From NCBI GenBank assembly GCA_900466005.1, contig UEGQ01000003.1:434001-498000 (forward strand): DNA of 64,000 nucleotides, read 5' to 3'. The notes beneath the pieces were generated by a model. It did no database searches and had not been told where the DNA came from. It saw only the letters and a list, made by a program, of their open reading frames with translations. The position numbers and the translations under genes are program-made. Positions 1 through 64,000 of this stretch are shown one piece after another. Numbering within the stretch: the stretch's first letter is position 1; every line of letters starts with the position of its first letter. The DNA comes from Hyphomicrobiales bacterium. Its GTDB lineage: Bacteria > Pseudomonadota > Alphaproteobacteria > Rhizobiales > Rhizobiaceae.

Positions 1-23
1 CTATGTCGGAAGGGAAGATGGCA

Positions 24-44
24 GGGCCGGATCGTCTCCGGCCC
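24..44. other. Perfect 8-bp hairpin at left edge
   Basis: GGGCCGGA (24-31) pairs with TCCGGCCC (37-44) around a 5-nt loop. No T-run follows, so it is not a classical terminator. It lies just upstream of the DUF2948 start and may be the tail of an upstream transcription unit outside the window. Confidence 0.4.
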
Positions 45-61
45 AATCGGGAATCGGTGTT

Positions 62-496
62 ATGACGGATCTCAAGCTTCTCGCTCTCGACAGTGACGAC
101 CTCGCCGTGATCTCGGCGCACATGCAGGACGCGGTCTTCAAGGTCGGCGACATCGCCTATCTGCCGCGCACACGCCAGTTTTCGCTGGTGGCCAACCGCT
201 TCGTCTGGGAGCGGACCGAGCCGAAGCGCAGGAGTTTCGAGCGCAGGCGGACGGTCCTCACCTTCAAACGGGTGGAGGCAGTGCGCTCGGCCGGCATCGA
301 CCGGACAAGGAACGATGATGTCCATTCGTTGCTTGCCCTTCGTTTCCGTCAGGAGGGTGAGGGACCGGGTGGCGTTCTGGAACTGGTGCTTGCCGGCGGC
401 GGCATGATCGCGCTCGACGTCGAATGTATTGAAGGGCAGCTTGCAGATACCGGCGCGGCGTGGGAAACCTCCCGCAAGCCCGGTCATCCGGGGTGA
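62..496 (+). CDS. DUF2948 family protein
   Basis: A 144-residue protein of the alphaproteobacterial DUF2948 family, whose function is not known. It starts MTDLKLLALDSDDLAV and contains the acidic/basic pattern and the conserved RRTVLTFKRV segment in the middle that I associate with this family. There is no signal peptide or membrane segment, so it is probably cytoplasmic. It lies 42 bases upstream of hisD on the same strand, the order usually seen in Rhizobiaceae, and is probably co-transcribed with it. Family assignment is from recognition of sequence and context; no biochemical role is claimed. Confidence 0.8.
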   Translation: MTDLKLLALDSDDLAVISAHMQDAVFKVGDIAYLPRTRQFSLVANRFVWERTEPKRRSFERRRTVLTFKRVEAVRSAGIDRTRNDDVHSLLALRFRQEGEGPGGVLELVLAGGGMIALDVECIEGQLADTGAAWETSRKPGHPG

Positions 497-538
497 TGTC
501 AGGGCTCGATGACGGGCCTATGAGAGGGGTAGCAGGAC

Positions 539-1837
539 GTGGCAATCTGGCTTGAACAAGGAGCCGAGGATTTCGAGGGACGGTTCGCCGCCTTCCTCAC
601 GACGAAGCGGGAGGTTTCCGCCGACGTCAACGACGTGGTGCGTGCCATCATCGAGGACGTCAGGGTGCGCGGCGACGCGGCGCTCGCGGAATACTCGCTC
701 CGTTTCGACGGCGTCGATTTCTCCAGCATTGGCATGCGCGTCACCGAGGACGAGATTTCGGCGGCGGTCGCCAAGGTCGAGCCGGAGGTCATGGATGCAC
801 TGAAGCTTGCCGCCGAGCGCATTGAGCGTCACCACGCCCGCCAAATGCCGAAGGACGACATCTACGAGGACACGCTCGGCGTCGGTCTCGGTTCGCGCTG
901 GACGGCGATCGAGGCCGTCGGCCTTTACGTTCCGGGCGGAACGGCGAGCTATCCGAGCTCGGTTCTGATGAACGCCCTGCCGGCAAAGGTTGCCGGTGTC
1001 GAGCGCATCGTCATCACCGTGCCGGCGACCGGCGGCGACATCAATCCGACCGTGCTTGCCGCCGCACGGATCGCGGGCGTGACGGAAATCTACCGGATCG
1101 GCGGCGCACAGGCTGTTGCCGCACTTGCCTACGGCACCGGGACGATCGCCCCGGTCGCGAAGATCGTCGGCCCCGGTAACGCCTATGTGGCTGCCGCCAA
1201 GCGCCAGGTCTTCGGCACTGTCGGCATCGACATGATCGCCGGCCCCTCCGAGGTGCTGGTGATCGCCGACGCGAACAACGACCCCGACTGGCTCGCCGCC
1301 GACCTACTCGCCCAGGCCGAGCATGACCGTGGCGCCCAGTCCATCCTGATCACCGATGATCTGCCGCTCGCCAGAGCGGTCGAGGCCGCCGTCGAGCGAC
1401 AGCTGAAATCGCTCTCGCGCTCGGAGACGGCCGCGGCGAGCTGGGCGGATTTCGGCGCCATCATCCTCGTGCCGGACCTGAAGGCCGCACTGCCGCTCGC
1501 CAATCGCATCGCGCCGGAGCATCTCGAACTCGCCGTCGATGATCCGGACGCGCTGATGGCCGGCGTGCGCAACGCGGGAGCGATCTTCGTCGGTCGCCAT
1601 ACGCCGGAAGTGATCGGGGATTATGTCGGCGGTTCGAACCACGTCCTGCCGACCGCCCGTTCGGCGCGGTTCTCCTCTGGCCTTTCCGTGCTCGATTTCG
1701 TCAAGCGTACCTCGATCCTGAGACTCGGCCCCGGCCAGTTGCGCAGCCTCGCACCCGCGGCGATCGCGCTCGCCCGCAGCGAAGGGCTCGACGCGCACGC
1801 GCGATCGGTTGCGATCCGGCTCAATCTCGAAGGCTGA
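539..1837 (+). CDS. hisD: Histidinol dehydrogenase
   Basis: HisD catalyses the last two oxidations of histidine synthesis, L-histidinol to L-histidine with two NAD+, in the cytoplasm. The 432-residue length is normal for the family. Visible signatures are [15 protein letters not shown], the [14 protein letters not shown] segment, [21 protein letters not shown], and [11 protein letters not shown], which carries the zinc-binding Gln and His, followed by APEHLELA with the catalytic Glu-His. The start is GTG at 539, with AGGGG/AGGA upstream. It is followed after 3 bases by the UPF0262 gene, so the two are likely translated from one message. It is isolated from other his genes, as is common in rhizobia. 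Confidence 0.97.
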
Positions 1838-1840
1838 GCG

Positions 1841-2314
1841 ATGGCCACGGGCGACTACCGGCTCTGCGACGTGATCCTCGACGAAACGATCGGGCGCTCG
1901 ACGCCCGATGTCGAGCATGAGCGGGCGGTCGCCATTTTTGATCTCATCGAGGAGAATTCCTTCGAGCCGGTTGGCCATCCCGGCGGCCCCTACAAGCTCT
2001 ATCTGTCGCTGGTCGACAGCAAGCTCGTCTTCTCCATCAAGACGGAGAAGGAGGAGGCGGTTGCGACCCATATCCTCTCGCTCACGCCGTTCCGGCGGAT
2101 CATCCGCGATTACTTCATGATCTGCGAGAGCTATTACGAGGCGATCCGCTCCTCGACCCCCAGCCAGATCGAGGCGATCGACATGGGCCGTCGCGGCATC
2201 CACAATGAAGGGTCCCAGACTCTGATGGACCGGCTGTCCGGTAAGATCAGGATCGATTTCGACACCGCCCGCCGGCTCTTCACCCTGGTCTGCGTCCTCT
2301 ATTGGCGGGGGTAG
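1841..2314 (+). CDS. UPF0262 family protein
   Basis: A 157-residue conserved alphaproteobacterial protein of unknown function (UPF0262). Recognisable segments are [19 protein letters not shown] at the N-terminus and the [20 protein letters not shown] helix. The start ATG lies 3 bases after the hisD stop, and the stop codon is 5 bases before the start of the phosphatase-like gene, giving a tight hisD operon. No membrane segment is visible. In Rhizobiaceae it constantly accompanies hisD and the phosphatase, which suggests operon-level conservation rather than a demonstrated role. Confidence 0.88.
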
Positions 2315-2319
2315 CCGCA

Positions 2320-2781
2320 ATGGCGGAGGAGGCGCCGAGCAGCGGGAGGAGGGGGCCGGGTGCGATCCTCTTCATCTGCGGCATGAACGCGATCCGGTCC
2401 CCGATGGCCGAACTGATCGCCCGCAAGCTCCTGCCGCAGGGCGTCTACGTGGCGTCCGCCGGCGTCCGGTCGGGAGAGCGCGATCCCTTCGTCGACGTTG
2501 TGCTGGAAGAGATCGGGCTTTCGCTCGGCAGGCGCCAGCCGCAGACGCTGGACGAACTCGAGGATGATTTCTTCGATCTCGTCGTCACGCTCGCGCCCGA
2601 GGCGCATCACGCGGCGCTCGAGCTCACCCGTTCCTCGGCTGTCGAGGTGGTCTACTGGCCGATGCCCGATCCGACGGTCGCGACCGGGACGCGTGAGCAG
2701 ATTCTCGCCGCCTATCGCGAGGTGCGCGACCGCATCGAGCGGCGAATCCGCGAGGAGCTCGTGGCGGCCGCATCGAGGTGA
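2320..2781 (+). CDS. Low-molecular-weight phosphotyrosine phosphatase/ArsC-like protein
   Basis: A 153-residue protein of the LMW-PTPase fold. The P-loop CGMNAIRS fits C-x5-R-S, with Cys20 as nucleophile and Arg26 as phosphate binder. A C-terminal MPDPT carries the Asp-Pro general acid. The family dephosphorylates tyrosine phosphate or acts as arsenate reductase, and the actual substrate cannot be read from sequence. ATG at 2320 is preferred over the in-frame TTG at 2302, because the latter lies inside the end of the UPF0262 gene and the ATG begins just after its stop. It is the last gene of the hisD operon. Confidence 0.85.
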   Translation: MAEEAPSSGRRGPGAILFICGMNAIRSPMAELIARKLLPQGVYVASAGVRSGERDPFVDVVLEEIGLSLGRRQPQTLDELEDDFFDLVVTLAPEAHHAALELTRSSAVEVVYWPMPDPTVATGTREQILAAYREVRDRIERRIREELVAAASR

Positions 2782-2913
2782 ATGAGCATCCATTGAAACA
2801 AATTGCGAAAGCGCGATCTACAAGGTTCACAAAACCGCGGTGATTGTGTAGTTTCCGCGCACATTTCGGGGTCGCAGGCGGCCCGAAGCAACAGACAGAA
2901 AGACAACCCCTCT

Positions 2914-3132
2914 ATGGCAAAAGAAGAAGTCCTCGAATTCCCCGGTGTCGTCACCGAATTGCTGCCCAACGCCACTTTCCGCGTGAAGCTCGAAAACGAG
3001 CACGAGATCATCGCCCATACGGCCGGCCGCATGCGCAAGAACCGTATCCGCGTTCTCGCCGGCGACAAGGTGCTCGTCGAGATGACCCCTTACGATCTCA
3101 CCAAGGGCCGCATCACCTATCGTTTCAAGTAA
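2914..3132 (+). CDS. infA: Translation initiation factor IF-1
   Basis: IF-1 binds the A site of the 30S subunit during initiation together with IF-2 and IF-3. The 72-residue product is a single S1-type OB fold with the standard [13 protein letters not shown] start, the [16 protein letters not shown] strand pair, the [20 protein letters not shown] core and the [11 protein letters not shown] tail. Length and sequence are fully normal. A separate promoter is likely in the 132-base upstream gap, which is less GC-rich than its surroundings. maf follows 36 bases later on the same strand. Confidence 0.98.
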
Positions 3133-3168
3133 GCGGACGATTTCAAGCAGGCAGACGCCCGAGGACCC

Positions 3169-3789
3169 ATGGATCCGACACAGAAGCTGATATTGGCCTC
3201 CGGTTCCCCGCGCCGCGTCGATCTCCTGATGCAGGCCGGTATCGAGCCCGCACGGCTGATGCCCATGGACCTCGACGAAACGCCGAAGAAGGCGGAACAT
3301 CCCCGCTCGCTGGCGCGCCGGCTGTCGACCGAAAAGGCGCGTGCCGCCCATGATGCGGTCAAGGGCGATTTCTACTGGGACGGCTCCTACATTCTCGCCG
3401 CCGACACCGTTGTCGCCGTCGGCCGCCGCATCCTTCCCAAGGCGGAATTCATCGAGGAAGCCGCCTCCTGCCTGCATCTGCTCTCCGGCCGCGGCCACTG
3501 GGTGTTCACCGGCATCTGCCTCATCACGCCCGACGGCGCCGTCCGCCACAAGGTCATCGAGACCAAAGTGCGATTCAAGCGGTTGTCGACAGCGGAGATC
3601 GAAGCCTATCTCGCCTCCGGCGAGTGGCGCGGCAAGGCGGGGGCCTATGCCGTTCAGGGGCTCGCCGGCTGCTTCGTGCAGAAGCTCGTCGGCTCCTATA
3701 CCAATGTCGTCGGGCTGCCGCTCTTCGAGACCACCCAGCTGCTGGCGGGTGAGGGCTTCGATGTCCAGGCGGCGTGGAAGGAGGGCTGA
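3169..3789 (+). CDS. maf: Maf family nucleotide pyrophosphatase
   Basis: Maf proteins hydrolyse non-canonical nucleoside triphosphates (dTTP/UTP or m7GTP types) to monophosphates and pyrophosphate. They were first described as septum-formation inhibitors. The 206-residue product shows [12 protein letters not shown] at the N-terminus (substrate loop with SxRR), the metal-binding ILAADTVV motif, and [10 protein letters not shown] near the C-terminus. It sits between infA and yacG and is probably co-transcribed with both. Subfamily specificity (YhdE versus YceF type) is not resolved. Confidence 0.93.
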
Positions 3790-3793
3790 GGCG

Positions 3794-4006
3794 ATGGCGG
3801 AAGACACCTCCGGCGGCAAGGGCAAGGTTGAACCCTTGCGCAAGACGCGGCCCTGCCCGGAATGCGGCCGTCCCTCGAGCCGCGAGAGCTATCCCTTCTG
3901 CTCGGAACGCTGCCGCACGCTAGACCTCTCGCGCTGGCTCAAGGGCAGCTATGCGATCCCGGTCGCCGAGGACGAATCCCGGGCGGATGACGAAAACCGC
4001 GACTGA
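3794..4006 (+). CDS. yacG: DNA gyrase inhibitor YacG (zinc protein)
   Basis: A 70-residue YacG-family zinc-ribbon protein. E. coli YacG binds the GyrB C-terminal region and inhibits gyrase. The four zinc ligands are visible as CPECG and, 15 residues on, FCSERCR, followed by the conserved LDLSRWLKGSYAIP. The N-terminal extension is charged and the C-terminus acidic. ATG at 3794 is 4 bases after the maf stop codon, so the two are probably translationally coupled. The same DNA is open in another frame, but only this frame has the Cys motif. Confidence 0.94.
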   Translation: MAEDTSGGKGKVEPLRKTRPCPECGRPSSRESYPFCSERCRTLDLSRWLKGSYAIPVAEDESRADDENRD

Positions 4007-4092
4007 GGCCGCGTCGATCCTGCATCGAACTCATTGGAATACCTTGTTTTTCCGCGTTTGTAGCGATGCTGTCAAAAAAGTGCCGATTGGTG

Positions 4093-4121
4093 CTGGACAT
4101 GGCCGAACAAGATGCTATAAC
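4093..4121 (+). promoter_or_regulatory. Sigma-70-type promoter for tRNA-Phe
   Basis: CTGGAC (4093-4098) and TATAAC (4116-4121) are separated by 17 bases, about 75 bases before the mature tRNA. Between them and the tRNA, GGGGG/CCCCC and CCGATCC (4153-4159)/GGATCGG (4166-4172) can form two hairpins in the pre-tRNA leader. Inferred from pattern only. Confidence 0.5.
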
Positions 4122-4195
4122 CGCGCTCGCTCCGGGGGACAAAACGCCCCCGCCGATCCCGAAAAGGATCGGACGGCTTGCAAGTCGAGCCTGAT

Positions 4196-4271
4196 GCCCG
4201 GATAGCTCAGTTGGTAGAGCAGCGGATTGAAAATCCGCGTGTCGGTGGTTCAAATCCGCCTCCGGGCACCA
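4196..4271 (+). tRNA. tRNA-Phe (GAA)
   Basis: A 76-base cloverleaf with CCA encoded. The acceptor arm GCCCGGA (4196-4202) pairs with TCCGGGC (4261-4267), followed by discriminator A and CCA. The D-arm has AGCTCAGTTGGTAGAGC. The anticodon stem GCGGA/TCCGC carries loop TTGAAAA with anticodon GAA. The T-arm has GGTTCAAATCC. All invariant positions are as expected for elongator tRNA-Phe. Confidence 0.98.
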
Positions 4272-4404
4272 TTTTTATTTAGCAAACAGACACAACTGCA
4301 ATCGCCTCGTAGCCGCATCGCCCTGTCTGGCTCCCTGAATTTGCACTGTAGTAACGTATGAAATAAGGACCTATCGTATCGGCCTCGTTTCGCAGGAGGT
4401 TTCG

Positions 4405-4719
4405 ATGATCAGGTTCTTTCCCTTTGCGCGAATGCTTGCCATTGCCGTTCTCGCCGGGGCCGGGGGTGTTGCGGCGGCAGATGCCGGCGATCGGTCGCCC
4501 GAGGCGCCTCTGCTCGCCTTCTATTCGACCGACCAGAGGCCGATCCAGACCTGTACCGATGGCAGCGTATCGTCCCGCGGCTGCCCGCCGGCTGGCGTCG
4601 AGGTCGCGACCGGCAATGAATGCCCGGCCGCCAGCGGCGAATACTGCAGCGATGAAACGCCCTATTGCTGCGGCACGCCGGGCAACTACTACTGCGCCAC
4701 CGACGTGAACCACTGCTAG
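4405..4719 (+). CDS. Small secreted cysteine-rich protein
   Basis: A 104-residue protein with a signal peptide: basic MIRFFPFAR, a hydrophobic stretch to about residue 22, and an AxA-like site near VAAADAG. The mature part has eight cysteines, including a CC pair, spaced 9, 12, 7, 6, 0, 7 and 6 residues apart, with several aromatic YC contexts. This suggests four disulfides and a compact extracytoplasmic fold. AGGAGGT sits 6-12 bases before the ATG, an unusually strong ribosome-binding site. It converges on the type I secretion genes, 17 bases away. I do not recognise a named family. Export by Sec is inferred from the signal peptide. Confidence 0.7.
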   Translation: MIRFFPFARMLAIAVLAGAGGVAAADAGDRSPEAPLLAFYSTDQRPIQTCTDGSVSSRGCPPAGVEVATGNECPAASGEYCSDETPYCCGTPGNYYCATDVNHC

Positions 4720-4736
4720 AGCGATCCGGGCGCCCC

Positions 4737-6050
4737 TCAATCCTCTCGCATGGCGCGGGCGATCTGGTCGGCGAATGGCTTTGTGAGATAGGAAAGTGCC
4801 GTGCGCTCGCCGGTCTCGATGAAGGCTTCGACCGGCATTCCCGATTGCAGGACGAGGTTGCCCAGGCGGGCGATTTCATCGCGCGACATCTCGATGCGCA
4901 CGGTATACCACGTTTCGCCCGTCTCCTTGCTGGCGCTGAGATTGGCGCCGATCGTCTCGACCGTCCCGAAGATTTCGGGCGTCGTGCGCTGGTTGAAGGC
5001 GGAAAAGCGCAGCACCGCCTGCTGGCCGGCATGCAGCTGGTCGATGTCGGCCGGGCGCACGCGCGCCTCGACGACGAGGGCGTCGTTCACCGGAACGATC
5101 TGCATGATGGTCTCGCCCGGTGCGATCACGCCGCCAATCGTATGCACAGTCAATTCATGCACGAGGCCAGCCTGTGGCGCGAGAATGTTCACGCGCTTCA
5201 GTTCGTCGAGGGCGGCCACCCGCTGTTCGGCGAGCTCGGCAAGCTTGTTGTCGATATCCCTGAGCTCCGTCAGCACCTCGGCACGCCGATCCTGGTCGAG
5301 CTGCAGGATCTGCAGCTCGGTTTCGGTGATGCGCGTCGCCGCGCGCGCGATGTCGGAGGTGAGCTGGCCCCGTTCACCGGCGAGCTGCGCCTTCACGCGC
5401 TGGAGTGCGGCGACCTGTGAGAAAGGCGTGAGCTGCTTTTCGTGCAGCGTCACGACGCCCGCCAGCTCTTCGTCGATGAGCTTCAGCTCGTCGTCCTTGG
5501 CGGCGCGACGCGCAACGAGACCGTCCGTTTCCTGCCGAATCTGGCCGATCCGCTCGCGGAGCTGCGCCTTCTGGCCCTCGATCGTGCGCTTGCGGGCCTT
5601 GAACAGAGCCTCCTCTGCCTTCACGTAATCGGCGACGTCCGGTTCGGACAACCGTGCCTTCAGCTCGTCGGGCACCGTTACGTCTGCCGCTTCGTCGCGC
5701 TCGGCGGCAAGCCGCATGCGACGCGCAGTCAGCTGGTCGATCTGCTTGGTGATCACCGCGAGGTTGGCGCGGGTGATCGTATCGTCGAGGCGGATCAGGA
5801 GGTCGCCGGCGGCGACCCGCGAGCCGTTCTTGACGTGAATTTCGCCGACGATACCGCCGCTGCGGTGCTGCACCAGTTTGACGTTGCCTTCGACCACCAC
5901 CATGCCCGGTGCGACCACGGCGCCCGCGAGCCTGCTGGTCGCGGCCCAGCCACCGATCCCGAGGATGAGTACGGCGATCGCCGCTACGGCGACCGTCATG
6001 GAGCGGGCGATGGAGCGGGAGGCCCGGCTCTTGCGCGGACTGTCTGTCAT
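4737..6050 (-). CDS. Type I secretion periplasmic adaptor, HlyD family
   Basis: A 437-residue membrane-fusion protein linking an inner-membrane ABC exporter to an outer-membrane TolC-type channel. After a short basic cytoplasmic tail (MTDSPRKSRAS), one membrane segment spans about residues 15-35. The biotinyl-lipoyl half-motifs follow (GGIVGEIHVKNGSRVAAGDLL), then a long alpha-helical hairpin rich in Glu/Arg/Leu and a beta-barrel C-terminal part typical of HlyD/PrtE. The start ATG overlaps the stop of the ABC gene by 4 bases (ATGA), so the pair is one operon. The cargo is unknown. Confidence 0.93.
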   Translation of the reverse strand: MTDSPRKSRASRSIARSMTVAVAAIAVLILGIGGWAATSRLAGAVVAPGMVVVEGNVKLVQHRSGGIVGEIHVKNGSRVAAGDLLIRLDDTITRANLAVITKQIDQLTARRMRLAAERDEAADVTVPDELKARLSEPDVADYVKAEEALFKARKRTIEGQKAQLRERIGQIRQETDGLVARRAAKDDELKLIDEELAGVVTLHEKQLTPFSQVAALQRVKAQLAGERGQLTSDIARAATRITETELQILQLDQDRRAEVLTELRDIDNKLAELAEQRVAALDELKRVNILAPQAGLVHELTVHTIGGVIAPGETIMQIVPVNDALVVEARVRPADIDQLHAGQQAVLRFSAFNQRTTPEIFGTVETIGANLSASKETGETWYTVRIEMSRDEIARLGNLVLQSGMPVEAFIETGERTALSYLTKPFADQIARAMRED

Positions 6051-7759
6051 GGATTCTCCGAAACGGCGCGAACCGTCGTCTTGCGCAGGACTTCGTCGCG
6101 CGGACCGAAGGCGACCATCCGTCCCTCGCTGAGCACGAGGACATGATCGACGGCGGCGAGCGCGCTCGGGCGGTGGGCGATGACGATCACGACCGAGCCC
6201 GCCTTGCGGGCGGCGATGATGGCATTGGTGAGGGCGGCTTCCCCTTCGGCGTCGAGGCTGGCGTTCGGCTCGTCGAGAACGATGAGGAAAGGCGTGCCGT
6301 AGAGGGCGCGGGCAAGTCCTATGCGCTGTCGCTGCCCTGCCGACAGGATTGCTCCGCCGGCACCGATGCGGGTGTCGTAACCGTCCGGCATGGAGAGAAT
6401 CAGGCTGTGGGCGCCCGCCATCGTCGCCGCCTCGATGATCGCCTCCGGCTTCGCCTGCGGCGAGAAGCGGGCGATGTTCTCGGCGATGGTGCCGTCGAAG
6501 AGTTCGACGTCCTGCGGCAGATAGCCGATGGAGGATCCGAGTGCCTCGGGATCCCATTGGGCGAGTTCGGCGCCGTCGAGGCGTATCGTTCCGCGGGCGG
6601 CCGGCCACACGCCGACGAGAACACGCGCCAGCGTCGACTTGCCCGAGCCGCTCGGCCCGATGATCCCGAGTCCCTGGCCGGCCTTCAGCTCGAAGCCGAC
6701 ATCCCGCACGATGATCGCAGTCGTGCCCGGCGCGACGATCGTAAGCGCGGCTGCGGTAATCGTCCGGCGCGGTGCGGGCAGGGCCATCGGCATGGTGCCG
6801 GCTTTCAGCTTTTCGAGAACGTCCTCGAGCCGGCGGCGCGCCTGGCGGGCGTTCACGAAGCCGCGCCACTGGCCGATCACCAGCTCGATCGGCGCGAGCG
6901 CCCGGGAGGTCAGGATGGAAGCGGCAATCATGGCGCCGGGGGAGGCGAGTTGCAGGATCGCAAGCCAGGCGCCGAGGGCCAGAACGCCTGACTGGAGTGC
7001 GAGCCGGAAGATCTTGGAGGCCGCGGAAAAGGAACTGGTGACGTCGCCGGCGCGTCGCTGCTTCTCGATGAAGTCGGCATTGGTCGTGTCCCAGCGAGCG
7101 GCATAGGCTTCACGCATGCCCATCGCCTGCAGGACCTCGGCGTTGCGCCGTCCGGCTTCCAGGTAGTCGGAGCGTTTCGCCGCAAGTACAGAGAGAAGCC
7201 GCATCGGTTCCCGTAGCATCACTTCGCTGGTGAGGGTCAGCGCGATCAGCGCGACGGCCCCTGCGACGGCGAGCCAACCGAAATACGGATGAAAGAGGAA
7301 GAGGATGACCAGATAGAGCGGCAACCAAGGCAGGTCGGCAATCGCGATCGGTCCCTGCCCGCTCATGAAGCCGCGCAACTGATCGAGATCGCGCAGCGGC
7401 TGCGGCACGGGTTCCTTCTTCGAAAGCCGAAGCGGCAGCTTCAGGACGGCGTCGAAGGCGGGCCTGCCGAGTTCCTCTTCGAGACGTTGACCTATCTGTG
7501 TAAGAATGCGCGAACGGATGACTTCGAACAGTGCCTGGAACAGGTAGAGAGCGACGGCAAGCATCGAGAGGGCCACCAGCGTCGGCACGCTGCGGCTCGC
7601 CAGAACCCGGTCGTAGACCTGCATCATGAAGAGCGGCCCGGTGAGCATCAGGATGTTGGTCACGGCGCTGAGGGCAACGATGCCGGAGAACGCGGCTCTG
7701 GTTTGCCTCAAGGCCGCGGCAACCAGGGGGCGTCGCGTCTCTTGCAATGTGGCAGTCAA
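6047..7759 (-). CDS. Type I secretion ABC transporter (permease/ATPase)
   Basis: A 570-residue PrtD/HlyB-like exporter subunit that powers one-step secretion across both membranes. The N-terminal half is a six-helix transmembrane domain (hydrophobic segments such as LTGPLFMMQVYDRVL). The C-terminal half is a nucleotide-binding domain with Walker A GPSGSGKST, Q-loop IGYLPQDVELF, signature LSAGQRQRIGLARAL, Walker B FLIVLDEPN and a switch His in IVIAHRP. There is no N-terminal C39 peptidase domain, so double-glycine leader processing is not expected. It is upstream of and coupled to the adaptor gene. The outer-membrane channel and any RTX-type substrate are not in the window. Confidence 0.94.
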   Translation of the reverse strand: MTATLQETRRPLVAAALRQTRAAFSGIVALSAVTNILMLTGPLFMMQVYDRVLASRSVPTLVALSMLAVALYLFQALFEVIRSRILTQIGQRLEEELGRPAFDAVLKLPLRLSKKEPVPQPLRDLDQLRGFMSGQGPIAIADLPWLPLYLVILFLFHPYFGWLAVAGAVALIALTLTSEVMLREPMRLLSVLAAKRSDYLEAGRRNAEVLQAMGMREAYAARWDTTNADFIEKQRRAGDVTSSFSAASKIFRLALQSGVLALGAWLAILQLASPGAMIAASILTSRALAPIELVIGQWRGFVNARQARRRLEDVLEKLKAGTMPMALPAPRRTITAAALTIVAPGTTAIIVRDVGFELKAGQGLGIIGPSGSGKSTLARVLVGVWPAARGTIRLDGAELAQWDPEALGSSIGYLPQDVELFDGTIAENIARFSPQAKPEAIIEAATMAGAHSLILSMPDGYDTRIGAGGAILSAGQRQRIGLARALYGTPFLIVLDEPNASLDAEGEAALTNAIIAARKAGSVVIVIAHRPSALAAVDHVLVLSEGRMVAFGPRDEVLRKTTVRAVSENP

Positions 7760-7911
7760 TTCATCCCCCTGGCACTCTAGGAAACCGCTGGCTTTCTCGC
7801 CGTCCGCTGCGGCAAGCTTCAGCAGAATCTCGCGGAGATTGCAATGGCTGCCGGCGGTCTCCCGCGGGCAATGCCGCTTCCTCTCGCCATGCTGCCAAAA
7901 TCAGGCGGAAT

Positions 7912-8607
7912 TCAGATGCCCGGGCTTGCGTCTCCATAACGCATCGGCGCGGCGCCGGCATCCGCCTCCCGCCGGAGAAGGAAGAAAAACGGTTGTTCCA
8001 TGCCGCGCAGGTCCATCAGCCCGAGGACACGGATTGCGTCGATCCGCCGGAAGCAATCGATTACCGGCAGCGAGTCGTAGACCATCGCGGCACTGACGAC
8101 GCCGCGGAAAGCGAGGCTCCTCAACCGTGCAGCCGGCTCACTTGTCGCGAAGAGATGGCCGAAGCGACGGAACAGCATTACGGGGACCGGACCGAGCCAC
8201 AGGCGGGGGCTGCGCTGGAGACGCCGGAGGGGAATGCGGGCTGGGTCGAGTGCATAGAGCTTGCCGCTCCGACGGCGGAAGAGCAGGGGGTCTACGTCCT
8301 CGGACGAGCGGAAATCCTTGCCATACCAGGAGAGTGCCCCGAGCATGCCGTCGAGCGGATGGCCTGTCGGCAGGCCCCGACCGCGCCAGCGACCCAGCAT
8401 TCCCGCTTCCTCCACGACCTCCAGCCCGTCGAAGTGACCGAGCGCCAGCCGGGTCGAGATTGCTTGGTCCTCCCAATCGACGAGCCAGCCGGGCGCCGGC
8501 GGTCCGGTTGCCGGAGCGTCGAAAGCCTCTGCAATGCCGTGATCGCGCGTTTCCCTTCCGCTCCTCATCGCCGGGCACCAACCGTCACTCCGTATGTAGC
8601 CTGTCAT
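7912..8607 (-). CDS. GXWXG / DUF4334 domain protein
   Basis: A 231-residue protein combining a GXWXG motif region (GMLGRWRGRGLPTGHPLDG, about residues 68-87) with a following DUF4334-like domain containing WYGKDFRSSEDVDPLLF and AMVYDSLPVIDCFRRID. The biochemical role of these domains is unknown. The protein appears cytosolic, with no signal peptide. It begins 18 bases after the BON-domain gene stop, so it is likely in the same leftward transcript. ATG at 8607 is taken as the start; an internal Met about 13 residues later is possible. Confidence 0.75.
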   Translation of the reverse strand: MTGYIRSDGWCPAMRSGRETRDHGIAEAFDAPATGPPAPGWLVDWEDQAISTRLALGHFDGLEVVEEAGMLGRWRGRGLPTGHPLDGMLGALSWYGKDFRSSEDVDPLLFRRRSGKLYALDPARIPLRRLQRSPRLWLGPVPVMLFRRFGHLFATSEPAARLRSLAFRGVVSAAMVYDSLPVIDCFRRIDAIRVLGLMDLRGMEQPFFFLLRREADAGAAPMRYGDASPGI

Positions 8608-8625
8608 GACGCGTCCCCTGGACGG

Positions 8626-8916
8626 TCAAACGTCGTCAGGCTTGCGCGCGTATTCCGCCACCAGATCGACGTTGACCTTCTCGACGCCGGGAACGGACAG
8701 GGCGACCTCGACGGCACGGTCGATTTCCTCCGCCCACGTCACGCCGCCGGAAAGAAAGACCATGCTCCCGGTGGCGGTTACGGAGATGTCACTCGCGTCG
8801 ACGCCCTCGCTGACGGCCAGCAACCGCGCCACCGCCGTTTCCAGCGGTTCGCGATTGCCGATCTCGGTGTCCACCACGGGCTTTTCGCCGAAAAAACGCT
8901 GTGGCTTGAAAACCAT
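8626..8916 (-). CDS. BON-domain protein
   Basis: A 96-residue protein with a single BON domain: a central GxxxLSGxV-type core (GSMVFLSGGVTWAEEIDRA) and the closing VPGVEKVNVDL. BON domains bind phospholipid or periplasmic surfaces in OsmY-like stress proteins, but this one lacks an obvious signal peptide, so a cytoplasmic role is possible. The start is supported by GGAGG about 7 bases upstream. It sits between the short-chain dehydrogenase and the DUF4334 gene, all leftward. An EcfG-like promoter (8956-8980) lies in the 71-base gap upstream, consistent with stress control. Confidence 0.78.
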   Translation of the reverse strand: MVFKPQRFFGEKPVVDTEIGNREPLETAVARLLAVSEGVDASDISVTATGSMVFLSGGVTWAEEIDRAVEVALSVPGVEKVNVDLVAEYARKPDDV

Positions 8917-8955
8917 GTCGCGCCTCCTGTCCTGCCCCGAGTCATTCCGAGGGGA

Positions 8956-8980
8956 AACGCGCGGCAGGCGCGTTTGTTCA
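8956..8980 (-). promoter_or_regulatory. EcfG/RpoE2-like promoter candidate for BON gene
   Basis: On the minus strand TGAAC (8980-8976), a 16-base spacer and CGTT (8959-8956) match the alphaproteobacterial general-stress consensus GGAAC-N16/17-cGTT except for the first base. It is 40 bases upstream of the BON start codon. Confidence 0.4.
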
Positions 8981-8987
8981 ACCGCGG

Positions 8988-9968
8988 TCAGTAGCCGCCG
9001 ATGATCGGTAGGATCTCCCCGGTGATGTAGCTGGAGCACTGCGGAGAGGCGAGAAAGACGTAGGCCGGCGCCAGTTCTTCCGGCTGCGCCGGACGTTTCA
9101 TCGGCACCTTGGAGCCGAACTGCGAGACTTGCTCGGCCTGCTTGTCGGACGGGTTGAGCGGTGTCCATACCGGGCCGGGAGCGACCGCGTTCACGCGTAT
9201 GCCACGGCTTACCAGGTTGGAGGCGAGCGCGCGGGTGAACGAGTGAATCCCGCCCTTGGTCATCGAATAGTCGAGAAGTGCGGCACTTCCCACGAGCCCG
9301 ACGACGGAACCGGTGTTGATGATCGACGAGCCTTCCCCGAGATGTGGCACGGCCGCCTTGGCCATGTAGAAATAGCCGTAGAGATTGGTCTTGATGGTCA
9401 TGTCGAAGTGCTCGATCGAGATTTCCTCGATCGTTTTCGAATGCACTTGGAAGGCGGCATTGTTGACGAGAATGTCGATCTTGCCGAATGTCTTCACCGT
9501 CTGGTCGATCACCTCCCTGCAATAGTCCGGATCGCGCACGTCTCCGCGGCTGACGAGGCAGCGACGTCCTTCCGCTTCGACTGCGCGACGTGTTTCATCC
9601 GCGTCGCGGTCCTCGGCGAGATGCGAGATCGTCACGTCCGCGCCTTCGCGGGCGAAGAGAATTGCGACCGCCCGGCCGATCCCCGAATCGCCGCCCGTTA
9701 TCACGGCAACCATGCCGTCGAGCTTGCCCGAGCCCTTGTAGAAGGGAGCGTCGTACATGGGTGGAGGATCTAGGCGGTATTCCATGCCCGGTTTGGGCTC
9801 GTGCTGCGCCGGAAACGGCGGTTCCGGATAGCGCCGAGCGCCGGCCTGCACGGCACCGCCGCCGCCGCCGTTCGATTTTCCGTGGCGTGCGTCGGCGTTC
9901 GCGACCTCCTCCTGAATGTCGCGTTGCTCACTTGCCGTTCTGGTCCTGCCGCCGCGAAGTTCGTCCAT
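8988..9968 (-). CDS. SDR family oxidoreductase (YghA-like)
   Basis: A 326-residue classical short-chain dehydrogenase with a long glycine-rich N-terminal extension (about residues 1-85) ending in the PPPMYDAPFYKGSGKL stretch typical of the YghA/YhdN/glucose-ribitol group. The NAD(P)-binding motif is TGGDSGIGRA. NNAA follows near the middle (LVNNAAF). The catalytic Ser is in INTGSVVG and YSMTK holds the Tyr and Lys; the tail is SSYITGEILPIIGGY. The substrate is unknown. Such proteins are often induced by osmotic or general stress, and a GGAAC-N17-GGTT element upstream fits that. Confidence 0.9.
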   Translation of the reverse strand: MDELRGGRTRTASEQRDIQEEVANADARHGKSNGGGGGAVQAGARRYPEPPFPAQHEPKPGMEYRLDPPPMYDAPFYKGSGKLDGMVAVITGGDSGIGRAVAILFAREGADVTISHLAEDRDADETRRAVEAEGRRCLVSRGDVRDPDYCREVIDQTVKTFGKIDILVNNAAFQVHSKTIEEISIEHFDMTIKTNLYGYFYMAKAAVPHLGEGSSIINTGSVVGLVGSAALLDYSMTKGGIHSFTRALASNLVSRGIRVNAVAPGPVWTPLNPSDKQAEQVSQFGSKVPMKRPAQPEELAPAYVFLASPQCSSYITGEILPIIGGY

Positions 9969-10044
9969 GGCTGTGTCCTTTCTCGGTTGCCGAAGGTTCT
10001 CGGAATGGGCGCGCCGCTATGCGACTTCGCCCGTCTGGCGACCG

Positions 10045-10070
10045 AACCAGTTGTCGAACGGAATTGTTCC
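10045..10070 (-). promoter_or_regulatory. EcfG/RpoE2-like promoter candidate for SDR gene
   Basis: On the minus strand GGAAC (10070-10066), a 17-base spacer and GGTT (10048-10045) fit the GGAAC-N16/17-cGTT consensus. It is 77 bases upstream of the dehydrogenase start, inside the divergent gap shared with the histidine kinase gene. Confidence 0.5.
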
Positions 10071-10148
10071 GAAACTTGGCCGTGTAGTGGTTGGCAGTGG
10101 CGGGAACCTGCGTTATCACTAATGTTCAGGGCTGGAGAAAGGGCGAGG

Positions 10149-11885
10149 ATGTCATGGCGTACGATGTTGCTTACGCTTCCCAGAGGGTCCGCACGATCTA
10201 AGGCGGCAGGCGGTTTATCCCGATTCTTTCCGACCACGTCGCTCGGCGTCTATCTTATGGCGATAGCGGCGCTTACAATCTTGCCGTTCCTCGGCTTCGT
10301 GGTCTTTCTGCTGGTGCAGCTTGAGAACGGCGAGCGCGCGACGCTGCGTCGTGAAACGGCCCAGGATGCCCAGGTTATCGGCCGCAGCGTCGAACGTCGG
10401 CTCCAAGAGATGGCCACCACGTTGCGGTTGCTGTCGACCTCGCCCGAACTCAAGTCTGGCGATCTCGTCGCCTTTCAGGAGCGTACCGCATCGAGCCTGC
10501 GGGCGAGCTCGCTCTATGTCCTGCTCGTGGACAGGCAGGGTGAGCAGCTCATGAATACGCGCGTGCCGCCGGGCAAGCCTCTGCAGCGCATGTCCAACCT
10601 ACCCGCCTTGCAGTCCGCGCTCTCGTCGGGGCAGATCGAGGTCTCCGATATCTTCTTCGGTGCGACGAGCCAGCGCTGGGTGTTCAACGTCACCATGCCG
10701 CTGACACGGGAACAATCACCCAATGCCGCGGCGATGATCCTTGCCCAGGACGCCGGTGACCTGTCGAGCATGACGGCGACGGATGCGCTGCCGCCCGGCT
10801 GGTCGGCGGCGATCATCGACGCAAACGGCGATGTGGTGGCGTCGACCGGGCCGGCCAATCAGCCCTCCGGGACCCCGTTTCCGAAAGAGATGGTAGACGT
10901 GATGACGGGGGGCAACGATAGTGCGGTCGTGCCGCAGTCGGATCCGCAGACACTGGTCGGCTACTACCGTATCCCCGACTGGAGCTGGCGGACGGTCACC
11001 TGGGGTCCGATCTCCTCCGCACAGGAAACGCTCATGAGCACCTGGCGCCGTCTCTTCTTCGGCAGCTCCATCCTGTTGGTCGCCAGTCTGTTGGTGGCCT
11101 GGGCCGTCGCCCAGCAGCTGCGCAGGTCGATCAGGCAGATCACCGCCATGGCCGAGCAGATCGGCGAAGGGGAGATTGCCTCGCCGGTTATAACGAAGAT
11201 CACCGAGGCGAATCAGGTTGCCATCGCACTTTCCAACGCGTCTTTCGACCGGCGACAGGCAGAGGATCGCGTCCACCTGGTCCTCAACGAACTCGTCCAC
11301 CGCACGACGAACATCCTCACTCTGGTGCAGTCGATGATGCGCCAGATCTCCCGCAAGAGCAGCAACATGGAGGAGTTTCAGGCGGCGATTTCCGGCCGGC
11401 TCTCAGGTCTCGCACGATCGATCGAGGCGCTCGCACGCGAACAGTGGGTCGGCATTCCGCTGTCGCAGCTCGTCAATCTCCAGCTTTCGACGGTTGCCGG
11501 TTCGTGCGACCGCGTGACTCTCGTGGGCAGGGATTTCACCCTCAACACCCAGGCCGTGCAGAATCTCGGCCTTGTCTTCTACGAGCTCGGGACGAACTCC
11601 GTGAAATACGGGGCCCTTTCGGTGCCGGCCGGCCGAATTCTTGTAAAGTGGCAGATCGTCGAAGGTGATCTCGGGCCGATGCTCGAGATTTGCTGGGCCG
11701 AGAGCGGCGGGCCTTCGGTCGATGAGCCGCATCGCCGTGGTTTCGGTTCGACGATCATCGAGCGCCACGCGGCCAGCGCCTTCGGCGGCAAGGTGGAACT
11801 CCACTACCGACGGGAAGGCATGACCTGGATCCTGAAGGCACCCTTCCGCGCCTTCGAGATCGATAACGCCCATCCCGAGCGCTGA
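10149..11885 (+). CDS. Membrane sensor histidine kinase, HWE family
   Basis: A 578-residue two-component sensor. TM1 is at about residues 33-55, followed by a roughly 240-residue periplasmic sensor region, TM2 at about 300-322, and a HAMP-like linker (RSIRQITAMAEQIGEGEI). The dimerisation/phosphoacceptor box has His384 (NELVHRTTNILTLVQSMM), and an HWE-type ATPase domain follows with YELGTNSVKYGALS, the W-x-E motif in ICWAESGGPSV, and GFGSTIIERH. In rhizobia, HWE kinases commonly feed the PhyR general-stress pathway, but no response regulator is adjacent. ATG at 10149 has GGCGAGG just upstream and places TM1 correctly. The reading frame is open much further upstream without adding domain content. 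Confidence 0.85.
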   Translation: MSWRTMLLTLPRGSARSKAAGGLSRFFPTTSLGVYLMAIAALTILPFLGFVVFLLVQLENGERATLRRETAQDAQVIGRSVERRLQEMATTLRLLSTSPELKSGDLVAFQERTASSLRASSLYVLLVDRQGEQLMNTRVPPGKPLQRMSNLPALQSALSSGQIEVSDIFFGATSQRWVFNVTMPLTREQSPNAAAMILAQDAGDLSSMTATDALPPGWSAAIIDANGDVVASTGPANQPSGTPFPKEMVDVMTGGNDSAVVPQSDPQTLVGYYRIPDWSWRTVTWGPISSAQETLMSTWRRLFFGSSILLVASLLVAWAVAQQLRRSIRQITAMAEQIGEGEIASPVITKITEANQVAIALSNASFDRRQAEDRVHLVLNELVHRTTNILTLVQSMMRQISRKSSNMEEFQAAISGRLSGLARSIEALAREQWVGIPLSQLVNLQLSTVAGSCDRVTLVGRDFTLNTQAVQNLGLVFYELGTNSVKYGALSVPAGRILVKWQIVEGDLGPMLEICWAESGGPSVDEPHRRGFGSTIIERHAASAFGGKVELHYRREGMTWILKAPFRAFEIDNAHPER

Positions 11886-11911
11886 AGACGGCGATATCGA
11901 GCCGCGCCTAT

Positions 11912-12835
11912 TTATTTGTGGGAGCGGCCCATGACGACCGCGCCGATGATCAGAACCGCGCCGGCGAGCATCAGTTCGGTCGGAATCTCACGGAGCCACA
12001 CATAGGCGCCGATGAGCCCGAAAACGGGCACGAGGGTGAGCCACAAACCTGCGGCGGCCGGTGAAAGATATCGCAGACCGATGAGGTAGAGCCAGAAGGC
12101 AAGCGCATACTGGACGACGCCGGAGAACGCCGCATAGGCGAGCATTCCGGGCGAAAGCGTGGCGATTGTCCCGCGTTCGAGGCCAAGAGTCTGGACGATG
12201 AAGAAGATGCTGACGGCGAAGGCCAGGCCGACGGTCTGTTGGGCCGAGGCGAGGGTGGCCGCGGGAAAGTCTCCGGTTACCCTCGATGACAGCACGACGT
12301 AACTCGCAGCAGACAATGTCGCGAGCACGATCAGGGCGTCGCCGACGGAGCTTGCCTGGCTACGTTTCAGGAATGCTTCTCCGGAAACCAGCAGAAGACC
12401 CATGACTGCGACACCGATGCAAGCGACGAGCCCGCGCGACGGGCGCTGGCGCAGAAGCAGCCAAGCGACCAGCACGATCAGCACCGGTTCGGATGCGCTG
12501 ATCACGGAAGCGCTGTTGGCGGAGGTGAGGGAAAGCCCGACCAGGCCGATCGTGTAGGTCAGTCCCGGCTCGAGGATGCCGATCAATGCGGCGCGGCCGA
12601 TCCCGCTCGAGCGGTATCGCCAAGGCGTGTTCGGAATGGCGAGGAGCAGAAGTGCGGCGACGCTGGCGGTCAGCTGAATGACCAGCAGCGCACTCGATGA
12701 CATCGTGTCGAGAAGGTCGCGGGACATGACGGTCGCGAAACCCCAGCAGGCGGCCGACCCGATCATCGCGGAAACGGCGATCCAGCGGTGCTTGCCCGGA
12801 GCCTGCGCAAGCTGGGTAGCAAGCGTTTCGCTCAT
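11912..12835 (-). CDS. DMT-superfamily (EamA) transporter
   Basis: A 307-residue integral membrane protein with ten predicted helices arranged as two EamA repeats. Examples are WIAVSAMIGSAACWGF and AALIGILEPGLTYTIG in the first half, and VLATLSAASYVVLSSRV and YLSPAAAGLWLTLVPVFGL in the second. The family exports metabolites, amino acids or drugs; the substrate here is unknown. The start ATG overlaps the stop of the MarR gene (ATGA), so the regulator and exporter are one coupled operon. MarR control of the exporter, lifted by an inducer, is the likely logic. Confidence 0.88.
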   Translation of the reverse strand: MSETLATQLAQAPGKHRWIAVSAMIGSAACWGFATVMSRDLLDTMSSSALLVIQLTASVAALLLLAIPNTPWRYRSSGIGRAALIGILEPGLTYTIGLVGLSLTSANSASVISASEPVLIVLVAWLLLRQRPSRGLVACIGVAVMGLLLVSGEAFLKRSQASSVGDALIVLATLSAASYVVLSSRVTGDFPAATLASAQQTVGLAFAVSIFFIVQTLGLERGTIATLSPGMLAYAAFSGVVQYALAFWLYLIGLRYLSPAAAGLWLTLVPVFGLIGAYVWLREIPTELMLAGAVLIIGAVVMGRSHK

Positions 12836-13344
12836 CCGAACAGTTCCTCCCATCGTTCCTCGACCGGGCAGTGCTGCGGCACGCAGGTCTCCTCGTCGCA
12901 CATCCGGCAATAGCGGTAGCCGTGTTCCTTCTTCGTCAGGAGGCCGCGCAGCATCTTGTCGATGCAGCGGCCGAGCACCTCCGCCTCCGCGTCGGAAAGA
13001 TGGGCGAGCGCCCGCTCGAGCACGCGGTCCCGTTGCCGCAATGCGACGAGTCGGCGCTTGGCTCCTTCCCGCGTGAGGCGGAGCACCACGGTCCGGGAAT
13101 CCTGGCCCACCTCGCGTCGGACGAGCTCTTCCTTCTGCAACCGGTCGATGAGGCGTACGGCGCCGCTGTGGGTGAGACGCAACGCCCTCGCCAACTCGCC
13201 GATCTGAACGCCCGGATGGGCGCCGAGCGTAATCAGCGCCGCCGCCGTCTCGCCCGTGGTTCTAAGAGCCTCGTCGACTGCCTCGCGCATGTCGTCCGCG
13301 AGGACCATGGCCAGTGCGCCGAGCATGTTTGATGTCTTCGTCAT
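12832..13344 (-). CDS. MarR family transcriptional regulator with Cys-rich tail
   Basis: A 170-residue winged-helix regulator. The core runs from AALITLGAHPGVQIGELARALRL through SGAVRLIDRL (recognition helix) to the basic wing around GQDSRTVVLRLT. The last 35 residues carry four cysteines spaced C-x2-C-x4-C-x4-C (YCRMC...CPVEE), which could bind a metal or act as a redox switch. It is the first gene of an operon with a DMT exporter. An inverted repeat lies 8 bases upstream of its start codon and is a likely autoregulatory operator. Confidence 0.88.
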   Translation of the reverse strand: MTKTSNMLGALAMVLADDMREAVDEALRTTGETAAALITLGAHPGVQIGELARALRLTHSGAVRLIDRLQKEELVRREVGQDSRTVVLRLTREGAKRRLVALRQRDRVLERALAHLSDAEAEVLGRCIDKMLRGLLTKKEHGYRYCRMCDEETCVPQHCPVEERWEELFG

Positions 13345-13351
13345 CTGCGGA

Positions 13352-13378
13352 TGATATGTGTGCTGCGATCATATATCA
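13352..13378. promoter_or_regulatory. Candidate MarR operator
   Basis: Imperfect inverted repeat TGATAT (13352-13357) ... ATATCA (13373-13378), with nested ATATG/CATAT arms, in AT-rich DNA immediately upstream of the MarR gene start at 13344. Size and symmetry suit a MarR dimer site; no binding data can be inferred. Confidence 0.4.
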
Positions 13379-13544
13379 AGTGCTCTCCGAAGGTGCGGAG
13401 AGGAATTGCTTCGTCTGTCGATATCCGGCACAAAAAGTATCATTTTTCTGCGCGCATTACAGGTGTTTCGTAAAACTACTACTTGACGTTTAAAATTATA
13501 TGAGCAAGTCATTTATATGTATGGGAGCTTCTTGGGGGAACGAC

Positions 13545-14647
13545 ATGTTAATCGACCTGGAAACATACTCTCGAGCACTGTCTCTGCACGAATTGCTCGA
13601 ACATGCTGAAAGGCACGAGCCGGCAACAAGCTTCGGTGCCGACATCGACGCTGCCAACGCCGAATTGCTCGATCCGCTGAAACGCCGTGAAGACCGCTGC
13701 GCGGCCTTCCTGAACTGGGCGTCGCGCCACCAGCCCTGTCTCTTCGGCAGGCTTGGTGCACGCGGCATGCAGGGGATTGGCATCGATGTTTGCTGGATTG
13801 ACGAGGCCGAGATCGCCTGCGGTGACGACCATGTCCGCGACAAGATCCAGCGGGCGAGGCGGGCCTGGAAGGAGAACGCCGCGGAGGGAATGGCGCACGG
13901 TTTTCTGATTATGTTCAACGCCCGCGTCTCGCGTTCCTGAAGCCGGGCCCGTCACTGCTGGCGGTATGCGAGCGGATCGCCAATCTCTATCTCGTCGAGC
14001 ACGCGCCTATCGAACGGGATGTGATCTACACGGAATCCCTGCCGCTGCGCGATGGAGGTGTTGCTCTCTTCAAGGCCGGCATCAATATCTTCTACCCGTC
14101 GGCCCATCGTACCCGCAACCATGATCGGCGAATCCCAGGTGGGCTGATGATCTCGGTCAACAGCCCCGGGCATTGGGCGAATTCTCTGGTGAAACGTGGT
14201 CTTTCCGGGTCACTGACAGAGGCGATCGACAGGGTCATGGAGACTGCCGTTCGGTCGATCGGCAATGGCGGTATTGGCCATGACGCCATGCCAAGCTGCA
14301 GCTGGCACAATCGCGAGGACGATCCTCGCGCGCTGGAAAGACGGCGGAAGCTACCGAAGTTGCCGCGTTACGTTCCCGATGACTATTCGCAGCGTCTCTA
14401 TGGGGCTCTCTATCACACCGACGTGTTGGTTCCGACGGAAGTCACGCTCGACGGAACGATTGATCCCGACGTTTCCGCCTGCGAACACTGGCGACACCTC
14501 ATCCTCGACTACATTTCAGAAGCGGAATGCGCGCGGGGTCACGTAAACTACGCGCTCTTTCACGGACATCCGATTCCCGAGGAGGCGATGTTTCACAATC
14601 CCTGGCCGCCGCGGCGTGCGGTGAACGCCCCTCTCGCGGACTATTGA
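13545..14647 (+). pseudogene. Unknown gene split by an apparent frameshift
   Basis: The first frame (13545-13940) starts at an ATG with GGGGGA 8 bases upstream, and reads naturally through MAHGFLIMFNA before ending in VSRS-stop. The frame one base back is open across the junction, and its first plausible residues are PRLAFLKPGPSLLAVCERI from about 13922. It continues uninterrupted to 14647 (LADY-stop). Joined at about 13918-13925 they give one protein of roughly 366 residues. No good start or ribosome site exists for the second part alone (a GTG at 14021 is the first candidate). I do not recognise the family. It has no signal peptide or membrane segments, and is rich in His, Trp and Pro in the C-terminal half. 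The AT-rich upstream region hints at acquisition by transfer. It may be a true pseudogene, a sequencing error or a programmed shift. Confidence 0.6.
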
Positions 14648-14681
14648 GGCCGGGTGCGCCGCTGACTGCGCGTGCCGGTGT

Positions 14682-14939
14682 TCATGAAGCCGCCGCGCGG
14701 GCGCGGGCGGCATCGAGCACCGCACGCACCTCGTCGGCCATCACCGCCTCCCGCGCATAGCCGGCGGACGGCGTGAGCCCGGGATCTTCGGCACCGTCGA
14801 GCGGCATGTCGTCCTGCTCGAGATAGCGGATGATCTGCGCGCCCGCCGGCTCCTTCATCAAAAGGGAAAGGATAGTGACCAGAAGCTCGCGATGGGCATT
14901 CAGTCGTCCTTCGATGTCCTGTCGTGTCAGGTCTTTCAT
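14682..14939 (-). CDS. Small hypothetical protein
   Basis: An 85-residue, soluble, mostly helical, acidic protein (MKDLTRQDIEGRLNAHRELL at the N-terminus, alanine/arginine-rich C-terminus). I recognise no named family. TAGGAGA lies about 12 bases before the ATG, supporting translation. It is divergent from the lipoprotein gene across a 97-base gap and convergent with the split unknown gene. Similar small proteins with an N-terminal His-Arg-Glu-Leu helix occur in rhizobia, but this is a weak analogy only. Confidence 0.6.
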   Translation of the reverse strand: MKDLTRQDIEGRLNAHRELLVTILSLLMKEPAGAQIIRYLEQDDMPLDGAEDPGLTPSAGYAREAVMADEVRAVLDAARARAAAS

Positions 14940-14983
14940 GGGTCTTGCGGTCTCCTACACCAATTCGTTGCTTTGCCGCAGAA

Positions 14984-15008
14984 GGAACAAATTGCGGGGG
15001 CAATGATT
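14984..15008 (+). promoter_or_regulatory. Weak EcfG/RpoE2-like promoter candidate
   Basis: GGAAC (14984-14988), a 16-base spacer and GATT (15005-15008). The -35 is perfect; the -10 matches only the TT of cGTT. It lies 28 bases before the lipoprotein ATG and could also serve the downstream Ku gene. Confidence 0.3.
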
Positions 15009-15036
15009 TCACGTGTTGAACGGAGTATCAACGACC

Positions 15037-15237
15037 ATGAAGAAGACGATTGTTCTTGCCTTCGGACTCGCATTCCTCGCCGCCTGCAGCGATGAGAGCA
15101 AAAAGTCGACGACGACCGAACAGGCGCCTGCGACTCAGCAGACGGCTCCGGCTGCGCCGGCCGACCAAACCACCACTCCGCCGCCATCGACTGGCACTGA
15201 AGGCCAGCCCCAGGGTCAGCAGACGCCGAGCAACTAG
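15037..15237 (+). CDS. Small lipoprotein
   Basis: A 66-residue secreted lipoprotein. The signal MKKTIVLAFGLAFLAAC ends in a lipobox (LAAC), so Cys17 would be lipidated. The mature part is low complexity, rich in Thr, Pro, Gln and Ala, and probably disordered. ATG at 15037 is chosen over an upstream in-frame start because it places the signal peptide at the N-terminus and GGAG lies 12 bases upstream. It precedes a Ku gene by 76 bases with a perfect hairpin between, so co-transcription is uncertain. Function unknown. Confidence 0.75.
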   Translation: MKKTIVLAFGLAFLAACSDESKKSTTTEQAPATQQTAPAAPADQTTTPPPSTGTEGQPQGQQTPSN

Positions 15238-15267
15238 TGTCCTTCTTGTTTCGTGGAAAGACTGACT

Positions 15268-15293
15268 CCCGTCGCCTGCACCAAGGCGACGGG
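15268..15293. other. Perfect 10-bp hairpin between lipoprotein and Ku genes
   Basis: CCCGTCGCCT (15268-15277) pairs with AGGCGACGGG (15284-15293) around a 6-nt loop. There is no T-run, so it may be an attenuator, a processing site or a Rho-assisted stop rather than an intrinsic terminator. Confidence 0.45.
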
Positions 15294-15313
15294 AACCGAC
15301 GGAAGGGGATCAC

Positions 15314-16123
15314 ATGCCCCAGCAACGGTCCTTCTGGAAAGGCTACCTGAAGCTTTCGCTCGTTACGTGCCGTGTGACGATGACGCCTGCGGTCACCGCC
15401 TCGGCCAAGCTGCGTTTCCGAAATGTCGATCGTCGTACCGGCCACAGGGTCGTCAGCGAATATGTCGACGCGGTGAGCGGCAAGCCGGTCGAGGAGGAAG
15501 ATCAGCTGAAGGGCTTTCCGCGGGGCGAGGGCGAGTACGTCCTCTTTGAAGACGAGGAGCTCGACGATGTGGCGCTGGAAAGCACGCGCACCATCGACAT
15601 CGCACGTTTCGTGCCGGCCTCCTCCATCGGCTGGATCTGGTATGACAAGCCGCACTATCTCGCACCCGCCGACGAGGTGAGTGAGGAAGCATTCTCCGTC
15701 ATCCGCGAGGCGATGGCGAACACCGGAACGGCCGGCATTTCACGCCTTGTGCTTTACCGGCGCGAGCATTCCGTTCTTCTGCTGCCGCGGGGTAAGGGTA
15801 TGATCGTCTGGACACTGCGCTTTGGTGACGAGGTGCGTGATGAGCAGGACCTGTTCTCCGCTGCGGACAAGGTGAAGCCGTCGGCGAAAGCCCTGTCGAT
15901 GATGCGCAAGGTGATCGCCGAGCGGACGGAGAAATGGAGCCCCGAAATGGTGACCGACCCCGTCGAGGCACGTCTGCACGACATCATCCGTGCGCGTCGG
16001 AAGGGAAGAAAAAAGGCACCGAAACCGCAGAAGAGAGAACCGGCGCCGGAAAGCAACGTCATCGACATCATGAGTGCCCTGCGCAAGAGCCTGTCGTCCG
16101 AGCGTCGCTCCTCGCCCCGTTGA
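15314..16123 (+). CDS. ku: Non-homologous end joining protein Ku (copy 1)
   Basis: A 269-residue bacterial Ku. Ku dimers ring DNA ends and recruit LigD for non-homologous end joining. The Ku core starts at FWKGYLKLSLVTCRV, with the conserved KLRFRNVDRRTGHRV strand and the YDKPHYLAPAD and RLVLYRREHSVLLLPRGKGM segments. The C-terminus is a basic Lys/Arg-rich tail (RARRKGRKKAPKPQKRE) likely to touch DNA or LigD. It is convergent with ligD, 48 bases apart, and differs clearly from the second Ku at 18681-19523, so the two could form a heterodimer. Confidence 0.94.
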   Translation: MPQQRSFWKGYLKLSLVTCRVTMTPAVTASAKLRFRNVDRRTGHRVVSEYVDAVSGKPVEEEDQLKGFPRGEGEYVLFEDEELDDVALESTRTIDIARFVPASSIGWIWYDKPHYLAPADEVSEEAFSVIREAMANTGTAGISRLVLYRREHSVLLLPRGKGMIVWTLRFGDEVRDEQDLFSAADKVKPSAKALSMMRKVIAERTEKWSPEMVTDPVEARLHDIIRARRKGRKKAPKPQKREPAPESNVIDIMSALRKSLSSERRSSPR

Positions 16124-16171
16124 CGGGCAGGATCGTTCGGGATCGCACTTGTCCATGCGGGCTCGCGAGAC

Positions 16172-18676
16172 CTAGCGCCGCTGCGTCGGCTTTACCGGTT
16201 TGAGCACGGCTTGGGCGCTACGGAAATCCTTCCACGGATCGGCAGAAAGCCGTGCGAGGCGAGCCGTCGCATTGTTGACGGTGAAGTGAGCCGGGCCGAT
16301 AGCCGGCGTCAACTCCTCCCAGTCGAGCGGCATCGACACGGGGGCGCCTTCACGGGCGCGGGAAGAGTAGGGGGCGACGGCCGTGGCACCGCGACCGTTG
16401 CGCAGATAGTCGATCAGGATCTTGCCCTTCCGCTTCGCCTTGGAGACCGTCGCAACGTATCGGTCCGGCGAATCCGCCGCCATGGCGTCGGCAATCGCCT
16501 TCATGGCTGCCTTGACCTCGGGCCACTCGGTCTTCGGTTTCAGCGGTGCGACGACGTGCAGGCCCTTGCCGCCCGACGTCTTGACGAAGCCGGTGAGCCC
16601 GATGTCGGCGAAGCGCGCGCGCACCTCGCGCGCCGCCTCGATGACGCGCTCCCAGGAGACGTCCGGCCCCGGGTCCAGGTCCATGTTGACCATGTCGGGC
16701 TCTTCCCACGCGTCGAGTGTCGATCCCCAGGGGTGAATTTCCAGGACCCCGCCCTGCACCAGACCGAGCAGTCCGTCGAGATCCTCGATCGCGACGTAGT
16801 GTTCGTCGCCACTCTCCTTCGGATCATCGACCTGCCGGATTTCCTTGCGCATGCCGCGCCATGCGTGTTTCTGGAAAAAGCAGGACCCGGAAATGCCCTC
16901 CGGACAGCGGAGCAGCGCCAGCGGCCGGTGGACGATGAACGGGGCGATCAGCGGCCAGACTTCGAGATAATAGTCTGCGAGCCCGGCCTTGGTGACACCC
17001 GCCTCCGGCCAGTAGATACGGTCGGCATGGGTGAGCGCCACGCTGCGCTTCGGCGGCGTGTCTTTCGCGTCCTCGGTCGTCGTTTCCTGCACCACTTCGC
17101 GCGCCGCCTTGTCTTCCCTTAGACCGCGGAAGGAAGCATGCCGCAGATGAGCATCCGCCGTCCAGCCGCGGAACTCGATTTCCGCGACGAGCTCCGGCCG
17201 AACGAAGACGACATCACGGCGTTCCGTCGCGGAGAGGCGCTCGGCAAAAGGCGACTCCTCCTGCTGGAGGTCGTTCAGGGTGCGGTAGAGTTCCCTGGAG
17301 ACCGCGGCGCTGTAGCCGGTGCCGACACGGCCGGCATGGGACAGGCGGCCCTTGTCATCGTAATGCCCCATGACCAGCGACCCGATCGCCTCTCGGGTGA
17401 CCGAGGAGGGGACGTAGCCGCCGATCACCAGTTCCTGGCGCGCCGAGCACTTCGATTTGACCCAGTCGCGCCCGCGTCCCGATCGATAGGGCGCATCCGC
17501 CCGCTTCGAGATGATGCCTTCCAGGCTGAGCCGGCAGGCGTGGCGGAGCACCATCTCGCCACTCTCGGCGAAATCCTCGCTATAGCGCAAGGTCCTGGCA
17601 TTAGGAGGAAGCACCTGCCGCAGCAGCGACTTGCGGTCCGGCAGCTTTGCACCTCGGAGGTCCACGCCGTCGAGATAGAGGAGGTCGAAGAGATAGAGGA
17701 GAAAGCGGTCGGCGCGACCTTCGCTCAGATCTGCCTGGAGCTGCGAGAAGCTGCTTGCGCCGGCCTGGCCTTCGACCACCACCTCCCCATCCAGGATCGC
17801 GCTCTTCACGGGAAGTGCCTCGAGCTCGGCGACGAGAGCCCGTCCGAAGCGGTCGGTCCAGTCCAGACCGCTGCGTGTCAGCAATCGCACCTGGCCGCCT
17901 TCGACCCTCGCCTGCAGCCGATAGCCGTCGAACTTCACCTCATGAAGCCAGTGCTTGCCCTTCGGCGCTGCCTTGACCAAGGTTGCAAGCTCCGGATCGA
18001 CGAAGTCTGGTATGGGGCCCTTCCGCGATCCCTTGACCGCCGCTGGATTGATCACCGTTTCCGCTGCCGCCTGCACGTCCTTTCCCTTGCCGCGCGCCTT
18101 CGCCGGATTCCTGGGCGGGTCCCCGACGTCGTTGACGTCGCGGCCGGAGACCACGGACAGGGGCTGTTCTTCGAGAATGTCCGGGTCGTCCTCGCTGCGC
18201 GCGGCCTCGTCCTCTCCCTTGATGAGCAACCAGTTCTCACGCTTCTCGCCGTTGGCGGCCATGCGGACGAGATGCCAGCGACCATTGAGCTTCTCCCCGT
18301 CGAGTTCGAATTCGAGATGCCCCTTGCGATAGGCCTTGTGCATATCGCCGAGCGGATGCCACGTCCCCCGGTCCCAGATGATGACATTGCCGGCGCCGTA
18401 ATGTCCCTTCGGTATGCTGCCTTCGAAGCCGCCGTATTCGATCGGATGATCCTCGACATGAACGGCGAGCCGCTTCTCTCCCGGCACGAGGCTCGGGCCA
18501 CGGGTGACGGCCCAGCTCTTCAGCACGCCGTCCATCTCCAGGCGGAGGTCGTAATGCAGGCGTCGGGCGGCGTGCTTCTGGATCACGAAGCCGTTGCCGG
18601 AGGCGGTGCGCTCGCCTCCGCGTGGTTCGGGAGACTGCTGGAAATTCCGTTTCTTGTGATAGGTCTGCAGGGACAC
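16172..18676 (-). CDS. ligD: Multifunctional DNA ligase D (PE-LIG-POL)
   Basis: An 834-residue LigD that trims, fills and seals broken DNA ends. The N-terminal 3'-phosphoesterase (about 20-190) has the HYDLRLEMDG motif and GHYGAGNVIIWDRG. The ATP-dependent ligase (about 225-510) has nucleophile Lys248 in EVKFDGYRL and DGEVVV downstream. The C-terminal AEP-type polymerase (about 540-834) has DRIYWPEAG, catalytic Asp666/Asp668 in MDLDPGPD and SGGKGLHVV. The order PE-LIG-POL is that of many rhizobial LigD proteins. The start is GTG at 18676, with AGGCAGG upstream, since no ATG precedes the first domain. The start codon lies inside the last bases region of the adjacent Ku gene, which ends at 18681, so the two are a coupled operon. 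Confidence 0.95.
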   Translation of the reverse strand: MSLQTYHKKRNFQQSPEPRGGERTASGNGFVIQKHAARRLHYDLRLEMDGVLKSWAVTRGPSLVPGEKRLAVHVEDHPIEYGGFEGSIPKGHYGAGNVIIWDRGTWHPLGDMHKAYRKGHLEFELDGEKLNGRWHLVRMAANGEKRENWLLIKGEDEAARSEDDPDILEEQPLSVVSGRDVNDVGDPPRNPAKARGKGKDVQAAAETVINPAAVKGSRKGPIPDFVDPELATLVKAAPKGKHWLHEVKFDGYRLQARVEGGQVRLLTRSGLDWTDRFGRALVAELEALPVKSAILDGEVVVEGQAGASSFSQLQADLSEGRADRFLLYLFDLLYLDGVDLRGAKLPDRKSLLRQVLPPNARTLRYSEDFAESGEMVLRHACRLSLEGIISKRADAPYRSGRGRDWVKSKCSARQELVIGGYVPSSVTREAIGSLVMGHYDDKGRLSHAGRVGTGYSAAVSRELYRTLNDLQQEESPFAERLSATERRDVVFVRPELVAEIEFRGWTADAHLRHASFRGLREDKAAREVVQETTTEDAKDTPPKRSVALTHADRIYWPEAGVTKAGLADYYLEVWPLIAPFIVHRPLALLRCPEGISGSCFFQKHAWRGMRKEIRQVDDPKESGDEHYVAIEDLDGLLGLVQGGVLEIHPWGSTLDAWEEPDMVNMDLDPGPDVSWERVIEAAREVRARFADIGLTGFVKTSGGKGLHVVAPLKPKTEWPEVKAAMKAIADAMAADSPDRYVATVSKAKRKGKILIDYLRNGRGATAVAPYSSRAREGAPVSMPLDWEELTPAIGPAHFTVNNATARLARLSADPWKDFRSAQAVLKPVKPTQRR

Positions 18677-18680
18677 GGGA

Positions 18681-19523
18681 TCAGCCTGCCTTTCTGCGCT
18701 GCCCGGCCTCGCGTCCGGTGGCTTTCGTCTTGCCGCGCTTCGCGTCTGCACGGACGCCCGCACTGCGCCGCAACGCCTCCATAAGGTCGGTGACCTTCCC
18801 CGTCTCGACCTTCCTTGGCTTCTTCGGTCGACGACCGGCGAGCTTCGCCTTGACCAGTTCGGCCACCGCCTCCTCGTAGCGGTCATCGAACTCGGCGGGA
18901 TCGAAATGCCCCATCTTCGTCTCGATGATGTGGCGGGCGAGATCGAGCATTTCTCCCGAAACGCGGATATCGGAAATCTCGTCGAATATCTCCGCGTCGT
19001 CACGGACCTCATAGTCGAAATTGAGGGTGGTCGCGATCATCCCCTTGTCGTGCGGACGAAGGAGCAGCGTCCGGACCCGCCGGAAGAGGACGGTCCGCGC
19101 GAGGCCGGCCACCTTCTTCTCCTCCATCGCTTCACGGATGAGCGCGTAGGCTTCCGTGGCACTCTCGTCTGCCGGCGCAACGAAATAGGGTCTTTCGAAG
19201 AAGGTCGTGTCGACGTTGTCGCAGGAGATGAAGGTCTGCATTTCCAGCCGCTTGTCGCTCTTCGGCACCGCGGCCTTGATCTCCTCCGGTTCGAGGATCA
19301 CGCAGTCTCCGTCGGGCGCCTCGTAGCCCTTGACGATATCCTCGTTCTCGACGGCCTTGCCGGTCTCGCTGTCGACATACCGTCGGTGCACGCGGTGGCC
19401 GGTATCGCGATTGATGATGTGAAAGGATATGCGTTCGCCTTCCGATACCGCGCCGTGGAGCGTCACTGGGCAGATCAGTTCCCCGACCGAAAGATGGCCT
19501 CTCCAGATCGCGCGCGCTGCCAA
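18681..19523 (-). CDS. ku: Non-homologous end joining protein Ku (copy 2)
   Basis: A 280-residue bacterial Ku, leading the ku-ligD operon. The core begins at RAIWRGHLSVGELICPV, with FHIINRDTGHRVHRRYVD, ERPYFVAPADESATEAY, LARTVLFRRVRTLLLRPHDKGM and a long basic C-terminal tail (about residues 225-280) that includes the minimal LigD-contact-like region. The start is TTG at 19523, supported by GGAGGA 7 bases upstream; no ATG is available in a suitable place. ligD begins 4 bases after its stop codon. An EcfG-like promoter at 19552-19576 would give a leader of about 20 bases. Confidence 0.93.
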   Translation of the reverse strand: MAARAIWRGHLSVGELICPVTLHGAVSEGERISFHIINRDTGHRVHRRYVDSETGKAVENEDIVKGYEAPDGDCVILEPEEIKAAVPKSDKRLEMQTFISCDNVDTTFFERPYFVAPADESATEAYALIREAMEEKKVAGLARTVLFRRVRTLLLRPHDKGMIATTLNFDYEVRDDAEIFDEISDIRVSGEMLDLARHIIETKMGHFDPAEFDDRYEEAVAELVKAKLAGRRPKKPRKVETGKVTDLMEALRRSAGVRADAKRGKTKATGREAGQRRKAG

Positions 19524-19933
19524 GACAAATCCTCCGTCTCGATAGGGGCGAAATGCGGGCTTGCCGCTTTTGTTCCTGTCATCGCGGTATTCGCGCGGGT
19601 CAGCATGCCCGCGAAGTGCCCGGTTTCTGCCCGGGCGAAGCCTCGGAAGGATTTCGTTAACCTTCGGGCAACCAATTAACCATAAAGATTGGTGGATACG
19701 TCGGAATGGGATTTCGCCGCTCGTGAATCCCCTCGAGGCATGACGCCAGCCCGTCGTACCGGTCTCGGTCCGGTATGTTTTTTCATTGAAGCAGTTCAGG
19801 GGACGGTCTTCGGTGGGCGCCGGGCGAAAGCCCGCTCTTCCTTGACGTGGCGTGAGTCCGCAGACACTCGAGACATCCCGGGACCATTTCAGTCCGTCCG
19901 GTCGCATGCCGGACATGAACGAGGAATATTGTC
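19524..19933. other. Divergent intergenic region ku2 / icpA
   Basis: A 410-base gap between two leftward/rightward TTG-started genes. It contains the EcfG-like promoter for ku2-ligD (19552-19576) and a GTTAAC palindrome (19656-19661) followed by a locally AT-rich stretch to about 19690. No further gene is supported. The promoter of the chemotaxis operon must lie in the right half but I cannot define it. Confidence 0.5.
19552..19576 (-). promoter_or_regulatory. EcfG/RpoE2-like promoter candidate for ku2-ligD
   Basis: On the minus strand GGAAC (19576-19572), a 16-base spacer and CATT (19555-19552). It matches GGAAC-N16-cgTT at eight of nine positions and is correctly placed about 29 bases before the TTG start. 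Confidence 0.5.
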
Positions 19934-21577
19934 TTGGCGCAGGTTTCGCCGGCAGATCGGACAGCGGGAGCGCAGGGCGGCAGCCTGCGCGACAGGTTGC
20001 GCTTTGCCGGGCTCGAACAGGCGGGCTGCGAGCAGCTGAGGCGGCATCGCCCGCTGCTCGACGAAAGCATGAAGAAGGGGCTTCGCGACGTCTTCCAGCG
20101 TTACCAGACGTTTCCGGATGCGGCCCGGAATTTCACGAGCGAGCGGCAGCTCGAACGCCTGCACGATCTTCTCGCCTCCCACTGGGATGTCCTGACGGAC
20201 GCCCGCTTCGATGGCCTTTACGCGGAGCGCGTCAAGGTTCTCTCCGATAGCGAAAGCAAGATGGGGCTCGATCCCCGTTGGCATGTCGCCGGACACGCCG
20301 TCGTGCTCGAACACCTGATCGGCGGCGTTCTCGAGGAGATCGCAGGCTCGGGTTTCCTGCCGTCCGGACGCAAGCGCGCCCGTGAACTCGCCGAACTCGT
20401 CGACGTGCTGGTGCGTGTCGTCATGGTCGATGTCGAGATCGCCGTCTCGTTGCGCTTTAACGAACTGCGGCTTCGTCATCACCGCGAGCTCACCGAACTG
20501 CGCGAACGCGAACGCTCCGATGTCGACACGATCTTCGGTCCGACGATCCGCGCCTTCGCCGATCGGGATCTTGACCAGCGCGTTACCGGCGACGTGCCGG
20601 AAGCCTATGCTGATCTGGCCCGGGACCTCAACACTGCGCTCGAGCAGGTGCAGGCAGCGCTGATCTCCTCGGACGAGAGGGCGCGGTCGGCCGAGACGGC
20701 CCTTGCTGCCGTCGTGTCGGCCTCGTCCGACTTCGCGGGTCGTGCGGGGCAGCATTCCGGAGAGCTGCAGGAGGCTACCGCCACGCTGCAGGCCCTGTTG
20801 AGCGAAGCGCGCATGACGGCCGAGCAGACGAAGGCTGCGGAGACGGCGGTTGCCGCGGCCCGTCGTTCCGTCGAGGGCAGCGGCGAAGTCGCAGGACGCG
20901 CCATTGCGGCCATGGCGGACATCGAGACCTCGGCCGAACAGATCGGCCGCATCATCGGCGCGATCGACGAGATCGCCTTCCAGACCAACCTTCTCGCCCT
21001 CAATGCTGGAATAGAGGCTGCGCGTGCCGGCGACAGCGGGCGCGGCTTTGCCGTCGTTGCCCAGGAGGTCCGTGCGCTTGCGCAGCGCTCCGCCGACGCC
21101 GCCCGCGAGATCAAGACGCTGGTCGCCACCACCAAGGCGCAGGTCGATGCGGGCGTAAAGATCGTTGCCCATACGCAGGATGCCATCGGCAGTATCGCAG
21201 GCGAAGTCGGCGGGATCAGCGAAACGGTCGGGGAGATCGCTCGCCGGTCGACGGCTCAGGCGGACGGGCTTCACGGTCTTGCTGGAGACGTCTCCGGTCT
21301 CGTCGGCGAGGTGAACGCCAGCGCCGAGCTCGCCCGTCGTTCGAGCGAAGGCGCGGATGATCTGCATAACCTCATCGTGGAGCTCGGCCGGACGGTTCGT
21401 GAGTTCCACTACGAGCGCCGGCATAGGAGCTCCGCGGTTGTTTCGGACGAACGGCGCCGGTCGGCCGGTGTCGTTTCGGCGGACCGTCTGCCCGCCGCAG
21501 CGAACGTGGGCATGGAGGAGACTGAGGGCGCATTCGGGCTCGATGTCCCGATGCAGATCGGCGGCTGGGGAGGTTGA
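19934..21577 (+). CDS. icpA: Cytoplasmic chemoreceptor IcpA (protoglobin-like sensor + MCP domain)
   Basis: A 547-residue soluble methyl-accepting chemotaxis protein, first gene of the che operon. There are no membrane segments. Residues about 15-190 resemble the sensor globin of HemAT-type receptors ([33 protein letters not shown]). Residues about 205-260 form a HAMP-like linker, and 300-500 is the signalling coiled coil with the hairpin tip [20 protein letters not shown] that binds CheA/CheW. At the position of the proximal haem His the alignment gives Glu107. The start is TTG at 19934 with GAGGAA upstream. No NWETF-type CheR tether is present at the C-terminus. Confidence 0.9.
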
Positions 21578-21713
21578 GGGGATTGTTTACCACCTTCCAT
21601 TACACAAGGGGAATTCGGACGGGCGAAAGGGCCCGCGGGGTGCCGTTTCCGGCTTCCGCGAGCGGGCTTCCCAGGCGGGACATCGATCTCTCCGAAACAC
21701 GAGGAAAGAACTG

Positions 21714-22013
21714 ATGGCAACACGGAAAGGCGCAAACAAGAGCTTGAAGCTGGCCGAGGTGCTGGACCTCAACGAGGCTTCGGCCCTGAAGAGCAGTCTC
21801 ATGGACCTGCGCGGCAGCGGGCTCGACATCGATGCATCGCAAGTCAAGCGCGTCGGAGCGCAATGCGTGCAGGTGCTGATGGCGGGAGCGAATGCGTGGG
21901 ATGCCGACAAGAAGCCTTTCACGTTCGTGAAGGCGTCGGAGGCCTTCCTGAAGACCCTTCAATTGATTGGCGTGAATGCAGACCACCTGCTCGCTAAGGA
22001 GATTCGGCAATGA
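21714..22013 (+). CDS. cheS: Chemotaxis protein CheS (STAS-like)
   Basis: A 99-residue STAS-type protein (LAEVLDLNEASALKSSLMDL, GLDIDASQVKRVGAQCVQVL). In S. meliloti CheS binds CheA and increases its affinity for CheY1, which speeds CheY1 dephosphorylation. It occupies the same place here, between icpA and cheY1, overlapping cheY1 by 4 bases (ATGA). The ATG at 21714 has GAGGAAAG upstream. Typical STAS anti-anti-sigma proteins have a phosphorylatable Ser. Here the equivalent region reads DASQVKR, so a Ser is present, but phosphorylation is not implied. Confidence 0.88.
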   Translation: MATRKGANKSLKLAEVLDLNEASALKSSLMDLRGSGLDIDASQVKRVGAQCVQVLMAGANAWDADKKPFTFVKASEAFLKTLQLIGVNADHLLAKEIRQ

Positions 22014-22375
22014 AGAAGAAAGTACTGACGGTGGATGACTCCAGGACCATCCGCAACATGCTGCTCGTGACACTCAACAATGCCGGCTTCGAAACCGTGC
22101 AGGCGGAAGACGGCGTCGAAGGCCTCGAAATCCTGGAGGAGGCCAACCCCGACGTGATCGTCACCGACATCAACATGCCGCGCCTTGACGGCTTCGGCTT
22201 CATCGAAGGCGTCCGCCGCAACGAGAAATATCGTGCGGTTCCGATCCTGGTGCTCACTACGGAAAGCGACGCGGAGAAGAAGAACCGTGCACGTCAGGCC
22301 GGTGCCACCGGCTGGATCGTGAAGCCGTTCGATCCCACCAAGCTGATCGATGCGATTGAACGTGTAACTGCCTAA
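22010..22375 (+). CDS. cheY1: Chemotaxis response regulator CheY1
   Basis: A 121-residue single-domain receiver. The acidic pair is Asp9-Asp10, the phosphoacceptor is Asp53 in VTDINMPRLDG, Thr is in VLTTES, and Lys is in VKPFDP. In S. meliloti CheY1 acts as a phosphate sink that drains phosphoryl groups from CheY2-P through CheA. It overlaps cheS by 4 bases and is followed after 15 bases by cheA. It differs strongly from CheY2 at 27059-27448, supporting distinct roles. Confidence 0.95.
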   Translation: MKKKVLTVDDSRTIRNMLLVTLNNAGFETVQAEDGVEGLEILEEANPDVIVTDINMPRLDGFGFIEGVRRNEKYRAVPILVLTTESDAEKKNRARQAGATGWIVKPFDPTKLIDAIERVTA

Positions 22376-22390
22376 GCGGGAATTCCTCCG

Positions 22391-24634
22391 ATGGATATGA
22401 ACGAAATCAAAGAGATCTTCTTCCAGGAATGCGAGGAACAGCTCGCGGAACTGGAGTCCGGTCTTCTCAAGATGAATGACGGGGACCGCGATCCGGAAAC
22501 GGTGAATGCCGTGTTCCGGGCCGTGCATTCGATCAAGGGCGGTGCGGGCGCTTTCGGCCTGGACGACCTTGTATCCTTTGCGCACGTCTTCGAGACGACT
22601 CTCGATTGCGTTCGATCCAACAAGCTCGAGCCGACGCACGAGGTGCTGAAGGTGATGCTGCGGGCCGCCGACGTGCTCGCCGACCTCACCAACGCCGCCC
22701 GCGATGGCGGTAGCGTCGACGGCGCGCGCAGCGCCGGCCTCGTCCGCGAGCTGGAAGCCCTTGCGAACGGCGAAGCGCCGCCCGCCGCGGCTCCGGTCGC
22801 AGCCGCGGCTGCACCGACCCAGGCACCCGCCGTTGTTCCGACTGACGACAGCGGATTCCAGCCGATCCCGTTCTCCTTCGATGCCTTCGACGATGAACCG
22901 GCACTGCCGCGCTTCGCCATCGCGTTCAAGCCGCGCCGCGATCTCTACTCCAAGGGCAACGACGCGGCCTTGCTGCTGCGCGATCTCTCCCGCCTCGGCG
23001 AGATGAGCATTCATTGCGACATGGATGCTCTTCCGATGCTCGACGAGATGGATCCGGAAGAGGCCTATTTCAGCTGGAACATCGAGCTCTCGACCGACAA
23101 GGGCGAGGATGCGATCCGGACCGTCTTCGAGTTTGCCGAATGGGACTGCGACCTCGACGTGAAGGTGCAGACGCAAGAGGCTGCCCCGACGGGTGAAGAG
23201 CCTCCGATGGTTCCGGTTCCCTTCGATCTTTCGCTGCTCGATGAGGGCGGAGCGTCGGAGGCAAAAGCTCCCGAGAGTGATGTCGCGGCAGCAGTTGCGG
23301 CGGCAGAAACCGCCTCCAATGTGACACAGCTTGCAGGCGCCGCCGCCCGGCAGGAAAAGAGGGAAGCTCCGGCAGCCGCACCTGCCGCCGCGGCAGCCGC
23401 CGCGAACGCGGCGCAGAATGCCGCAGCCGGGCAGACAATCCGTGTCGACCTCGACCGCGTCGATCGCCTCATCAACTTGGTCGGCGAGCTCGTCATCAAC
23501 CAGGCCATGCTCTCGCAGAGCGTGATCGAGAACGATGCCAACGGCACCTCGACGATCAACATGGGTCTCGAAGAGCTGCAGCAGCTCACCCGTGAGATCC
23601 AGGATTCGGTGATGGCAATCCGTGCGCAGCCGGTGAAGCCTGTCTTCCAGCGCATGTCCCGCATCGTGCGCGAGGTCGCCGACATGGTCGGCAAGCAGAT
23701 CCGCCTCATCACGGAAGGGGAAAACACCGAAGTCGACAAGACCGTCATCGACAAGCTCGCCGAGCCCCTGACCCATATGATCCGCAATGCCGTCGACCAC
23801 GGCATCGAGACGCCGGAGAAACGCGTCGCCGCCGGCAAGAACCCCGAAGGGACAGTCAAGCTGACCGCGAAGCATCGCTCCGGTCGCATCGTCATCGAAC
23901 TGGTGGACGATGGTGCCGGCATCAACCGCGAGAGGGTTCGTCAGAAAGCCATCGACAACGATCTGATCGCCGCCGATGCCAACCTCTCCGACGAGGAAAT
24001 CGACAACCTGATCTTCATGCCGGGCTTCTCGACCGCCGACAAGATCTCCGACATCTCCGGCCGCGGCGTCGGCATGGATGTCGTGAAGCGCTCGATCCAG
24101 GCCCTTGGCGGTCGCATCTCCATCAGCTCGAAGCCGGGCCACGGTTCCACCTTCACCATGAGCCTGCCGCTGACGCTGGCCGTGCTCGACGGCATGGTCG
24201 TCACCGTCGCCGGCCAGACGCTGGTCGTACCGCTGACGGCAATCGTCGAAACCCTCCAGCCGGAGGCGCAGAACATCCATTCCTTCGGGTCCAATCAGCG
24301 TCTGATTTCCATCCGCAACAGCTTCTGCCCGTTGGTGGACGTCGGCCGCATCCTCAATTTCCGCGGCACCCAGGCCAACCCGGTCGAAGGCGTCGCCCTG
24401 CTGGTGGAATCGGAAGGCGGCGGCCAGCGCGCCCTGATGGTCGATGCCATCCAGGGCCAGCGTCAGGTGGTCATCAAGTCGCTCGAAGCGAACTACACAC
24501 ACGTTCCGGGCATCGCCGCAGCCACCATCCTCGGTGACGGCCGGGTTGCCCTGATCCTTGACGTCGACGCCGTCGTCGCCGCTTCCCGCGGCCAATCCCT
24601 CAAGCCGGAAATGTCTTTAGCAGTCGCAGGTTAG
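22391..24634 (+). CDS. cheA: Chemotaxis histidine kinase CheA
   Basis: A 747-residue kinase. P1 phosphotransfer domain is at residues 1-110 with His46 in AVHSIKGGAGAFGL. An Ala/Pro-rich linker follows, then P2 CheY-binding domain (about 175-265, FAIAFKPRRDLYSKG), a second Ala-rich linker, P3 dimerisation helices (about 350-415), and P4 ATPase with MIRNAVDHGIETPEKR, DDGAGIN and GRGVGMDVVK. The C-terminal P5 is CheW-like (LTAIVETLQPE to VDAVVAASRGQS). CheA autophosphorylates in receptor arrays and passes phosphate to CheY1, CheY2 and CheB. It is followed by cheW after 4 bases. Confidence 0.97.
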   Translation: MDMNEIKEIFFQECEEQLAELESGLLKMNDGDRDPETVNAVFRAVHSIKGGAGAFGLDDLVSFAHVFETTLDCVRSNKLEPTHEVLKVMLRAADVLADLTNAARDGGSVDGARSAGLVRELEALANGEAPPAAAPVAAAAAPTQAPAVVPTDDSGFQPIPFSFDAFDDEPALPRFAIAFKPRRDLYSKGNDAALLLRDLSRLGEMSIHCDMDALPMLDEMDPEEAYFSWNIELSTDKGEDAIRTVFEFAEWDCDLDVKVQTQEAAPTGEEPPMVPVPFDLSLLDEGGASEAKAPESDVAAAVAAAETASNVTQLAGAAARQEKREAPAAAPAAAAAAANAAQNAAAGQTIRVDLDRVDRLINLVGELVINQAMLSQSVIENDANGTSTINMGLEELQQLTREIQDSVMAIRAQPVKPVFQRMSRIVREVADMVGKQIRLITEGENTEVDKTVIDKLAEPLTHMIRNAVDHGIETPEKRVAAGKNPEGTVKLTAKHRSGRIVIELVDDGAGINRERVRQKAIDNDLIAADANLSDEEIDNLIFMPGFSTADKISDISGRGVGMDVVKRSIQALGGRISISSKPGHGSTFTMSLPLTLAVLDGMVVTVAGQTLVVPLTAIVETLQPEAQNIHSFGSNQRLISIRNSFCPLVDVGRILNFRGTQANPVEGVALLVESEGGGQRALMVDAIQGQRQVVIKSLEANYTHVPGIAAATILGDGRVALILDVDAVVAASRGQSLKPEMSLAVAG

Positions 24635-24638
24635 TTTC

Positions 24639-25106
24639 ATGTCGTATGCGATCAAAAATCTTGTCCAAGGTAGTCGGGAGCTCATCGCCTTCCGCATCGG
24701 CGATCAGGAATTTTGCGTGAACATCATGTCGGTTCGCGAGATCCGCGGCTGGACGCAGGCCACGCCGCTCCCGCATGCGCCGCCTTTCGTCATGGGCGTC
24801 ATCAACCTGCGCGGCGCGGTGCTGCCGATCGTCGATCTTTCGTTCCGGCTCGGTCTCGGGCAATCGGAGCCGACGGCGAGGCATGTGATCATCGTCGCCC
24901 AGGTCCGCAACAAGACGGTCGGGCTTCTGGTCGAGGCCGTCTCCGACATCCTGACCGTCACCGACGAGAACATTCAGCCGACGCCTGAGATCTCCACCGA
25001 TCAAGAGAAGCAGTATGCTCGCGGAATTCTCGCGATCGACAAGCGCATGATCTGCCTGATCGAGCTGGAAGGCCTCTTCCCGGAAACCGAAAGCGAGGCT
25101 GCATGA
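24639..25106 (+). CDS. cheW: Chemotaxis coupling protein CheW
   Basis: A 155-residue CheW fold that couples receptors to CheA. Visible are ELIAFRIGDQEFCVNIMSVREIRG, the LPHAPPFVMGVINLRGAVLPIVDL core and the C-terminal ARGILAIDKRMICLIELEGL. Length and motifs are normal. It lies directly between cheA and cheR and overlaps cheR by 4 bases, which keeps stoichiometry through coupled translation. Confidence 0.96.
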   Translation: MSYAIKNLVQGSRELIAFRIGDQEFCVNIMSVREIRGWTQATPLPHAPPFVMGVINLRGAVLPIVDLSFRLGLGQSEPTARHVIIVAQVRNKTVGLLVEAVSDILTVTDENIQPTPEISTDQEKQYARGILAIDKRMICLIELEGLFPETESEAA

Positions 25107-26011
25107 TTCCCGCGAGTGCCGCATTCCACAGACCATCCGACGACGAGATTCTCGCCAGCGGGGAATATCCGCTGACCCGGCGAGACCTGAACGACATCGC
25201 CGCGATGATCTATGCCGATGCCGGGATCGCTCTCAACGACTCGAAGGCCTCGCTCGTCTACTCGCGTCTGTCGAAGCACATCCGCAACCTCGGCCTCAGT
25301 GGCTTCCGTGAGTATTGCGCGTTGGTGTCCTCTCCCGAGGGTGCGCACGAGCGCCGGGAGATGCTGTCGCACCTGACAACCAACTTCACCCGGTTCTTCC
25401 GCGAGAACCACCATTTCGAGCATCTGCGCGACGAGGTGTTGCCGGGCCTGATAGCCCGCGCCAAGGCGGGCGGCCGCGTCCGCATCTGGTCGGCCGCGAG
25501 CTCGGACGGCCAGGAGCCCTATTCGATCGCCCTCACGGTGTTCCAGGCCTTCCCGAACGTGCTCGACTACGACTTCAAGATCCTCGCGACCGATATCGAT
25601 CCGAAGATCCTAGCGATCGCCCGTCAGGGTGCCTACGACGAGCAGGCTTTGGAAACCGTCTCGCCGAACATACGCAAGCAGTGGTTCAAGGAAGTTGAAA
25701 TCGGCGGCCGTCGCAAGTTCCAGGTGGACGACCGCCTGAAGCGCTTGATCACCTATAACGAACTGAACCTGATGTCCCAGTGGCCGTTCAAGGGCAAGTT
25801 CGACGTCATCTTCTGCCGCAACGTCGTCATCTACTTCGATGAGCCGACGCAGATGCGCATTTGGTCGCGCTTCGCCGATCTTCTGCCGGAAGGCGGCCAT
25901 CTCTACATCGGCCATTCCGAGCGTGTGTCCGGCGACGCGAAGGCCTATTTCGACAACACCGGCATCACCACCTACCGCTTTGTCGGAAAGACGGGAGGGC
26001 GCAAGCTGTGA
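25103..26011 (+). CDS. cheR: Chemoreceptor methyltransferase CheR
   Basis: A 302-residue SAM-dependent protein-glutamate methyltransferase that methylates receptors for adaptation. An N-terminal helical domain (about 25-95) contains [19 protein letters not shown] and [10 protein letters not shown]. The catalytic domain has [17 protein letters not shown] (SAM motif I), [20 protein letters not shown] and [10 protein letters not shown]. The ATG overlaps cheW by 4 bases, and the stop overlaps the cheB GTG (GTGA). Confidence 0.97.
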
Positions 26012-27072
26012 GTGCACCTGCCCGCGTTCTCGTCGTCGACGACAGCCCGACCATGCGGGGACTGATCAGCGCGATCCTCAATTCCGATCCGGACGTCGAT
26101 GTCGTCGGCCAGGCGGGGGACGCCATGGAGGCGCGTGCCGCGATCAAGCAGCTCAATCCGGACGTCGTCACGCTCGACATCGAGATGCCGAACATGAACG
26201 GCCTGGAGTTCCTGGAAAAGATCATGACGCTTCGGCCGATGCCGGTAATCATGGTTTCGACCATGACCCACCGGGGCGCCGAAGCGACGCTTGCCGCGCT
26301 GGAGATCGGAGCCTTTGATTGCGTCGGCAAGCCGATGCCCGGCGAGGCCCATCCCTTCGGAGACCTGGCGGAGAAAGTGAAGGCCGCCGCCCGTTCGCAG
26401 CATCGCTACAATCGCGCGCCGCGGAGCGAACCGCCTGCGAGCCGCGCCGTTCCGACGTCGGATTTCCGGGTCGGCCGTAAGATCGTCGCGATCGGTTCGT
26501 CCACCGGCGGCGTCGAAGCCCTGATAACAGTCCTTCAGAAGTTTCCGCGCAATTGTCCGCCGACGGTCATCACGCAGCATATGCCGCCGACCTTCACGAA
26601 GAGCTTCGCGGAACGACTGAACCGCCTTTGTGAGCCGGTAGTCGAAGAGGCGACAGACGGTGCCCGCCTCGAGATCGGCAAGATCTATCTCGCTCCCGGC
26701 GGCGAACGCCACCTGCAGGTGGCCAATGTCGCTGCCCCCTGCTGCCGCCTGGTGGAGCGGCCACCGGTCAACGGCCATCGCCCCTCGGTCGACGTCCTGT
26801 TCGATTCGGTCGCCGAGCTTGCAGGCCGCAGCGCAGTCGGGGTCATCCTGACCGGAATGGGCCGTGACGGGGCCGCGGGCCTCCTCAAGATGCGCCATGC
26901 GGGCGCGCGCACGATCGGGCAGGACGAAAAATCCTGCGTCGTCTATGGCATGCCGAGGGTCGCCCACGAACTCGGTGCCGTTGAACGCCAATTGCCGCTT
27001 GCGGCGATCGGCGAAGAAATTCTCAAACTTACTGCTGCCCGGAAAGAAGGTATCGAACATGTCACTAGCTGA
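26008..27072 (+). CDS. cheB: Chemotaxis methylesterase/glutamine deamidase CheB
   Basis: A 354-residue two-domain enzyme that removes receptor methyl groups. The N-terminal receiver has Asp11-Asp12 and phosphoacceptor Asp57 in [10 protein letters not shown]. After a linker rich in Arg, Pro and Ser, the C-terminal esterase carries the Ser-His-Asp triad in [20 protein letters not shown] and LTGMGRDGA. The start is GTG at 26008, overlapping the cheR stop by 4 bases. The frame is open further upstream inside cheR, but the receiver domain defines this start. It overlaps cheY2 by 14 bases. Confidence 0.96.
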
Positions 27073-27448
27073 GAAAATCAAAGTTCTGATCGTCGACGAT
27101 CAGGTAACGAGCCGTTTGCTGTTGAGCGATGCCCTGACGCAGCTCGGCTTCAAGCAGATCACGGCCGCCGGCGACGGCGAACAAGGAATGAAGATCATGG
27201 AGCAGCAGCCCCATCATCTCGTCATTTCCGACTTCAACATGCCGAAGATGGATGGCCTCGGCCTGCTGCACGCGGTGCGCAGCAATCCGAACACGAAGAA
27301 GGCGGCGTTCATCATCCTGACGGCTCAGGGTGACCGTGCGCTTGTTCAGAAGGCTGCTCAGCTCGGCGCGAACAACGTTCTCGCCAAGCCCTTTACCATC
27401 GAGAAGATGAAGGCTGCGATCGAGGCGGTCTTCGGAGCCCTGAAATGA
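27059..27448 (+). CDS. cheY2: Chemotaxis response regulator CheY2 (motor regulator)
   Basis: A 129-residue receiver with Asp13-Asp14, phosphoacceptor Asp58 in [11 protein letters not shown], Thr in ILTAQGD and Lys in AKPFTIE. In S. meliloti phosphorylated CheY2 slows the unidirectional flagellar motor by acting at FliM. The ATG at 27059 lies inside the end of cheB, and the stop overlaps cheD by 4 bases. Confidence 0.95.
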
Positions 27449-27999
27449 CAGACGACAATGCAGCTAGGCGCGTTCACATTATTCAGGGCGAATACAAGGT
27501 CGTATCCGATCCGAATATTGTGCTCTCTACCATTCTTGGTTCGTGCGTAGCTGCATGTCTGCGGGATCCGTTTGCAGGCGTGGGAGGAATGAACCACTTC
27601 CTGCTGCCGGGTTCGGCGACCGCGGGGGCGGGAGGCGGCGATGCCACCCGTTACGGGGTCCATCTGATGGAGCTTCTCATCAACGGTCTGCTGAAGCAGG
27701 GTGCGCGGCGCGACCGCATCGAGGCGAAGGTCTTCGGGGGTGCGAAGACCATTGCGACGTTCTCGAATGTCGGCGAACAGAACGCAGCCTTTGCCATGCA
27801 GTTCCTGAAGGACGAAGGTATCAAGGTCGTCGGCTCCTCAACGGGCGGGGAGCACGGCCGCAAGCTCGAATTCTGGCCGGTAAGCGGAAGAGCCAGGCAG
27901 TATCCGCTGACCGGCGCCGAGACCCAGAGGACCGTCGCTCTCGAGCAGAAACCGGTCTTCACGCCGAAGGCGGTGGAGAGCTCCATCGAGTTCTTCTGA
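27445..27999 (+). CDS. cheD: Chemoreceptor glutamine deamidase CheD
   Basis: A 184-residue CheD that deamidates Gln to Glu in receptors. The catalytic Cys34 and His51 appear in [21 protein letters not shown], followed by [19 protein letters not shown] and [10 protein letters not shown], with the C-terminal [19 protein letters not shown] segment. Length is typical. It overlaps cheY2 by 4 bases, and cheT starts 40 bases after its stop. Confidence 0.96.
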
Positions 28000-28039
28000 A
28001 TACCGCCGGCACGAAATGGAATACAGGGGGACAAAGATC

Positions 28040-28396
28040 GTGGAAGAAGCACTGCCGCAAGTCCTGATGCGGGTCGTTACCGAACTGCACGACGTCGCGT
28101 ATCTCATCGAGCGTATAGAACCGCAGCTTCTGGAACTCGGTGGCGCACAGGTGCTTGAGCACCCGGATGCCCTCAAGGTGCTCCAGGGTATCGATCTCGC
28201 CGTCCAGAAGACGCGTGGGCTCGCGGAGTTCATCGACACAATTACAGGCTCGATTCCCGACGGGTGGGTCGTCGACATGACGACGGCGCTCAGTCTCGTG
28301 AAGCTTGCCGAAATGCAGAAGGCGCTCGGAGCGGGCATCCGCCACGGTCACTCACAGCCGCTCGGCAAGGCCGCAGGGGACTTCGACTTCTTCTGA
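28040..28396 (+). CDS. cheT: Chemotaxis protein CheT (CheZ-like)
   Basis: A 118-residue helical protein in the position of S. meliloti CheT, which has been described as a CheY1 phosphatase with weak CheZ similarity that also contacts CheR. A DxxxQ signature, the CheZ catalytic motif, is visible as Asp52-Gln56 in GIDLAVQKT. The acidic aromatic C-terminus GDFDFF resembles the CheY-docking tail of CheZ. GTG at 28040 is preferred because AGGGGG ends 9 bases upstream; an in-frame ATG at 28016 would add 8 residues but has no ribosome site. Last gene of the che operon. Confidence 0.82.
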   Translation: MEEALPQVLMRVVTELHDVAYLIERIEPQLLELGGAQVLEHPDALKVLQGIDLAVQKTRGLAEFIDTITGSIPDGWVVDMTTALSLVKLAEMQKALGAGIRHGHSQPLGKAAGDFDFF

Positions 28397-28441
28397 CCTG
28401 ACGCGGCATTTGGCCGCTGACCACATAGGCACGAATTTCGG

Positions 28442-28467
28442 GGCCGCTCGTTCGCGAGCGGCCTTTT
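28442..28467 (+). terminator. Intrinsic terminator of the che operon
   Basis: GGCCGCTCG (28442-28450), TTCG loop, CGAGCGGCC (28455-28463) then TTTT. A perfect 9-bp stem with a UUCG tetraloop between cheT and fliF, so fliF needs its own promoter in the next 95 bases. Confidence 0.9.
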
Positions 28468-28562
28468 CGTCACGGCGCGAAACGTTCGCACAAGTTTCAG
28501 TTCCTAATGTCTCGCAAGAGGGCAATGCGTCCCAGTTCCTTCAGTTGATGGCGCGAGACAGA

Positions 28563-30239
28563 ATGAATCTGTTAAATCAATCACTTCAGATCTTTAAGAA
28601 TCTGGCGTCGCTTGGCCAGACCAAGCTGTTGACCCTGGCGGGGGTCGGCGTTGTTTCCATCGCAATCATCATCGCCGCAGCACTCTTTGTTAACAAGCCG
28701 GCTTACGAGACCCTCTACACCGGGCTCGAAGCGACCGATCTCAATCAGGTCAGCATCGCCCTCGCGGAGGCCGGCATCGATTTCGAGGTTGGCACCGACG
28801 GGCAGTCGATCAAGGTCCCGGCCGGCATGACCAGCAAGGCACGGCTGCTCTTGGCCGAGCACGGACTGCCCAACAGCGCCAACGCGGGCTATGAACTGTT
28901 CGACAATGTCGGCTCTCTCGGCCTCACGTCCTTCATGCAGGAAGTGACCCGGGTCCGTGCCCTCGAAGGCGAGGTCGCCCGCACCATTCAGCAGATCAAC
29001 GGGATCGCCGCCGCGCGTGTCCATATCGTGCTACCGGATGTCGGCAATTTCCGCCGCGGCGAGCAGAAGCCGACGGCTTCCGTGATGATCCGTGCGGGCA
29101 ACGAAGCCGGCCGCAAGGCCGCTGCCTCGATTCGCCACCTCGTCGCCTCCGCGGTGCCCGACCTCGACGTCGAGGACGTGACGATTCTCGACTCGACCGG
29201 GCAGCTCCTCGCATCCGGTGACGAAATGGGCGGTCCGGCCAACCGTTCGATCGGTGTCGTCCAGACGGTCCAGCAGGAGATCGAGTCGAACATCGACAAG
29301 GCGCTCGCGCCCTTCCTCGGCATGGACAACTTCCGTTCGAGCGTAACGGCCCAGATCAACACCGACACCCAGCAGATTCAGGAGACGATCTACGATCCGG
29401 AATCGCGCGTCGAACGGTCCATCCGCGTCGTCAAGGAAAACCAGAAGTCGCAGCAGCGTCAGCCGGATAGTGCCGCGACCGTGGAACAGAACCTTCCCCA
29501 GGCGGATGTTCAGGGTGGCGCCGGCGGACCGGAGTCGTCCGACCAGCAGGACAAGAAGGAAGAGCAGACCAACTACGAGATCAACAGCAAGACGGTCGCG
29601 ACCGTCCGTAACAGCTATACGATCGAGAAGGTGTCCGTCGCGGTTGTTGTCAACAAGGGGCGCATCGCCAAGATGATCGGCGAGCCTGCCGACCAGGCGA
29701 AGATCGACGCCTATCTTGCGGAAATGCAGAAGATCGTGAGCTCTGCAGCCGGCCTCGATACCGGCCGCGGCGACGTCGTCACTCTGACCGCCATGGACTT
29801 CCTCGAGAATCAGCTCCTCGAAGAATCGGCCACCGGCCCCGGCATCATGGAAATGCTGAGCCGCAACATCGGCGGCATCATCAACTCGCTGGCATTCGTC
29901 GCCGTCGCCTTCCTGATCGTCTGGATGGGTATCCGCCCGATGGTGCGCTCGGTCGGCGGTGGTACGGCGGCCCTGGCAGGCGCGAGCGAGGAGGCGGCCG
30001 GTCTCGAGCTGCCCGACTTCTCACCGGCGGTTGGCGGTGGTGCCCTCATGGATGGTTTCGGCGCAGACTTCGGCTTCGACAGCACCGACGACCTGCTCAC
30101 CATGGGCGACGATCCGAACGGCGGTTTCAACCGCCGCGTCAAGGAAGGTCCCGAGCGGCGACTCTCCCGCATGGTCGAGATCAGCGAGGAACGCGCCGCC
30201 AAGATCCTTCGCAAGTGGGCCGTCGACAAGGCCGCCTGA
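28563..30239 (+). CDS. fliF: Flagellar MS-ring protein FliF
   Basis: A 558-residue integral membrane protein that forms the MS ring, the first structure of flagellar assembly. TM1 is at about residues 20-42 (LTLAGVGVVSIAIIIAAALF). Ring-building YscJ-type domains follow (KPAYETLYTGLEATDLNQV, FMQEVTRVRALEGEVART), then a charged periplasmic insert, and TM2 at about 438-458 (LAFVAVAFLIVWMGI). The C-terminal cytoplasmic tail binds FliG (MVEISEERAAKILRKW). The ATG at 28563 is chosen; an alternative at 28548 adds five residues. It stands alone between two strong terminators. Confidence 0.96.
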   Translation: MNLLNQSLQIFKNLASLGQTKLLTLAGVGVVSIAIIIAAALFVNKPAYETLYTGLEATDLNQVSIALAEAGIDFEVGTDGQSIKVPAGMTSKARLLLAEHGLPNSANAGYELFDNVGSLGLTSFMQEVTRVRALEGEVARTIQQINGIAAARVHIVLPDVGNFRRGEQKPTASVMIRAGNEAGRKAAASIRHLVASAVPDLDVEDVTILDSTGQLLASGDEMGGPANRSIGVVQTVQQEIESNIDKALAPFLGMDNFRSSVTAQINTDTQQIQETIYDPESRVERSIRVVKENQKSQQRQPDSAATVEQNLPQADVQGGAGGPESSDQQDKKEEQTNYEINSKTVATVRNSYTIEKVSVAVVVNKGRIAKMIGEPADQAKIDAYLAEMQKIVSSAAGLDTGRGDVVTLTAMDFLENQLLEESATGPGIMEMLSRNIGGIINSLAFVAVAFLIVWMGIRPMVRSVGGGTAALAGASEEAAGLELPDFSPAVGGGALMDGFGADFGFDSTDDLLTMGDDPNGGFNRRVKEGPERRLSRMVEISEERAAKILRKWAVDKAA

Positions 30240-30264
30240 CGAGCCGGAAAGTCTGGACGAAATC

Positions 30265-30293
30265 AGCCGCGCCGGCATCCCGGCGCGGCTTTG
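30265..30293 (+). terminator. Terminator after fliF
   Basis: AGCCGCGCCGG (30265-30275), loop of four, CCGGCGCGGCT (30280-30290), then a short T-run. The 11-bp stem is perfect although only three Ts follow. Confidence 0.8.
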
Positions 30294-30378
30294 TCGTACC
30301 ATCCTCCGCCGGGGTGCGACATTTGTGACGATTTGTATATGCAACTCTCGTCAAGTTGGGGAATCGCTGCGTGCGCGT

Positions 30379-30408
30379 TTGGGCTTGGCGGTATTTATCT
30401 TCTATCAT
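30379..30408 (+). promoter_or_regulatory. Possible visN promoter
   Basis: TTGGGC (30379-30384), 18 bases, TATCAT (30403-30408) in the AT-richer middle of the 230-base gap between the fliF terminator and visN. This is a pattern guess only. Confidence 0.25.
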
Positions 30409-30524
30409 TGTCGTGATTCGTCGGGCTGGCGAATCGATCAAGCGGATCACCGGGAGAGGGCGGCCTCTCGGAGATAGAAGGGGTCTACATCGAGGCCGTT
30501 TCATCCCGGAAAGGGGGAAACACA

Positions 30525-31271
30525 ATGGACACGGAGTTGGTTAGGGCGGTTCGGAACGAGCAAGACCGATCCATGTCCGCCATGGACGACCCGGCCAAAC
30601 CTCAAAGCAAGGAGCAGCTTCTTCAGAAGCTGATGGCGGTTGCGCAGGGCGGCAGCATCGGGCGCAGTTTGCACCTTCTGTCCGATTATGTCGGGGCAAA
30701 CCATTTCTTGCTCGCCCGTTTCGATCTCGTCCAGGAGCAGGGCCTCGATTTCGTCGTCTGCTCCAATTGGCCCTTCGATCTCGTGCGCCGCCTTGAGCGC
30801 GAATTCGCAGCGAGCTATTCCCGCACCACCGAGCTCGAGAAATGCCTTTCTCTTCTGCAGCCGCGGTTTGCACTTCTTCCGGAGGACGCCGACCCTCCGC
30901 GAGGGCTCAGCCGGGAGTACTGCGCGCTGACCTTCAACGTCGGTCGTACGCGGCTGTCGCTGATGTTCCTTTATGAAGATGATATCGTGCTGTCGCCGGA
31001 ACGGCTGCGAGAGGTCGGCCTGCTCTGCGGTTACTGCGTAAGCCTTTCCGCAGGCCGAGGGCAGCGGGCGGACCGCGAATTCGAACTGACGGAACGGGAG
31101 ATCGAATGCCTCTTCTGGATTGCCGAAGGCAAGACCAGCGACGAGATCGCCACCATCCTCGGCATTTCGCGCAATACCATTAACAACTACATCACGAGTG
31201 TCATGCGCAAGACCGCGACCAAGACGCGGTCCGAGGCGATTGCGTATGCCGTGCGCAACAACCTCGTATAG
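30525..31271 (+). CDS. visN: LuxR-family flagellar master regulator VisN
   Basis: A 248-residue regulator with an N-terminal ligand/partner domain (about 20-165) and a C-terminal LuxR-type HTH (about 183-248: LTEREIECLFWIAEGKTSDE, then ILGISRNTINNYI recognition helix). In S. meliloti VisN and VisR act together, probably as a heterodimer, at the top of the flagellar hierarchy and switch on class II genes and rem. AAGGGGGA is 8 bases upstream of the ATG. visR follows 10 bases after the stop, so they are co-translated. Confidence 0.93.
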   Translation: MDTELVRAVRNEQDRSMSAMDDPAKPQSKEQLLQKLMAVAQGGSIGRSLHLLSDYVGANHFLLARFDLVQEQGLDFVVCSNWPFDLVRRLEREFAASYSRTTELEKCLSLLQPRFALLPEDADPPRGLSREYCALTFNVGRTRLSLMFLYEDDIVLSPERLREVGLLCGYCVSLSAGRGQRADREFELTEREIECLFWIAEGKTSDEIATILGISRNTINNYITSVMRKTATKTRSEAIAYAVRNNLV

Positions 31272-31281
31272 GAACGAGCCG

Positions 31282-32025
31282 ATGAAATACCCACAAGGTT
31301 CGCCCCCCTCTGCGAAAACCCAGGCCGGACATTCGCGCCAGATCAACGTGCGCTCGGAGATATTCCCAAAGCTCACCGCGCTGCAGAAGAGCCTCGGTGC
31401 CAACGGCTTCGCCGTGCTCAAGATCGCCGGCTCCGGTCTGCCCGGCAAGCGCAAGCTCGTCGCGCAGCTCGACAACTGGTCGATGATGGTGCCGGCAGGC
31501 CTGGACGGCTTCCTCGTCCATTACGGAAGCACCCTTCTGTCGCACCTCGAGAGTTCTCTGTTGCCGCTCAGCTGGAATGCGGTCGGCGATTCGAGTTGGG
31601 CCGACACATCGGATTTTTCCGTCTTCGTGGACCGACTACAGCCGCGCGTGCTGCCCTATTCCGGTATCGCCTTCCCCGTTCGGCTCGGTGCTTCGGGCAA
31701 TGGATATGTCCTCTTCGCTGTCACTGGCGGCATCGATATTGCCGGGGAGCGAATCATCGACATCCATTCCCGCTGCTGCAAAGTGATGACGGACCTGCTG
31801 TCGCTGGACGAGCGACGCACGCAGCCCGCCGAATCGCTGAGCGATCGCGAGATCGCCTGTCTGCAGCTTGCGGGGGATGGTCGCATCAGCGAAGAGATCG
31901 CGGAGGCGCTTCGCCTCTCGGTGCACACCGTCAATGCCTATCTCGGGTCGGCGACGATCAAGCTCGATTCGGTCAATCGCATCCAGGCGATCGCGAAGGC
32001 AATCCGCCTCGGCTACATCACGTAG
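31282..32025 (+). CDS. visR: LuxR-family flagellar master regulator VisR
   Basis: A 247-residue partner of VisN with the same architecture: an N-terminal sensory domain and a C-terminal LuxR HTH (about 182-246: LSDREIACLQLAGDGRISEE, LRLSVHTVNAYL). It is divergent in sequence from VisN, as expected for heterodimer partners. The gene is convergent with a leftward unknown gene whose stop lies 31 bases beyond. The inducing signal for VisNR is unknown. Confidence 0.93.
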   Translation: MKYPQGSPPSAKTQAGHSRQINVRSEIFPKLTALQKSLGANGFAVLKIAGSGLPGKRKLVAQLDNWSMMVPAGLDGFLVHYGSTLLSHLESSLLPLSWNAVGDSSWADTSDFSVFVDRLQPRVLPYSGIAFPVRLGASGNGYVLFAVTGGIDIAGERIIDIHSRCCKVMTDLLSLDERRTQPAESLSDREIACLQLAGDGRISEEIAEALRLSVHTVNAYLGSATIKLDSVNRIQAIAKAIRLGYIT

Positions 32026-32055
32026 TCCGGGCGACGAGCTCATCGTCGCGACGGT

Positions 32056-32496
32056 TCAGGTGTAGTGCGGGGAGACGCCGGCGTTGCAGAAGCGAGCCGC
32101 CTGGAGGCTGTCGCGGAGCAGGCGCGTGTTCTCTTCCGGGCTGCCCAACGGATTGTGGAAAGCCACATGGCAGATCTCGAGGCCGGCGTGATCGTGGGTC
32201 AGGGTCAGTTGCGCATAGACGGTCACGTCGCGCGGCTTGATTTCGAGGTCGAGTACGACCTCCGGGGGGCCGCCCCATTCCAGCCTATACTCTCCGCCGG
32301 CACCGAAATTGACGGTTCCGGGATGGAAATAGAGTTCGGCGGCCGAGGAGACCAGGTCGGCGATGTTGCCATAGAGCTCAAAGCGCAGCAGTGAGATCAG
32401 GTCGGCAGCGTCGAGCAGCCGAAGTTCCGATGCAACAGGGCTGATCGCTTCTGCGACGATTTTTTCACGCTGGCTGGTATAGGGGCATTTCTTCAT
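32056..32496 (-). CDS. Conserved hypothetical protein of the flagellar locus
   Basis: A 146-residue soluble protein starting MKKCPYTSQREKIVAEAI, with a central beta-rich part (TVNFGAGGEYRLEWGGPPEVVL) and an LTLTHDHAGLEICHVAFHNP motif. I do not recognise a named domain. It is the last gene of the leftward motA-fliM-fliN-fliG-flhB group, 5 bases after the flhB stop, so a flagellar role is plausible from position only. No signal peptide or membrane segment is visible. Confidence 0.7.
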   Translation of the reverse strand: MKKCPYTSQREKIVAEAISPVASELRLLDAADLISLLRFELYGNIADLVSSAAELYFHPGTVNFGAGGEYRLEWGGPPEVVLDLEIKPRDVTVYAQLTLTHDHAGLEICHVAFHNPLGSPEENTRLLRDSLQAARFCNAGVSPHYT

Positions 32497-32501
32497 CGCG
32501 A

Positions 32502-33584
32502 TTAGCGTACCCGCTTTTTCCTGGCTTTTGCGGCGTAGACCCGGTGAACGAGTTCCGCGACGGCCTTGTAGAATATCGACGGAATGACACTATCTATCGA
32601 GACTTGCGCAAACATGGAGCGAGCAAGCGGCGGGTCCTCAAAAATGGGGATATCGTGCGCCTGGGCGATCTCGCGGATCTTGAGGGCAACCAGGTCCTGC
32701 CCCTTTGCGATGACGACGGGAGCGTCGTTCTCCTCGCGCACATACCGTAGGGCTACTGCGTAGTGAGTCGGGTTGGTGATCACGAGCGTTGCGCGTGGCA
32801 CATTGGCGATCATGCGGCGGCGTGCCCGGTCCCGTGCAATCGAGCGCTGCCGCGATTTCACGATCGGGTCGCCTTGCGACTGCTTGAGTTCGTCCTTGAC
32901 TTCCTGCTTCGTCATCTTCAGCTGGGTGAACCAGTGATAGCGTGTCCAGGCATAGTCACTGATCGCGAGGATCGCCGTCGCCAGAACGATGATGATCATC
33001 ATCTTCTTCAGGATCGCAGCGAACTTCACGAGAATCACTTGCGGGTCGGAGAACATCGCGTCGAGGGCGCCGAAATACTCCGAGCGCAGCGCCATGACCA
33101 TGATGGCCGACACGATGACGATCTTGAAGACCGACTTTCCGAATTCGACGAAGCCGCGCAGACTGAACAGGCGCTCCCACCCCTTGGCCGGAGAGATCCG
33201 CGACATTTGCGGACGAATACGCTCCAGCACGAACGAGGGCATGTTCTGGACGACGTTCGACGTGATGCCGAATACCATGAAGAGGGCCATCGCCGGAAAG
33301 AGCAGGGCGCCCGCTTCCCACCCGAGGTGGACGAAGAGCGAGACGACGTCGGTTGCGGTGAAGACGCGCCACTGGTCGGGTTGCTCGAAGAGGTCCCGCA
33401 GTGTCTCACCCAGGCGCCCCATCGCCGTCGGAAGAAAGAAGACGGAATAGAGATAAAAGGCGAGAGCCGACGCGAAGATTGGAATTTCGCGTGACGAAGG
33501 CAGATTGCCTTTTTCCGCGGCGTCCCGCCGCTTCTTCTCGGTCGGGGCTTCTGTTTTGCTTTCTTTGTCCTGTTCGTCAGACAA
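32502..33584 (-). CDS. flhB: Flagellar export apparatus protein FlhB
   Basis: A 360-residue component of the flagellar type III export gate that controls the switch from hook to filament substrates. The N-terminus is charged ([21 protein letters not shown]) and four membrane helices span about residues 30-210. The cytoplasmic domain carries the self-cleavage site NPTH at 271-274 ([13 protein letters not shown]) and the [16 protein letters not shown] segment. It is last but one in the leftward group; 147 non-coding bases separate it from fliG upstream. Confidence 0.96.
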
Positions 33585-33731
33585 GCCCGCTGTCCTTGTT
33601 CGGCAATGCCCTTCGAGGCGGCGCCGGATTTCCTGGGCGCGTGTCTGTCGGGATGGGCGAGGCTAGCTGCCCGCCCGATCCCGTTCAATCGGGACGTGGG
33701 CGGACGACAGGTTTTTCAACAGCAAGACGCC

Positions 33732-34772
33732 TCAGGCTGCCTGCGTGGCATCGCCTTCCGTTTCCTTGAGCTGGATCTGACCGGAATTGGCAAGCCGGAT
33801 CGCCTCCTGCGCGACGGCACGCCGGGCGATCGCGATCTCGCGCGGATTGATGCCGGTGGTGCCGGTCGCCAGATCGGATTCGATCATGCGGCGCTGGCGC
33901 GGGCTGATCGCGGAAAGGACGCATTCGCGGATGTCCATCGATGCGCCGCGCAGCGCCATCGTCAGCACGTCTCCGGAGACGTCGTTGAGAAGCAATACGC
34001 GGCTGCGCTGCGGCATGGCGAGCAGATCCTCGAAGAGGAATATCTTCGGCCGCACTTTTTCGACTGCAGACTTGCTGATCGTCTCCAGCGAGTTGAGGAG
34101 GGTGTCGACCTGGGGCTTGTCGAGCTCGTTCATCAGGTCCGCGACCTTCGCCGAGCCCACCGAATTGCGCTCCGTCTCGATCTCCGCGATCAGTTCGTGC
34201 ACGCGGTTCTCGATAATCTGCGCGGCCTTCTGGCTGACGTTCTTCAGGTTGACGGTACGGTTCATGACGTCGGCGCGACGGCTTTCCGGCAGCTTCAGGA
34301 GAACCTTGGCGCCAAAAGAAGACGGCAGCATCGAGAGGATATAGGCGACTGTCTGCGGATGCTCCCGCATCAGGAACTTGGCGATGAAATCGGGATCGGC
34401 ATCCTGCAACTGGTCCCAGATCGATTCCTCGTAGGTCTGGAACGCCGTGCGCCGTCCGAGCAGGCCATCCACCTCCTCGGGGGTCAATCCCTCCTCGAGA
34501 ATACTCTCGATCGCCTTGGCGTTGTCCATCAGGCCGGCGCCTTCGGTGAAAAGGTCCTCGAACTCGTTGACCAACTGGTTGAGTTCATCCGGCGGGATGG
34601 AGCGCAGCGTCTGCGCGGAAGCGATGATGGTCTGCAACTCGGCCTGGGTGAAGTACTTCAGCAGCTTGCCGGCGACTCCCTTGCCCATCGCGAGCAGGAC
34701 GGCCGCAGCCTTGTCCGCCTGGGAAAGGGGTGTTCCAGGTAGGTTACTGCCGAAGTCGTCAAAGTCCATCAT
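33732..34772 (-). CDS. fliG: Flagellar motor switch protein FliG
   Basis: A 346-residue rotor protein that transmits torque from the stator. The FliG-N domain starts at LSQADKAAAVLLAMGKGVAGKLL. The middle domain has the EHPQTVAYILSML (EHPQ) motif. The C-terminal domain has IFLFEDLLAMPQRSRVLLLNDV and the charged torque helix with SGDVLTMALRG. It begins 31 bases after the fliN stop within the leftward motor operon. Confidence 0.96.
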   Translation of the reverse strand: MMDFDDFGSNLPGTPLSQADKAAAVLLAMGKGVAGKLLKYFTQAELQTIIASAQTLRSIPPDELNQLVNEFEDLFTEGAGLMDNAKAIESILEEGLTPEEVDGLLGRRTAFQTYEESIWDQLQDADPDFIAKFLMREHPQTVAYILSMLPSSFGAKVLLKLPESRRADVMNRTVNLKNVSQKAAQIIENRVHELIAEIETERNSVGSAKVADLMNELDKPQVDTLLNSLETISKSAVEKVRPKIFLFEDLLAMPQRSRVLLLNDVSGDVLTMALRGASMDIRECVLSAISPRQRRMIESDLATGTTGINPREIAIARRAVAQEAIRLANSGQIQLKETEGDATQAA

Positions 34773-34803
34773 GGTCTTTTTCCTCTCTGGCCCGTGTCAT
34801 GGG

Positions 34804-35385
34804 TCAGGTCGTCTTGCTACCCATCACTTCGATCAGCTTGACGCCGAAGCGGGTGTCATCGTTTTCGAGTACAGTGATTTCGCCACGCGCGATGCGTCGC
34901 CCGTTCACCGTGATGTCGACCGGCTCACCGATCTTCTTGTCCAGGGTGATGATCGCCCCTTCCTCGAGATTCATGAGACCGGCAACCGGCATCTTGCTCG
35001 CGCCAAGGATGACTTCGACATCAATGGGAATATCCATGATGAGATCGAGGTTGGCCGTCAGGGCGCTGCCCGGCTGCGGTGAGGATACCGTCGACGGCTC
35101 GTCGAAGCCGCCGCCGAATGCATCGGTGCCGAACGCGTCAGTCCCAAAATCGCTCACTGTCGCCGGGGCGGCGGCAGAAAAGCCGCCGAGATCCGATTCG
35201 AATGCGGAAAGATCGGCCGTGTCCATCGGCGAGGCGGAAAAGTCGCTGCCGAAATCGGGCAATGTGCCTTCCGAATCGCTCTTCAGGACGCCGCGCAGGT
35301 CGTCGACCGCCTGGTCGAAGGCGGCGTCGGACGTCACCATGGACAGCGCGTCTTCATTGGGTACGGGTGTTTTCTTAGTAGCCAT
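34804..35385 (-). CDS. fliN: Flagellar motor switch protein FliN
   Basis: A 193-residue C-ring protein. The C-terminal SpoA domain (about 105-190) shows NLDLIMDIPIDVEVILGASKMP, LEEGAIITLDKKIGEPVDI and NGRRIARGEITVLENDDTRFGVKL. The N-terminal 100 residues are an acidic, Phe/Asp/Ser-rich, probably disordered extension, longer than enterobacterial FliN (137 residues) and common in rhizobia. It forms the base of the C-ring with FliM and helps dock export substrates. Confidence 0.95.
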   Translation of the reverse strand: MATKKTPVPNEDALSMVTSDAAFDQAVDDLRGVLKSDSEGTLPDFGSDFSASPMDTADLSAFESDLGGFSAAAPATVSDFGTDAFGTDAFGGGFDEPSTVSSPQPGSALTANLDLIMDIPIDVEVILGASKMPVAGLMNLEEGAIITLDKKIGEPVDITVNGRRIARGEITVLENDDTRFGVKLIEVMGSKTT

Positions 35386-35442
35386 GCAGTCATAATTCCT
35401 GTCGAAACTTGCCTCAGCCTGCCTTGGTGAAGCGTTGATGTG

Positions 35443-36396
35443 CTAGCCCATGAGATGTCTCAGGATTTCGTCTTCGCTGCTGACGTTGTCCTTGACGCGT
35501 ACCGTGTAATGTTCACCCGCTCGCCCGAACTCGCAGCGATAGAGATTCTTGCCGTTGGCGCTGACGTCGACCATGACGTCGCCACCATCGTGAAAGGCGA
35601 TCACGTCGCCCACCGCCAGGCGGGAAATCGTATCGAGAGTCAGCGGCTGCAACTGAATTCGTGCCTGCAGCTTCACCTGCGAGCGGCGAACCTGCTCGGC
35701 CATCTGCTCGGCCCATTCCTTGCGGCTCTGGCCCGCCTGGCTCCTCGACTTCGGCACCGTGACCACGGTCTTCAGCAGGGCCTTCTGGGGGATGACCACG
35801 TAGAATTCGGAGGCGACGGAGCCGAGTTCGACACCCATCTTGACGACGGCGCCGTACTCGTCGACGTGATCCTCCTCCGGTTTCGGGCGGTCTTCGGCGT
35901 TGTGCGGGCGTTCGAGTTGCGGTTCGAAGGAACCGGGGACGTCGATGCCCGAGCGCAGGACGTTGGCGATCTTGCCGATCACCATGACGGAGAGATCGAG
36001 CTCGATACGCGAGAGAGGACGCCGGATCGGCTCCTCGATCGTTTCTGGGAGTGCTCCCAGCAGGTTCTCCATCAGGGTGATGACGAAGGCGTTGCTGCAG
36101 CCGACGACGAAATTGGGGCTCCAGTTGCGCAGCGATCCGTCCGCCAGCACAACGTTGTCGCCGAGTTCGGCGACGAGTTCGCTCATCAGGCCGGCTTCGT
36201 GGCCGTTGTAGTGAACGTCGACCGGGAGGCCGGTTTCGCTCTGCAAGACGTCCGGCAGGAATTCGGTGAAGAGGTGGCCGAAATCGCTGCAGAGTTTCTC
36301 GACGGTTTTCCTGTCGCCCAGCCCTCCGGTGAGGCGCGCCAGCAGGGACTGATCCATTGCCGACCCCGGCTTGTTCGCGGTCATCGCCATGGTCAT
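35443..36396 (-). CDS. fliM: Flagellar motor switch protein FliM
   Basis: A 317-residue C-ring protein to which phospho-CheY2 binds. The middle domain is at about 45-210 ([39 protein letters not shown]). The C-terminal SpoA-like part (about 240-315) has [20 protein letters not shown] and [17 protein letters not shown]. The canonical N-terminal CheY-binding peptide of E. coli FliM is not obvious (the N-terminus reads [20 protein letters not shown]), as in other rhizobia. It overlaps the motA stop by 4 bases. Confidence 0.93.
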
Positions 36397-37268
36397 GCCG
36401 CCGCCTTGTTCTCGCCGCCGGGGTTCATCATTTCCTGCTCGACCGCATCGATGGACGGACGCTCATGCGAGGAGATGGTCTTCCGTCCGTACTCGAGCGC
36501 GACCTGCGGCACGGAACCGTTCATGTAAGCAAGAAGCGTCTGCTTCACGATGATATACAGGCGATGTTGCTTGGTTCGGACAGTCTTGATCTGGGCGGCG
36601 AGCGGGTTGCAGATGCAATAGGAGAGGACGATCCCGAGCATGGTGCCGACGAGTGCGGCGCCGATCAGTCCGCCGAGAATTTCCGGCGATTCGTTGATCT
36701 TGCCCATCGCCTTGATAACCCCGAGAACGGCCGCGACAATACCGATGGCCGGGAAACTGTCACCCATGACCGTGATCGCGTTGTAAGGCTTCATCTTGTC
36801 GGCGAGGATGGTGTTGATTTCTTCGTCCATCAGCGCTTCGATCTCGTGGGAGCGGGCGTTCCCGATGATGATCAGTCGGACGTAATCACAGATGAAGGCA
36901 GTAAGGTCCTTGTTCTTCAGGACGGAAGGAGCCGACTGGAAGATCGATGATTCGTCGGGATTGTCGATGTGCGCTTCGATCTCGTTACGGGACTTCGTTC
37001 TCAGGTCGCGCATCAGGGAATAGAGCACACCCAGAACGTCGAGATAGTCTCGTTCCTTCGGGACCGCGTTCTTCAGCACCTCGGCGGTGGATTTTCCGGA
37101 GTCTTTCACCACCTTGATGGGATTGGCCATAATGAAGCCACCGAGACCCGCGCCGCCGATGATCATGAGCTCGAAGGGCTGGATGAGGACGTCGACATGT
37201 CCGCCCATGGCCATATAGCCGCCGAGGATACAGCCAAAAGTGATAACAAGTCCGACTATGATGTTCAT
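36393..37268 (-). CDS. motA: Flagellar stator protein MotA
   Basis: A 291-residue proton-channel subunit with four membrane helices (about 5-25, 33-52, 170-190 and 202-222). The large cytoplasmic loop between helices 2 and 3 contacts FliG. It has [20 protein letters not shown] near the N-terminus and the conserved [21 protein letters not shown] and [19 protein letters not shown] segments. First gene of the leftward motor operon; its promoter lies in the 179-base divergent gap shared with the DUF1217 gene. The MotB partner is elsewhere, at 53834-55063. Confidence 0.96.
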
Positions 37269-37447
37269 ATCGCGCCCGCGGTGACAGTTATTTTTCGGGT
37301 CTAGCGATAGGGGCCTTGCCTTGCGTGAGGCTGAATGCCGCGGGTTTCACGGTTTGTGAACCTAGAGAAAGCTTCGCACAAGCCTTTTGCCGCAAGAAGG
37401 GCGATAACGGACGCCTACCCGATTGTCCACCAGAGGCGGAAAAGACC

Positions 37448-38227
37448 GTGACGACGACTTATGCGAGCTACCAGCTGATCACCGGGGATATCACCAGGTC
37501 CCTCGACCGCGTGGCGAAGGCGCCCGATGTCTCCCGCGAGACCGAGTATTACCTGTCCAGGATCGGCGACATAAAGTCCATTGACGACTTCATGGGCGAC
37601 AGCCGCCTGTACAACTATGCCCTGAAGGCGCACGGCCTCGAGGATATGGCGTATGCAAAGGCCTTCATTCGCAAGGTTCTGACCGAGGGTATCGCCGACA
37701 AGGAAGCCTTCGCCAATCAGCTTGCCGACAGCCGCTATTCCGAGCTCGTCAAGTCGTTGAACTTCGCCGAACAAGGCGAGGCTGCGACCGCGTTCACCAA
37801 AGCCCAGCAGGGGGTCGTCGACAAATACATGCGCCAGACGCTCGAAGAGCAGGCCGGTGCCGAAAATACGGGCGTGCGGCTGGCGCTCTACTTCGAGCGG
37901 ACCGCTCCGAAGATATCCTCGGCCATGGACATCCTCGCCGATGACGCGCTCTCGCAAGTGGTTCGCACGGCGCTCGGCCTGCCGGAAGAGTTCGCCGGCT
38001 CCGATATCGACCAGCAGGCCGCCACCATCGGCCGTATGGTCGACATCAAGGACTTCCAGGATCCGGAGAAGACGGGTCTCTTCCTCGAACGGTTCACCGC
38101 CATGTGGGAGCTGCAACATCCATCCGAGAGCTACGACCCGCTCGCGGTGTTCGGCTCCTCTTCCGGATACGGCATCTCGCCGGATCTGCTCATCTCGATC
38201 AACTCTCTCAAGCTCGGAGGCAGCTAA
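37448..38227 (+). CDS. DUF1217 family flagellar-locus protein
   Basis: A 259-residue, all-helical, soluble protein of the alphaproteobacterial DUF1217 family, found in rhizobial flagellar clusters. Visible family segments are ASYQLITGDITRSLDRVA, YYLSRIGDIKSIDDFMGD and RTALGLPEEFA. The role is not established. The start is GTG at 37448. The flgF GTG follows the stop codon with no spacing, so it is the first gene of the long rightward rod/basal-body operon and probably works with the rod proteins. No signal peptide is seen. Confidence 0.85.
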   Translation: MTTTYASYQLITGDITRSLDRVAKAPDVSRETEYYLSRIGDIKSIDDFMGDSRLYNYALKAHGLEDMAYAKAFIRKVLTEGIADKEAFANQLADSRYSELVKSLNFAEQGEAATAFTKAQQGVVDKYMRQTLEEQAGAENTGVRLALYFERTAPKISSAMDILADDALSQVVRTALGLPEEFAGSDIDQQAATIGRMVDIKDFQDPEKTGLFLERFTAMWELQHPSESYDPLAVFGSSSGYGISPDLLISINSLKLGGS

Positions 38228-38962
38228 GTGCAGTCGGGACTCTATGTTGCCCTGTCGTCTCAGGTCGCCCTCGAACGGCGCCTCACGACCATCGCTGACA
38301 ATATTGCCAATGTGAACACGGTCGGCTTCCGCGGCACCGAGGTTAAATTCGACGAGGTCCTCAGCCGGACCCATAACGATCTCAACGCCAAGATTGCCTT
38401 CGTCTCGCAGGGTAACGACTATCTCTCGACGCGAGCCGGCGAATTGCAGCACACCGGCAACGAGCTGGACTTCGCGATCAAGGGCGATGCCTGGTTTGCG
38501 ATCGACACGCCGGCAGGGCAGGTCCTGACCCGCGACGGGCGGTTTACCATCAAGGAGACGGGGGAACTCGTATCCTTGCGCGGTTATCCGGTTCTCGATG
38601 CCGGCGGCGCGCCGATCCAGCTCAATCGTGCCGGTGGTCCGCCGACGGTCGGGCACGACGGCAAAATTCTCCAGGATGGCCGTCAGGTCGCTGTCCTCGG
38701 CGTCTTTTCCGCCGATGTCAGCAAGGGGTTCGTGCGCTACGAGAACAGCGGCATCACCACCGTCGACCAGCCGCAACCCGTCGTCGACAACAACCAGATC
38801 TCCGTGGTGCAGGGTTACCTCGAAAACTCCAACGTCAACGGCATCAGTGAAATTACCCAGCTCATCCAGGTCAACCGTGCGTTCGAGAGCGTCAGTTCGC
38901 TGATGCGCGACAGCGAGAGCTCGCTGAACGATGCGATCAAGACGCTCGGCGGATCGAGCTGA
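38228..38962 (+). CDS. flgF: Flagellar basal-body rod protein FlgF
   Basis: A 244-residue proximal rod protein exported by the flagellar type III system. The N-terminal rod signature LYVALSSQVALERRLTTIA is followed by DNIANVNTVGFRG. The middle has DFAIKGDAWFAIDTPAGQVLTRDG. The C-terminal flg_bbr_C domain has QGYLENSNVNGISEITQLIQ and NRAFESVSSLMRD. The start is GTG immediately after the DUF1217 stop codon. There is no Sec signal, as expected. Confidence 0.95.
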   Translation: MQSGLYVALSSQVALERRLTTIADNIANVNTVGFRGTEVKFDEVLSRTHNDLNAKIAFVSQGNDYLSTRAGELQHTGNELDFAIKGDAWFAIDTPAGQVLTRDGRFTIKETGELVSLRGYPVLDAGGAPIQLNRAGGPPTVGHDGKILQDGRQVAVLGVFSADVSKGFVRYENSGITTVDQPQPVVDNNQISVVQGYLENSNVNGISEITQLIQVNRAFESVSSLMRDSESSLNDAIKTLGGSS

Positions 38963-38974
38963 GGTCGCTGAGCC

Positions 38975-40375
38975 ATGTCTGATTCCGTCCCCGCTGAATT
39001 CGCCCTTTCCGGCAAGCTGACCCAGCTCGCGGGCCTGGCGGCACGCTATGCAGATCCCGCGTTCTCAGTGACCCACGGCGGGCGTGTGCGCACGATCGCC
39101 GCCGGTCATTACACGGTGGCGGGACTTTCGCGGCACGTGAGGCTCGGTGAATTCGTCGCCCATCGCAGCCCGACCGGAATTCACCTCGGAGAGGTGGTGC
39201 GGGTGGAGCCTGACGTCGCCTATGTCTGCCCGATCGAACCCGGCGAGCCGATCGGCATCCATGATCTCGTCATTCGCAAGGGTGCCTTCAGGATCGCTCC
39301 CGACGACAGCTGGTGCGGCCGCACGATCAACGCGCTCGGCGAGCCGATCGACGGACGCGGGCCGCTCACGCCCGGCCTGCTGCGCCGTCCGGTCTCCAAC
39401 AGCGCGCCGCCGTCCATGGCGCGGCGGCGCGTGGAGCAGGGGTTTCGCACCGGCGTCCGGGCGATCGACATCTTCTCGCCCCTGTGCTTCGGCCAGCGCC
39501 TCGGCATCTTTGCCGGGTCTGGCGTGGGCAAGTCGACACTTCTGTCGATGCTCGCCCGGGCCGACGCCTTCGACAAGGTCGTGATCGCGCTCGTCGGTGA
39601 ACGTGGACGCGAGGTGCGTGAGTTCATCGAGGACACGCTCGGACCGAACATGAAGAAGTCGGTGGCGGTCATCGCCACCAGCGACGAGAGCCCGATGCTG
39701 CGCAAGATGGCACCGCTGGCGGCCATGACGATCGCCGAACACTTCCGCGACCGCGGTGAAAACGTACTCTTCATCGTCGACAGCGTTACCCGCTTCGCCC
39801 ATGCGATACGCGAGGTGGCGATGGCCGCCGGCGAGCCGCCCGTTGCGCGCGGCTACCCCGCCTCGGTGTTCACCGAGCTGCCGCGCCTCTTGGAACGGGC
39901 AGGCCCCGGCACCGAAGGCTCGGGGACGATCACCGCCATCATTTCGATTCTCGTTGATGGTGACAATCACAACGACCCGATCGCCGATTCGACGCGCGGC
40001 ATTCTCGACGGCCATATCGTGCTCGACCGCTCGCTGGCGGAAGAGGGGCGCTATCCGCCGATCAATCCGCTCGCCTCGATCTCGCGCCTTGCGCGCAAGG
40101 CCTGGAGCGATGATCAGGAGAAACTGGTCTCCCGCCTGAAGACGCTCATCCACCGTTTCGAAGAAACCCGCGACCTGCGCCTGATCGGGGGATATCGCGC
40201 CGGCAGCGATCCTGATCTCGACATGGCGATCAAGCAGGTGCCGGTGATCTACGAGGTTCTGAAGCAGACGCCCGGCGATAGGCCGGCGATGGATGCCTAC
40301 GCCGATCTTGCCAACGCCTTGAAGCAGGCGGCGACGCAGCCGGCGCCGGCCGCCATCGGAAAAATGAGGGGATAG
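38975..40375 (+). CDS. fliI: Flagellum-specific ATPase FliI
   Basis: A 466-residue F1-like ATPase that energises or regulates flagellar protein export. Walker A is GSGVGKSTLL (about residue 183), with GERGREVREF, Walker B VLFIVDSVTRFAHA and the YPASVFTELPRLLERAG loop. The length is normal. It lies 12 bases after flgF. No fliH or fliJ gene flanks it; a FliH-like candidate lies at 53193-53837. Confidence 0.97.
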   Translation: MSDSVPAEFALSGKLTQLAGLAARYADPAFSVTHGGRVRTIAAGHYTVAGLSRHVRLGEFVAHRSPTGIHLGEVVRVEPDVAYVCPIEPGEPIGIHDLVIRKGAFRIAPDDSWCGRTINALGEPIDGRGPLTPGLLRRPVSNSAPPSMARRRVEQGFRTGVRAIDIFSPLCFGQRLGIFAGSGVGKSTLLSMLARADAFDKVVIALVGERGREVREFIEDTLGPNMKKSVAVIATSDESPMLRKMAPLAAMTIAEHFRDRGENVLFIVDSVTRFAHAIREVAMAAGEPPVARGYPASVFTELPRLLERAGPGTEGSGTITAIISILVDGDNHNDPIADSTRGILDGHIVLDRSLAEEGRYPPINPLASISRLARKAWSDDQEKLVSRLKTLIHRFEETRDLRLIGGYRAGSDPDLDMAIKQVPVIYEVLKQTPGDRPAMDAYADLANALKQAATQPAPAAIGKMRG

Positions 40376-40377
40376 TC

Positions 40378-40938
40378 GTGACCGACTTCGATACCGACGA
40401 ACGGACAGGGTCCCCGAAGCCTCACGCTTCGCGCGCGATGTCGACCACCGACCGCGTTCTCGCCGTGACGGGGGTCGCCCTCGCCTGTGCGGCCGCATTC
40501 TTCCCTTGGTACGTCTTTTTCAACGAAGAGAAGTTCGGCATCCGCGTCGCGGAAATGGATCATACGCGTGACCTGCCGGAAACGCCTGGTCGCAACGTCT
40601 TCAGTGTCTCGCCCCTCGCGATGGTCGACAAGGACGACAACGGACCGAAGCTCAACTGGCCGAAGACCGACCCGCTGGTGACGGCGACGGTCTCCAAGAT
40701 CGGCAAGGAAAACGCGGCCGGAAAGGAACTGAAAGAGCAGCAGCCGTTCCCGGGCAAGAGTGGCTTCCGTCTTCTGCACGTCGCGAACGGCCGGGCGCTG
40801 ATCGAGGATAATTCCGGCATGTATATCGTGCGGGTCGGCTCGATTCTCCCCGACAACAGTCGCGTCGCAACGCTGGAACAGCGCGAAGGCAAGTGGGTGA
40901 TCGTCAGCTCCACGGGCGCCGTCTACGAGCCCGATTGA
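40378..40938 (+). CDS. Membrane-anchored hypothetical flagellar-locus protein
   Basis: A 186-residue protein starting with GTG two bases after the fliI stop. A charged N-terminal 25 residues precede one membrane helix (about 27-48, VLAVTGVALACAAAFFPWYVFF), followed by a periplasmic part with a C-terminal beta-rich domain (FRLLHVANGRALIEDNSG, YIVRVGSILPDNSRVATL). I recognise it only as the conserved rhizobial protein found between fliI and flgB. It is not a FliJ-like coiled coil. Tight spacing to fliI implies co-translation. Function unknown. Confidence 0.75.
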   Translation: MTDFDTDERTGSPKPHASRAMSTTDRVLAVTGVALACAAAFFPWYVFFNEEKFGIRVAEMDHTRDLPETPGRNVFSVSPLAMVDKDDNGPKLNWPKTDPLVTATVSKIGKENAAGKELKEQQPFPGKSGFRLLHVANGRALIEDNSGMYIVRVGSILPDNSRVATLEQREGKWVIVSSTGAVYEPD

Positions 40939-41012
40939 CGTTCGTCTACCCGTAAGTCCCACGCAAGATTACGTGCGTAGGTTCACATCCAGAAAGTGAC
41001 GGAGTGAAGCCT

Positions 41013-41399
41013 ATGCAGCCTATCCAGTTGTTCGCTTTGGCCTCCAGGCAAGCCGAATGGCTTTCCATTCGCCAGGAGGTCGTTGCCAGCAACATCGCCA
41101 ATGCCAACACCCCCGACTATCGCGCCAGGGAGGTTACCCCCTTCAGCGCGGTGCTGGACGAGACGGTGCCACGCATGGCGAGGACCAATCCCGGTCATCT
41201 CGCCGCGAGCGAGTACGGTGACGACGTGGAAGTTCGTGAAGCCGACCTCAACCAGGAGATCGGCGTTCTCGAATCCGGCAACAGCGTCGCGCTGGCTGAC
41301 GAATTGACCAAGGCGGGAGAAATCGGTCGCCAGCATCAGCTCAACACGGCTCTCGTCACATCCTTTCATCGCATGATGCTGATGACTGTTAAGAGGTAA
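41013..41399 (+). CDS. flgB: Flagellar basal-body rod protein FlgB
   Basis: A 128-residue proximal rod protein. ALASRQAEWLSIRQEVVASN and IANANTPDYRARE are the rod N-terminal signature; the C-terminal helix has QLNTALVTSFHRMMLMTVKR. ATG at 41013 is preferred over GTG at 41004, because GGAG lies 8 bases before the ATG. It is exported by the type III system without a cleaved signal. flgC follows after 3 bases. Confidence 0.94.
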   Translation: MQPIQLFALASRQAEWLSIRQEVVASNIANANTPDYRAREVTPFSAVLDETVPRMARTNPGHLAASEYGDDVEVREADLNQEIGVLESGNSVALADELTKAGEIGRQHQLNTALVTSFHRMMLMTVKR

Positions 41400-41402
41400 G
41401 CC

Positions 41403-41822
41403 ATGGATCCGCTGTCAGCCGCCCTCAAGATCGCCGGCAGTGGGCTGGAAGCCCAGTCCACCCGTCTGCGTGTCGTCTCGGAAAACATCGCCAACGCACG
41501 CTCGACCGGCGATACGCCCGGTGCCGAGCCTTACCGGCGCAAGACGGTCACTTTCGGGGCCGAGCTCGACAAGGTGAGCGGTGCCGATCTCGTGGCGGTG
41601 AAGAGACTTGGCGAGGACGATTCCGATTTCATCCAGGAGTTTGATCCCGGCAATCCCGCTGCGGACGAGCGCGGCTACGTCAAGATGCCGAATGTCAATG
41701 TCCTGATCGAAATGGCCGACATGCGCGAGGCCAACCGCACCTACGAGGCGAATCTGCAGACGGTCAAACAGACGCGTGACCTGATCTCCTCGACCATCAA
41801 CCTGCTGAAAGCTTCGCAATGA
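41403..41822 (+). CDS. flgC: Flagellar basal-body rod protein FlgC
   Basis: A 139-residue proximal rod protein with [20 protein letters not shown] and the [11 protein letters not shown] signature at the N-terminus. A central [15 protein letters not shown] region precedes the C-terminal [21 protein letters not shown] and [15 protein letters not shown]. Length matches the family. It overlaps fliE by 4 bases. Confidence 0.96.
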
Positions 41823-42160
41823 TTGAGAAGACTGAAGACGTAACTTCGCTTTCCCGTTCCTCCGGACTCGGATTTTTCGCCGGTGAGTCCGCCTCCACCT
41901 CCGTGGGACCGTCTGACGGCGTCACCCCGGGTGCCGCAACCGGTCTGAGTTTTGCCGGTGTGTTGGGCAGCTTGGCCACCGATGCTGTCAATAATCTGAA
42001 GCAGGCGGAAGTCACCTCCTTCGAGGGCATCAAGGGTACGGCCAACACCCGCGAGGTCGTCGACGCCGTGCTCGCCGCGGAACAGTCGCTGCAGACTGCG
42101 ATCGCGCTGCGCGACAAGATCGTCACGGCCTATCTCGAAATCACCAAGATGCAGATATAG
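41819..42160 (+). CDS. fliE: Flagellar hook-basal body protein FliE
   Basis: A 113-residue protein that joins the MS ring to the rod. A variable Ser/Gly-rich N-terminus is followed by conserved C-terminal helices ([38 protein letters not shown]). The ATG overlaps the flgC stop by 4 bases. flgG starts 18 bases downstream. Confidence 0.93.
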
Positions 42161-42178
42161 CGGATCAAGGACGGACAC

Positions 42179-42967
42179 ATGAGAGCGCTTGCCATCGCGG
42201 CCACCGGCATGGATGCACAGCAGACCAATCTCGAGGTCATCGCCAACAACATCGCCAACATCAACACGACCGGCTACAAGCGGGCCCGGGCCGAGTTCGC
42301 CGACCTTCTGTATCAGACGGAGCGCACCCAGGGCGTAGCCAACCGCGCCAACCAGGCGATCGTGCCGGAGGGTGCCAATATCGGTCTCGGCGTGCAGACC
42401 GCCGCGGTTCGCAACATCCATACCCAGGGCGAGCTCGCGCAGACCTCGAACGATCTCGACGTCGCGCTGGTCGGCCGCGGCTGGTTCCAGATCGAGGCGC
42501 CAGACGGCACGATCCTCTACAGCCGGTCGGGAGCGTTCAACACCAATGCCGATGGCCAGCTGGTGACGATCGACGGCTATGCCGTATCGCCGGCGATCAC
42601 CGTTCCGGAAAATGCAAGCGAAGTGGTCATCAGCCGTACCGGCATGGTTTCCGCGCGCATCGGCAACAGCAACGACTTCACCGAACTCGGGCAGCTCACG
42701 ATTGCCAACTTCGTCAATGAAGCCGGCCTGAAGCCGCTCGGCGACAACCTCTTCGCGCAGACCGCGGCCTCCGGCGAGCCGATCGTCGGTGCGCCCGAAG
42801 ACCCGGGCTTTGCCTATCTGAAGCAACGCTACCTGGAATCGTCGAACGTCGATTCGGTCAGGGAGATCACCGACATGATCTCCGCCCAGCGAGCCTACGA
42901 GATGAACTCGAAGGTCATCCAGACCGCCGACGAGATGGCACAGATCGTCAGCAAGAACCTGAAGTAG
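42179..42967 (+). CDS. flgG: Flagellar distal rod protein FlgG
   Basis: A 262-residue distal rod protein. [20 protein letters not shown] and [15 protein letters not shown] are the N-terminal signature. [20 protein letters not shown] lies in the middle, and [20 protein letters not shown] and [17 protein letters not shown] at the C-terminus. Length is the family norm. Confidence 0.97.
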
Positions 42968-42984
42968 GCAGGAGGCAGGCAAAC

Positions 42985-43470
42985 ATGAGGTTTCGCCGGA
43001 TCACCAGATACGCAAGAGCGATGGCCGCGTTTGCGGTGGTCGCATCCTTCGTATTCGGCCAGACCCCGTCGGCCGCGGCGAAGGACGGCTACGCCGTGGT
43101 GCCGATGCAGACGATCTATCCCGGCGAGACAATCTCCGCTTCGCAGGTCGAGGAAGTGAGGGTCACGAATCCCAATCTGGCCGGCGGGTATGCGAGTTCG
43201 GTCGGCCAGGTGATCGGCATGGTCACGAAGCGAACCCTGCTGCAGGGCCGGACGATCCCCTTGTCCGGACTGCGGGAGGCTTACGCGATCAAGCGCGGCA
43301 GCAGCGTCCGCCTGACGTTCGCGATCGGCAGTCTGGTGATCTCCGCATCCGGAACACCTCTGACAGATGCCGGTGTCGGTGACGTCATCAAGGTTCGCAA
43401 CATCGATTCCGGTGCGATCGTCAGCGGTACGGTGATGGCGGATGGTACGGTACAGGTGATGGCGAAATGA
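42985..43470 (+). CDS. flgA: P-ring assembly chaperone FlgA
   Basis: A 161-residue periplasmic chaperone that helps FlgI form the P ring around the rod. A signal peptide (about residues 1-32, basic start then AFAVVASFVFGQTPSAAA) precedes an SAF-type domain (YPGETISASQVEEV, KRTLLQGRTIPLSGL) and a C-terminal GDVIKVRNIDSGAIVSGTV. It is shorter than enterobacterial FlgA (219), as usual in rhizobia. It overlaps flgI by 4 bases. Confidence 0.94.
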   Translation: MRFRRITRYARAMAAFAVVASFVFGQTPSAAAKDGYAVVPMQTIYPGETISASQVEEVRVTNPNLAGGYASSVGQVIGMVTKRTLLQGRTIPLSGLREAYAIKRGSSVRLTFAIGSLVISASGTPLTDAGVGDVIKVRNIDSGAIVSGTVMADGTVQVMAK

Positions 43471-44591
43471 GTTTTCTACGGAAAGGCGCGCTGGCCCTGC
43501 TCAGCTTGTTTCTCGGCCTGGCCTGCGCCTCCGGCGCGAGTGCTGCCACAGCGTCGCGCATCAAGGACATCGCGTCGCTGCAGTCGGGACGTGACAACCA
43601 GCTGATCGGTTACGGTCTCGTGGTCGGCCTCCAAGGAACCGGCGACAGCCTGCGCTCCTCGCCCTTCACCGAGCAGTCCCTGCGGGCGATGCTGCAGAAT
43701 CTCGGAATCTCGACGCAGGGCGGCCAGTCGAACGCCAAGAACATCGCTGCGGTCATGGTGACGGCCACCCTCCCGCCTTTTGCGAGTCCCGGCAGCCGTA
43801 TCGACGCGACGGTGAGTTCGCTCGGCGATGCCTCCTCTCTGCGTGGCGGCACGCTGGTGATGACCTCGCTCACCGGTGCCGACGGCCAGATCTACGCCGT
43901 CTCTCAGGGCTCGGTCATCGTCTCGGGGTTCAACGCGCAAGGCCAGGCCGCGAGTGTCACCGAAGGTGTCACCACCTCCGGCCGCGTGCCAAACGGCGCG
44001 ATCATCGAGCGCGAGCTTCCGTCGAAATTCAAGGATTCTGTCAATCTCGTCCTGCAGCTGAGAAATCCCGACTTCACCACCGCGATCCGGATTTCCGAGA
44101 CGGTGAACGCCTACGCGGGATCGCGCTACGGTGGACCCATCGCAGAAGCGCGCGACTCCCAGGAAGTCGTCATCCAGAAGCCGCGTCAGGCAGATCTCGC
44201 CCGGTTGATGGCGGAGATCGAAAATCTCGTCGTAGAAACGGATTCACCGGCCAAGGTCGTCATCAACGAACGCACCGGCACCATCGTGATCGGCGCCGAG
44301 GTCCGTGTCTCGAAGGTCGCCGTGAGCTACGGCACGCTGACCGTACAGGTCACGGAAACCCCGCAGATCATACAGCCGCTGCCGTTCTCGCGCGGCCAGA
44401 CCGCAGTGCAGCCGCAGACTGACATCCTCGCCCAGAAGGACGGCGGCCCGGTCGCCATCGTCGACGGTCCGGACCTGCGGACCCTCGTCAGCGGATTGAA
44501 CAATATCGGCGTCAAGCCCGACGGCATCATCGCGATTCTTCAGGGGATCAAGTCGGCCGGCGCACTTCAGGCGGAGCTCGTCCTGCAATGA
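43467..44591 (+). CDS. flgI: Flagellar P-ring protein FlgI
   Basis: A 374-residue Sec-exported periplasmic ring protein. The signal peptide runs to about residue 26 (LALLSLFLGLACASGASA). The mature protein begins with RIKDIASLQSGRDNQLIGYG and LVVGLQGTGDSLRSSPFTEQ, then NLGISTQ, NIAAVMVTATLPPFASPGSR and the C-terminal LVSGLNNIGVKPDGIIAILQ. It overlaps both flgA and motE by 4 bases. Confidence 0.97.
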   Translation: MSFLRKGALALLSLFLGLACASGASAATASRIKDIASLQSGRDNQLIGYGLVVGLQGTGDSLRSSPFTEQSLRAMLQNLGISTQGGQSNAKNIAAVMVTATLPPFASPGSRIDATVSSLGDASSLRGGTLVMTSLTGADGQIYAVSQGSVIVSGFNAQGQAASVTEGVTTSGRVPNGAIIERELPSKFKDSVNLVLQLRNPDFTTAIRISETVNAYAGSRYGGPIAEARDSQEVVIQKPRQADLARLMAEIENLVVETDSPAKVVINERTGTIVIGAEVRVSKVAVSYGTLTVQVTETPQIIQPLPFSRGQTAVQPQTDILAQKDGGPVAIVDGPDLRTLVSGLNNIGVKPDGIIAILQGIKSAGALQAELVLQ

Positions 44592-45133
44592 TGGAGCGAA
44601 TCGATCGCAATATCCGTTTCTCGCTCGCCGGAACCGCCGCCCTTGCGGCGTTCCTGGCTGCTGTTCCCGTGGGCACCGCTGTTGCAGAGGACGTTGCCGC
44701 CCTTGGCTCGCCGGCCGGCGGAGCGACGCAGCAGGAAATCCAGCAGTTCTGCACCAGCATCGCCGATCCGGCGCGTGATCAGCGCTATCTGCTGCAGAAG
44801 CAGGAACTCGAAAAGTTGCAGGCAGAGGTCGACCAGCGCATCGGGGTCCTTGAACAGCGCAAGGCCGAATACGAAGACTGGCTGAAGCGCCGCAATGATT
44901 TCATGCAGCAGGCCGAGGTCAATCTCGTCGAAATCTACAAGAACATGAAGGCGGACGCAGCCGCTCCTCAGCTCGAAAAGATCGACCCCGTTCTGGCCGC
45001 GGCCATCGTCATGAAGCTGCCGGCGCGTCAGTCGAGCCAGATCCTCAGCGAGATGAATGCCGAGAAGGCCGCCATCGTTGCAGGCGTGATGTCGAGTGCC
45101 GCTGATCCTACCACCTCGAGGGACCCCTCATGA
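44588..45133 (+). CDS. motE: Motility protein MotE (MotC chaperone)
   Basis: A 181-residue periplasmic protein with a signal peptide (about 1-33, LAGTAALAAFLAAVPVGTAVA). A coiled-coil region (about 68-115: QKQELEKLQAEVDQRIGVLE) is followed by a MgtE-N-like C-terminal part (LEKIDPVLAAAIVMKLPARQ, SSQILSEMNAEKAAIVAGVM). In S. meliloti MotE is a dimeric chaperone needed for correct folding and stability of MotC. It overlaps flgI and flgH by 4 bases each. Confidence 0.9.
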   Translation: MMERIDRNIRFSLAGTAALAAFLAAVPVGTAVAEDVAALGSPAGGATQQEIQQFCTSIADPARDQRYLLQKQELEKLQAEVDQRIGVLEQRKAEYEDWLKRRNDFMQQAEVNLVEIYKNMKADAAAPQLEKIDPVLAAAIVMKLPARQSSQILSEMNAEKAAIVAGVMSSAADPTTSRDPS

Positions 45134-45843
45134 CGAAGCGTTTTCCTGCCGTTCTGGCTGTCTTGTTCCTGGCCGGTTGCCAGAGCCAGACGTTGAAAGA
45201 GATCGGCAACGCGCCGTCGATGAGCCCGATCGGCAGCGGACTGCGCTATAGTCAGACCCCCCAGATGGCGCTCTATCCGAAACAGCCGCGGCAGATGGCG
45301 AGCGGTTACTCGCTCTGGAGCGACTCCCAAGCCGCCTTGTTCAAGGATTCGCGCGCGATCAACGTCGGGGATATCCTGACGGTGAACATTCAGATCAACG
45401 ACAAGGCCTCCTTCAGCAACGAGACGGATCGCAGCCGTACGAATTCGAGCGGTATGAAGTGGTCGACCCAGGCCGACCTGTTCGGCTGGACACCGCCAGT
45501 CACGACCGGTGATCTTTCTTCCGGCTCCGATACCAGCACGGCTGGCAAGGGTTCGACGGAACGGTCAGAAAAGCTCACCTTGCTTGTTGCCGCCGTCGTC
45601 ACCGGGATTCTCGAGAACGGAAACCTGTTGATCAGCGGCTCGCAGGAGGTGCGCGTCAACCATGAGATCCGTATCCTGAATGTCGCGGGTATCGTCCGGC
45701 CGCAGGATGTCGATGCGGACAACACCATTTCCTACGACCGCATCGCCGAGGCCCGTATCTCCTATGGTGGACGTGGTCGTCTGACGGAGGTGCAGCAGCC
45801 GCCCGTCGGCCAGCAGGTCGTCGATCTGTTCTCGCCGATCTGA
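45130..45843 (+). CDS. flgH: Flagellar L-ring lipoprotein FlgH
   Basis: A 237-residue outer-membrane L-ring protein. The lipoprotein signal MTKRFPAVLAVLFLAGC has lipobox LAGC with lipidated Cys17. The conserved core shows SLWSDSQAALFKDSRAINVG, DILTVNIQINDKASFSNET, ILENGNLLISGSQEVRVNHE and GIVRPQDVDADNTISYDRIA. It lies directly between motE and fliL. Confidence 0.97.
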   Translation: MTKRFPAVLAVLFLAGCQSQTLKEIGNAPSMSPIGSGLRYSQTPQMALYPKQPRQMASGYSLWSDSQAALFKDSRAINVGDILTVNIQINDKASFSNETDRSRTNSSGMKWSTQADLFGWTPPVTTGDLSSGSDTSTAGKGSTERSEKLTLLVAAVVTGILENGNLLISGSQEVRVNHEIRILNVAGIVRPQDVDADNTISYDRIAEARISYGGRGRLTEVQQPPVGQQVVDLFSPI

Positions 45844-45848
45844 CGGTG

Positions 45849-46394
45849 ATGGGCCAAGGAACCGAAGCGGGCGTGGAACGCATGGAAGAAGCGGAAGAAA
45901 CCGAAGCAAAGAAGAAGTCGCCGCTCGTGCTGATGATTGCGGCGATCGCGCTGCTCACGGTGGCGGGCGGCGGTGGCGGCTGGCTGCTCGGCACCATGAT
46001 TGCGCCCGACATCAAGGCTTCCCGGGAGTCCGAGGCGGCCACGGAGGAAGCGAAGGCGGGCGCGCACGGCGGCAAGGCAGAGGAAGGCCTCGCCCGTATC
46101 GCGACGGAGGCGAACGGCGTCGTGCAGCTGGAGCCGATCACCACCAATCTCGCCTATCCCTCCGAGAGCTGGATTCGTCTCGAAGTCGCGCTCATGTTCA
46201 AGGGCGCCCCCGACGCGGCGCTCGCCGAACAGATCCACCAGGATATCCTTGCCTATATGCGCACCGTGTCGCTGCAGCAGGTGGAAGGCCCGCGAGGCTT
46301 TCAGTATCTGCGGGACGACATCGAGGAGCGTGTTGACCTTCGCTCGGAAGGGCGGGTATCGAAGGTAATGTTCAGGACCTTCGTGATCGAATGA
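45849..46394 (+). CDS. fliL: Flagellar basal body-associated protein FliL
   Basis: A 181-residue single-pass inner-membrane protein that rings and supports the stator. A charged Glu/Lys-rich N-terminus precedes one TM (about 25-49, SPLVLMIAAIALLTVAGGGG) and a periplasmic stomatin-like domain (VVQLEPITTNLAYPSESWIR, LEVALMFKGAPDAALAEQI). The start is uncertain: ATG at 45849 is used, but ATG at 45882 (MEEAEETEAKK) would also give a complete protein, and neither has a strong ribosome site. It overlaps fliP by 4 bases. Confidence 0.92.
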   Translation: MGQGTEAGVERMEEAEETEAKKKSPLVLMIAAIALLTVAGGGGGWLLGTMIAPDIKASRESEAATEEAKAGAHGGKAEEGLARIATEANGVVQLEPITTNLAYPSESWIRLEVALMFKGAPDAALAEQIHQDILAYMRTVSLQQVEGPRGFQYLRDDIEERVDLRSEGRVSKVMFRTFVIE

Positions 46395-47128
46395 TTCGAT
46401 ACCTCATCTTGCTCGCCGTCATGACGACGGTGCCGGAGCTCGCCCACGCGCAGCAGCTTCCGACCAATCTGCTGAACGCGCCGATCGACGGTTCGGTCGC
46501 AGCGTGGATCATCCGCACCTTCGGGTTGCTGACGGTTCTTTCCGTCGCTCCCGGCATTCTGATCATGGTCACCAGCTTTCCCCGCTTCGTGATCGCCTTC
46601 TCGATCCTGCGCTCCGGAATGGGGCTCGCGACGACCCCCTCCAACATGATCCTGACGAGCATGGCGCTGTTCATGACCTTCTACGTCATGGCGCCGACTA
46701 TGGACCGCTCGTGGCGGGATGGCGTCCAGCCGCTTTTGGACAATCAGGTGACCGAGGCCGAGGCCGTCCAGCGCATCGCCGAACCGTTTCGCACGTTCAT
46801 GGCCGCGAACACGCGCGACAAGGATCTGAAGCTCTTCGTCGACATTGCCAACGAGCGTGGGCAGACGGCGATCACCGGCGACAAGGTGGATTACCGCGTC
46901 CTCGTTCCCGCCTTCATGCTGTCGGAGATCAGGCGCGGCTTCGAGATCGGCTTCCTGATCGTGCTGCCCTTTCTCGTCATCGACATGATCGTCGCCACGA
47001 TCACGATGGCGATGGGTATGATGATGCTGCCGCCGACATCGATTTCGCTGCCGTTCAAGATTCTCTTCTTCGTTCTGATCGACGGTTGGAATCTCCTAGT
47101 GGGCAGCCTCGTCCGGTCCTTTTCCTGA
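46391..47128 (+). CDS. fliP: Flagellar export gate protein FliP
   Basis: A 245-residue component of the FliPQR export gate. A cleavable signal peptide (about 1-20) is followed by four membrane helices. Signatures are FPRFVIAFSILRSGMGLATT and PSNMILTSMALFMTFYVMAP, then VLVPAFMLSEIRRGFEIGFL and PFLVIDMIVATITMAMGMMM near the C-terminus. Last gene of the rightward operon that begins with the DUF1217 gene. Confidence 0.97.
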   Translation: MIRYLILLAVMTTVPELAHAQQLPTNLLNAPIDGSVAAWIIRTFGLLTVLSVAPGILIMVTSFPRFVIAFSILRSGMGLATTPSNMILTSMALFMTFYVMAPTMDRSWRDGVQPLLDNQVTEAEAVQRIAEPFRTFMAANTRDKDLKLFVDIANERGQTAITGDKVDYRVLVPAFMLSEIRRGFEIGFLIVLPFLVIDMIVATITMAMGMMMLPPTSISLPFKILFFVLIDGWNLLVGSLVRSFS

Positions 47129-47282
47129 CCGTTCTTGCCGCTGCGGCGGCATGCAGTGCCGCATCGCGATGGATGCCGGCGGTTAACCGATATGGTTTGC
47201 CTTGAAGGTCGGACGGCAGAAATAATAATTACATTACAACGTGTTGCACGAAATCTGCCGCCAGGCGGCGGAAAAGTGCCGT

Positions 47283-47298
47283 ATAACGATTTCTTAAC
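47283..47298. promoter_or_regulatory. CtrA-like box upstream of flaA
   Basis: ATAA-CGATTTC-TTAAC, seven of eight positions of TTAA-N7-TTAA, 159 bases before the flaA ATG. Its spacer is nearly the same as the perfect box before flaC. Confidence 0.4.
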
Positions 47299-47411
47299 CA
47301 GTCCGGTTCAGACGACGTTAAAATCCGTACTGTTTGATGCTGCTCCAGAGACGGATTAATTCAAACGAAAATTAATTGACATGACGTCGTCCGCCTCTGC
47401 CGGTAGGTAAC

Positions 47412-47451
47412 CCGGCATGTCCCTCCAATGTATCTAGTTTCCAAGGGGACA
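47412..47451 (+). promoter_or_regulatory. flaA leader hairpin covering the ribosome site
   Basis: TGTCCCT (47418-47424) pairs with GGGGACA (47445-47451, one G-U), burying the AAGGGG Shine-Dalgarno that lies 8 bases before the ATG. The CCGG-N-ATGTCCC sequence recurs before the other three flagellin genes. Confidence 0.5.
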
Positions 47452-47456
47452 CCTCA

Positions 47457-48677
47457 ATGAGCAGTATTCTTACCAACGGCAGTGCAATGGCTGCGCTGTC
47501 CACTCTCCGTTCCATCTCCGCCAGCCTGGACGACACCCAGTCCCGCATTTCCTCGGGTCTGCGCGTCGGCTCTGCGTCTGACAACGCCGCCTACTGGTCG
47601 ATCGCAACCACCATGCGTTCGGACAACGCCTCGCTGTCGTCTGTCCAGGACGCCCTCGGCCTCGGCGCTGCCAAGGTCGACACGGCCTATTCCGGCATGA
47701 ACGCCGCGATCGACGTCGTCAAGGAAATCAAGGCCAAGCTGACCGCCGCCACCGAAGATGGTGTCGACAAGACCAAGATCCAGGAAGAAATCTCGCAGCT
47801 CCAGGACCAGCTCGGCTCGATTGCCGAAGCGGCTTCCTTCTCGGGCGAGAACTGGCTGCAGGCCAAACTGACTGGCGGCCTTGCTTCCGACACCGACAAG
47901 AGCATCGTCGCTTCCTTCGTTCGTGACGCTGCGGGTGCCGTATCGGTCAAGAAGGTCGACTACACGCTGACCGCTTCGAACGTCCTGTTCGACACCAATG
48001 GCAACACCGGCATTCTCGACCAGACCACCAACATTGCCGGCGACGGCGTCGTCGTCAACGTCAACGACGGCGGCGTAACCACCTCGCACAACCTGAAGTC
48101 CTACACGACGGCTCAGGTCAGCGCTGCCGTCACGGGTGCCGGTGGCGCCTTCGACGCGGGTGGCAGCATTGCTTGGACGGTCGCCGGTGACGGTCTCGGT
48201 GCCGGTGTCGGTTACGTGATGATCGGCTCGGATACGTGGGTTGCCGCGACGGAACAGAGTGCACTTGCCAACGCGACCCAGGAAGTCTTCGCGACCGACG
48301 CGTCGACCTTCGAATGGCAGATCAACACGGCCGATACCGCCGCTTCGACGGCGATGTCGGTTTCGGACTTCACGATCGACAACACCACGACCGCGACCCA
48401 GCTTTCGGGCCTTCTGTCGATGGTCGACACCGCTCTGAAGTCCATGACCAGCGCCGCCTCGCAGCTCGGCTCGCTGAACTCGCGAATCGGCATTCAGGAA
48501 GAGTTCATCTCCAACCTGACCGATTCGATCGACAAGGGTATCGGCCGTCTCGTCGACGCCGACCTGAACGAAGAATCGACCCGCCTGAAGGCGCTGCAGA
48601 CCCAGCAGCAACTCGCCATCCAGTCGCTGTCGATCGCGAACTCTTCGTCGCAGAACGTCCTGTCGTTGTTCCGTTAA
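47457..48677 (+). CDS. flaA: Flagellin FlaA
   Basis: A 406-residue filament subunit. The N-terminal D0/D1 is MSSILTNGSAMAALSTLRSI through SSGLRVGSASDNAAYWSIAT. The variable surface domain is about residues 155-320 and the C-terminal D1/D0 runs to LKALQTQQQLAIQSLSIANS and NVLSLFR. It is named by position as the first of four, as in S. meliloti flaA-flaB-flaD-flaC, where FlaA is the essential principal subunit of the complex filament. Residues about 159-293 are almost identical to FlaD. The gene has its own leader and a strong terminator. Confidence 0.95.
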   Translation: MSSILTNGSAMAALSTLRSISASLDDTQSRISSGLRVGSASDNAAYWSIATTMRSDNASLSSVQDALGLGAAKVDTAYSGMNAAIDVVKEIKAKLTAATEDGVDKTKIQEEISQLQDQLGSIAEAASFSGENWLQAKLTGGLASDTDKSIVASFVRDAAGAVSVKKVDYTLTASNVLFDTNGNTGILDQTTNIAGDGVVVNVNDGGVTTSHNLKSYTTAQVSAAVTGAGGAFDAGGSIAWTVAGDGLGAGVGYVMIGSDTWVAATEQSALANATQEVFATDASTFEWQINTADTAASTAMSVSDFTIDNTTTATQLSGLLSMVDTALKSMTSAASQLGSLNSRIGIQEEFISNLTDSIDKGIGRLVDADLNEESTRLKALQTQQQLAIQSLSIANSSSQNVLSLFR

Positions 48678-48722
48678 TCGGCCGGATGGCAGGGGTTTCC
48701 CTGTATTTTGCAAGAACTTGAG

Positions 48723-48753
48723 CATGCCGCGCCTTCGGGCGCGGCATGTTTTT
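48723..48753 (+). terminator. Terminator after flaA
   Basis: CATGCCGCGCC (48723-48733), TTCG loop, GGCGCGGCATG (48738-48748), then five Ts. An 11-bp perfect stem with a UUCG tetraloop, one of the strongest terminators in the window. Confidence 0.95.
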
Positions 48754-48876
48754 CGTCAACTCGCGTTTAGCAGTTGTTAACCATGTTTAAGCTAGATGGA
48801 AGCATCGCAACGACGGGTTAACACTCCCTAATAACCTGTTAGCAGGCATGATGCTGACCGTCGTTCCCGGCGCGAC

Positions 48877-48913
48877 CGGAATGTCCCTTTCATAGACCGC
48901 CAACCAAGGGGCA
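48877..48913 (+). promoter_or_regulatory. flaB leader hairpin covering the ribosome site
   Basis: CCGGAATGTCCC at 48876-48887. TGTCCCTT (48882-48889) pairs over 8 bp (one G-U) with AAGGGGCA (48906-48913), which contains the Shine-Dalgarno 9 bases before the ATG. Confidence 0.55.
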
Positions 48914-48922
48914 ACTTTCTCA

Positions 48923-50143
48923 ATGACCAGCATTCTTACCAACGTCGCGGCCATGGCCGCCCTCCAGACTCTCCGCTCCATCGACTCCGATATGGAGCAG
49001 ACGCAGGCGCGTGTTTCCTCGGGTCTTCGCGTCGGCGGCGCTTCGGACAACGCTGCCTACTGGTCGATCGCGACCACCATGCGTTCCGACAACATGGCCC
49101 TGTCGGCGGTTCAGGACGCACTCGGTCTCGGCGCCGCCAAGATCGACACGGCCTACTCCGGCATGAACTCGGCCATCGACGTCGTCAAGGAAATCAAGGC
49201 CAAGCTCACTGCCGCCAGCGAAGACGGCGTCGACAAGACCAAGATCCAGGAAGAAATCTCGCAGCTCCAGGATCAGTTGCGCAGTGTTGCCGAGGCCGCG
49301 TCCTTCTCGGGCGAGAATTGGCTGCAGGCGAAGCTTACGGGCGCCTTGTCGTCTGACATCAACAAGAGCGTCGTCGCTTCCTTTGTCCGCGATTCCTCGG
49401 GCGCCGTATCGGTCAAGAAGGTCGACTACACGCTCGACAGCACCAACGTGCTCTTCGACACCAACGGCAACACCGGCATCCTCGACCAGACCACCAACAT
49501 CAACGGCGACGGCGTGGTCGTTAACGTGAACATCGCTGGTGTCACCGGATCCTACAACGTCATCAAGTATACGACGGCTCAGGTCAGTACGGCCGTTACA
49601 GGTGCGGGCGGCGCTTTCGACGTCGGTGGCGACATCGCATGGACTGTCGCCGGCGACGGCGCCGGTGCCGGCGTGGGCTTCGTCAAGATCGGTGACGATA
49701 CCTGGGTTGCCGCGACGGAACAGGACGCAGCTGCCAACTCCACGCAGGAAGTCTTCGCGACCGATGCGTCGACCTTCGAGTGGCAGATCGACACCACCGC
49801 TGCCGCTGCTTCCACCGCGATGTCGGTCGATACCTTCGCCATCGATAACACCACGACGAGCACCCAAATCGCAGGCCTGCTGTCCATGGTCGACACTGCT
49901 CTCGAAACCATGACCAGCGCTGCTGCCCAGCTCGGCTCGATCGGTATGCGCATCGACATGCAGCAGGAATTTGTTGCCAGCCTGACGGACTCCATCGACA
50001 AAGGTGTCGGTCGTCTCGTCGATGCCGATATGAACGAGGAATCGACCCGCCTGAAGGCACTGCAGACCCAGCAGCAGCTCGCGGTCCAGTCGCTGTCGAT
50101 CGCGAATACGGCGTCGCAGAACATCCTGACCCTCTTCAAGTAA
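48923..50143 (+). CDS. flaB: Flagellin FlaB
   Basis: A 406-residue secondary flagellin with the standard N-terminus MTSILTNVAAMAALQTLRSI and C-terminus KALQTQQQLAVQSLSIANT and NILTLFK. The central domain has the same length as FlaA and FlaD but many substitutions (for example VNVNIAGVTGSYNVIKYTT). It shares its first and last thirds with FlaD, including GSIGMRIDMQQEFVASLTDS. Its own leader and terminator suggest monocistronic transcription. In S. meliloti secondary flagellins combine with FlaA to give rigid complex filaments. Confidence 0.95.
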   Translation: MTSILTNVAAMAALQTLRSIDSDMEQTQARVSSGLRVGGASDNAAYWSIATTMRSDNMALSAVQDALGLGAAKIDTAYSGMNSAIDVVKEIKAKLTAASEDGVDKTKIQEEISQLQDQLRSVAEAASFSGENWLQAKLTGALSSDINKSVVASFVRDSSGAVSVKKVDYTLDSTNVLFDTNGNTGILDQTTNINGDGVVVNVNIAGVTGSYNVIKYTTAQVSTAVTGAGGAFDVGGDIAWTVAGDGAGAGVGFVKIGDDTWVAATEQDAAANSTQEVFATDASTFEWQIDTTAAAASTAMSVDTFAIDNTTTSTQIAGLLSMVDTALETMTSAAAQLGSIGMRIDMQQEFVASLTDSIDKGVGRLVDADMNEESTRLKALQTQQQLAVQSLSIANTASQNILTLFK

Positions 50144-50187
50144 GAGCGTCTGGGCCGGCGCAGTGCCGCCTGCCTACCGACACAAAG

Positions 50188-50218
50188 AAGGCCGTGTTCG
50201 GAAGAGCGCGGCCTTTTT
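50188..50218 (+). terminator. Terminator after flaB
   Basis: AAGGCCG (50188-50194) pairs with CGGCCTT (50209-50215) followed by a run of Ts, giving a hairpin with a 14-nt loop region that can extend. Confidence 0.85.
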
Positions 50219-50228
50219 GGTTTTCATA

Positions 50229-50243
50229 TTAACGATCTGTCAA
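50229..50243. promoter_or_regulatory. CtrA-like box upstream of flaD
   Basis: TTAA-CGATCTG-TCAA, seven of eight positions of TTAA-N7-TTAA, just after the flaB terminator and 220 bases before the flaD ATG. The CGAT spacer start matches the flaA and flaC boxes. Confidence 0.4.
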
Positions 50244-50415
50244 TATAGATTAACCAAGTATTATGAAGTATCGTGAGTATTTTACTTGTATTCTTGCCCT
50301 GCCTTCACCTCCCGTTAACTACGTCCGCGTAGCCTACAACCATCGAACGGGAGGTTGACCGCAGTTGCTGCGATCTCGACACGCATGATGCAAAAGACCC
50401 GTTCCCGGTGGATTT

Positions 50416-50454
50416 CCGGAATGTCCCTGTCAAATTCCTAGTCGCCAAGGGGCA
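50416..50454 (+). promoter_or_regulatory. flaD leader hairpin covering the ribosome site
   Basis: CCGGAATGTCCCT at 50416-50428. TGTCCCT (50422-50428) pairs over 7 bp with AGGGGCA (50448-50454), which includes the Shine-Dalgarno 8 bases before the ATG. Confidence 0.55.
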
Positions 50455-50462
50455 CAACTTAA

Positions 50463-51683
50463 ATGACCAGCATTCTGACCAACGTCGCGGCGATGGCCGC
50501 ACTTTCGACCCTTCGCTCCATCGAGTCCGGTCTCGAACAGACCCAGGCGGCCGTGTCTTCGGGCCTGCGCGTGGGTTCCGCTTCGGACAACGCTGCCTAC
50601 TGGTCGATTGCGACCACCATGCGTTCCGACAACATGGCCCTGTCGGCCGTAGAAGATGCCCTCGGCCTCGGCGCTGCCAAGGTCGACACGGCCTATTCCG
50701 GCATGAACTCGGCGATCGAAGTCGTCAAGGAAATCAAGGCCAAGCTGACTGCCGCTACCGAAGACGGCGTCGACAAGACCAAGATCCAGGAAGAGATCAC
50801 CCAGCTCCAGGATCAGCTGACCTCGATTGCTGAAGCGGCTTCCTTCTCGGGTGAGAACTGGCTGCAGGCGAAGCTTACCGGCGGCCTGGCTTCCGACATC
50901 AACAAGAGCGTTGTCGCGTCCTTCGTCCGCGACTCCTCGGGTGCCGTATCGGTCAAGAAGGTCGACTATACGCTGACCGCTTCGAACGTCCTGTTCGACA
51001 CCAACGGCAACACCGGTATTCTCGACCAGACCACCAACATTGCCGGTGACGGCGTTGTCGTCAACGTCAACGACGGCGGCGTAACCACCTCGCACAACCT
51101 GAATTCCTACACGACGGCGCAGGTCAGCGCGGCCGTCACGGGTGCGGGCGGTGCCTTCGACGCCGGCGGCAGCATCGCGTGGACGGTCGCCGGTGACGGT
51201 CTCGGTGCCGGTGTCGGTTACGTGATGATCGGCTCGGATACGTGGGTTGCCGCGACGGAACAGAGTGCACTTGCCAACGCGACCCAGGAAGTTTTCGCGA
51301 CCGACGCGTCGACCTTCGAATGGCAGATCAACACGGCCGACGTTGCTGCTTCGACGGCCATGTCGGTAGACAGCTTCACGATCACCAACACCACGACCAA
51401 GACCGAGCTCGCCGGCCTTCTGTCGATGGTCGACACTGCTCTGAAGTCGATGACCAGTGCCGCTGCCCAGCTAGGCTCGATCGGCATGCGCATCGACATG
51501 CAGCAGGAATTCGTCGCCAGCCTGACGGACTCCATCGACAAGGGTGTTGGTCGTCTCGTTGATGCCGACCTGAACGAGGAATCGACCCGCTTGAAGGCAC
51601 TGCAGACCCAGCAGCAGCTCGCCGTTCAGTCGCTGTCGATCGCCAACTCGTCGTCGCAGAACATCCTGACCCTCTTCCGCTAA
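50463..51683 (+). CDS. flaD: Flagellin FlaD (mosaic of FlaA- and FlaB-like parts)
   Basis: A 406-residue secondary flagellin. The N-terminus MTSILTNVAAMAALSTLRSI and the C-terminal GSIGMRIDMQQEFVASLTDS and QQQLAVQSLSIANS follow FlaB. Residues about 159-293 (GAVSVKKVDYTLTASNVLF to WQINTAD) are identical to FlaA except one K/N difference, and the DNA there is nearly identical as well. This points to gene conversion within the cluster. It has its own conserved leader hairpin and a perfect terminator. Confidence 0.94.
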   Translation: MTSILTNVAAMAALSTLRSIESGLEQTQAAVSSGLRVGSASDNAAYWSIATTMRSDNMALSAVEDALGLGAAKVDTAYSGMNSAIEVVKEIKAKLTAATEDGVDKTKIQEEITQLQDQLTSIAEAASFSGENWLQAKLTGGLASDINKSVVASFVRDSSGAVSVKKVDYTLTASNVLFDTNGNTGILDQTTNIAGDGVVVNVNDGGVTTSHNLNSYTTAQVSAAVTGAGGAFDAGGSIAWTVAGDGLGAGVGYVMIGSDTWVAATEQSALANATQEVFATDASTFEWQINTADVAASTAMSVDSFTITNTTTKTELAGLLSMVDTALKSMTSAAAQLGSIGMRIDMQQEFVASLTDSIDKGVGRLVDADLNEESTRLKALQTQQQLAVQSLSIANSSSQNILTLFR

Positions 51684-51711
51684 TCGCGGAAAGGATTGGC
51701 CGAACAGACTG

Positions 51712-51738
51712 GCCGCGCCCCTCGGGGCGCGGCTTTTT
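51712..51738 (+). terminator. Terminator after flaD
   Basis: GCCGCGCCCC (51712-51721) and GGGGCGCGGC (51724-51733) form a perfect 10-bp inverted repeat with a minimal loop, followed by five Ts. Confidence 0.93.
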
Positions 51739-51814
51739 GCGTTTCGAGCTTGCGTGAGGCTTGCCGCCTTTTCGTTTTCACGGTCCTTCGGCTCTACAAC
51801 CCTTGCTAATCACG

Positions 51815-51829
51815 TTAAGTCTTTGTTAA
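51815..51829. promoter_or_regulatory. Perfect CtrA-type box 1 upstream of flaC
   Basis: TTAA-GTCTTTG-TTAA, a full match to the CtrA consensus TTAA-N7-TTAA, 127 bases before the flaC ATG. Confidence 0.55.
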
Positions 51830-51838
51830 ATGTCTCTG

Positions 51839-51854
51839 TTAACGATTTGTTAAC
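51839..51854. promoter_or_regulatory. Perfect CtrA-type box 2 upstream of flaC
   Basis: TTAA-CGATTTG-TTAAC, a full match including the trailing C, 9 bases after box 1. Similar to the weaker boxes before flaA and flaD. Confidence 0.55.
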
Positions 51855-51921
51855 AGGTGACGGGGCGGTTCCGGGTCAGGTGCCGCCAGCATGATGCCCG
51901 TCTGTCGCCGCCGGCTTGGCG

Positions 51922-51949
51922 CCGGATGTCCCATGATGCGAACAGGGCA
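51922..51949 (+). promoter_or_regulatory. flaC leader hairpin, shorter version
   Basis: CCGGATGTCCC (51922-51932). TG-CCC can pair with GGGCA (51945-51949) with one bulged U, overlapping the GGGCA ribosome site 6 bases before the ATG. Weaker than in the other three flagellin leaders. Confidence 0.35.
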
Positions 51950-51955
51950 CCCTCG

Positions 51956-52921
51956 ATGACCAGTATTCTGACCAATGCTGCCGCTATGGCGGCACTTCAG
52001 ACTCTCCGCGCGATCGACAACAACATGGAGACCACGCAGCGCCGTGTGTCCTCCGGTTATCGCGTGGAAACGGCTGCCGACAATGCCGCCTACTGGTCCA
52101 TCGCCACGACGATGCGGTCGGATAATTCCTCGCTCTCGACGGTATCGGACGCGCTCGGGCTCGGGGCGGCGACGGTGGATACCGCCTACACGGCGCTCGA
52201 CAACGTCATCCACGTCATGAGCGACATCAAGGCGAAGCTCGTTGCGGCCAGGGAGCCCGGCGTCGACAAGACCAAGATCAATGCCGAGATGACGGAGCTC
52301 AAGAACCAGCTCGTCTCCACCACCCAGTCCGCATCCTTCTCCGGCCAGAACTGGTTGTACAATACGAATTCCGCGGCACTTGGCACCAAGCAGGTCGTCT
52401 CCTCCTTCGTTCGTGCGGCGGACGGAACGGTTCAGGTGACCACGCTTGACTTCGACACCAGCCAGTCGGTGCTGATCGATACCGTCGACGCGGCGCGCGG
52501 CCTCCTGACCAAGGATATCGACGCCGATGCCTTGATGGCGAGCCCGAGTGGAACGGCGCGCAACTACTATCTTCTCGATGTCGGTGCGACGACGCCGGCC
52601 ACCGGCACGGAAATCAAGATCGACGGCACCACCACGGATGCAGTCATGGACGACATGATCAGCGTCGTCTCGGACCTGCTCGAGCAGCTGACCAATTCAG
52701 CATCTACGCTCGGCGCAATCACCAAGCGCATCGACATGCAGGAGCAGTTCGTCTCCAACCTGATGGACGTGATCGACAAGGGGGTCGGACGCCTGGTCGA
52801 TGCCGACATGAACGAGGAGTCGACGCGGCTCAAGGCGCTGCAGACGCAGCAGCAGCTCGGCATTCAGGCGCTTTCGATCGCCAACACCAACGCCGAGAAC
52901 ATCCTGACCCTCTTCAAGTGA
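51956..52921 (+). CDS. flaC: Flagellin FlaC (short form)
   Basis: A 321-residue flagellin, about 85 residues shorter than its three neighbours because the central surface domain is reduced and unrelated in sequence. N-terminal MTSILTNAAAMAALQTLRAI and C-terminal ALQTQQQLGIQALSIANTNA and NILTLFK are conserved. ATG at 51956 is chosen by alignment with the other flagellins. In S. meliloti FlaC is likewise the shortest and a minor component. It has two perfect CtrA-type boxes upstream, and no clear terminator follows it. Confidence 0.94.
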   Translation: MTSILTNAAAMAALQTLRAIDNNMETTQRRVSSGYRVETAADNAAYWSIATTMRSDNSSLSTVSDALGLGAATVDTAYTALDNVIHVMSDIKAKLVAAREPGVDKTKINAEMTELKNQLVSTTQSASFSGQNWLYNTNSAALGTKQVVSSFVRAADGTVQVTTLDFDTSQSVLIDTVDAARGLLTKDIDADALMASPSGTARNYYLLDVGATTPATGTEIKIDGTTTDAVMDDMISVVSDLLEQLTNSASTLGAITKRIDMQEQFVSNLMDVIDKGVGRLVDADMNEESTRLKALQTQQQLGIQALSIANTNAENILTLFK

Positions 52922-53109
52922 GAACGCTTCGCGCCGGCTGAAGGTGAGAGGCCCGGTGTTCGTCCGCGGCTGGGCGGCAGTGCCCCGCGCCATTCATCCT
53001 CGCACAAGTTTGGACGCTTAGCGTCGAGGCGAATACGTCAAACTCTGGGAGCCTCTGCCTGCAAGGGATTGGTCGGCGGCCCGGCAGCGGAAACCGCGGT
53101 GGTAGTAGG

Positions 53110-53196
53110 ATGAAACGCAGTCAGTTTTTGTTCGTCGAGCGCGGCTCCACGGAAGCAAGCCTGCCGACGCAAGTGGCCGGAGCATGCCGCGCATGA
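53110..53196 (+). CDS. Possible 28-codon leader peptide
   Basis: An ATG-started frame (MKRSQFLFVERGSTEASLPT then seven to eight more residues) whose TGA overlaps the ATG at 53193 of the FliH-like gene (ATGA). AGTAGG sits directly before the ATG, too close for an ideal ribosome site. It may be a translational-coupling leader or chance. Confidence 0.25.
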   Translation: MKRSQFLFVERGSTEASLPTQVAGACRA

Positions 53197-53837
53197 GTCT
53201 TCCGCTAGCCCGTTATCTCAAGGACTTTTCCCAGCCGGCCGCCGGGACATCGGCGCCGACGGGAATGGCTTTCTCCGAACAGGCGCAGGCCTTCGACATC
53301 GATTTCGCTGCACCGGAGCCGGAGCCTGTCGATATCGAGGCAGAACGGCGTGCGGCCTACGCCGAGGGTCATGAGGCAGCAGAGCGGGACCTGCGCCAGA
53401 AGTTCGAGGCCGAGCGTCAGGCGCTTCTCGACGAACATACCCGCGCGATGGATGCCATGCGGCAGACGTTCGAGGCGGAGACCGCCAGAATGCTCGCCGA
53501 TGGCCTGCGTCGCGCCGCCGGACAGATCGCCCTTGCCGTCAGCGAGCAGGCGGCGGCGGCCGTCGCTCCCTTCCTCTCCGAACAGGTGGTGGCGAACGCG
53601 GTAAAGGACCTCGCCGAACAGCTGTCGACCGCGATTCTCTCCGGAGAGGCCGGCGCGATCGTCGTCAGCGGTCCGGCTGCCCTCTTCGAGATGCTGAAGG
53701 AGGCGCTCGGAGAGAATGCGCAATTACTGCACCATGTCGAGGCGGAGGATCTCGATCTCACCGCCGACGTCGGCGGCACCGCACTGGTTACGCGTATATC
53801 GGCCTGGACGGCTAGCCTGAAGAAAGTGCTGGGATGA
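53193..53837 (+). CDS. FliH-like flagellar protein
   Basis: A 214-residue soluble protein beginning MSLPLARYLKDFSQPAAG. A disordered N-terminus precedes a long Glu/Arg/Ala coiled coil (about 50-115: EAERRAAYAEGHEAAERDL), followed by a mixed alpha/beta C-terminal half (QVVANAVKDLAEQLSTAILS, LDLTADVGGTALVTRISAWT). This layout resembles FliH/SctL stator-like regulators of FliI. Rhizobial annotations often leave it hypothetical. The start is ambiguous: ATG at 53193 has GGAG 11 bases upstream; ATG at 53184 is too close to it. It overlaps motB by 4 bases, so it is translated with the motor genes. Confidence 0.6.
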   Translation: MSLPLARYLKDFSQPAAGTSAPTGMAFSEQAQAFDIDFAAPEPEPVDIEAERRAAYAEGHEAAERDLRQKFEAERQALLDEHTRAMDAMRQTFEAETARMLADGLRRAAGQIALAVSEQAAAAVAPFLSEQVVANAVKDLAEQLSTAILSGEAGAIVVSGPAALFEMLKEALGENAQLLHHVEAEDLDLTADVGGTALVTRISAWTASLKKVLG

Positions 53838-55063
53838 GTGATAGCGAAAACCATCACCACGGCAAGAATGAGGTCGTGATCATAAAGCGCCACGGTGGCG
53901 GTGACCACGACGGCCATCACGGCGGTGCGTGGAAGATCGCCTATGCCGACTTCATGACCGCGATGATGGCGTTCTTTCTCGTGATGTGGCTCGTCAATGC
54001 CGCCAACGAGGAGACCAAGGCCTCCGTCGCGAGCTATTTCAATCCGATCAAGCTCGCCGACGAGAAGCCGACAGAGAAGGGCGTGAAGAAGCCCGTGGAC
54101 CAGGCGGACGGGGAAAAGAAGAAGGAACGCTCGCAGGTCGAGGACCAGCAGAACACCGTGGGCGCCGCGGCGGCGACCGGCGAGGACCAGACGGCGACGG
54201 CGGGCGACCAGCAGAACTATTCCGAGGCCGATTTCTTCGAGAACCCCTATTCGGTGCTGGCCGAGATCGCCCAGGAGGTCGGACAGCAGGCGAATGTCAG
54301 TGCCAAGGGCGAAGGTGGTGCAAGCGATTCCGGTCCCTCGACCGGCGCTTCCGGCGGGGAAGCCTATCGCGATCCCTTCGATCCGGACTTCTGGAGCCAG
54401 CAGGTCCAGGCGGCCAGGCAGGACAGCAAGTCGGCATCGCCCGACACCGCGCAGGCGCCCGAACCTCCGAGAGATCCGGCCAAGGATCAGATTGCAGCGC
54501 TCGATCCCAAGGAGACACGGCCCGCGATCGTGACGAAGGAGGAGAAACCTGCCGAGGGAGAAAGTAAGAAGGCGGATGCAAAGGCCGACCCCGCTCCGGA
54601 GAAGGCGGCCACCGAGCTCAGAGATGAGATCGAGAAGGCCATCGGCGGCGCGAGCGGCAAGCTTGCCGAGGGCCTCGTCGTCAAACCGTCCGAAGGTGGC
54701 TTGCTGGTGACGATCTCGGACCAGCTCGACACACCCATGTTCAATGTCGGCTCCGCCGTCCCGCGCAAGGAGATGGTCGTTGCCATGGAGAAGATCGGCA
54801 AGCTCCTGCAGCAGCGGCCCGGCTCGATCGTCATTCGCGGCCACACCGACGGTCGTCAGTTCAAGGGAACGGACAACGACAACTGGCGGCTCTCGATGGC
54901 GCGCGCTCACAGCGCCTACTACATGCTGCTGCGCGGCGGCCTTCCGGAAGGGCGGGTCCAGCAGGTATCGGGGTTCGCCGACCGGCGCCTTCAGGTGCCG
55001 GACGATCCGCTCGCCGATGCCAACCGTCGCATCGAGATCCTGATTCAAGCGGACCAGGGATAG
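53834..55063 (+). CDS. motB: Flagellar stator protein MotB
   Basis: A 409-residue stator subunit. A His/Gly-rich N-terminus precedes one TM (about 36-56) with the proton-binding Asp39 in AYADFMTAMMAFF. A long charged periplasmic linker (about 75-255) is far longer than in E. coli MotB (308 residues), and the OmpA-like peptidoglycan-binding domain (about 270-405) has IVIRGHTDGRQF and NRRIEILI. It works with MotA, encoded 16 kb away. The linker length is typical of rhizobial MotB, which interacts with periplasmic MotC. Confidence 0.95.
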   Translation: MSDSENHHHGKNEVVIIKRHGGGDHDGHHGGAWKIAYADFMTAMMAFFLVMWLVNAANEETKASVASYFNPIKLADEKPTEKGVKKPVDQADGEKKKERSQVEDQQNTVGAAAATGEDQTATAGDQQNYSEADFFENPYSVLAEIAQEVGQQANVSAKGEGGASDSGPSTGASGGEAYRDPFDPDFWSQQVQAARQDSKSASPDTAQAPEPPRDPAKDQIAALDPKETRPAIVTKEEKPAEGESKKADAKADPAPEKAATELRDEIEKAIGGASGKLAEGLVVKPSEGGLLVTISDQLDTPMFNVGSAVPRKEMVVAMEKIGKLLQQRPGSIVIRGHTDGRQFKGTDNDNWRLSMARAHSAYYMLLRGGLPEGRVQQVSGFADRRLQVPDDPLADANRRIEILIQADQG

Positions 55064-55067
55064 TCGG

Positions 55068-56366
55068 ATGGCACGTCTGAGGCGCTTCCTTTTTGGTTCT
55101 GCACTCGCCGTCCTGGGTCTTTCGGGCCCGGGGCAGGTGCGTTCGGAGGACCTGGAGACCATCGCGCCTTACAAGATGCTGCGTTCGCTGCAGTTCGTGC
55201 AGGATTCGGTGGTACTCGGAGACCATTCGGCAGGTGAGATGCAACGCTTCATGCTCGAGACCATCGACAAGCGCCTGCGACAGGCGGACGCTTCCGTCTT
55301 CGAGAGCACCGACAATGTCGATGCGGCCTTGGTCTACGCCATGAGTGGCGGCAATCCACAGACGCTGGAGTATCTCGTGGCGAGGGACGTCGACGGCAAC
55401 TTCGACAATCGCGTCACAGACGCGCTGCGCAAGTATCTCGCGGGGAAGGGGACACTGATCGCCAAATCCCTCGGCGAACTGGTGTGGGAGTACAAGGACA
55501 GCAAGATCGGTCCCTATCTTGCCCTTGTCGCCGGCAATGTGACAATTTCGACCAATCCTAGAGGTGCCCTGAAGTTCTATGACTGGGCGCGGTTGACAGC
55601 GCCGGGCACGATCGTGGAGGAGGCGGCGCTTCGCCGCTCGATTGCCATCGCCATTGAAGCCGGCGACGTTCCCAAGGCGGCAGCCTACGCGAACCGCTAC
55701 GCGCGTCGCTTTCTCCATTCTCCCTATGCCAGCCAGTTTGCCGATCTGTTCGTGCGGCTCGTCGTTGAGCGGTATGAGCTCCTCAACGCCGACGACGTGA
55801 GCGCGACGCTCGGATACATGGACAACGATCGGGCGCGCGAGATCTATCTGAGGATCGCGAGGGCTGCGGCGGTTCGCGGCAAGAACCAGCTCGCAGGGCT
55901 GGCCGCCGAGCGCGCCAAGGTGCTTTCCGGCACGGCGGAAGGTGCCGACACGCTGGCCCGTCTGTACGGAGGTCTTGCCGAGGTTCCAACCTCCGACATC
56001 CTTTCGGCCGTCGACGCTCTCGCCAGTATACCGGAGAAGGACCTCTCGCCGGCAGATCGGGCCTTGCGCGCTGCTGCCGAGGCGGTTGCACGCGAAATCC
56101 TGAGCCAGCCGGTCCAGGACGGCTCGTCCTCGCAGCCTGCCGATGCTCCAGCTACGGCAGTCGAAGCCGTGGCCACGCCGGAGCAGGGGGAGCCTCTGCA
56201 GTTTCCGGGCGAGGTGCCTGAATCCGAAATCGTCGCCAAGGAGGCAGCTCCCGCCAAGACGAAGGCTGATGAGATCGACATGGATCCGCAGTTCCGGGAT
56301 TTCGTCTCATCCGGGCGTTCCAGACTTCAGGAAATTGACAGCCTGTTACAAGAAGAGGCGCAGTGA
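55068..56366 (+). CDS. motC: Periplasmic motility protein MotC
   Basis: A 432-residue Sec-exported protein unique to rhizobial-type motors. A signal peptide (about 1-26, RFLFGSALAVLGLSGPGQV) precedes a helical body (DLETIAPYKMLRSLQFVQDS, KYLAGKGTLIAKSLGELVWE) and a Pro/Ala/Glu-rich C-terminal region. In S. meliloti MotC binds the periplasmic part of MotB and is thought to open or stabilise the proton channel. MotE chaperones it. It lies 4 bases after motB, with fliK starting 1 base after its stop. Confidence 0.95.
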   Translation: MARLRRFLFGSALAVLGLSGPGQVRSEDLETIAPYKMLRSLQFVQDSVVLGDHSAGEMQRFMLETIDKRLRQADASVFESTDNVDAALVYAMSGGNPQTLEYLVARDVDGNFDNRVTDALRKYLAGKGTLIAKSLGELVWEYKDSKIGPYLALVAGNVTISTNPRGALKFYDWARLTAPGTIVEEAALRRSIAIAIEAGDVPKAAAYANRYARRFLHSPYASQFADLFVRLVVERYELLNADDVSATLGYMDNDRAREIYLRIARAAAVRGKNQLAGLAAERAKVLSGTAEGADTLARLYGGLAEVPTSDILSAVDALASIPEKDLSPADRALRAAAEAVAREILSQPVQDGSSSQPADAPATAVEAVATPEQGEPLQFPGEVPESEIVAKEAAPAKTKADEIDMDPQFRDFVSSGRSRLQEIDSLLQEEAQ

Positions 56367-56367
56367 A

Positions 56368-57831
56368 ATGATCGATATCGGTGTCACAGGAACGAGCCCC
56401 TTGCCTGATGCCACGGGCAGGGCAGGCAGTACGACTGCTTCAACTCGATCGGCCGATGGCGGCTTCTCGGAGGCACTGGAAGGCGCCGAACGACGAAGTG
56501 ACAAGGCACCGGTCGACGACGAGCGTCCGGGACCGAGGATTGAGATTTCGGCAAGGAGCTTGAGGGCTCGTGCGGATGGCGAGACTCGTGCCACCGAGGA
56601 AGAAGTTCCCGACCAGACGGGCGCAGGAACGCCGGCAAAGGGGCGGGACCGCGAGGGCAGGGACGTGACCGCGGCCCTCCTGGCGCGAACATCCGGGGCA
56701 GTGAAAACCTCGCAAGAGATGCCTTCGGGGCGCGGAGAGGTAACGGGACGTCGCGGCGCGGAAACCGACAAGCCGGTGGCACGCGGGTCTCGGTCTGCGA
56801 TCGGACGGGAGGTCGCCGACGTCGAGACCGATCAGGCGGTCGAGAACGCCGTTGACGTCCCGGCCACGAATGTCGGAGAAGTACTATCCCTGCTCAACGG
56901 CACGGCACCAGGCATTCCGGCGGATGAGGAACTTGCAGGAGCGGAGAAGGGGCGATCGGATCGATCCGCCGGAGGCAAGGACACGACGACCCCTGTCCTT
57001 GATACGAGACTTGCCTCGGTGGGTCAGGCGACCCGCGACACGTCTCTCGACGGACAGCCTGCGGAGGCTGTCGCTCCACCCGAATCTGACGCGGATCGCA
57101 CGTTTCGCTTCGCGCGTCTGGATGGGAAAGGGCCGTCGCTGACGATGCGGGTGAGCGCGTCCGGTGACGCGGCCGCCTACGAGGCCGGCACGGCGCCCGC
57201 CGACGGTGCACAGACGGTCGCGGTATTGGACGCCCGCCGCTATCTCGCTCCCGCCTCTACCTCCAATGTGGCCAATATCGCCGCGACGCTCGCCGGTGAC
57301 GGAGAGTGGCTCCAGGCTATGCAGCCTGCCGCAGAACTTGCGAACGGCGCGGCCGCAGCAGGTGGCGCAAAGGCCGTTCACACTCTGAAGATCCAGATGA
57401 CGCCTATCGAGCTCGGAAGCGTGACGGCGAACTTGCGCCTCAAGGGTGATGAACTGACGGTTCACCTCACCGTGGAGAACCATGCCGCCCTCCGCCAGCT
57501 CAGCGACGACCAGGGTGACATCCTGAAGGCGCTGCGGGCGCAGGGACTGACGATCGACCACGTCCACGTCAGCATCGCCCCTTCGGCCGAACGGACAGCA
57601 GGTGGTGACGGTGGTCAGGGTGCTCCGCAGTGGCAGCAGGGTGGTCAGCAGGCACAGCAGGGCGGCGGACAGAGCGCCGGAGGTGGTGCACGGCAGGAGA
57701 CGTTCGGCAGCGCGCGCGGTGAGGATGATAGCAGCGGAAGGATCGGAAATGAGGCGGGCCTGGCTGAAACGGCTGGCAATAGTGGCGGTGCCGTCCCTGG
57801 CGGCGCTCGTCCTGACCACGTTTACCTCTGA
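56368..57831 (+). CDS. fliK: Flagellar hook-length control protein FliK (formerly MotD)
   Basis: A 487-residue molecular ruler that sets hook length and triggers the FlhB substrate switch. The N-terminal 300 residues are low-complexity, charged and Thr/Ala-rich. The conserved flagellar-hook domain (about 330-405) shows HTLKIQMTPIELGSVTANLR and LTVHLTVENHAALRQLSDDQ. A Gly/Gln-rich tail of about 80 residues follows. ATG at 56368 is used; the frame is open upstream only inside motC. The last 83 bases overlap the transglycosylase gene in another frame. Confidence 0.9.
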   Translation: MIDIGVTGTSPLPDATGRAGSTTASTRSADGGFSEALEGAERRSDKAPVDDERPGPRIEISARSLRARADGETRATEEEVPDQTGAGTPAKGRDREGRDVTAALLARTSGAVKTSQEMPSGRGEVTGRRGAETDKPVARGSRSAIGREVADVETDQAVENAVDVPATNVGEVLSLLNGTAPGIPADEELAGAEKGRSDRSAGGKDTTTPVLDTRLASVGQATRDTSLDGQPAEAVAPPESDADRTFRFARLDGKGPSLTMRVSASGDAAAYEAGTAPADGAQTVAVLDARRYLAPASTSNVANIAATLAGDGEWLQAMQPAAELANGAAAAGGAKAVHTLKIQMTPIELGSVTANLRLKGDELTVHLTVENHAALRQLSDDQGDILKALRAQGLTIDHVHVSIAPSAERTAGGDGGQGAPQWQQGGQQAQQGGGQSAGGGARQETFGSARGEDDSSGRIGNEAGLAETAGNSGGAVPGGARPDHVYL

Positions 57832-58351
57832 GAGCCGTGCTTCGCCGGGTGCCTGCGAACGCGAGATCCAGCAGGCTGCGGCCCGCTACGCCATCCCGGA
57901 AGGCATCCTCTACTCGGTTGGCCTGACGGAGACGGGGCGCCGCGGTTCGTTGCAGCCCTACGCGCTGAACGTCGAGGGCAAGCCTCTGTTCTTCGACAGC
58001 CGCAGCGAGGCGATCAATGCCTTCATGGACGCGCGCCGGCAAGGTGCCAAGCTCATCGACGTCGGCTGCATGCAGATCAACCAGCACTTCCATCTGGAGA
58101 ATTTTACCTCGGTGGAAGCGATGTTCGATCCTCGCCAGAATGTCGATTACGCGGCACGATTTCTGTTGCGCCTGCATGGACGTCATGACACCTGGACGAT
58201 GGCGGTCGCACGCTATCACGCCGGCCCCGACAACGACCCCGCGCAGAAGCGTTACGTCTGTCGCGTCATCGCCAATCTGGTCGCCACCGGCTACGGAAAA
58301 TGGACCGCGAACGCCCGGAACTTCTGTGGCGCACAAACAACTAAAAGTTGA
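57749..58351 (+). CDS. Lytic transglycosylase-like protein
   Basis: A 200-residue SLT-family enzyme that probably cuts peptidoglycan for rod or stator insertion. A signal peptide (about 1-31, RLAIVAVPSLAALVLTTFTS) precedes the catalytic fold: YAIPEGILYSVGLTETGRRG with catalytic Glu61, IDVGCMQINQHFHLENF (GCMQIN motif), and MAVARYHAG near the C-terminus. GGAAGGA lies 6 bases upstream of the ATG, which supports this start although it lies inside fliK. Rhizobial flagellar clusters carry such a gene here. Location is periplasmic. Confidence 0.87.
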   Translation: MRRAWLKRLAIVAVPSLAALVLTTFTSESRASPGACEREIQQAAARYAIPEGILYSVGLTETGRRGSLQPYALNVEGKPLFFDSRSEAINAFMDARRQGAKLIDVGCMQINQHFHLENFTSVEAMFDPRQNVDYAARFLLRLHGRHDTWTMAVARYHAGPDNDPAQKRYVCRVIANLVATGYGKWTANARNFCGAQTTKS

Positions 58352-58510
58352 ATTTCGCTTCGATCCACAGGATTTGGCGGTAATGTGGCCGGATTTTGGC
58401 GAATTATGTCGGGCAAGAGCCTTGTTAACCGTTGCCGAAATTATCCACGACAGATTAGTGCCTCCTACGACCCGTAGCCACTAGATGTAGCTCAAATCAG
58501 CACCCAATCC

Positions 58511-58525
58511 TTAATCAACTATTAA
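58511..58525. promoter_or_regulatory. Perfect CtrA-type box upstream of rem
   Basis: TTAA-TCAACTA-TTAA, a full match to TTAA-N7-TTAA, 93 bases before the rem ATG. Two GTTAAC palindromes (58424-58429 and 58534-58539) lie nearby in this 266-base gap, which has no gene. Confidence 0.5.
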
Positions 58526-58617
58526 TATCTATCGTTAACATTAAGCAGTTGTCCCTGATTCCTCCGATTCGTACCCATAGTGCATCGAAGTACCCACACT
58601 GATTCGGAGGCGGACGA

Positions 58618-59289
58618 ATGATCGTAGTGGTTGATGAGCGTGAGCTCGTGAAGGAGGGATACACCTCCCTTTTCGGGCGTGAAGGAATTCCATCGACGGG
58701 GTTCGACCCGGCGGAATTCGGCGAATGGGTGAATACGGCTGCGGACGGGGACATCGCGGCGGTGGAGGCCTTTCTCCTGGGGCAGGGGGATCAGACCATG
58801 GATCTGCCGCGGGCGATCCGTGATCGCACCCAGGCCCCGGTTATCGCCGTGAGCGACCAGCCCTCGCTGGAGGCGACGCTTGCACTGTTTGATTGCGGCG
58901 TCGACGATGTCGTGCGCAAGCCTGTGCATCCGCGGGAAATTCTCGCCCGGGCGGCAGCCATCCGTCGCCGGCTGCGGGCGATCAGCAACTACACGGAGAT
59001 CGGTCCGATCCGGGTCTTCAACGATGGCCGTGATCCGGAGATTGACGGCGAAGTATTCCCGCTGCCGCGGCGCGAACGGCGCATCCTCGAATACCTCGTC
59101 CTCAATCGCGGGCGCCGCGTTTCGAAGTCGCAGATATTCAACGCCATCTACGGCATCTTTGACGAGGAAGTCGAAGAAAACGTCGTCGAGAGCCACATCA
59201 GCAAGCTGCGCAAGAAACTCCGCAAAAAGCTCGGCTTCGATCCGGTCGATTCGAAGCGCTTCCTCGGTTACTGCATCGATTGGAGCTGA
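58618..59289 (+). CDS. rem: OmpR-like flagellar regulator Rem
   Basis: A 223-residue orphan response-regulator-like protein. A receiver-type N-terminus (1-115) precedes a C-terminal winged-helix DNA-binding domain (about 125-223: [38 protein letters not shown]). The receiver is atypical: only Asp6-Glu7 remain of the acidic pair, and the phosphoacceptor position aligns with Glu50 (DIAAVEAF), while the Lys in VRKPVHP is kept. In S. meliloti Rem activates class III flagellar genes and is itself activated by VisNR, with no known kinase. Confidence 0.94.
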
Positions 59290-59418
59290 GTGGGCGACCG
59301 GGTCTTCGATGTCCCGGTTCGTCGTCCATGACCAGACGATTGCGCTTCGGCATTCCAGACAGCTTCACGCAAGGCCCACCTCCTACTCTCCCAACGACGA
59401 TAGAAACGAGGAAGTTTC

Positions 59419-60624
59419 ATGAGCCTTTACGGTACCATGCGAACCGGCGTGTCCGGAATGAATGCCCAGGCGAACCGTCTCGGAACGGTCGCCGAGAATA
59501 TCGCGAACTCGAGCACCGTGGGCTACAAGAAGGCCTCGGTCCAGTTTTCCTCCATGATCCTGCCCGCCACCGGCGGCGCCTACAACTCGGGTGGTGTCGA
59601 AACCGATATCCGCTACTCGATCTCGGATCAGGGCACGTTCAGCTACACGACCTCGGAGACCGACCTCGCGATCAAGGGCAACGGCTTCTTCATCGTCAGC
59701 GGCGGCGACGGCGTCGAATACCTGACCCGTGCCGGTTCTTTCGAAGTCATGGACGACGGCACGTTGCGCAACGCGGCCGGATACACGCTGATGGGCTACG
59801 AGTACTCCTCGACTGCGGATCCGACGATCGTCGTCAACGGCTTCGAAGGTCTGACGCCGGTTAATCTGTCGTCGGCCTCGATCTCGGCCACCGCCTCCAC
59901 CGAGGGCAAGCTCAACGTGAACCTGCCGTCCGGCGAGGCTGCAGGCTATAGCAAGTCTACCTCGCTGGTCGCCTATGACAGCCAGGGCAACAGCCGCCTG
60001 CTCGAGTTCACCTACACCAAGACCGCGGCGAATACCTGGACGGTCGAGGCGAGTTATGCAGGCCCGCCGGTCACCACGGTCATTCCTTCGACAACCCTCA
60101 ACTTCGACGCTGATGGGAAACTCACGTCTCCGGCGTCGTTGACCACCGTGGGGTTTGCTGTCGACGGTGCCAACATGGGCGCGATCGCGATCGATATCTC
60201 CGGCTCTACGCAGCTGGCGGCAGATTTCTCGGTCGAGACCGGGGCCAAGATCAACGGCAATGCGGCCAGCGAAGTGGTAGGCTACGAGATCGACAAGGAC
60301 GGTGTGGTCTCGGTGGTCTACGACAACGGCGACTTGCGGCCGCGCTACCGTGTCGCCCTTGCGACCGTGCAGAGCCCGGACAATCTGACGCCCGTCGCGG
60401 GCAATCTCTATTCGCAGAGCAACGACTCCGGCGTGATCGTCATGGGCTATGCCGGTTCGGCTGGGTTCGGCACGATCCTGTCGGGTGCGCTGGAGGACTC
60501 CAACGTCGATGTCGCCGAAGAACTCACTGCGATGATCGAATCGCAGCGCAACTACACGGCCAACTCCAAGGTGTTCCAGACCGGCTCCGAGTTGATGGAC
60601 GTTCTCGTCAACCTGAAGAGATAA
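59419..60624 (+). CDS. flgE: Flagellar hook protein FlgE
   Basis: A 401-residue hook subunit. LYGTMRTGVSGMNAQANRLG and VAENIANSSTVGYKK form the N-terminal signature. ETDLAIKGNGFFIVSGGDG precedes the variable hook domain, and the C-terminus has GALEDSNVDVAEELTAMIES and QRNYTANSKVFQTGSELMD. AGGAAG lies 7 bases before the ATG. It is preceded by a 129-base gap after rem in which I see no defined promoter. First gene of the hook operon. Confidence 0.96.
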   Translation: MSLYGTMRTGVSGMNAQANRLGTVAENIANSSTVGYKKASVQFSSMILPATGGAYNSGGVETDIRYSISDQGTFSYTTSETDLAIKGNGFFIVSGGDGVEYLTRAGSFEVMDDGTLRNAAGYTLMGYEYSSTADPTIVVNGFEGLTPVNLSSASISATASTEGKLNVNLPSGEAAGYSKSTSLVAYDSQGNSRLLEFTYTKTAANTWTVEASYAGPPVTTVIPSTTLNFDADGKLTSPASLTTVGFAVDGANMGAIAIDISGSTQLAADFSVETGAKINGNAASEVVGYEIDKDGVVSVVYDNGDLRPRYRVALATVQSPDNLTPVAGNLYSQSNDSGVIVMGYAGSAGFGTILSGALEDSNVDVAEELTAMIESQRNYTANSKVFQTGSELMDVLVNLKR

Positions 60625-60643
60625 CGTAAGGCTCGGCTAGCCC

Positions 60644-62098
60644 ATGTCGCTTTCGTCTGCAATCAATACGGCCCAGGGAATTTTCAGGAATACGGCGGAT
60701 CAGACCTCCGTCATTTCTACGAATATCTCCAATGACGGCAACGAGAATTACGTGCGCCGTTCGGCGGTCGTGACCAATACGATCTTCGGTGCCTCGGCCG
60801 TTGTTACGCAGCGAAACCAGCAGTTGGCGCTGCTCCTGCAGACGGTCAGCGCCAACTCGCAGTCGAAGGCGCAGAGCACCCTTCTCGACGGTCTGGAGAC
60901 TGTGAAATCGAGCCTCGGGGGCAACGAGTACGAACTCGCTCCTTCGACCTACATGTCGACGTTGCAGAGCAGTCTGCAGGCCTTCGCAGCGTCGCCGGGC
61001 CAGCTCGCCCTTGCCCAGACCGTCGTGACGGACGCTCTCGACGTCGCGAACTCGCTGAACCGCGTGTCCGGAACCGTTCAGAGCCTGCGTGCCGATGCCG
61101 ATGCGGAGATCGAGTCGCAGGTAGCCGAGCTCAACCGGCTGCTCGCCGACTTCAAGACGGCCAACGATACGGTGGTCCAGGCGACTGCGACAGGCAGTGA
61201 TCCGAACAACGCGCTCGACACCCGGGAAACGATCCTGAAGGAGATATCGGGCATCGTCGGTGTCGATGTCGTCATGAGAGAGAACAACGACATCGCCCTT
61301 TATACGGCGGATGGTACGACCCTCTTCGAGACGATTCCGCGTTCGGTCTCCTTCAGCCGCACCTATACCTACTCGGCGACGGTCACCGGCAATTCCGTCT
61401 ACATCGACGGCGTTGCGGTGGAGGCGGGTGTCGGCGGCAACACCAGCGCAGAAGGCTCACTTGCGGCGCTCATACAGTTGCGTGACGATGTTGCCCCCAC
61501 GTTCCAGAACCAGCTCGACGAGGTCGCGCGGGGCCTGATCGAAGCGTTCCAGGAAACCGATGCCGGCGGGGCCAATCCGCTGCCGGGTCTGTTCACCTGG
61601 CCGACCGGCACCGTGCCTGCATCGGGCACCGTCGTTCCCGGACTTGCCGCTTCCATCACCATCAACAGCGCGCTCGTGACGTCGTCCGGTGGCGATCCGA
61701 CCTTGCTGCGCGACGGCGGCATCAACGGCGCGGCCTACGTCAAGAACACCACAGGAGGGAGTGGCTACTCAGACCTGCTGCTCACCTATGTCGAGAATCT
61801 CAGCACGTCGCGGCCGTTCGATCCCTCGGCCGGACTGGACACCTCGTCCGGTCTTCTGACCTTTTCGACGGACTCCATCGGCTGGCTCGAAGAGATGCGG
61901 GCGAACGCCACGACGGCGACCGACAACAAGACTGCTCTCTATGAAAGAGCGTTCCAGGTCTATTCGTCCAAGACCGGCGTCAGCCTCGACGAGGAACTGT
62001 CGCTGCTGCTGGACGTCGAGCAATCCTACAAGGCTTCTGCCAAGCTGGTGTCGACCATCGATTCCATGCTGAAGGCGGTCCTGGATATGGCGGGATAA
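60644..62098 (+). CDS. flgK: Hook-filament junction protein FlgK
   Basis: A 484-residue hook-associated protein 1. The N-terminus is LSSAINTAQGIFRNTADQTS with ISTNISNDGNENYVRR. Coiled-coil segments occur around VQSLRADADAEIESQVAELN, and the C-terminal D0 helix has SLDEELSLLLDVEQSYKASA and TIDSMLKAVLDMAG. It begins 19 bases after flgE and 4 bases separate it from flgL. Confidence 0.95.
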   Translation: MSLSSAINTAQGIFRNTADQTSVISTNISNDGNENYVRRSAVVTNTIFGASAVVTQRNQQLALLLQTVSANSQSKAQSTLLDGLETVKSSLGGNEYELAPSTYMSTLQSSLQAFAASPGQLALAQTVVTDALDVANSLNRVSGTVQSLRADADAEIESQVAELNRLLADFKTANDTVVQATATGSDPNNALDTRETILKEISGIVGVDVVMRENNDIALYTADGTTLFETIPRSVSFSRTYTYSATVTGNSVYIDGVAVEAGVGGNTSAEGSLAALIQLRDDVAPTFQNQLDEVARGLIEAFQETDAGGANPLPGLFTWPTGTVPASGTVVPGLAASITINSALVTSSGGDPTLLRDGGINGAAYVKNTTGGSGYSDLLLTYVENLSTSRPFDPSAGLDTSSGLLTFSTDSIGWLEEMRANATTATDNKTALYERAFQVYSSKTGVSLDEELSLLLDVEQSYKASAKLVSTIDSMLKAVLDMAG

Positions 62099-62102
62099 TC
62101 TG

Positions 62103-63131
62103 ATGTCGACGAGCAACGTTTCGAACCTCTCCATCCAGACTTCGATGCGCCTGACAATCCGTCAGGCGCAGGCCGAACTCATCAAGGCGCAGCAAGAGGT
62201 AACGACCGGTATGTACGCCGATGTCGGAGCCTCGATCGGCAGCGAAACGTCCAGGGTTCTCGACCTGACCCGCGACAGCATGCGTTTGCACTCGATGATC
62301 GACACCAATGCGATCGTCACCCAGCGTCTCGATGCTTCGCAGGAGACGCTCAACCAGATGGCGACCTCCGCGCAAGAAATGCAGGATGCCTTGATCGCGC
62401 TTGGTCAATCCGGCACGACGACCACCATCGACGTGGCCGTCAACACTGTTTCGAACGTGTTGTCGAACTTCACCAATCTGGCCAACACGTCGTTCAGCGG
62501 CGAGTACCTGTTCTCGGGCGTCAATACCGACGTGCAGCCGCTCGCCGAGTATGACGCTGGTTCGGCGGCGAAGGCCTCCTTCGATGCGGCCTATGCTGCC
62601 TATCCGTGGTCGACGCCGAAGACCGCCGCCGAGATGGACGACTTCATTACCAACGTGATCGAGCCCATGTATACCGGGGCGGGCTGGGCGACCGACTGGT
62701 CGAGCGCCGCGGATGCGGTGATGACGAGCCGCATCAGCCAGAGCGAAGTCGTAGAGACCTCGACCAGCGCCAACGAAAGCGGGATGCGCTATTTCGCGCT
62801 CGCTGCCGTGGTTGCGAAGGAACTGCTCGGCCAGAACCTTGATGAAAGCGTGCGTTCGGTCGTCACCGACAAGGCAATCGCGTACATCAGTAAGGCTACC
62901 GCCGGGTTGAACGAGCAGCGCACACAGCTCGGTCTCTCCCAAAGTCGCGTGAAGAAGGCCAACACGTCCCTTCAGATCCAGATCAACATTCTCGATACGA
63001 CAAAGGCCGACCGGGTGGAGGTCGATGCATACGAAGCTTCGACTCGCGTCAACAATCTTCTTTCGCTCGCAGAGGCGTCCTACACCCTGACCGCCAAGAT
63101 CCAGCAGTTGAGTCTCGTGAACTACCTTTGA
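62103..63131 (+). CDS. flgL: Hook-filament junction protein FlgL
   Basis: A 342-residue hook-associated protein 3 with flagellin-like ends. TSMRLTIRQAQAELIKAQQE and VTTGMYADVGASIGSETSRV are at the N-terminus, and VEVDAYEASTRVNNLLSLAE and SYTLTAKIQQLSLVNYL at the C-terminus. FSGEYLFSGVNTDVQPL in the middle is a typical FlgL segment. Exported by the flagellar type III system. Confidence 0.94.
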   Translation: MSTSNVSNLSIQTSMRLTIRQAQAELIKAQQEVTTGMYADVGASIGSETSRVLDLTRDSMRLHSMIDTNAIVTQRLDASQETLNQMATSAQEMQDALIALGQSGTTTTIDVAVNTVSNVLSNFTNLANTSFSGEYLFSGVNTDVQPLAEYDAGSAAKASFDAAYAAYPWSTPKTAAEMDDFITNVIEPMYTGAGWATDWSSAADAVMTSRISQSEVVETSTSANESGMRYFALAAVVAKELLGQNLDESVRSVVTDKAIAYISKATAGLNEQRTQLGLSQSRVKKANTSLQIQINILDTTKADRVEVDAYEASTRVNNLLSLAEASYTLTAKIQQLSLVNYL

Positions 63132-63168
63132 TGATCAAAGGGAAGCCATGACTATGAAGGACAGTTGA

Positions 63169-63516
63169 ATGTATCAGTTCACATATGCCGAGATCATGGA
63201 AGATGACGTCGCGAACGCCAAGGACCGTGAACGGCAGGCGCTGTCGCGATCGATCGAGTTGCTCGAGAAGGCACGCGATGACGAAGAGTATTCCCGCAAC
63301 GCCATCGAGGCACTCTTCTATACCCGCCGGGTCTGGATCCGCCTCATAGAGGACTTGAAGCAGCCCGAGAACGAGCTCGGAGCGGAGCTGCGCGCCAACC
63401 TGATTTCCATAGCCATCTGGATCTTGAAGGAATGTGATCGGATCAGGAAGCGCGAGTCCAACAATTTCCAGAGCGTAATCGACGTGACAACCATCATCAG
63501 GGATGGACTGAAATGA
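63169..63516 (+). CDS. flaF: Flagellar biosynthesis regulator FlaF
   Basis: A 115-residue soluble helical protein starting [20 protein letters not shown]. In Caulobacter FlaF is needed for flagellin production and secretion, and with FlbT it forms a flagellin-specific post-transcriptional and export-chaperone system. It carries the conserved [16 protein letters not shown] and [15 protein letters not shown] segments. It overlaps flbT by 4 bases, so both are made together. Confidence 0.94.
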
Positions 63517-63962
63517 AAAGTACACTGCGCATCTCTCTCAAATCCGGGGAACGCATCTTCATCAACGGCGCAGTGCTGCGTGTCGACCGCAAGGTCGCGC
63601 TGGAGTTCCTCAACGACGTTACCTTCCTGCTCGAAAATCACGTCCTGCAGCCGGAAGACGCCACAACTCCGCTTCGGCAGCTCTACTTCATCGCACAGAT
63701 GATGCTGATCAACCCGGAGGGCCGCGAACAATCGATGGCCATGTTCCGCAAGTCGATCACCATGCTGCTCGCCTGCTTCCAGAACGACGAGGTTCTGGCC
63801 GAACTCAAGCGGGTCGACGGCATGGTTACCTCCGGCCGAGCCTTCGATGCCCTGAAGGCGATTCGCGGCCTCTATCCGATCGAGGATCGCATCCTCAACA
63901 ACCAGGAGATCGCGCCGGCGACGGTGGAGCAGATTAGCAAGGAGATGGCACCATGGCGGTAA
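63513..63962 (+). CDS. flbT: Flagellin translational regulator FlbT
   Basis: A 149-residue cytoplasmic protein. In Caulobacter FlbT binds the 5' leader of flagellin mRNA and limits its translation until the hook is finished; in other species it can act positively. Visible are [40 protein letters not shown] and [20 protein letters not shown]. Its likely targets are the hairpin leaders of flaA, flaB, flaD and flaC in this window. It overlaps flgD by 10 bases. Confidence 0.95.
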
Positions 63963-64000
63963 GCGGCGTAAACGCGGCGGCCGGCATAAACAATGCGGCG
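63953..64000 (+). CDS. flgD: Hook-capping scaffold FlgD, 5' end only
   Basis: ATG at 63953 with GGAG 10 bases upstream, overlapping the end of flbT. Only 16 codons ([16 protein letters not shown]) are inside the window. Identity rests on the invariable flaF-flbT-flgD order in Rhizobiaceae and on the Ala/Asn-rich FlgD-type N-terminus; no domain can be seen. Confidence 0.6.

Follow-up and report, generated by a model that had tools for sequence, protein, structure and literature searches.

Organization of the flagellin leaders

The window, a 64,000-nucleotide stretch of the Hyphomicrobiales contig UEGQ01000003.1, holds four flagellin genes, with flaF and flbT downstream of them (Table 1). Each flagellin gene is preceded by a leader made up of two abutting hairpins, P1 and, after a gap of 0–3 nt, P2. 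The latter is formed by AUGUCCC(U) and the Shine-Dalgarno (SD) sequence. The helix containing the SD is clear in fla1–fla3 and weak in fla4.

Table 1. Features of the flagellin region and of flaF-flbT, in window coordinates. R1 is the covariance model of P1 and P2; names in brackets are those of a preliminary description of this DNA.
Feature	Position	Strand	Remarks
fla1 upstream box	47378..47386	+	diverged copy, GACATGACG; by sequence
fla1 P1 hairpin	47398..47417	+	TGCCGG / CCGGCA
fla1 P2 hairpin	47418..47451	+	TGTCCCT (47418-47424) with GGGGACA (47445-47451, SD), 7 bp; R1 42.8 bits
fla1 (flaA), flagellin	47457..48677	+	PF00669 + PF00700
fla2 upstream box	48845..48854	+	GGCATGATGC
fla2 P1 hairpin	48867..48879	+	CCGG / CCGG
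fla2 P2 hairpin	48882..48913	+	TGTCCCTT (48882-48889) with AAGGGGCA (48906-48913, SD), 8 bp; R1 33.4 bits
fla2 (flaB), flagellin	48923..50143	+	
fla3 upstream box	50383..50391	+	GCATGATGC
fla3 P1 hairpin	50405..50419	+	CCGG / CCGG
fla3 P2 hairpin	50422..50454	+	TGTCCCT (50422-50428) with AGGGGCA (50448-50454, SD), 7 bp; R1 41.3 bits
fla3 (flaD), flagellin	50463..51683	+	
fla4 upstream box	51888..51897	+	AGCATGATGC
fla4 P1 hairpin	51911..51925	+	CCGGC / GCCGG
fla4 weak P2	51926..51949	+	TGTCC (inside ATGTCCC 51926-51932) with GGGCA (51945-51949); absent from R1 matches
fla4 (flaC), flagellin	51956..52921	+	
flaF, candidate partner	63169..63516	+	PF07309, E 2.6e-33
flbT, candidate trans-acting leader regulator	63513..63962	+	PF07378, E 3.4e-43

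The sequence CCGG-N-ATGTCCC occurs exactly at 47412, 48876 and 50416, and without the N at 51922 in the fla4 leader. With up to one mismatch it is found seven times in the window against 1.8 expected, a count reached in none of 100 shuffles. The longer pattern ATGTCCC-N5-30-AAGGGG has five occurrences on both strands of the 5.0 Mb genome, three of them in these leaders, and its reversed control pattern has none in the same genome. The preliminary description had placed the motif ahead of all four flagellin starts, and there it lies, the A of ATGTCCC being 40, 42, 42 and 30 nt from the start codons at 47457, 48923, 50463 and 51956. The pairings of 7, 8 and 7 bp given for flaA, flaB and flaD were recovered with the same counts. 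For flaC five pairs with a bulge had been proposed; the five pairs stand, but they are contiguous and include one U-G, the bulged form being an alternative. The CCGG is the 3′ arm of P1, whose 5′ arm had been overlooked.

Upstream of P1, which follows at near-fixed spacing, lies a strongly conserved, near-palindromic box, GGCATGATGCC. Of 234 leaders, 206 have the pattern GCAT[GC]ANG at a distance of 45–115 nt from the start codon, as compared to 118 of 3080 random windows; fla1 is among the 28 leaders lacking an exact match. The box, together with P1-like sequence, is also seen before chemotaxis genes at 19737-19800 of the window. Searches for a mapped transcription start of these flagellin genes found none.

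Predicted accessibility of the Shine-Dalgarno sequence

The median predicted cost of opening the SD was 6.6 kcal/mol in 199 flagellin leaders and 3.4 kcal/mol in 458 other long frames (p = 2e-27). Individual folds vary with context: P1 and P2 of fla1 are both predicted when the leader is folded at a length of 60 or 90 nt and not at 75, and the AGG bases of the fla3 SD are 48–66% unpaired in a short context and 82–98% unpaired in three longer ones. The opening cost of the fla3 SD is low (3.5–3.9 kcal/mol), and P2 is missing from all three minimum-energy folds of fla4.

Distribution of the element

R1 was built from 32 seeds. The 199 flagellin leaders examined come from the window and from 76 named loci; R1 matches 140 of these, including the 32 seeds, which match by construction. 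At E ≤ 1 the model gave 149 matches over 77 sources, and 140 of the 146 on the plus strand end no more than 25 nt before a flagellin start. This near-restriction to flagellin genes is also observed in genomes of the order that had not been selected for flagellin, where 27 of the 28 loci checked, out of 39 matches outside the window's own genome, directly precede a flagellin gene. Within the genus, where genomes were likewise not picked for flagellin, 58 of 58 have an R1 match at E ≤ 0.2 and all 29 loci fetched lie directly before flagellin (28 by pattern, one by eye).

R1 did not match fla4 in the window down to E = 1, nor in its own genome down to E = 10 among the matches listed, for which 150 of 1133 first-look candidates were scored. 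The same genome has six Flagellin_N matches, one of them to a diverged gene that lies on a different contig (C42:129206) and shows no clear element. The four flagellin mRNAs of the preliminary description are thus not all the flagellin-like genes of the genome, and fla4 is the weak case among them.

Covariation of the stems

In an alignment of 136 distinct R1 matches P2 is 93.8% paired. Over both helices, 40 cells are changed on both sides, where shuffling gave 16.0 and none of 500 shuffles reached 40; the alignment behind these pair counts had itself been fitted to the structure. When changes were placed on a tree of 139 flagellins, 12 same-branch double changes fell in P2 where 1.47 were expected, eight of them from one pair to another, and the two helices together had 24 against 5.4. 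Sliding the pairing by -3, -2, +1, +2 or +3 left 0–1 double changes; a slide of -1 gave 12 with 3.3 expected. The arms of P1 likewise covary, both in the alignment and on the tree. The preliminary description named the absence of covariation in homologous leaders as a refutation; covariation is present among the 136 distinct sequences and on the tree. It had also taken the exchange of U-A for U-G between the window leaders as kept pairing. Such a one-sided wobble is weak evidence alone, but real double changes are seen in relatives.

Pairing of P2 is kept by compensatory change while its letters differ. Distant lineages carry ATGTTCC/GGAACAT (Bosea), TGTTCCT/GGGAACA, TGTCTTTTC/GGAAAGACG (L176) and ACTCA/TGAGT (L170). 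A cruder parser with swapped arms gave no more than a modest excess (own pairing 14.14; the 2000 permutations averaged 13.46 with an sd of 0.19, and their best score was 14.14), and among the 84 leaders lacking TGTCCC the own pairing scored below the swapped one (10.35 vs. 10.81). By eye, many of those 84 leaders are misparsed or have lost P2.

Leaders without an R1 match or without P2

No R1 match was found in 59 of the 199 leaders, and these are unevenly placed. In clusters of several flagellins the last gene has a match in 16 of 48 cases, as against 111 of 122 for the other genes, so that the last gene usually lacks the element; loci in which a single flagellin was found have one in 13 of 29. 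Three Mesorhizobium loci (L075, L078 and L079) keep P1 and have TGTCAAAAAAA in place of P2, and the same is true of leaders in two genomes from the window's own family (G206 and G238). P2 is thus dispensable in some genes and lineages.

A probable default brake on flagellin translation

We consider it likely that these leaders are two-hairpin cis-regulatory RNAs in which P2 serves as a default brake on flagellin translation. P1 would probably lie near the 5′ end of the mRNA, and the anti-SD strand of P2 (AUGUCCC and its variants), paired with the SD, would prevent the 30S subunit from loading onto the mRNA; flagellin translation in the cell would then stay low until P2 is opened. A trans-acting factor, perhaps FlbT with FlaF, may do this, and synthesis of the filament protein would then be tied to flagellar assembly. 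The claim that a conserved RNA structure masks the SD finds good support in the covariation, the predicted opening cost and the specificity for flagellin in unselected genomes.

The structure could instead mainly protect or stabilize the mRNA, with P1 as a 5′-end hairpin and P2 as a barrier, the overlap with the SD being incidental and P2 being melted by translating ribosomes. Flagellin is usually made in very large amounts, which would be odd for a message that is off by default; P1 follows the box at near-fixed spacing and would lie near a 5′ end; and it persists in the Mesorhizobium loci where P2 is lost. However, the covarying partner in P2 is the SD-proximal sequence itself, which tracks changes in the upstream strand, and the SD is costlier to open than in other frames; protection as the main role is unlikely. 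Less probable still is that CCGG-N-ATGTCCC is a DNA element of the class III genes, either a promoter or a site for an activator, with complementarity to the SD as a by-product. The conserved box upstream, and its recurrence with P1-like sequence before chemotaxis genes, would suit such a site, but this reading is disfavored because the ATGTCCC and SD strands change together on the same branches, which is unexpected for a DNA site, and because the arms of P1 covary as well. We give very little credence to regulation through translation of a leader peptide from a short upstream open reading frame beginning at ATGTCCC: the element opens with ATG in 137 of 157 parsed leaders and short frames exist in fla1–fla3, yet the frames are spread 54/43/40 relative to the flagellin start, a stop precedes that start in only 41 of the 137, and variants such as CCTGTCCC and ATTGTCCC have no ATG.

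For the question of how these bacteria link the making of flagellin to assembly of the flagellum, a defined, covarying SD lock common to paralogous flagellins across much of the order offers a specific RNA with which to test FlbT, FlaF and flagellin, and the natural compensatory variants are ready-made mutants.

FlbT and FlaF as candidate trans-acting factors

FlaF is described in the literature as a flagellin chaperone. In the predicted model of FlbT, the N-terminal domain is made of strands and the C-terminal part is a bundle of helices. Judged by gene presence, FlbT and FlaF are plausible trans-factors of the element. According to passages in PMC4347634, PMC3930126 and PMC8781033, the target of FlbT in Caulobacter is the 5′ UTR of the flagellin mRNA, and Brucella requires FlbT for its flagellin. 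FlbT is presented as an activator in Brucella and a repressor in Caulobacter (statements in PMC4347634 and PMC9812332), so that the switch linked to hook completion suggested in the preliminary description is a possible reading, and a section of one review counts its mechanism as unsettled (PMC4347634). An Agrobacterium screen, as summarized in part of PMC9812332, lists flbT and flaF among the genes required for motility.

FlbT, with FlaF, could be the specific ligand that binds P1/P2 and either opens P2 as an activator or clamps it shut as a repressor, and to this we give an even chance. Besides these precedents, flaF-flbT lies downstream within the same window, and all 22 order genomes that carry a checked flagellin-adjacent element encode FlbT, as do 109 of 150 order genomes overall, a co-occurrence confounded with simply having flagella. 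Against a specific partnership, FlbT extends far beyond the element. It occurs in 50 of 144 class genomes, and among these R1, run with stricter filters, matched only the window's own at E ≤ 0.01. Of 27 genomes from outside the order sample, 24 encode FlbT; in the 40 flagellin leaders of the 27, R1 with filters off never scored better than E 0.08.

It is conceivable, if rather doubtful as a whole, that the leaders represent a new cis-regulatory RNA family of the Hyphomicrobiales, with P1 as docking site, P2 as SD lock and FlbT as an activator that opens the RNA and uses a FliS-like helical domain to sense flagellin. The leader RNA, not FlbT, would then set the sign of control (repression in Caulobacter, activation in rhizobia), and the last, usually lock-free gene would supply the flagellin read by FlbT.

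Comparison with known systems

Stem-loops have reportedly been proposed for the Caulobacter flagellin leader. The FlbT-controlled fljK leader of Caulobacter crescentus and the fliC-FlbT system of Brucella, as far as the cited passages describe them, share with the control proposed here a post-transcriptional action at the 5′ UTR, and with the present genome the encoding of both FlbT and FlaF. They differ in that the 40 leaders from other class genomes, none named as Caulobacter, gave no convincing R1 match, although homologous folds may escape R1. Riboswitch expression platforms and ribosomal protein leaders likewise pair an upstream strand with the SD and show compensatory changes; the flagellin element differs in having no visible ligand-binding aptamer, in P1 abutting the helix and in its presence before several paralogous flagellin genes of one genome.

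In the CsrA-FliW systems of Bacillus and Campylobacter, as in our proposal, an assembly-linked protein acts on a flagellin leader, and FlaF/FlbT have been suggested as an analog in a passage of PMC4894983. Profile comparison of FlbT with CsrA (hhalign) found no significant similarity (P 0.15–0.2), and CsrA is not among the listed structural matches of the FlbT N-terminal model, which excludes nothing.

An RNA thermometer of the ROSE or fourU type was rejected, as the arms are CCC/GGG-rich, where such an element would set a U-rich or mismatched strand against the SD, and at gathering score the only Rfam match in the window and in loci of six relatives was tRNA. The element is matched by no family of Rfam 15. 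The flg-Rhizobiales RNA motif (Rfam RF01736), an entry in a listing of PMC2864571, was rejected as the identity of the element since its covariance model has no match in the window at gathering score. With the cutoff relaxed to E 10 it is still not among the Rfam matches in 47300-52000. A search of the window's whole genome at E 0.001 did not find it, though no control genome matched either. Judging by its name, RF01736 is a computationally predicted motif in the leaders of flagellar genes of this order; it spans 141 positions, as compared to 54 for the leader element described here.

Structure of the leader element

The conserved RNA element hiding the ribosome site of Hyphomicrobiales flagellin mRNAs is judged real; its kind of mechanism is already known, and the scans run against Rfam 15 did not turn it up. 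It comprises two successive hairpins, P1 and P2, the latter pairing an anti-SD strand, AUGUCCC(U), with the Shine-Dalgarno (SD). The CCGG(N)ATGTCCC string that the preliminary description placed ahead of every window flagellin start is seen at all four; its CCGG does not stand alone, being the 3′ arm of P1, and 5-8 nt separate it from the 5′ arm upstream. P1 and P2 are 0-2 nt apart in the window and 0-3 nt apart in relatives, and P2 in the window pairs TGTCCC(T)(T) with an SD arm of GGGGACA or (A)AGGGGCA. Counted as a pattern, ATGTCCC followed by AAGGGG within 5-30 nt occurs five times genome-wide, three of these in window flagellin leaders, and its reversed control gives none genome-wide.

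Window features, and arm variants of P1 and P2
Feature	Position	Arms or sequence	Remarks
fla1	47457	P1 TGCCGG/CCGGCA	Four flagellin genes in a row (fla1-fla4); Pfam Flagellin_N + Flagellin_C
fla2	48923	P1 CCGG/CCGG	As fla1
fla3	50463	P1 CCGG/CCGG	As fla1
fla4	51956	P1 CCGGC/GCCGG	As fla1
Upstream box (examples)	48845, 50383, 51888	GGCATGANGCC	
flaF	63169		~10 kb beyond flagellin genes
flbT	63513		~10 kb beyond flagellin genes
P2 variants, direct reading		TGTCCC/GGGACA, TGTCCTC/GGGGACA, TGTTCCT/GGGAACA, TGCCCTT/AGGGGCA	
P2 variant		ATGTCCCT/AGGGATAT	
P2, Bosea		ATGTTCC/GGAACAT	
P2, relatives' locus L176		TGTCTTTTC/GGAAAGACG	
P2, relatives' locus L170		ACTCA/TGAGT	
P1 variants		ACCGG/CCGGT, TCCCGG/CCGGGA, GTCGG/CCGAC, ATCGG/CCGAT	

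When 60, 75 or 90 nt of leader are folded together with 6 coding nt, the minimum-energy structures contain P1 and P2 in all three cases for fla2 and fla3 and in two of three for fla1 (absent at 75 nt), while P2 forms in none of the three for fla4. With 30 coding nt, P2 is retained in fla1 and competing folds appear in fla2 and fla3. The predicted cost of opening the SD over four contexts is ~6.6-7.9 kcal/mol for fla1, 5.3-7.8 for fla2, ~3.5-3.9 for fla3 and 4.3-6.1 for fla4. The P2 loops had been described as differing in sequence and length; they may not be free of constraint, because the loops of relatives group in sequence types. A GTATYTCGT-like loop occurs in 30 of 145 scored leaders, and in 24 of these the arms are TGTCCC/GGGACA; a loose (G/C)CCA pattern fits 68, and 55 of those carry AGGGGCA in the SD arm.

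Occurrence in relatives

Scanning fla1 against named genome contigs gave at least 590 relatives, of which the best 80 were kept; these make up 76 distinct loci, whose titles nearly all carry names of Hyphomicrobiales, with one titled Rhodobacteraceae. Searched with a profile made from fla1-fla4, these loci and the window yielded 199 flagellin reading frames, after two more were left out for want of a start codon. The covariance model of P1 and P2, R1, was built from 32 leaders picked for showing the motif (ten of a 42-leader set were left out). It gave 149 matches at E <= 1 in the same material; of the 146 on the plus strand, 140 end no more than 25 nt before a flagellin start, and 140 of 199 leaders have a match, including the seeds, which match by construction.

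In order-level genomes taken regardless of flagellin, R1 matched 23 of 150 at E <= 0.01. The window's own genome aside, there were 39 matches; among the 28 loci retrieved and inspected, 27 run directly into a flagellin start and the other, L116, does not. Every genome of the window's genus (58/58) has a match at E <= 0.2, and all 29 fetched loci lie ahead of a flagellin (28 by pattern, L184 by eye). In the own genome the top three matches are fla1, fla3 and fla2; fla4 is not among the matches, and the fourth (C27:89443) is not ahead of a flagellin.

Covariation of the two helices

Across 136 distinct R1 matches, the percentage paired is 93.8% for P2 and 82.0% for P1. For the two helices together, none of the 500 shuffles and none of the slides came up to the percentage paired, the double-change pairs and cells or the covariation score, and the number of further pair types was reached in 2/500 shuffles; these values are to be read with the alignment itself having been fitted to the structure. 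A tree was built on 139 flagellin N-termini, leaving out 10 of 149 rows that lay on the other strand or had no flagellin start behind them. On it, both partners changed on the same branch 12 times in P2 against 1.47 expected, eight from one standard pair to another, and 12 times in P1 against 3.93, five of them pair-to-pair. In all, the true register gives 24 against 5.4 expected; sliding all partners by -1 gave 12 against 3.3, and other slides gave 0 or 1. A simpler arm-swap test gave no more than a modest excess (14.14 for own arms against a permuted 13.46, sd 0.19); in its 84 leaders without TGTCCC, many of them misparsed or lacking P2 by eye, own arms scored 10.35, below the swaps at 10.81.

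Loss of the element

In loci with several flagellins, R1 matched 16 of 48 last genes of the fetched stretch against 111 of 122 others; flagellins found alone matched in 13 of 29. fla4 conforms to this rule, and the product of the last flagellin of a cluster may be made outside the control. Other last cluster flagellins, for example at L014, L018, L019 and L024, are usually without a P1+P2 match. P2 has seemingly been lost in L075, L078 and L079, all Mesorhizobium loci, and in L171 and L174, from two genomes of the window's family; P1 is longer there, with eight pairs (CATACCGG/CCGGTATG), and an A-run replaces the anti-SD strand. L049, also named Mesorhizobium, retains TGTCCC/GGGGCA. On another contig of the own genome, a diverged flagellin-like gene outside the cluster (C42:129206, L094) has a degraded GCCGG/CCGGC and CTGTCCG ahead of its start.

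SD accessibility and a possible trans-factor

The median SD opening energy is 6.57 kcal/mol in flagellin leaders (n=199) against 3.37 in other long frames of the same loci (n=458; p = 2e-27), and the unpaired probability 0.19 against 0.34, the comparison frames having been picked mechanically (>=300 codons, start with the best SD) and including some that are not real genes. A flagellin message closed by default would fit a positive trans-factor, for which FlbT is the natural candidate; its link to the leader element is attractive and unproven, with about an even chance of being right. Each of the 22 order genomes in which a checked element adjoins a flagellin has FlbT, as do 109 of the 150 overall. 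Published work describes it as needed for flagellin in Brucella (PMC8781033), reports both flbT and flaF from an Agrobacterium motility screen (PMC9812332), and presents Caulobacter FlbT as a repressor for which the FljJ flagellin serves as co-repressor (PMC7591256, PMC9812332, PMC3930126). Its distribution is far wider than that of the R1-type leader, so any action of FlbT on flagellin leaders elsewhere would have to rest on recognising a different feature.

Upstream box and related leaders

A near-palindromic box precedes P1 at near-fixed spacing. Its pattern, GCAT[GC]ANG, occurs in 206 of 234 leaders, where 35 of the 234 are from the order genomes; among 3080 random windows it occurs in 118. 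It is a candidate promoter element of late flagellar genes, and as part of a promoter it would place the mRNA start just before P1.

The own genome's fifth R1 match (window 19737-19800, 21.5 bits) lies ahead of chemotaxis genes; ~140 nt separate it from the TTG start (19934) of a chemoreceptor-like gene, possibly icpA. It combines the flagellin-leader box (GGCATGACGCC), a P1-like hairpin, TACCGG/CCGGTA, and ATGTTTTTTC...AGGGGACGG, and may be a second late motility message sharing part of the flagellin leader. Other FlbT-bearing genomes of the class have GGCAAAAYGCC hairpins in flagellin leaders (L130, L131, L137, L161) and CCAGAAYGGAG right before the flagellin start (L130, L131, L142, L156, L161), perhaps another leader type.
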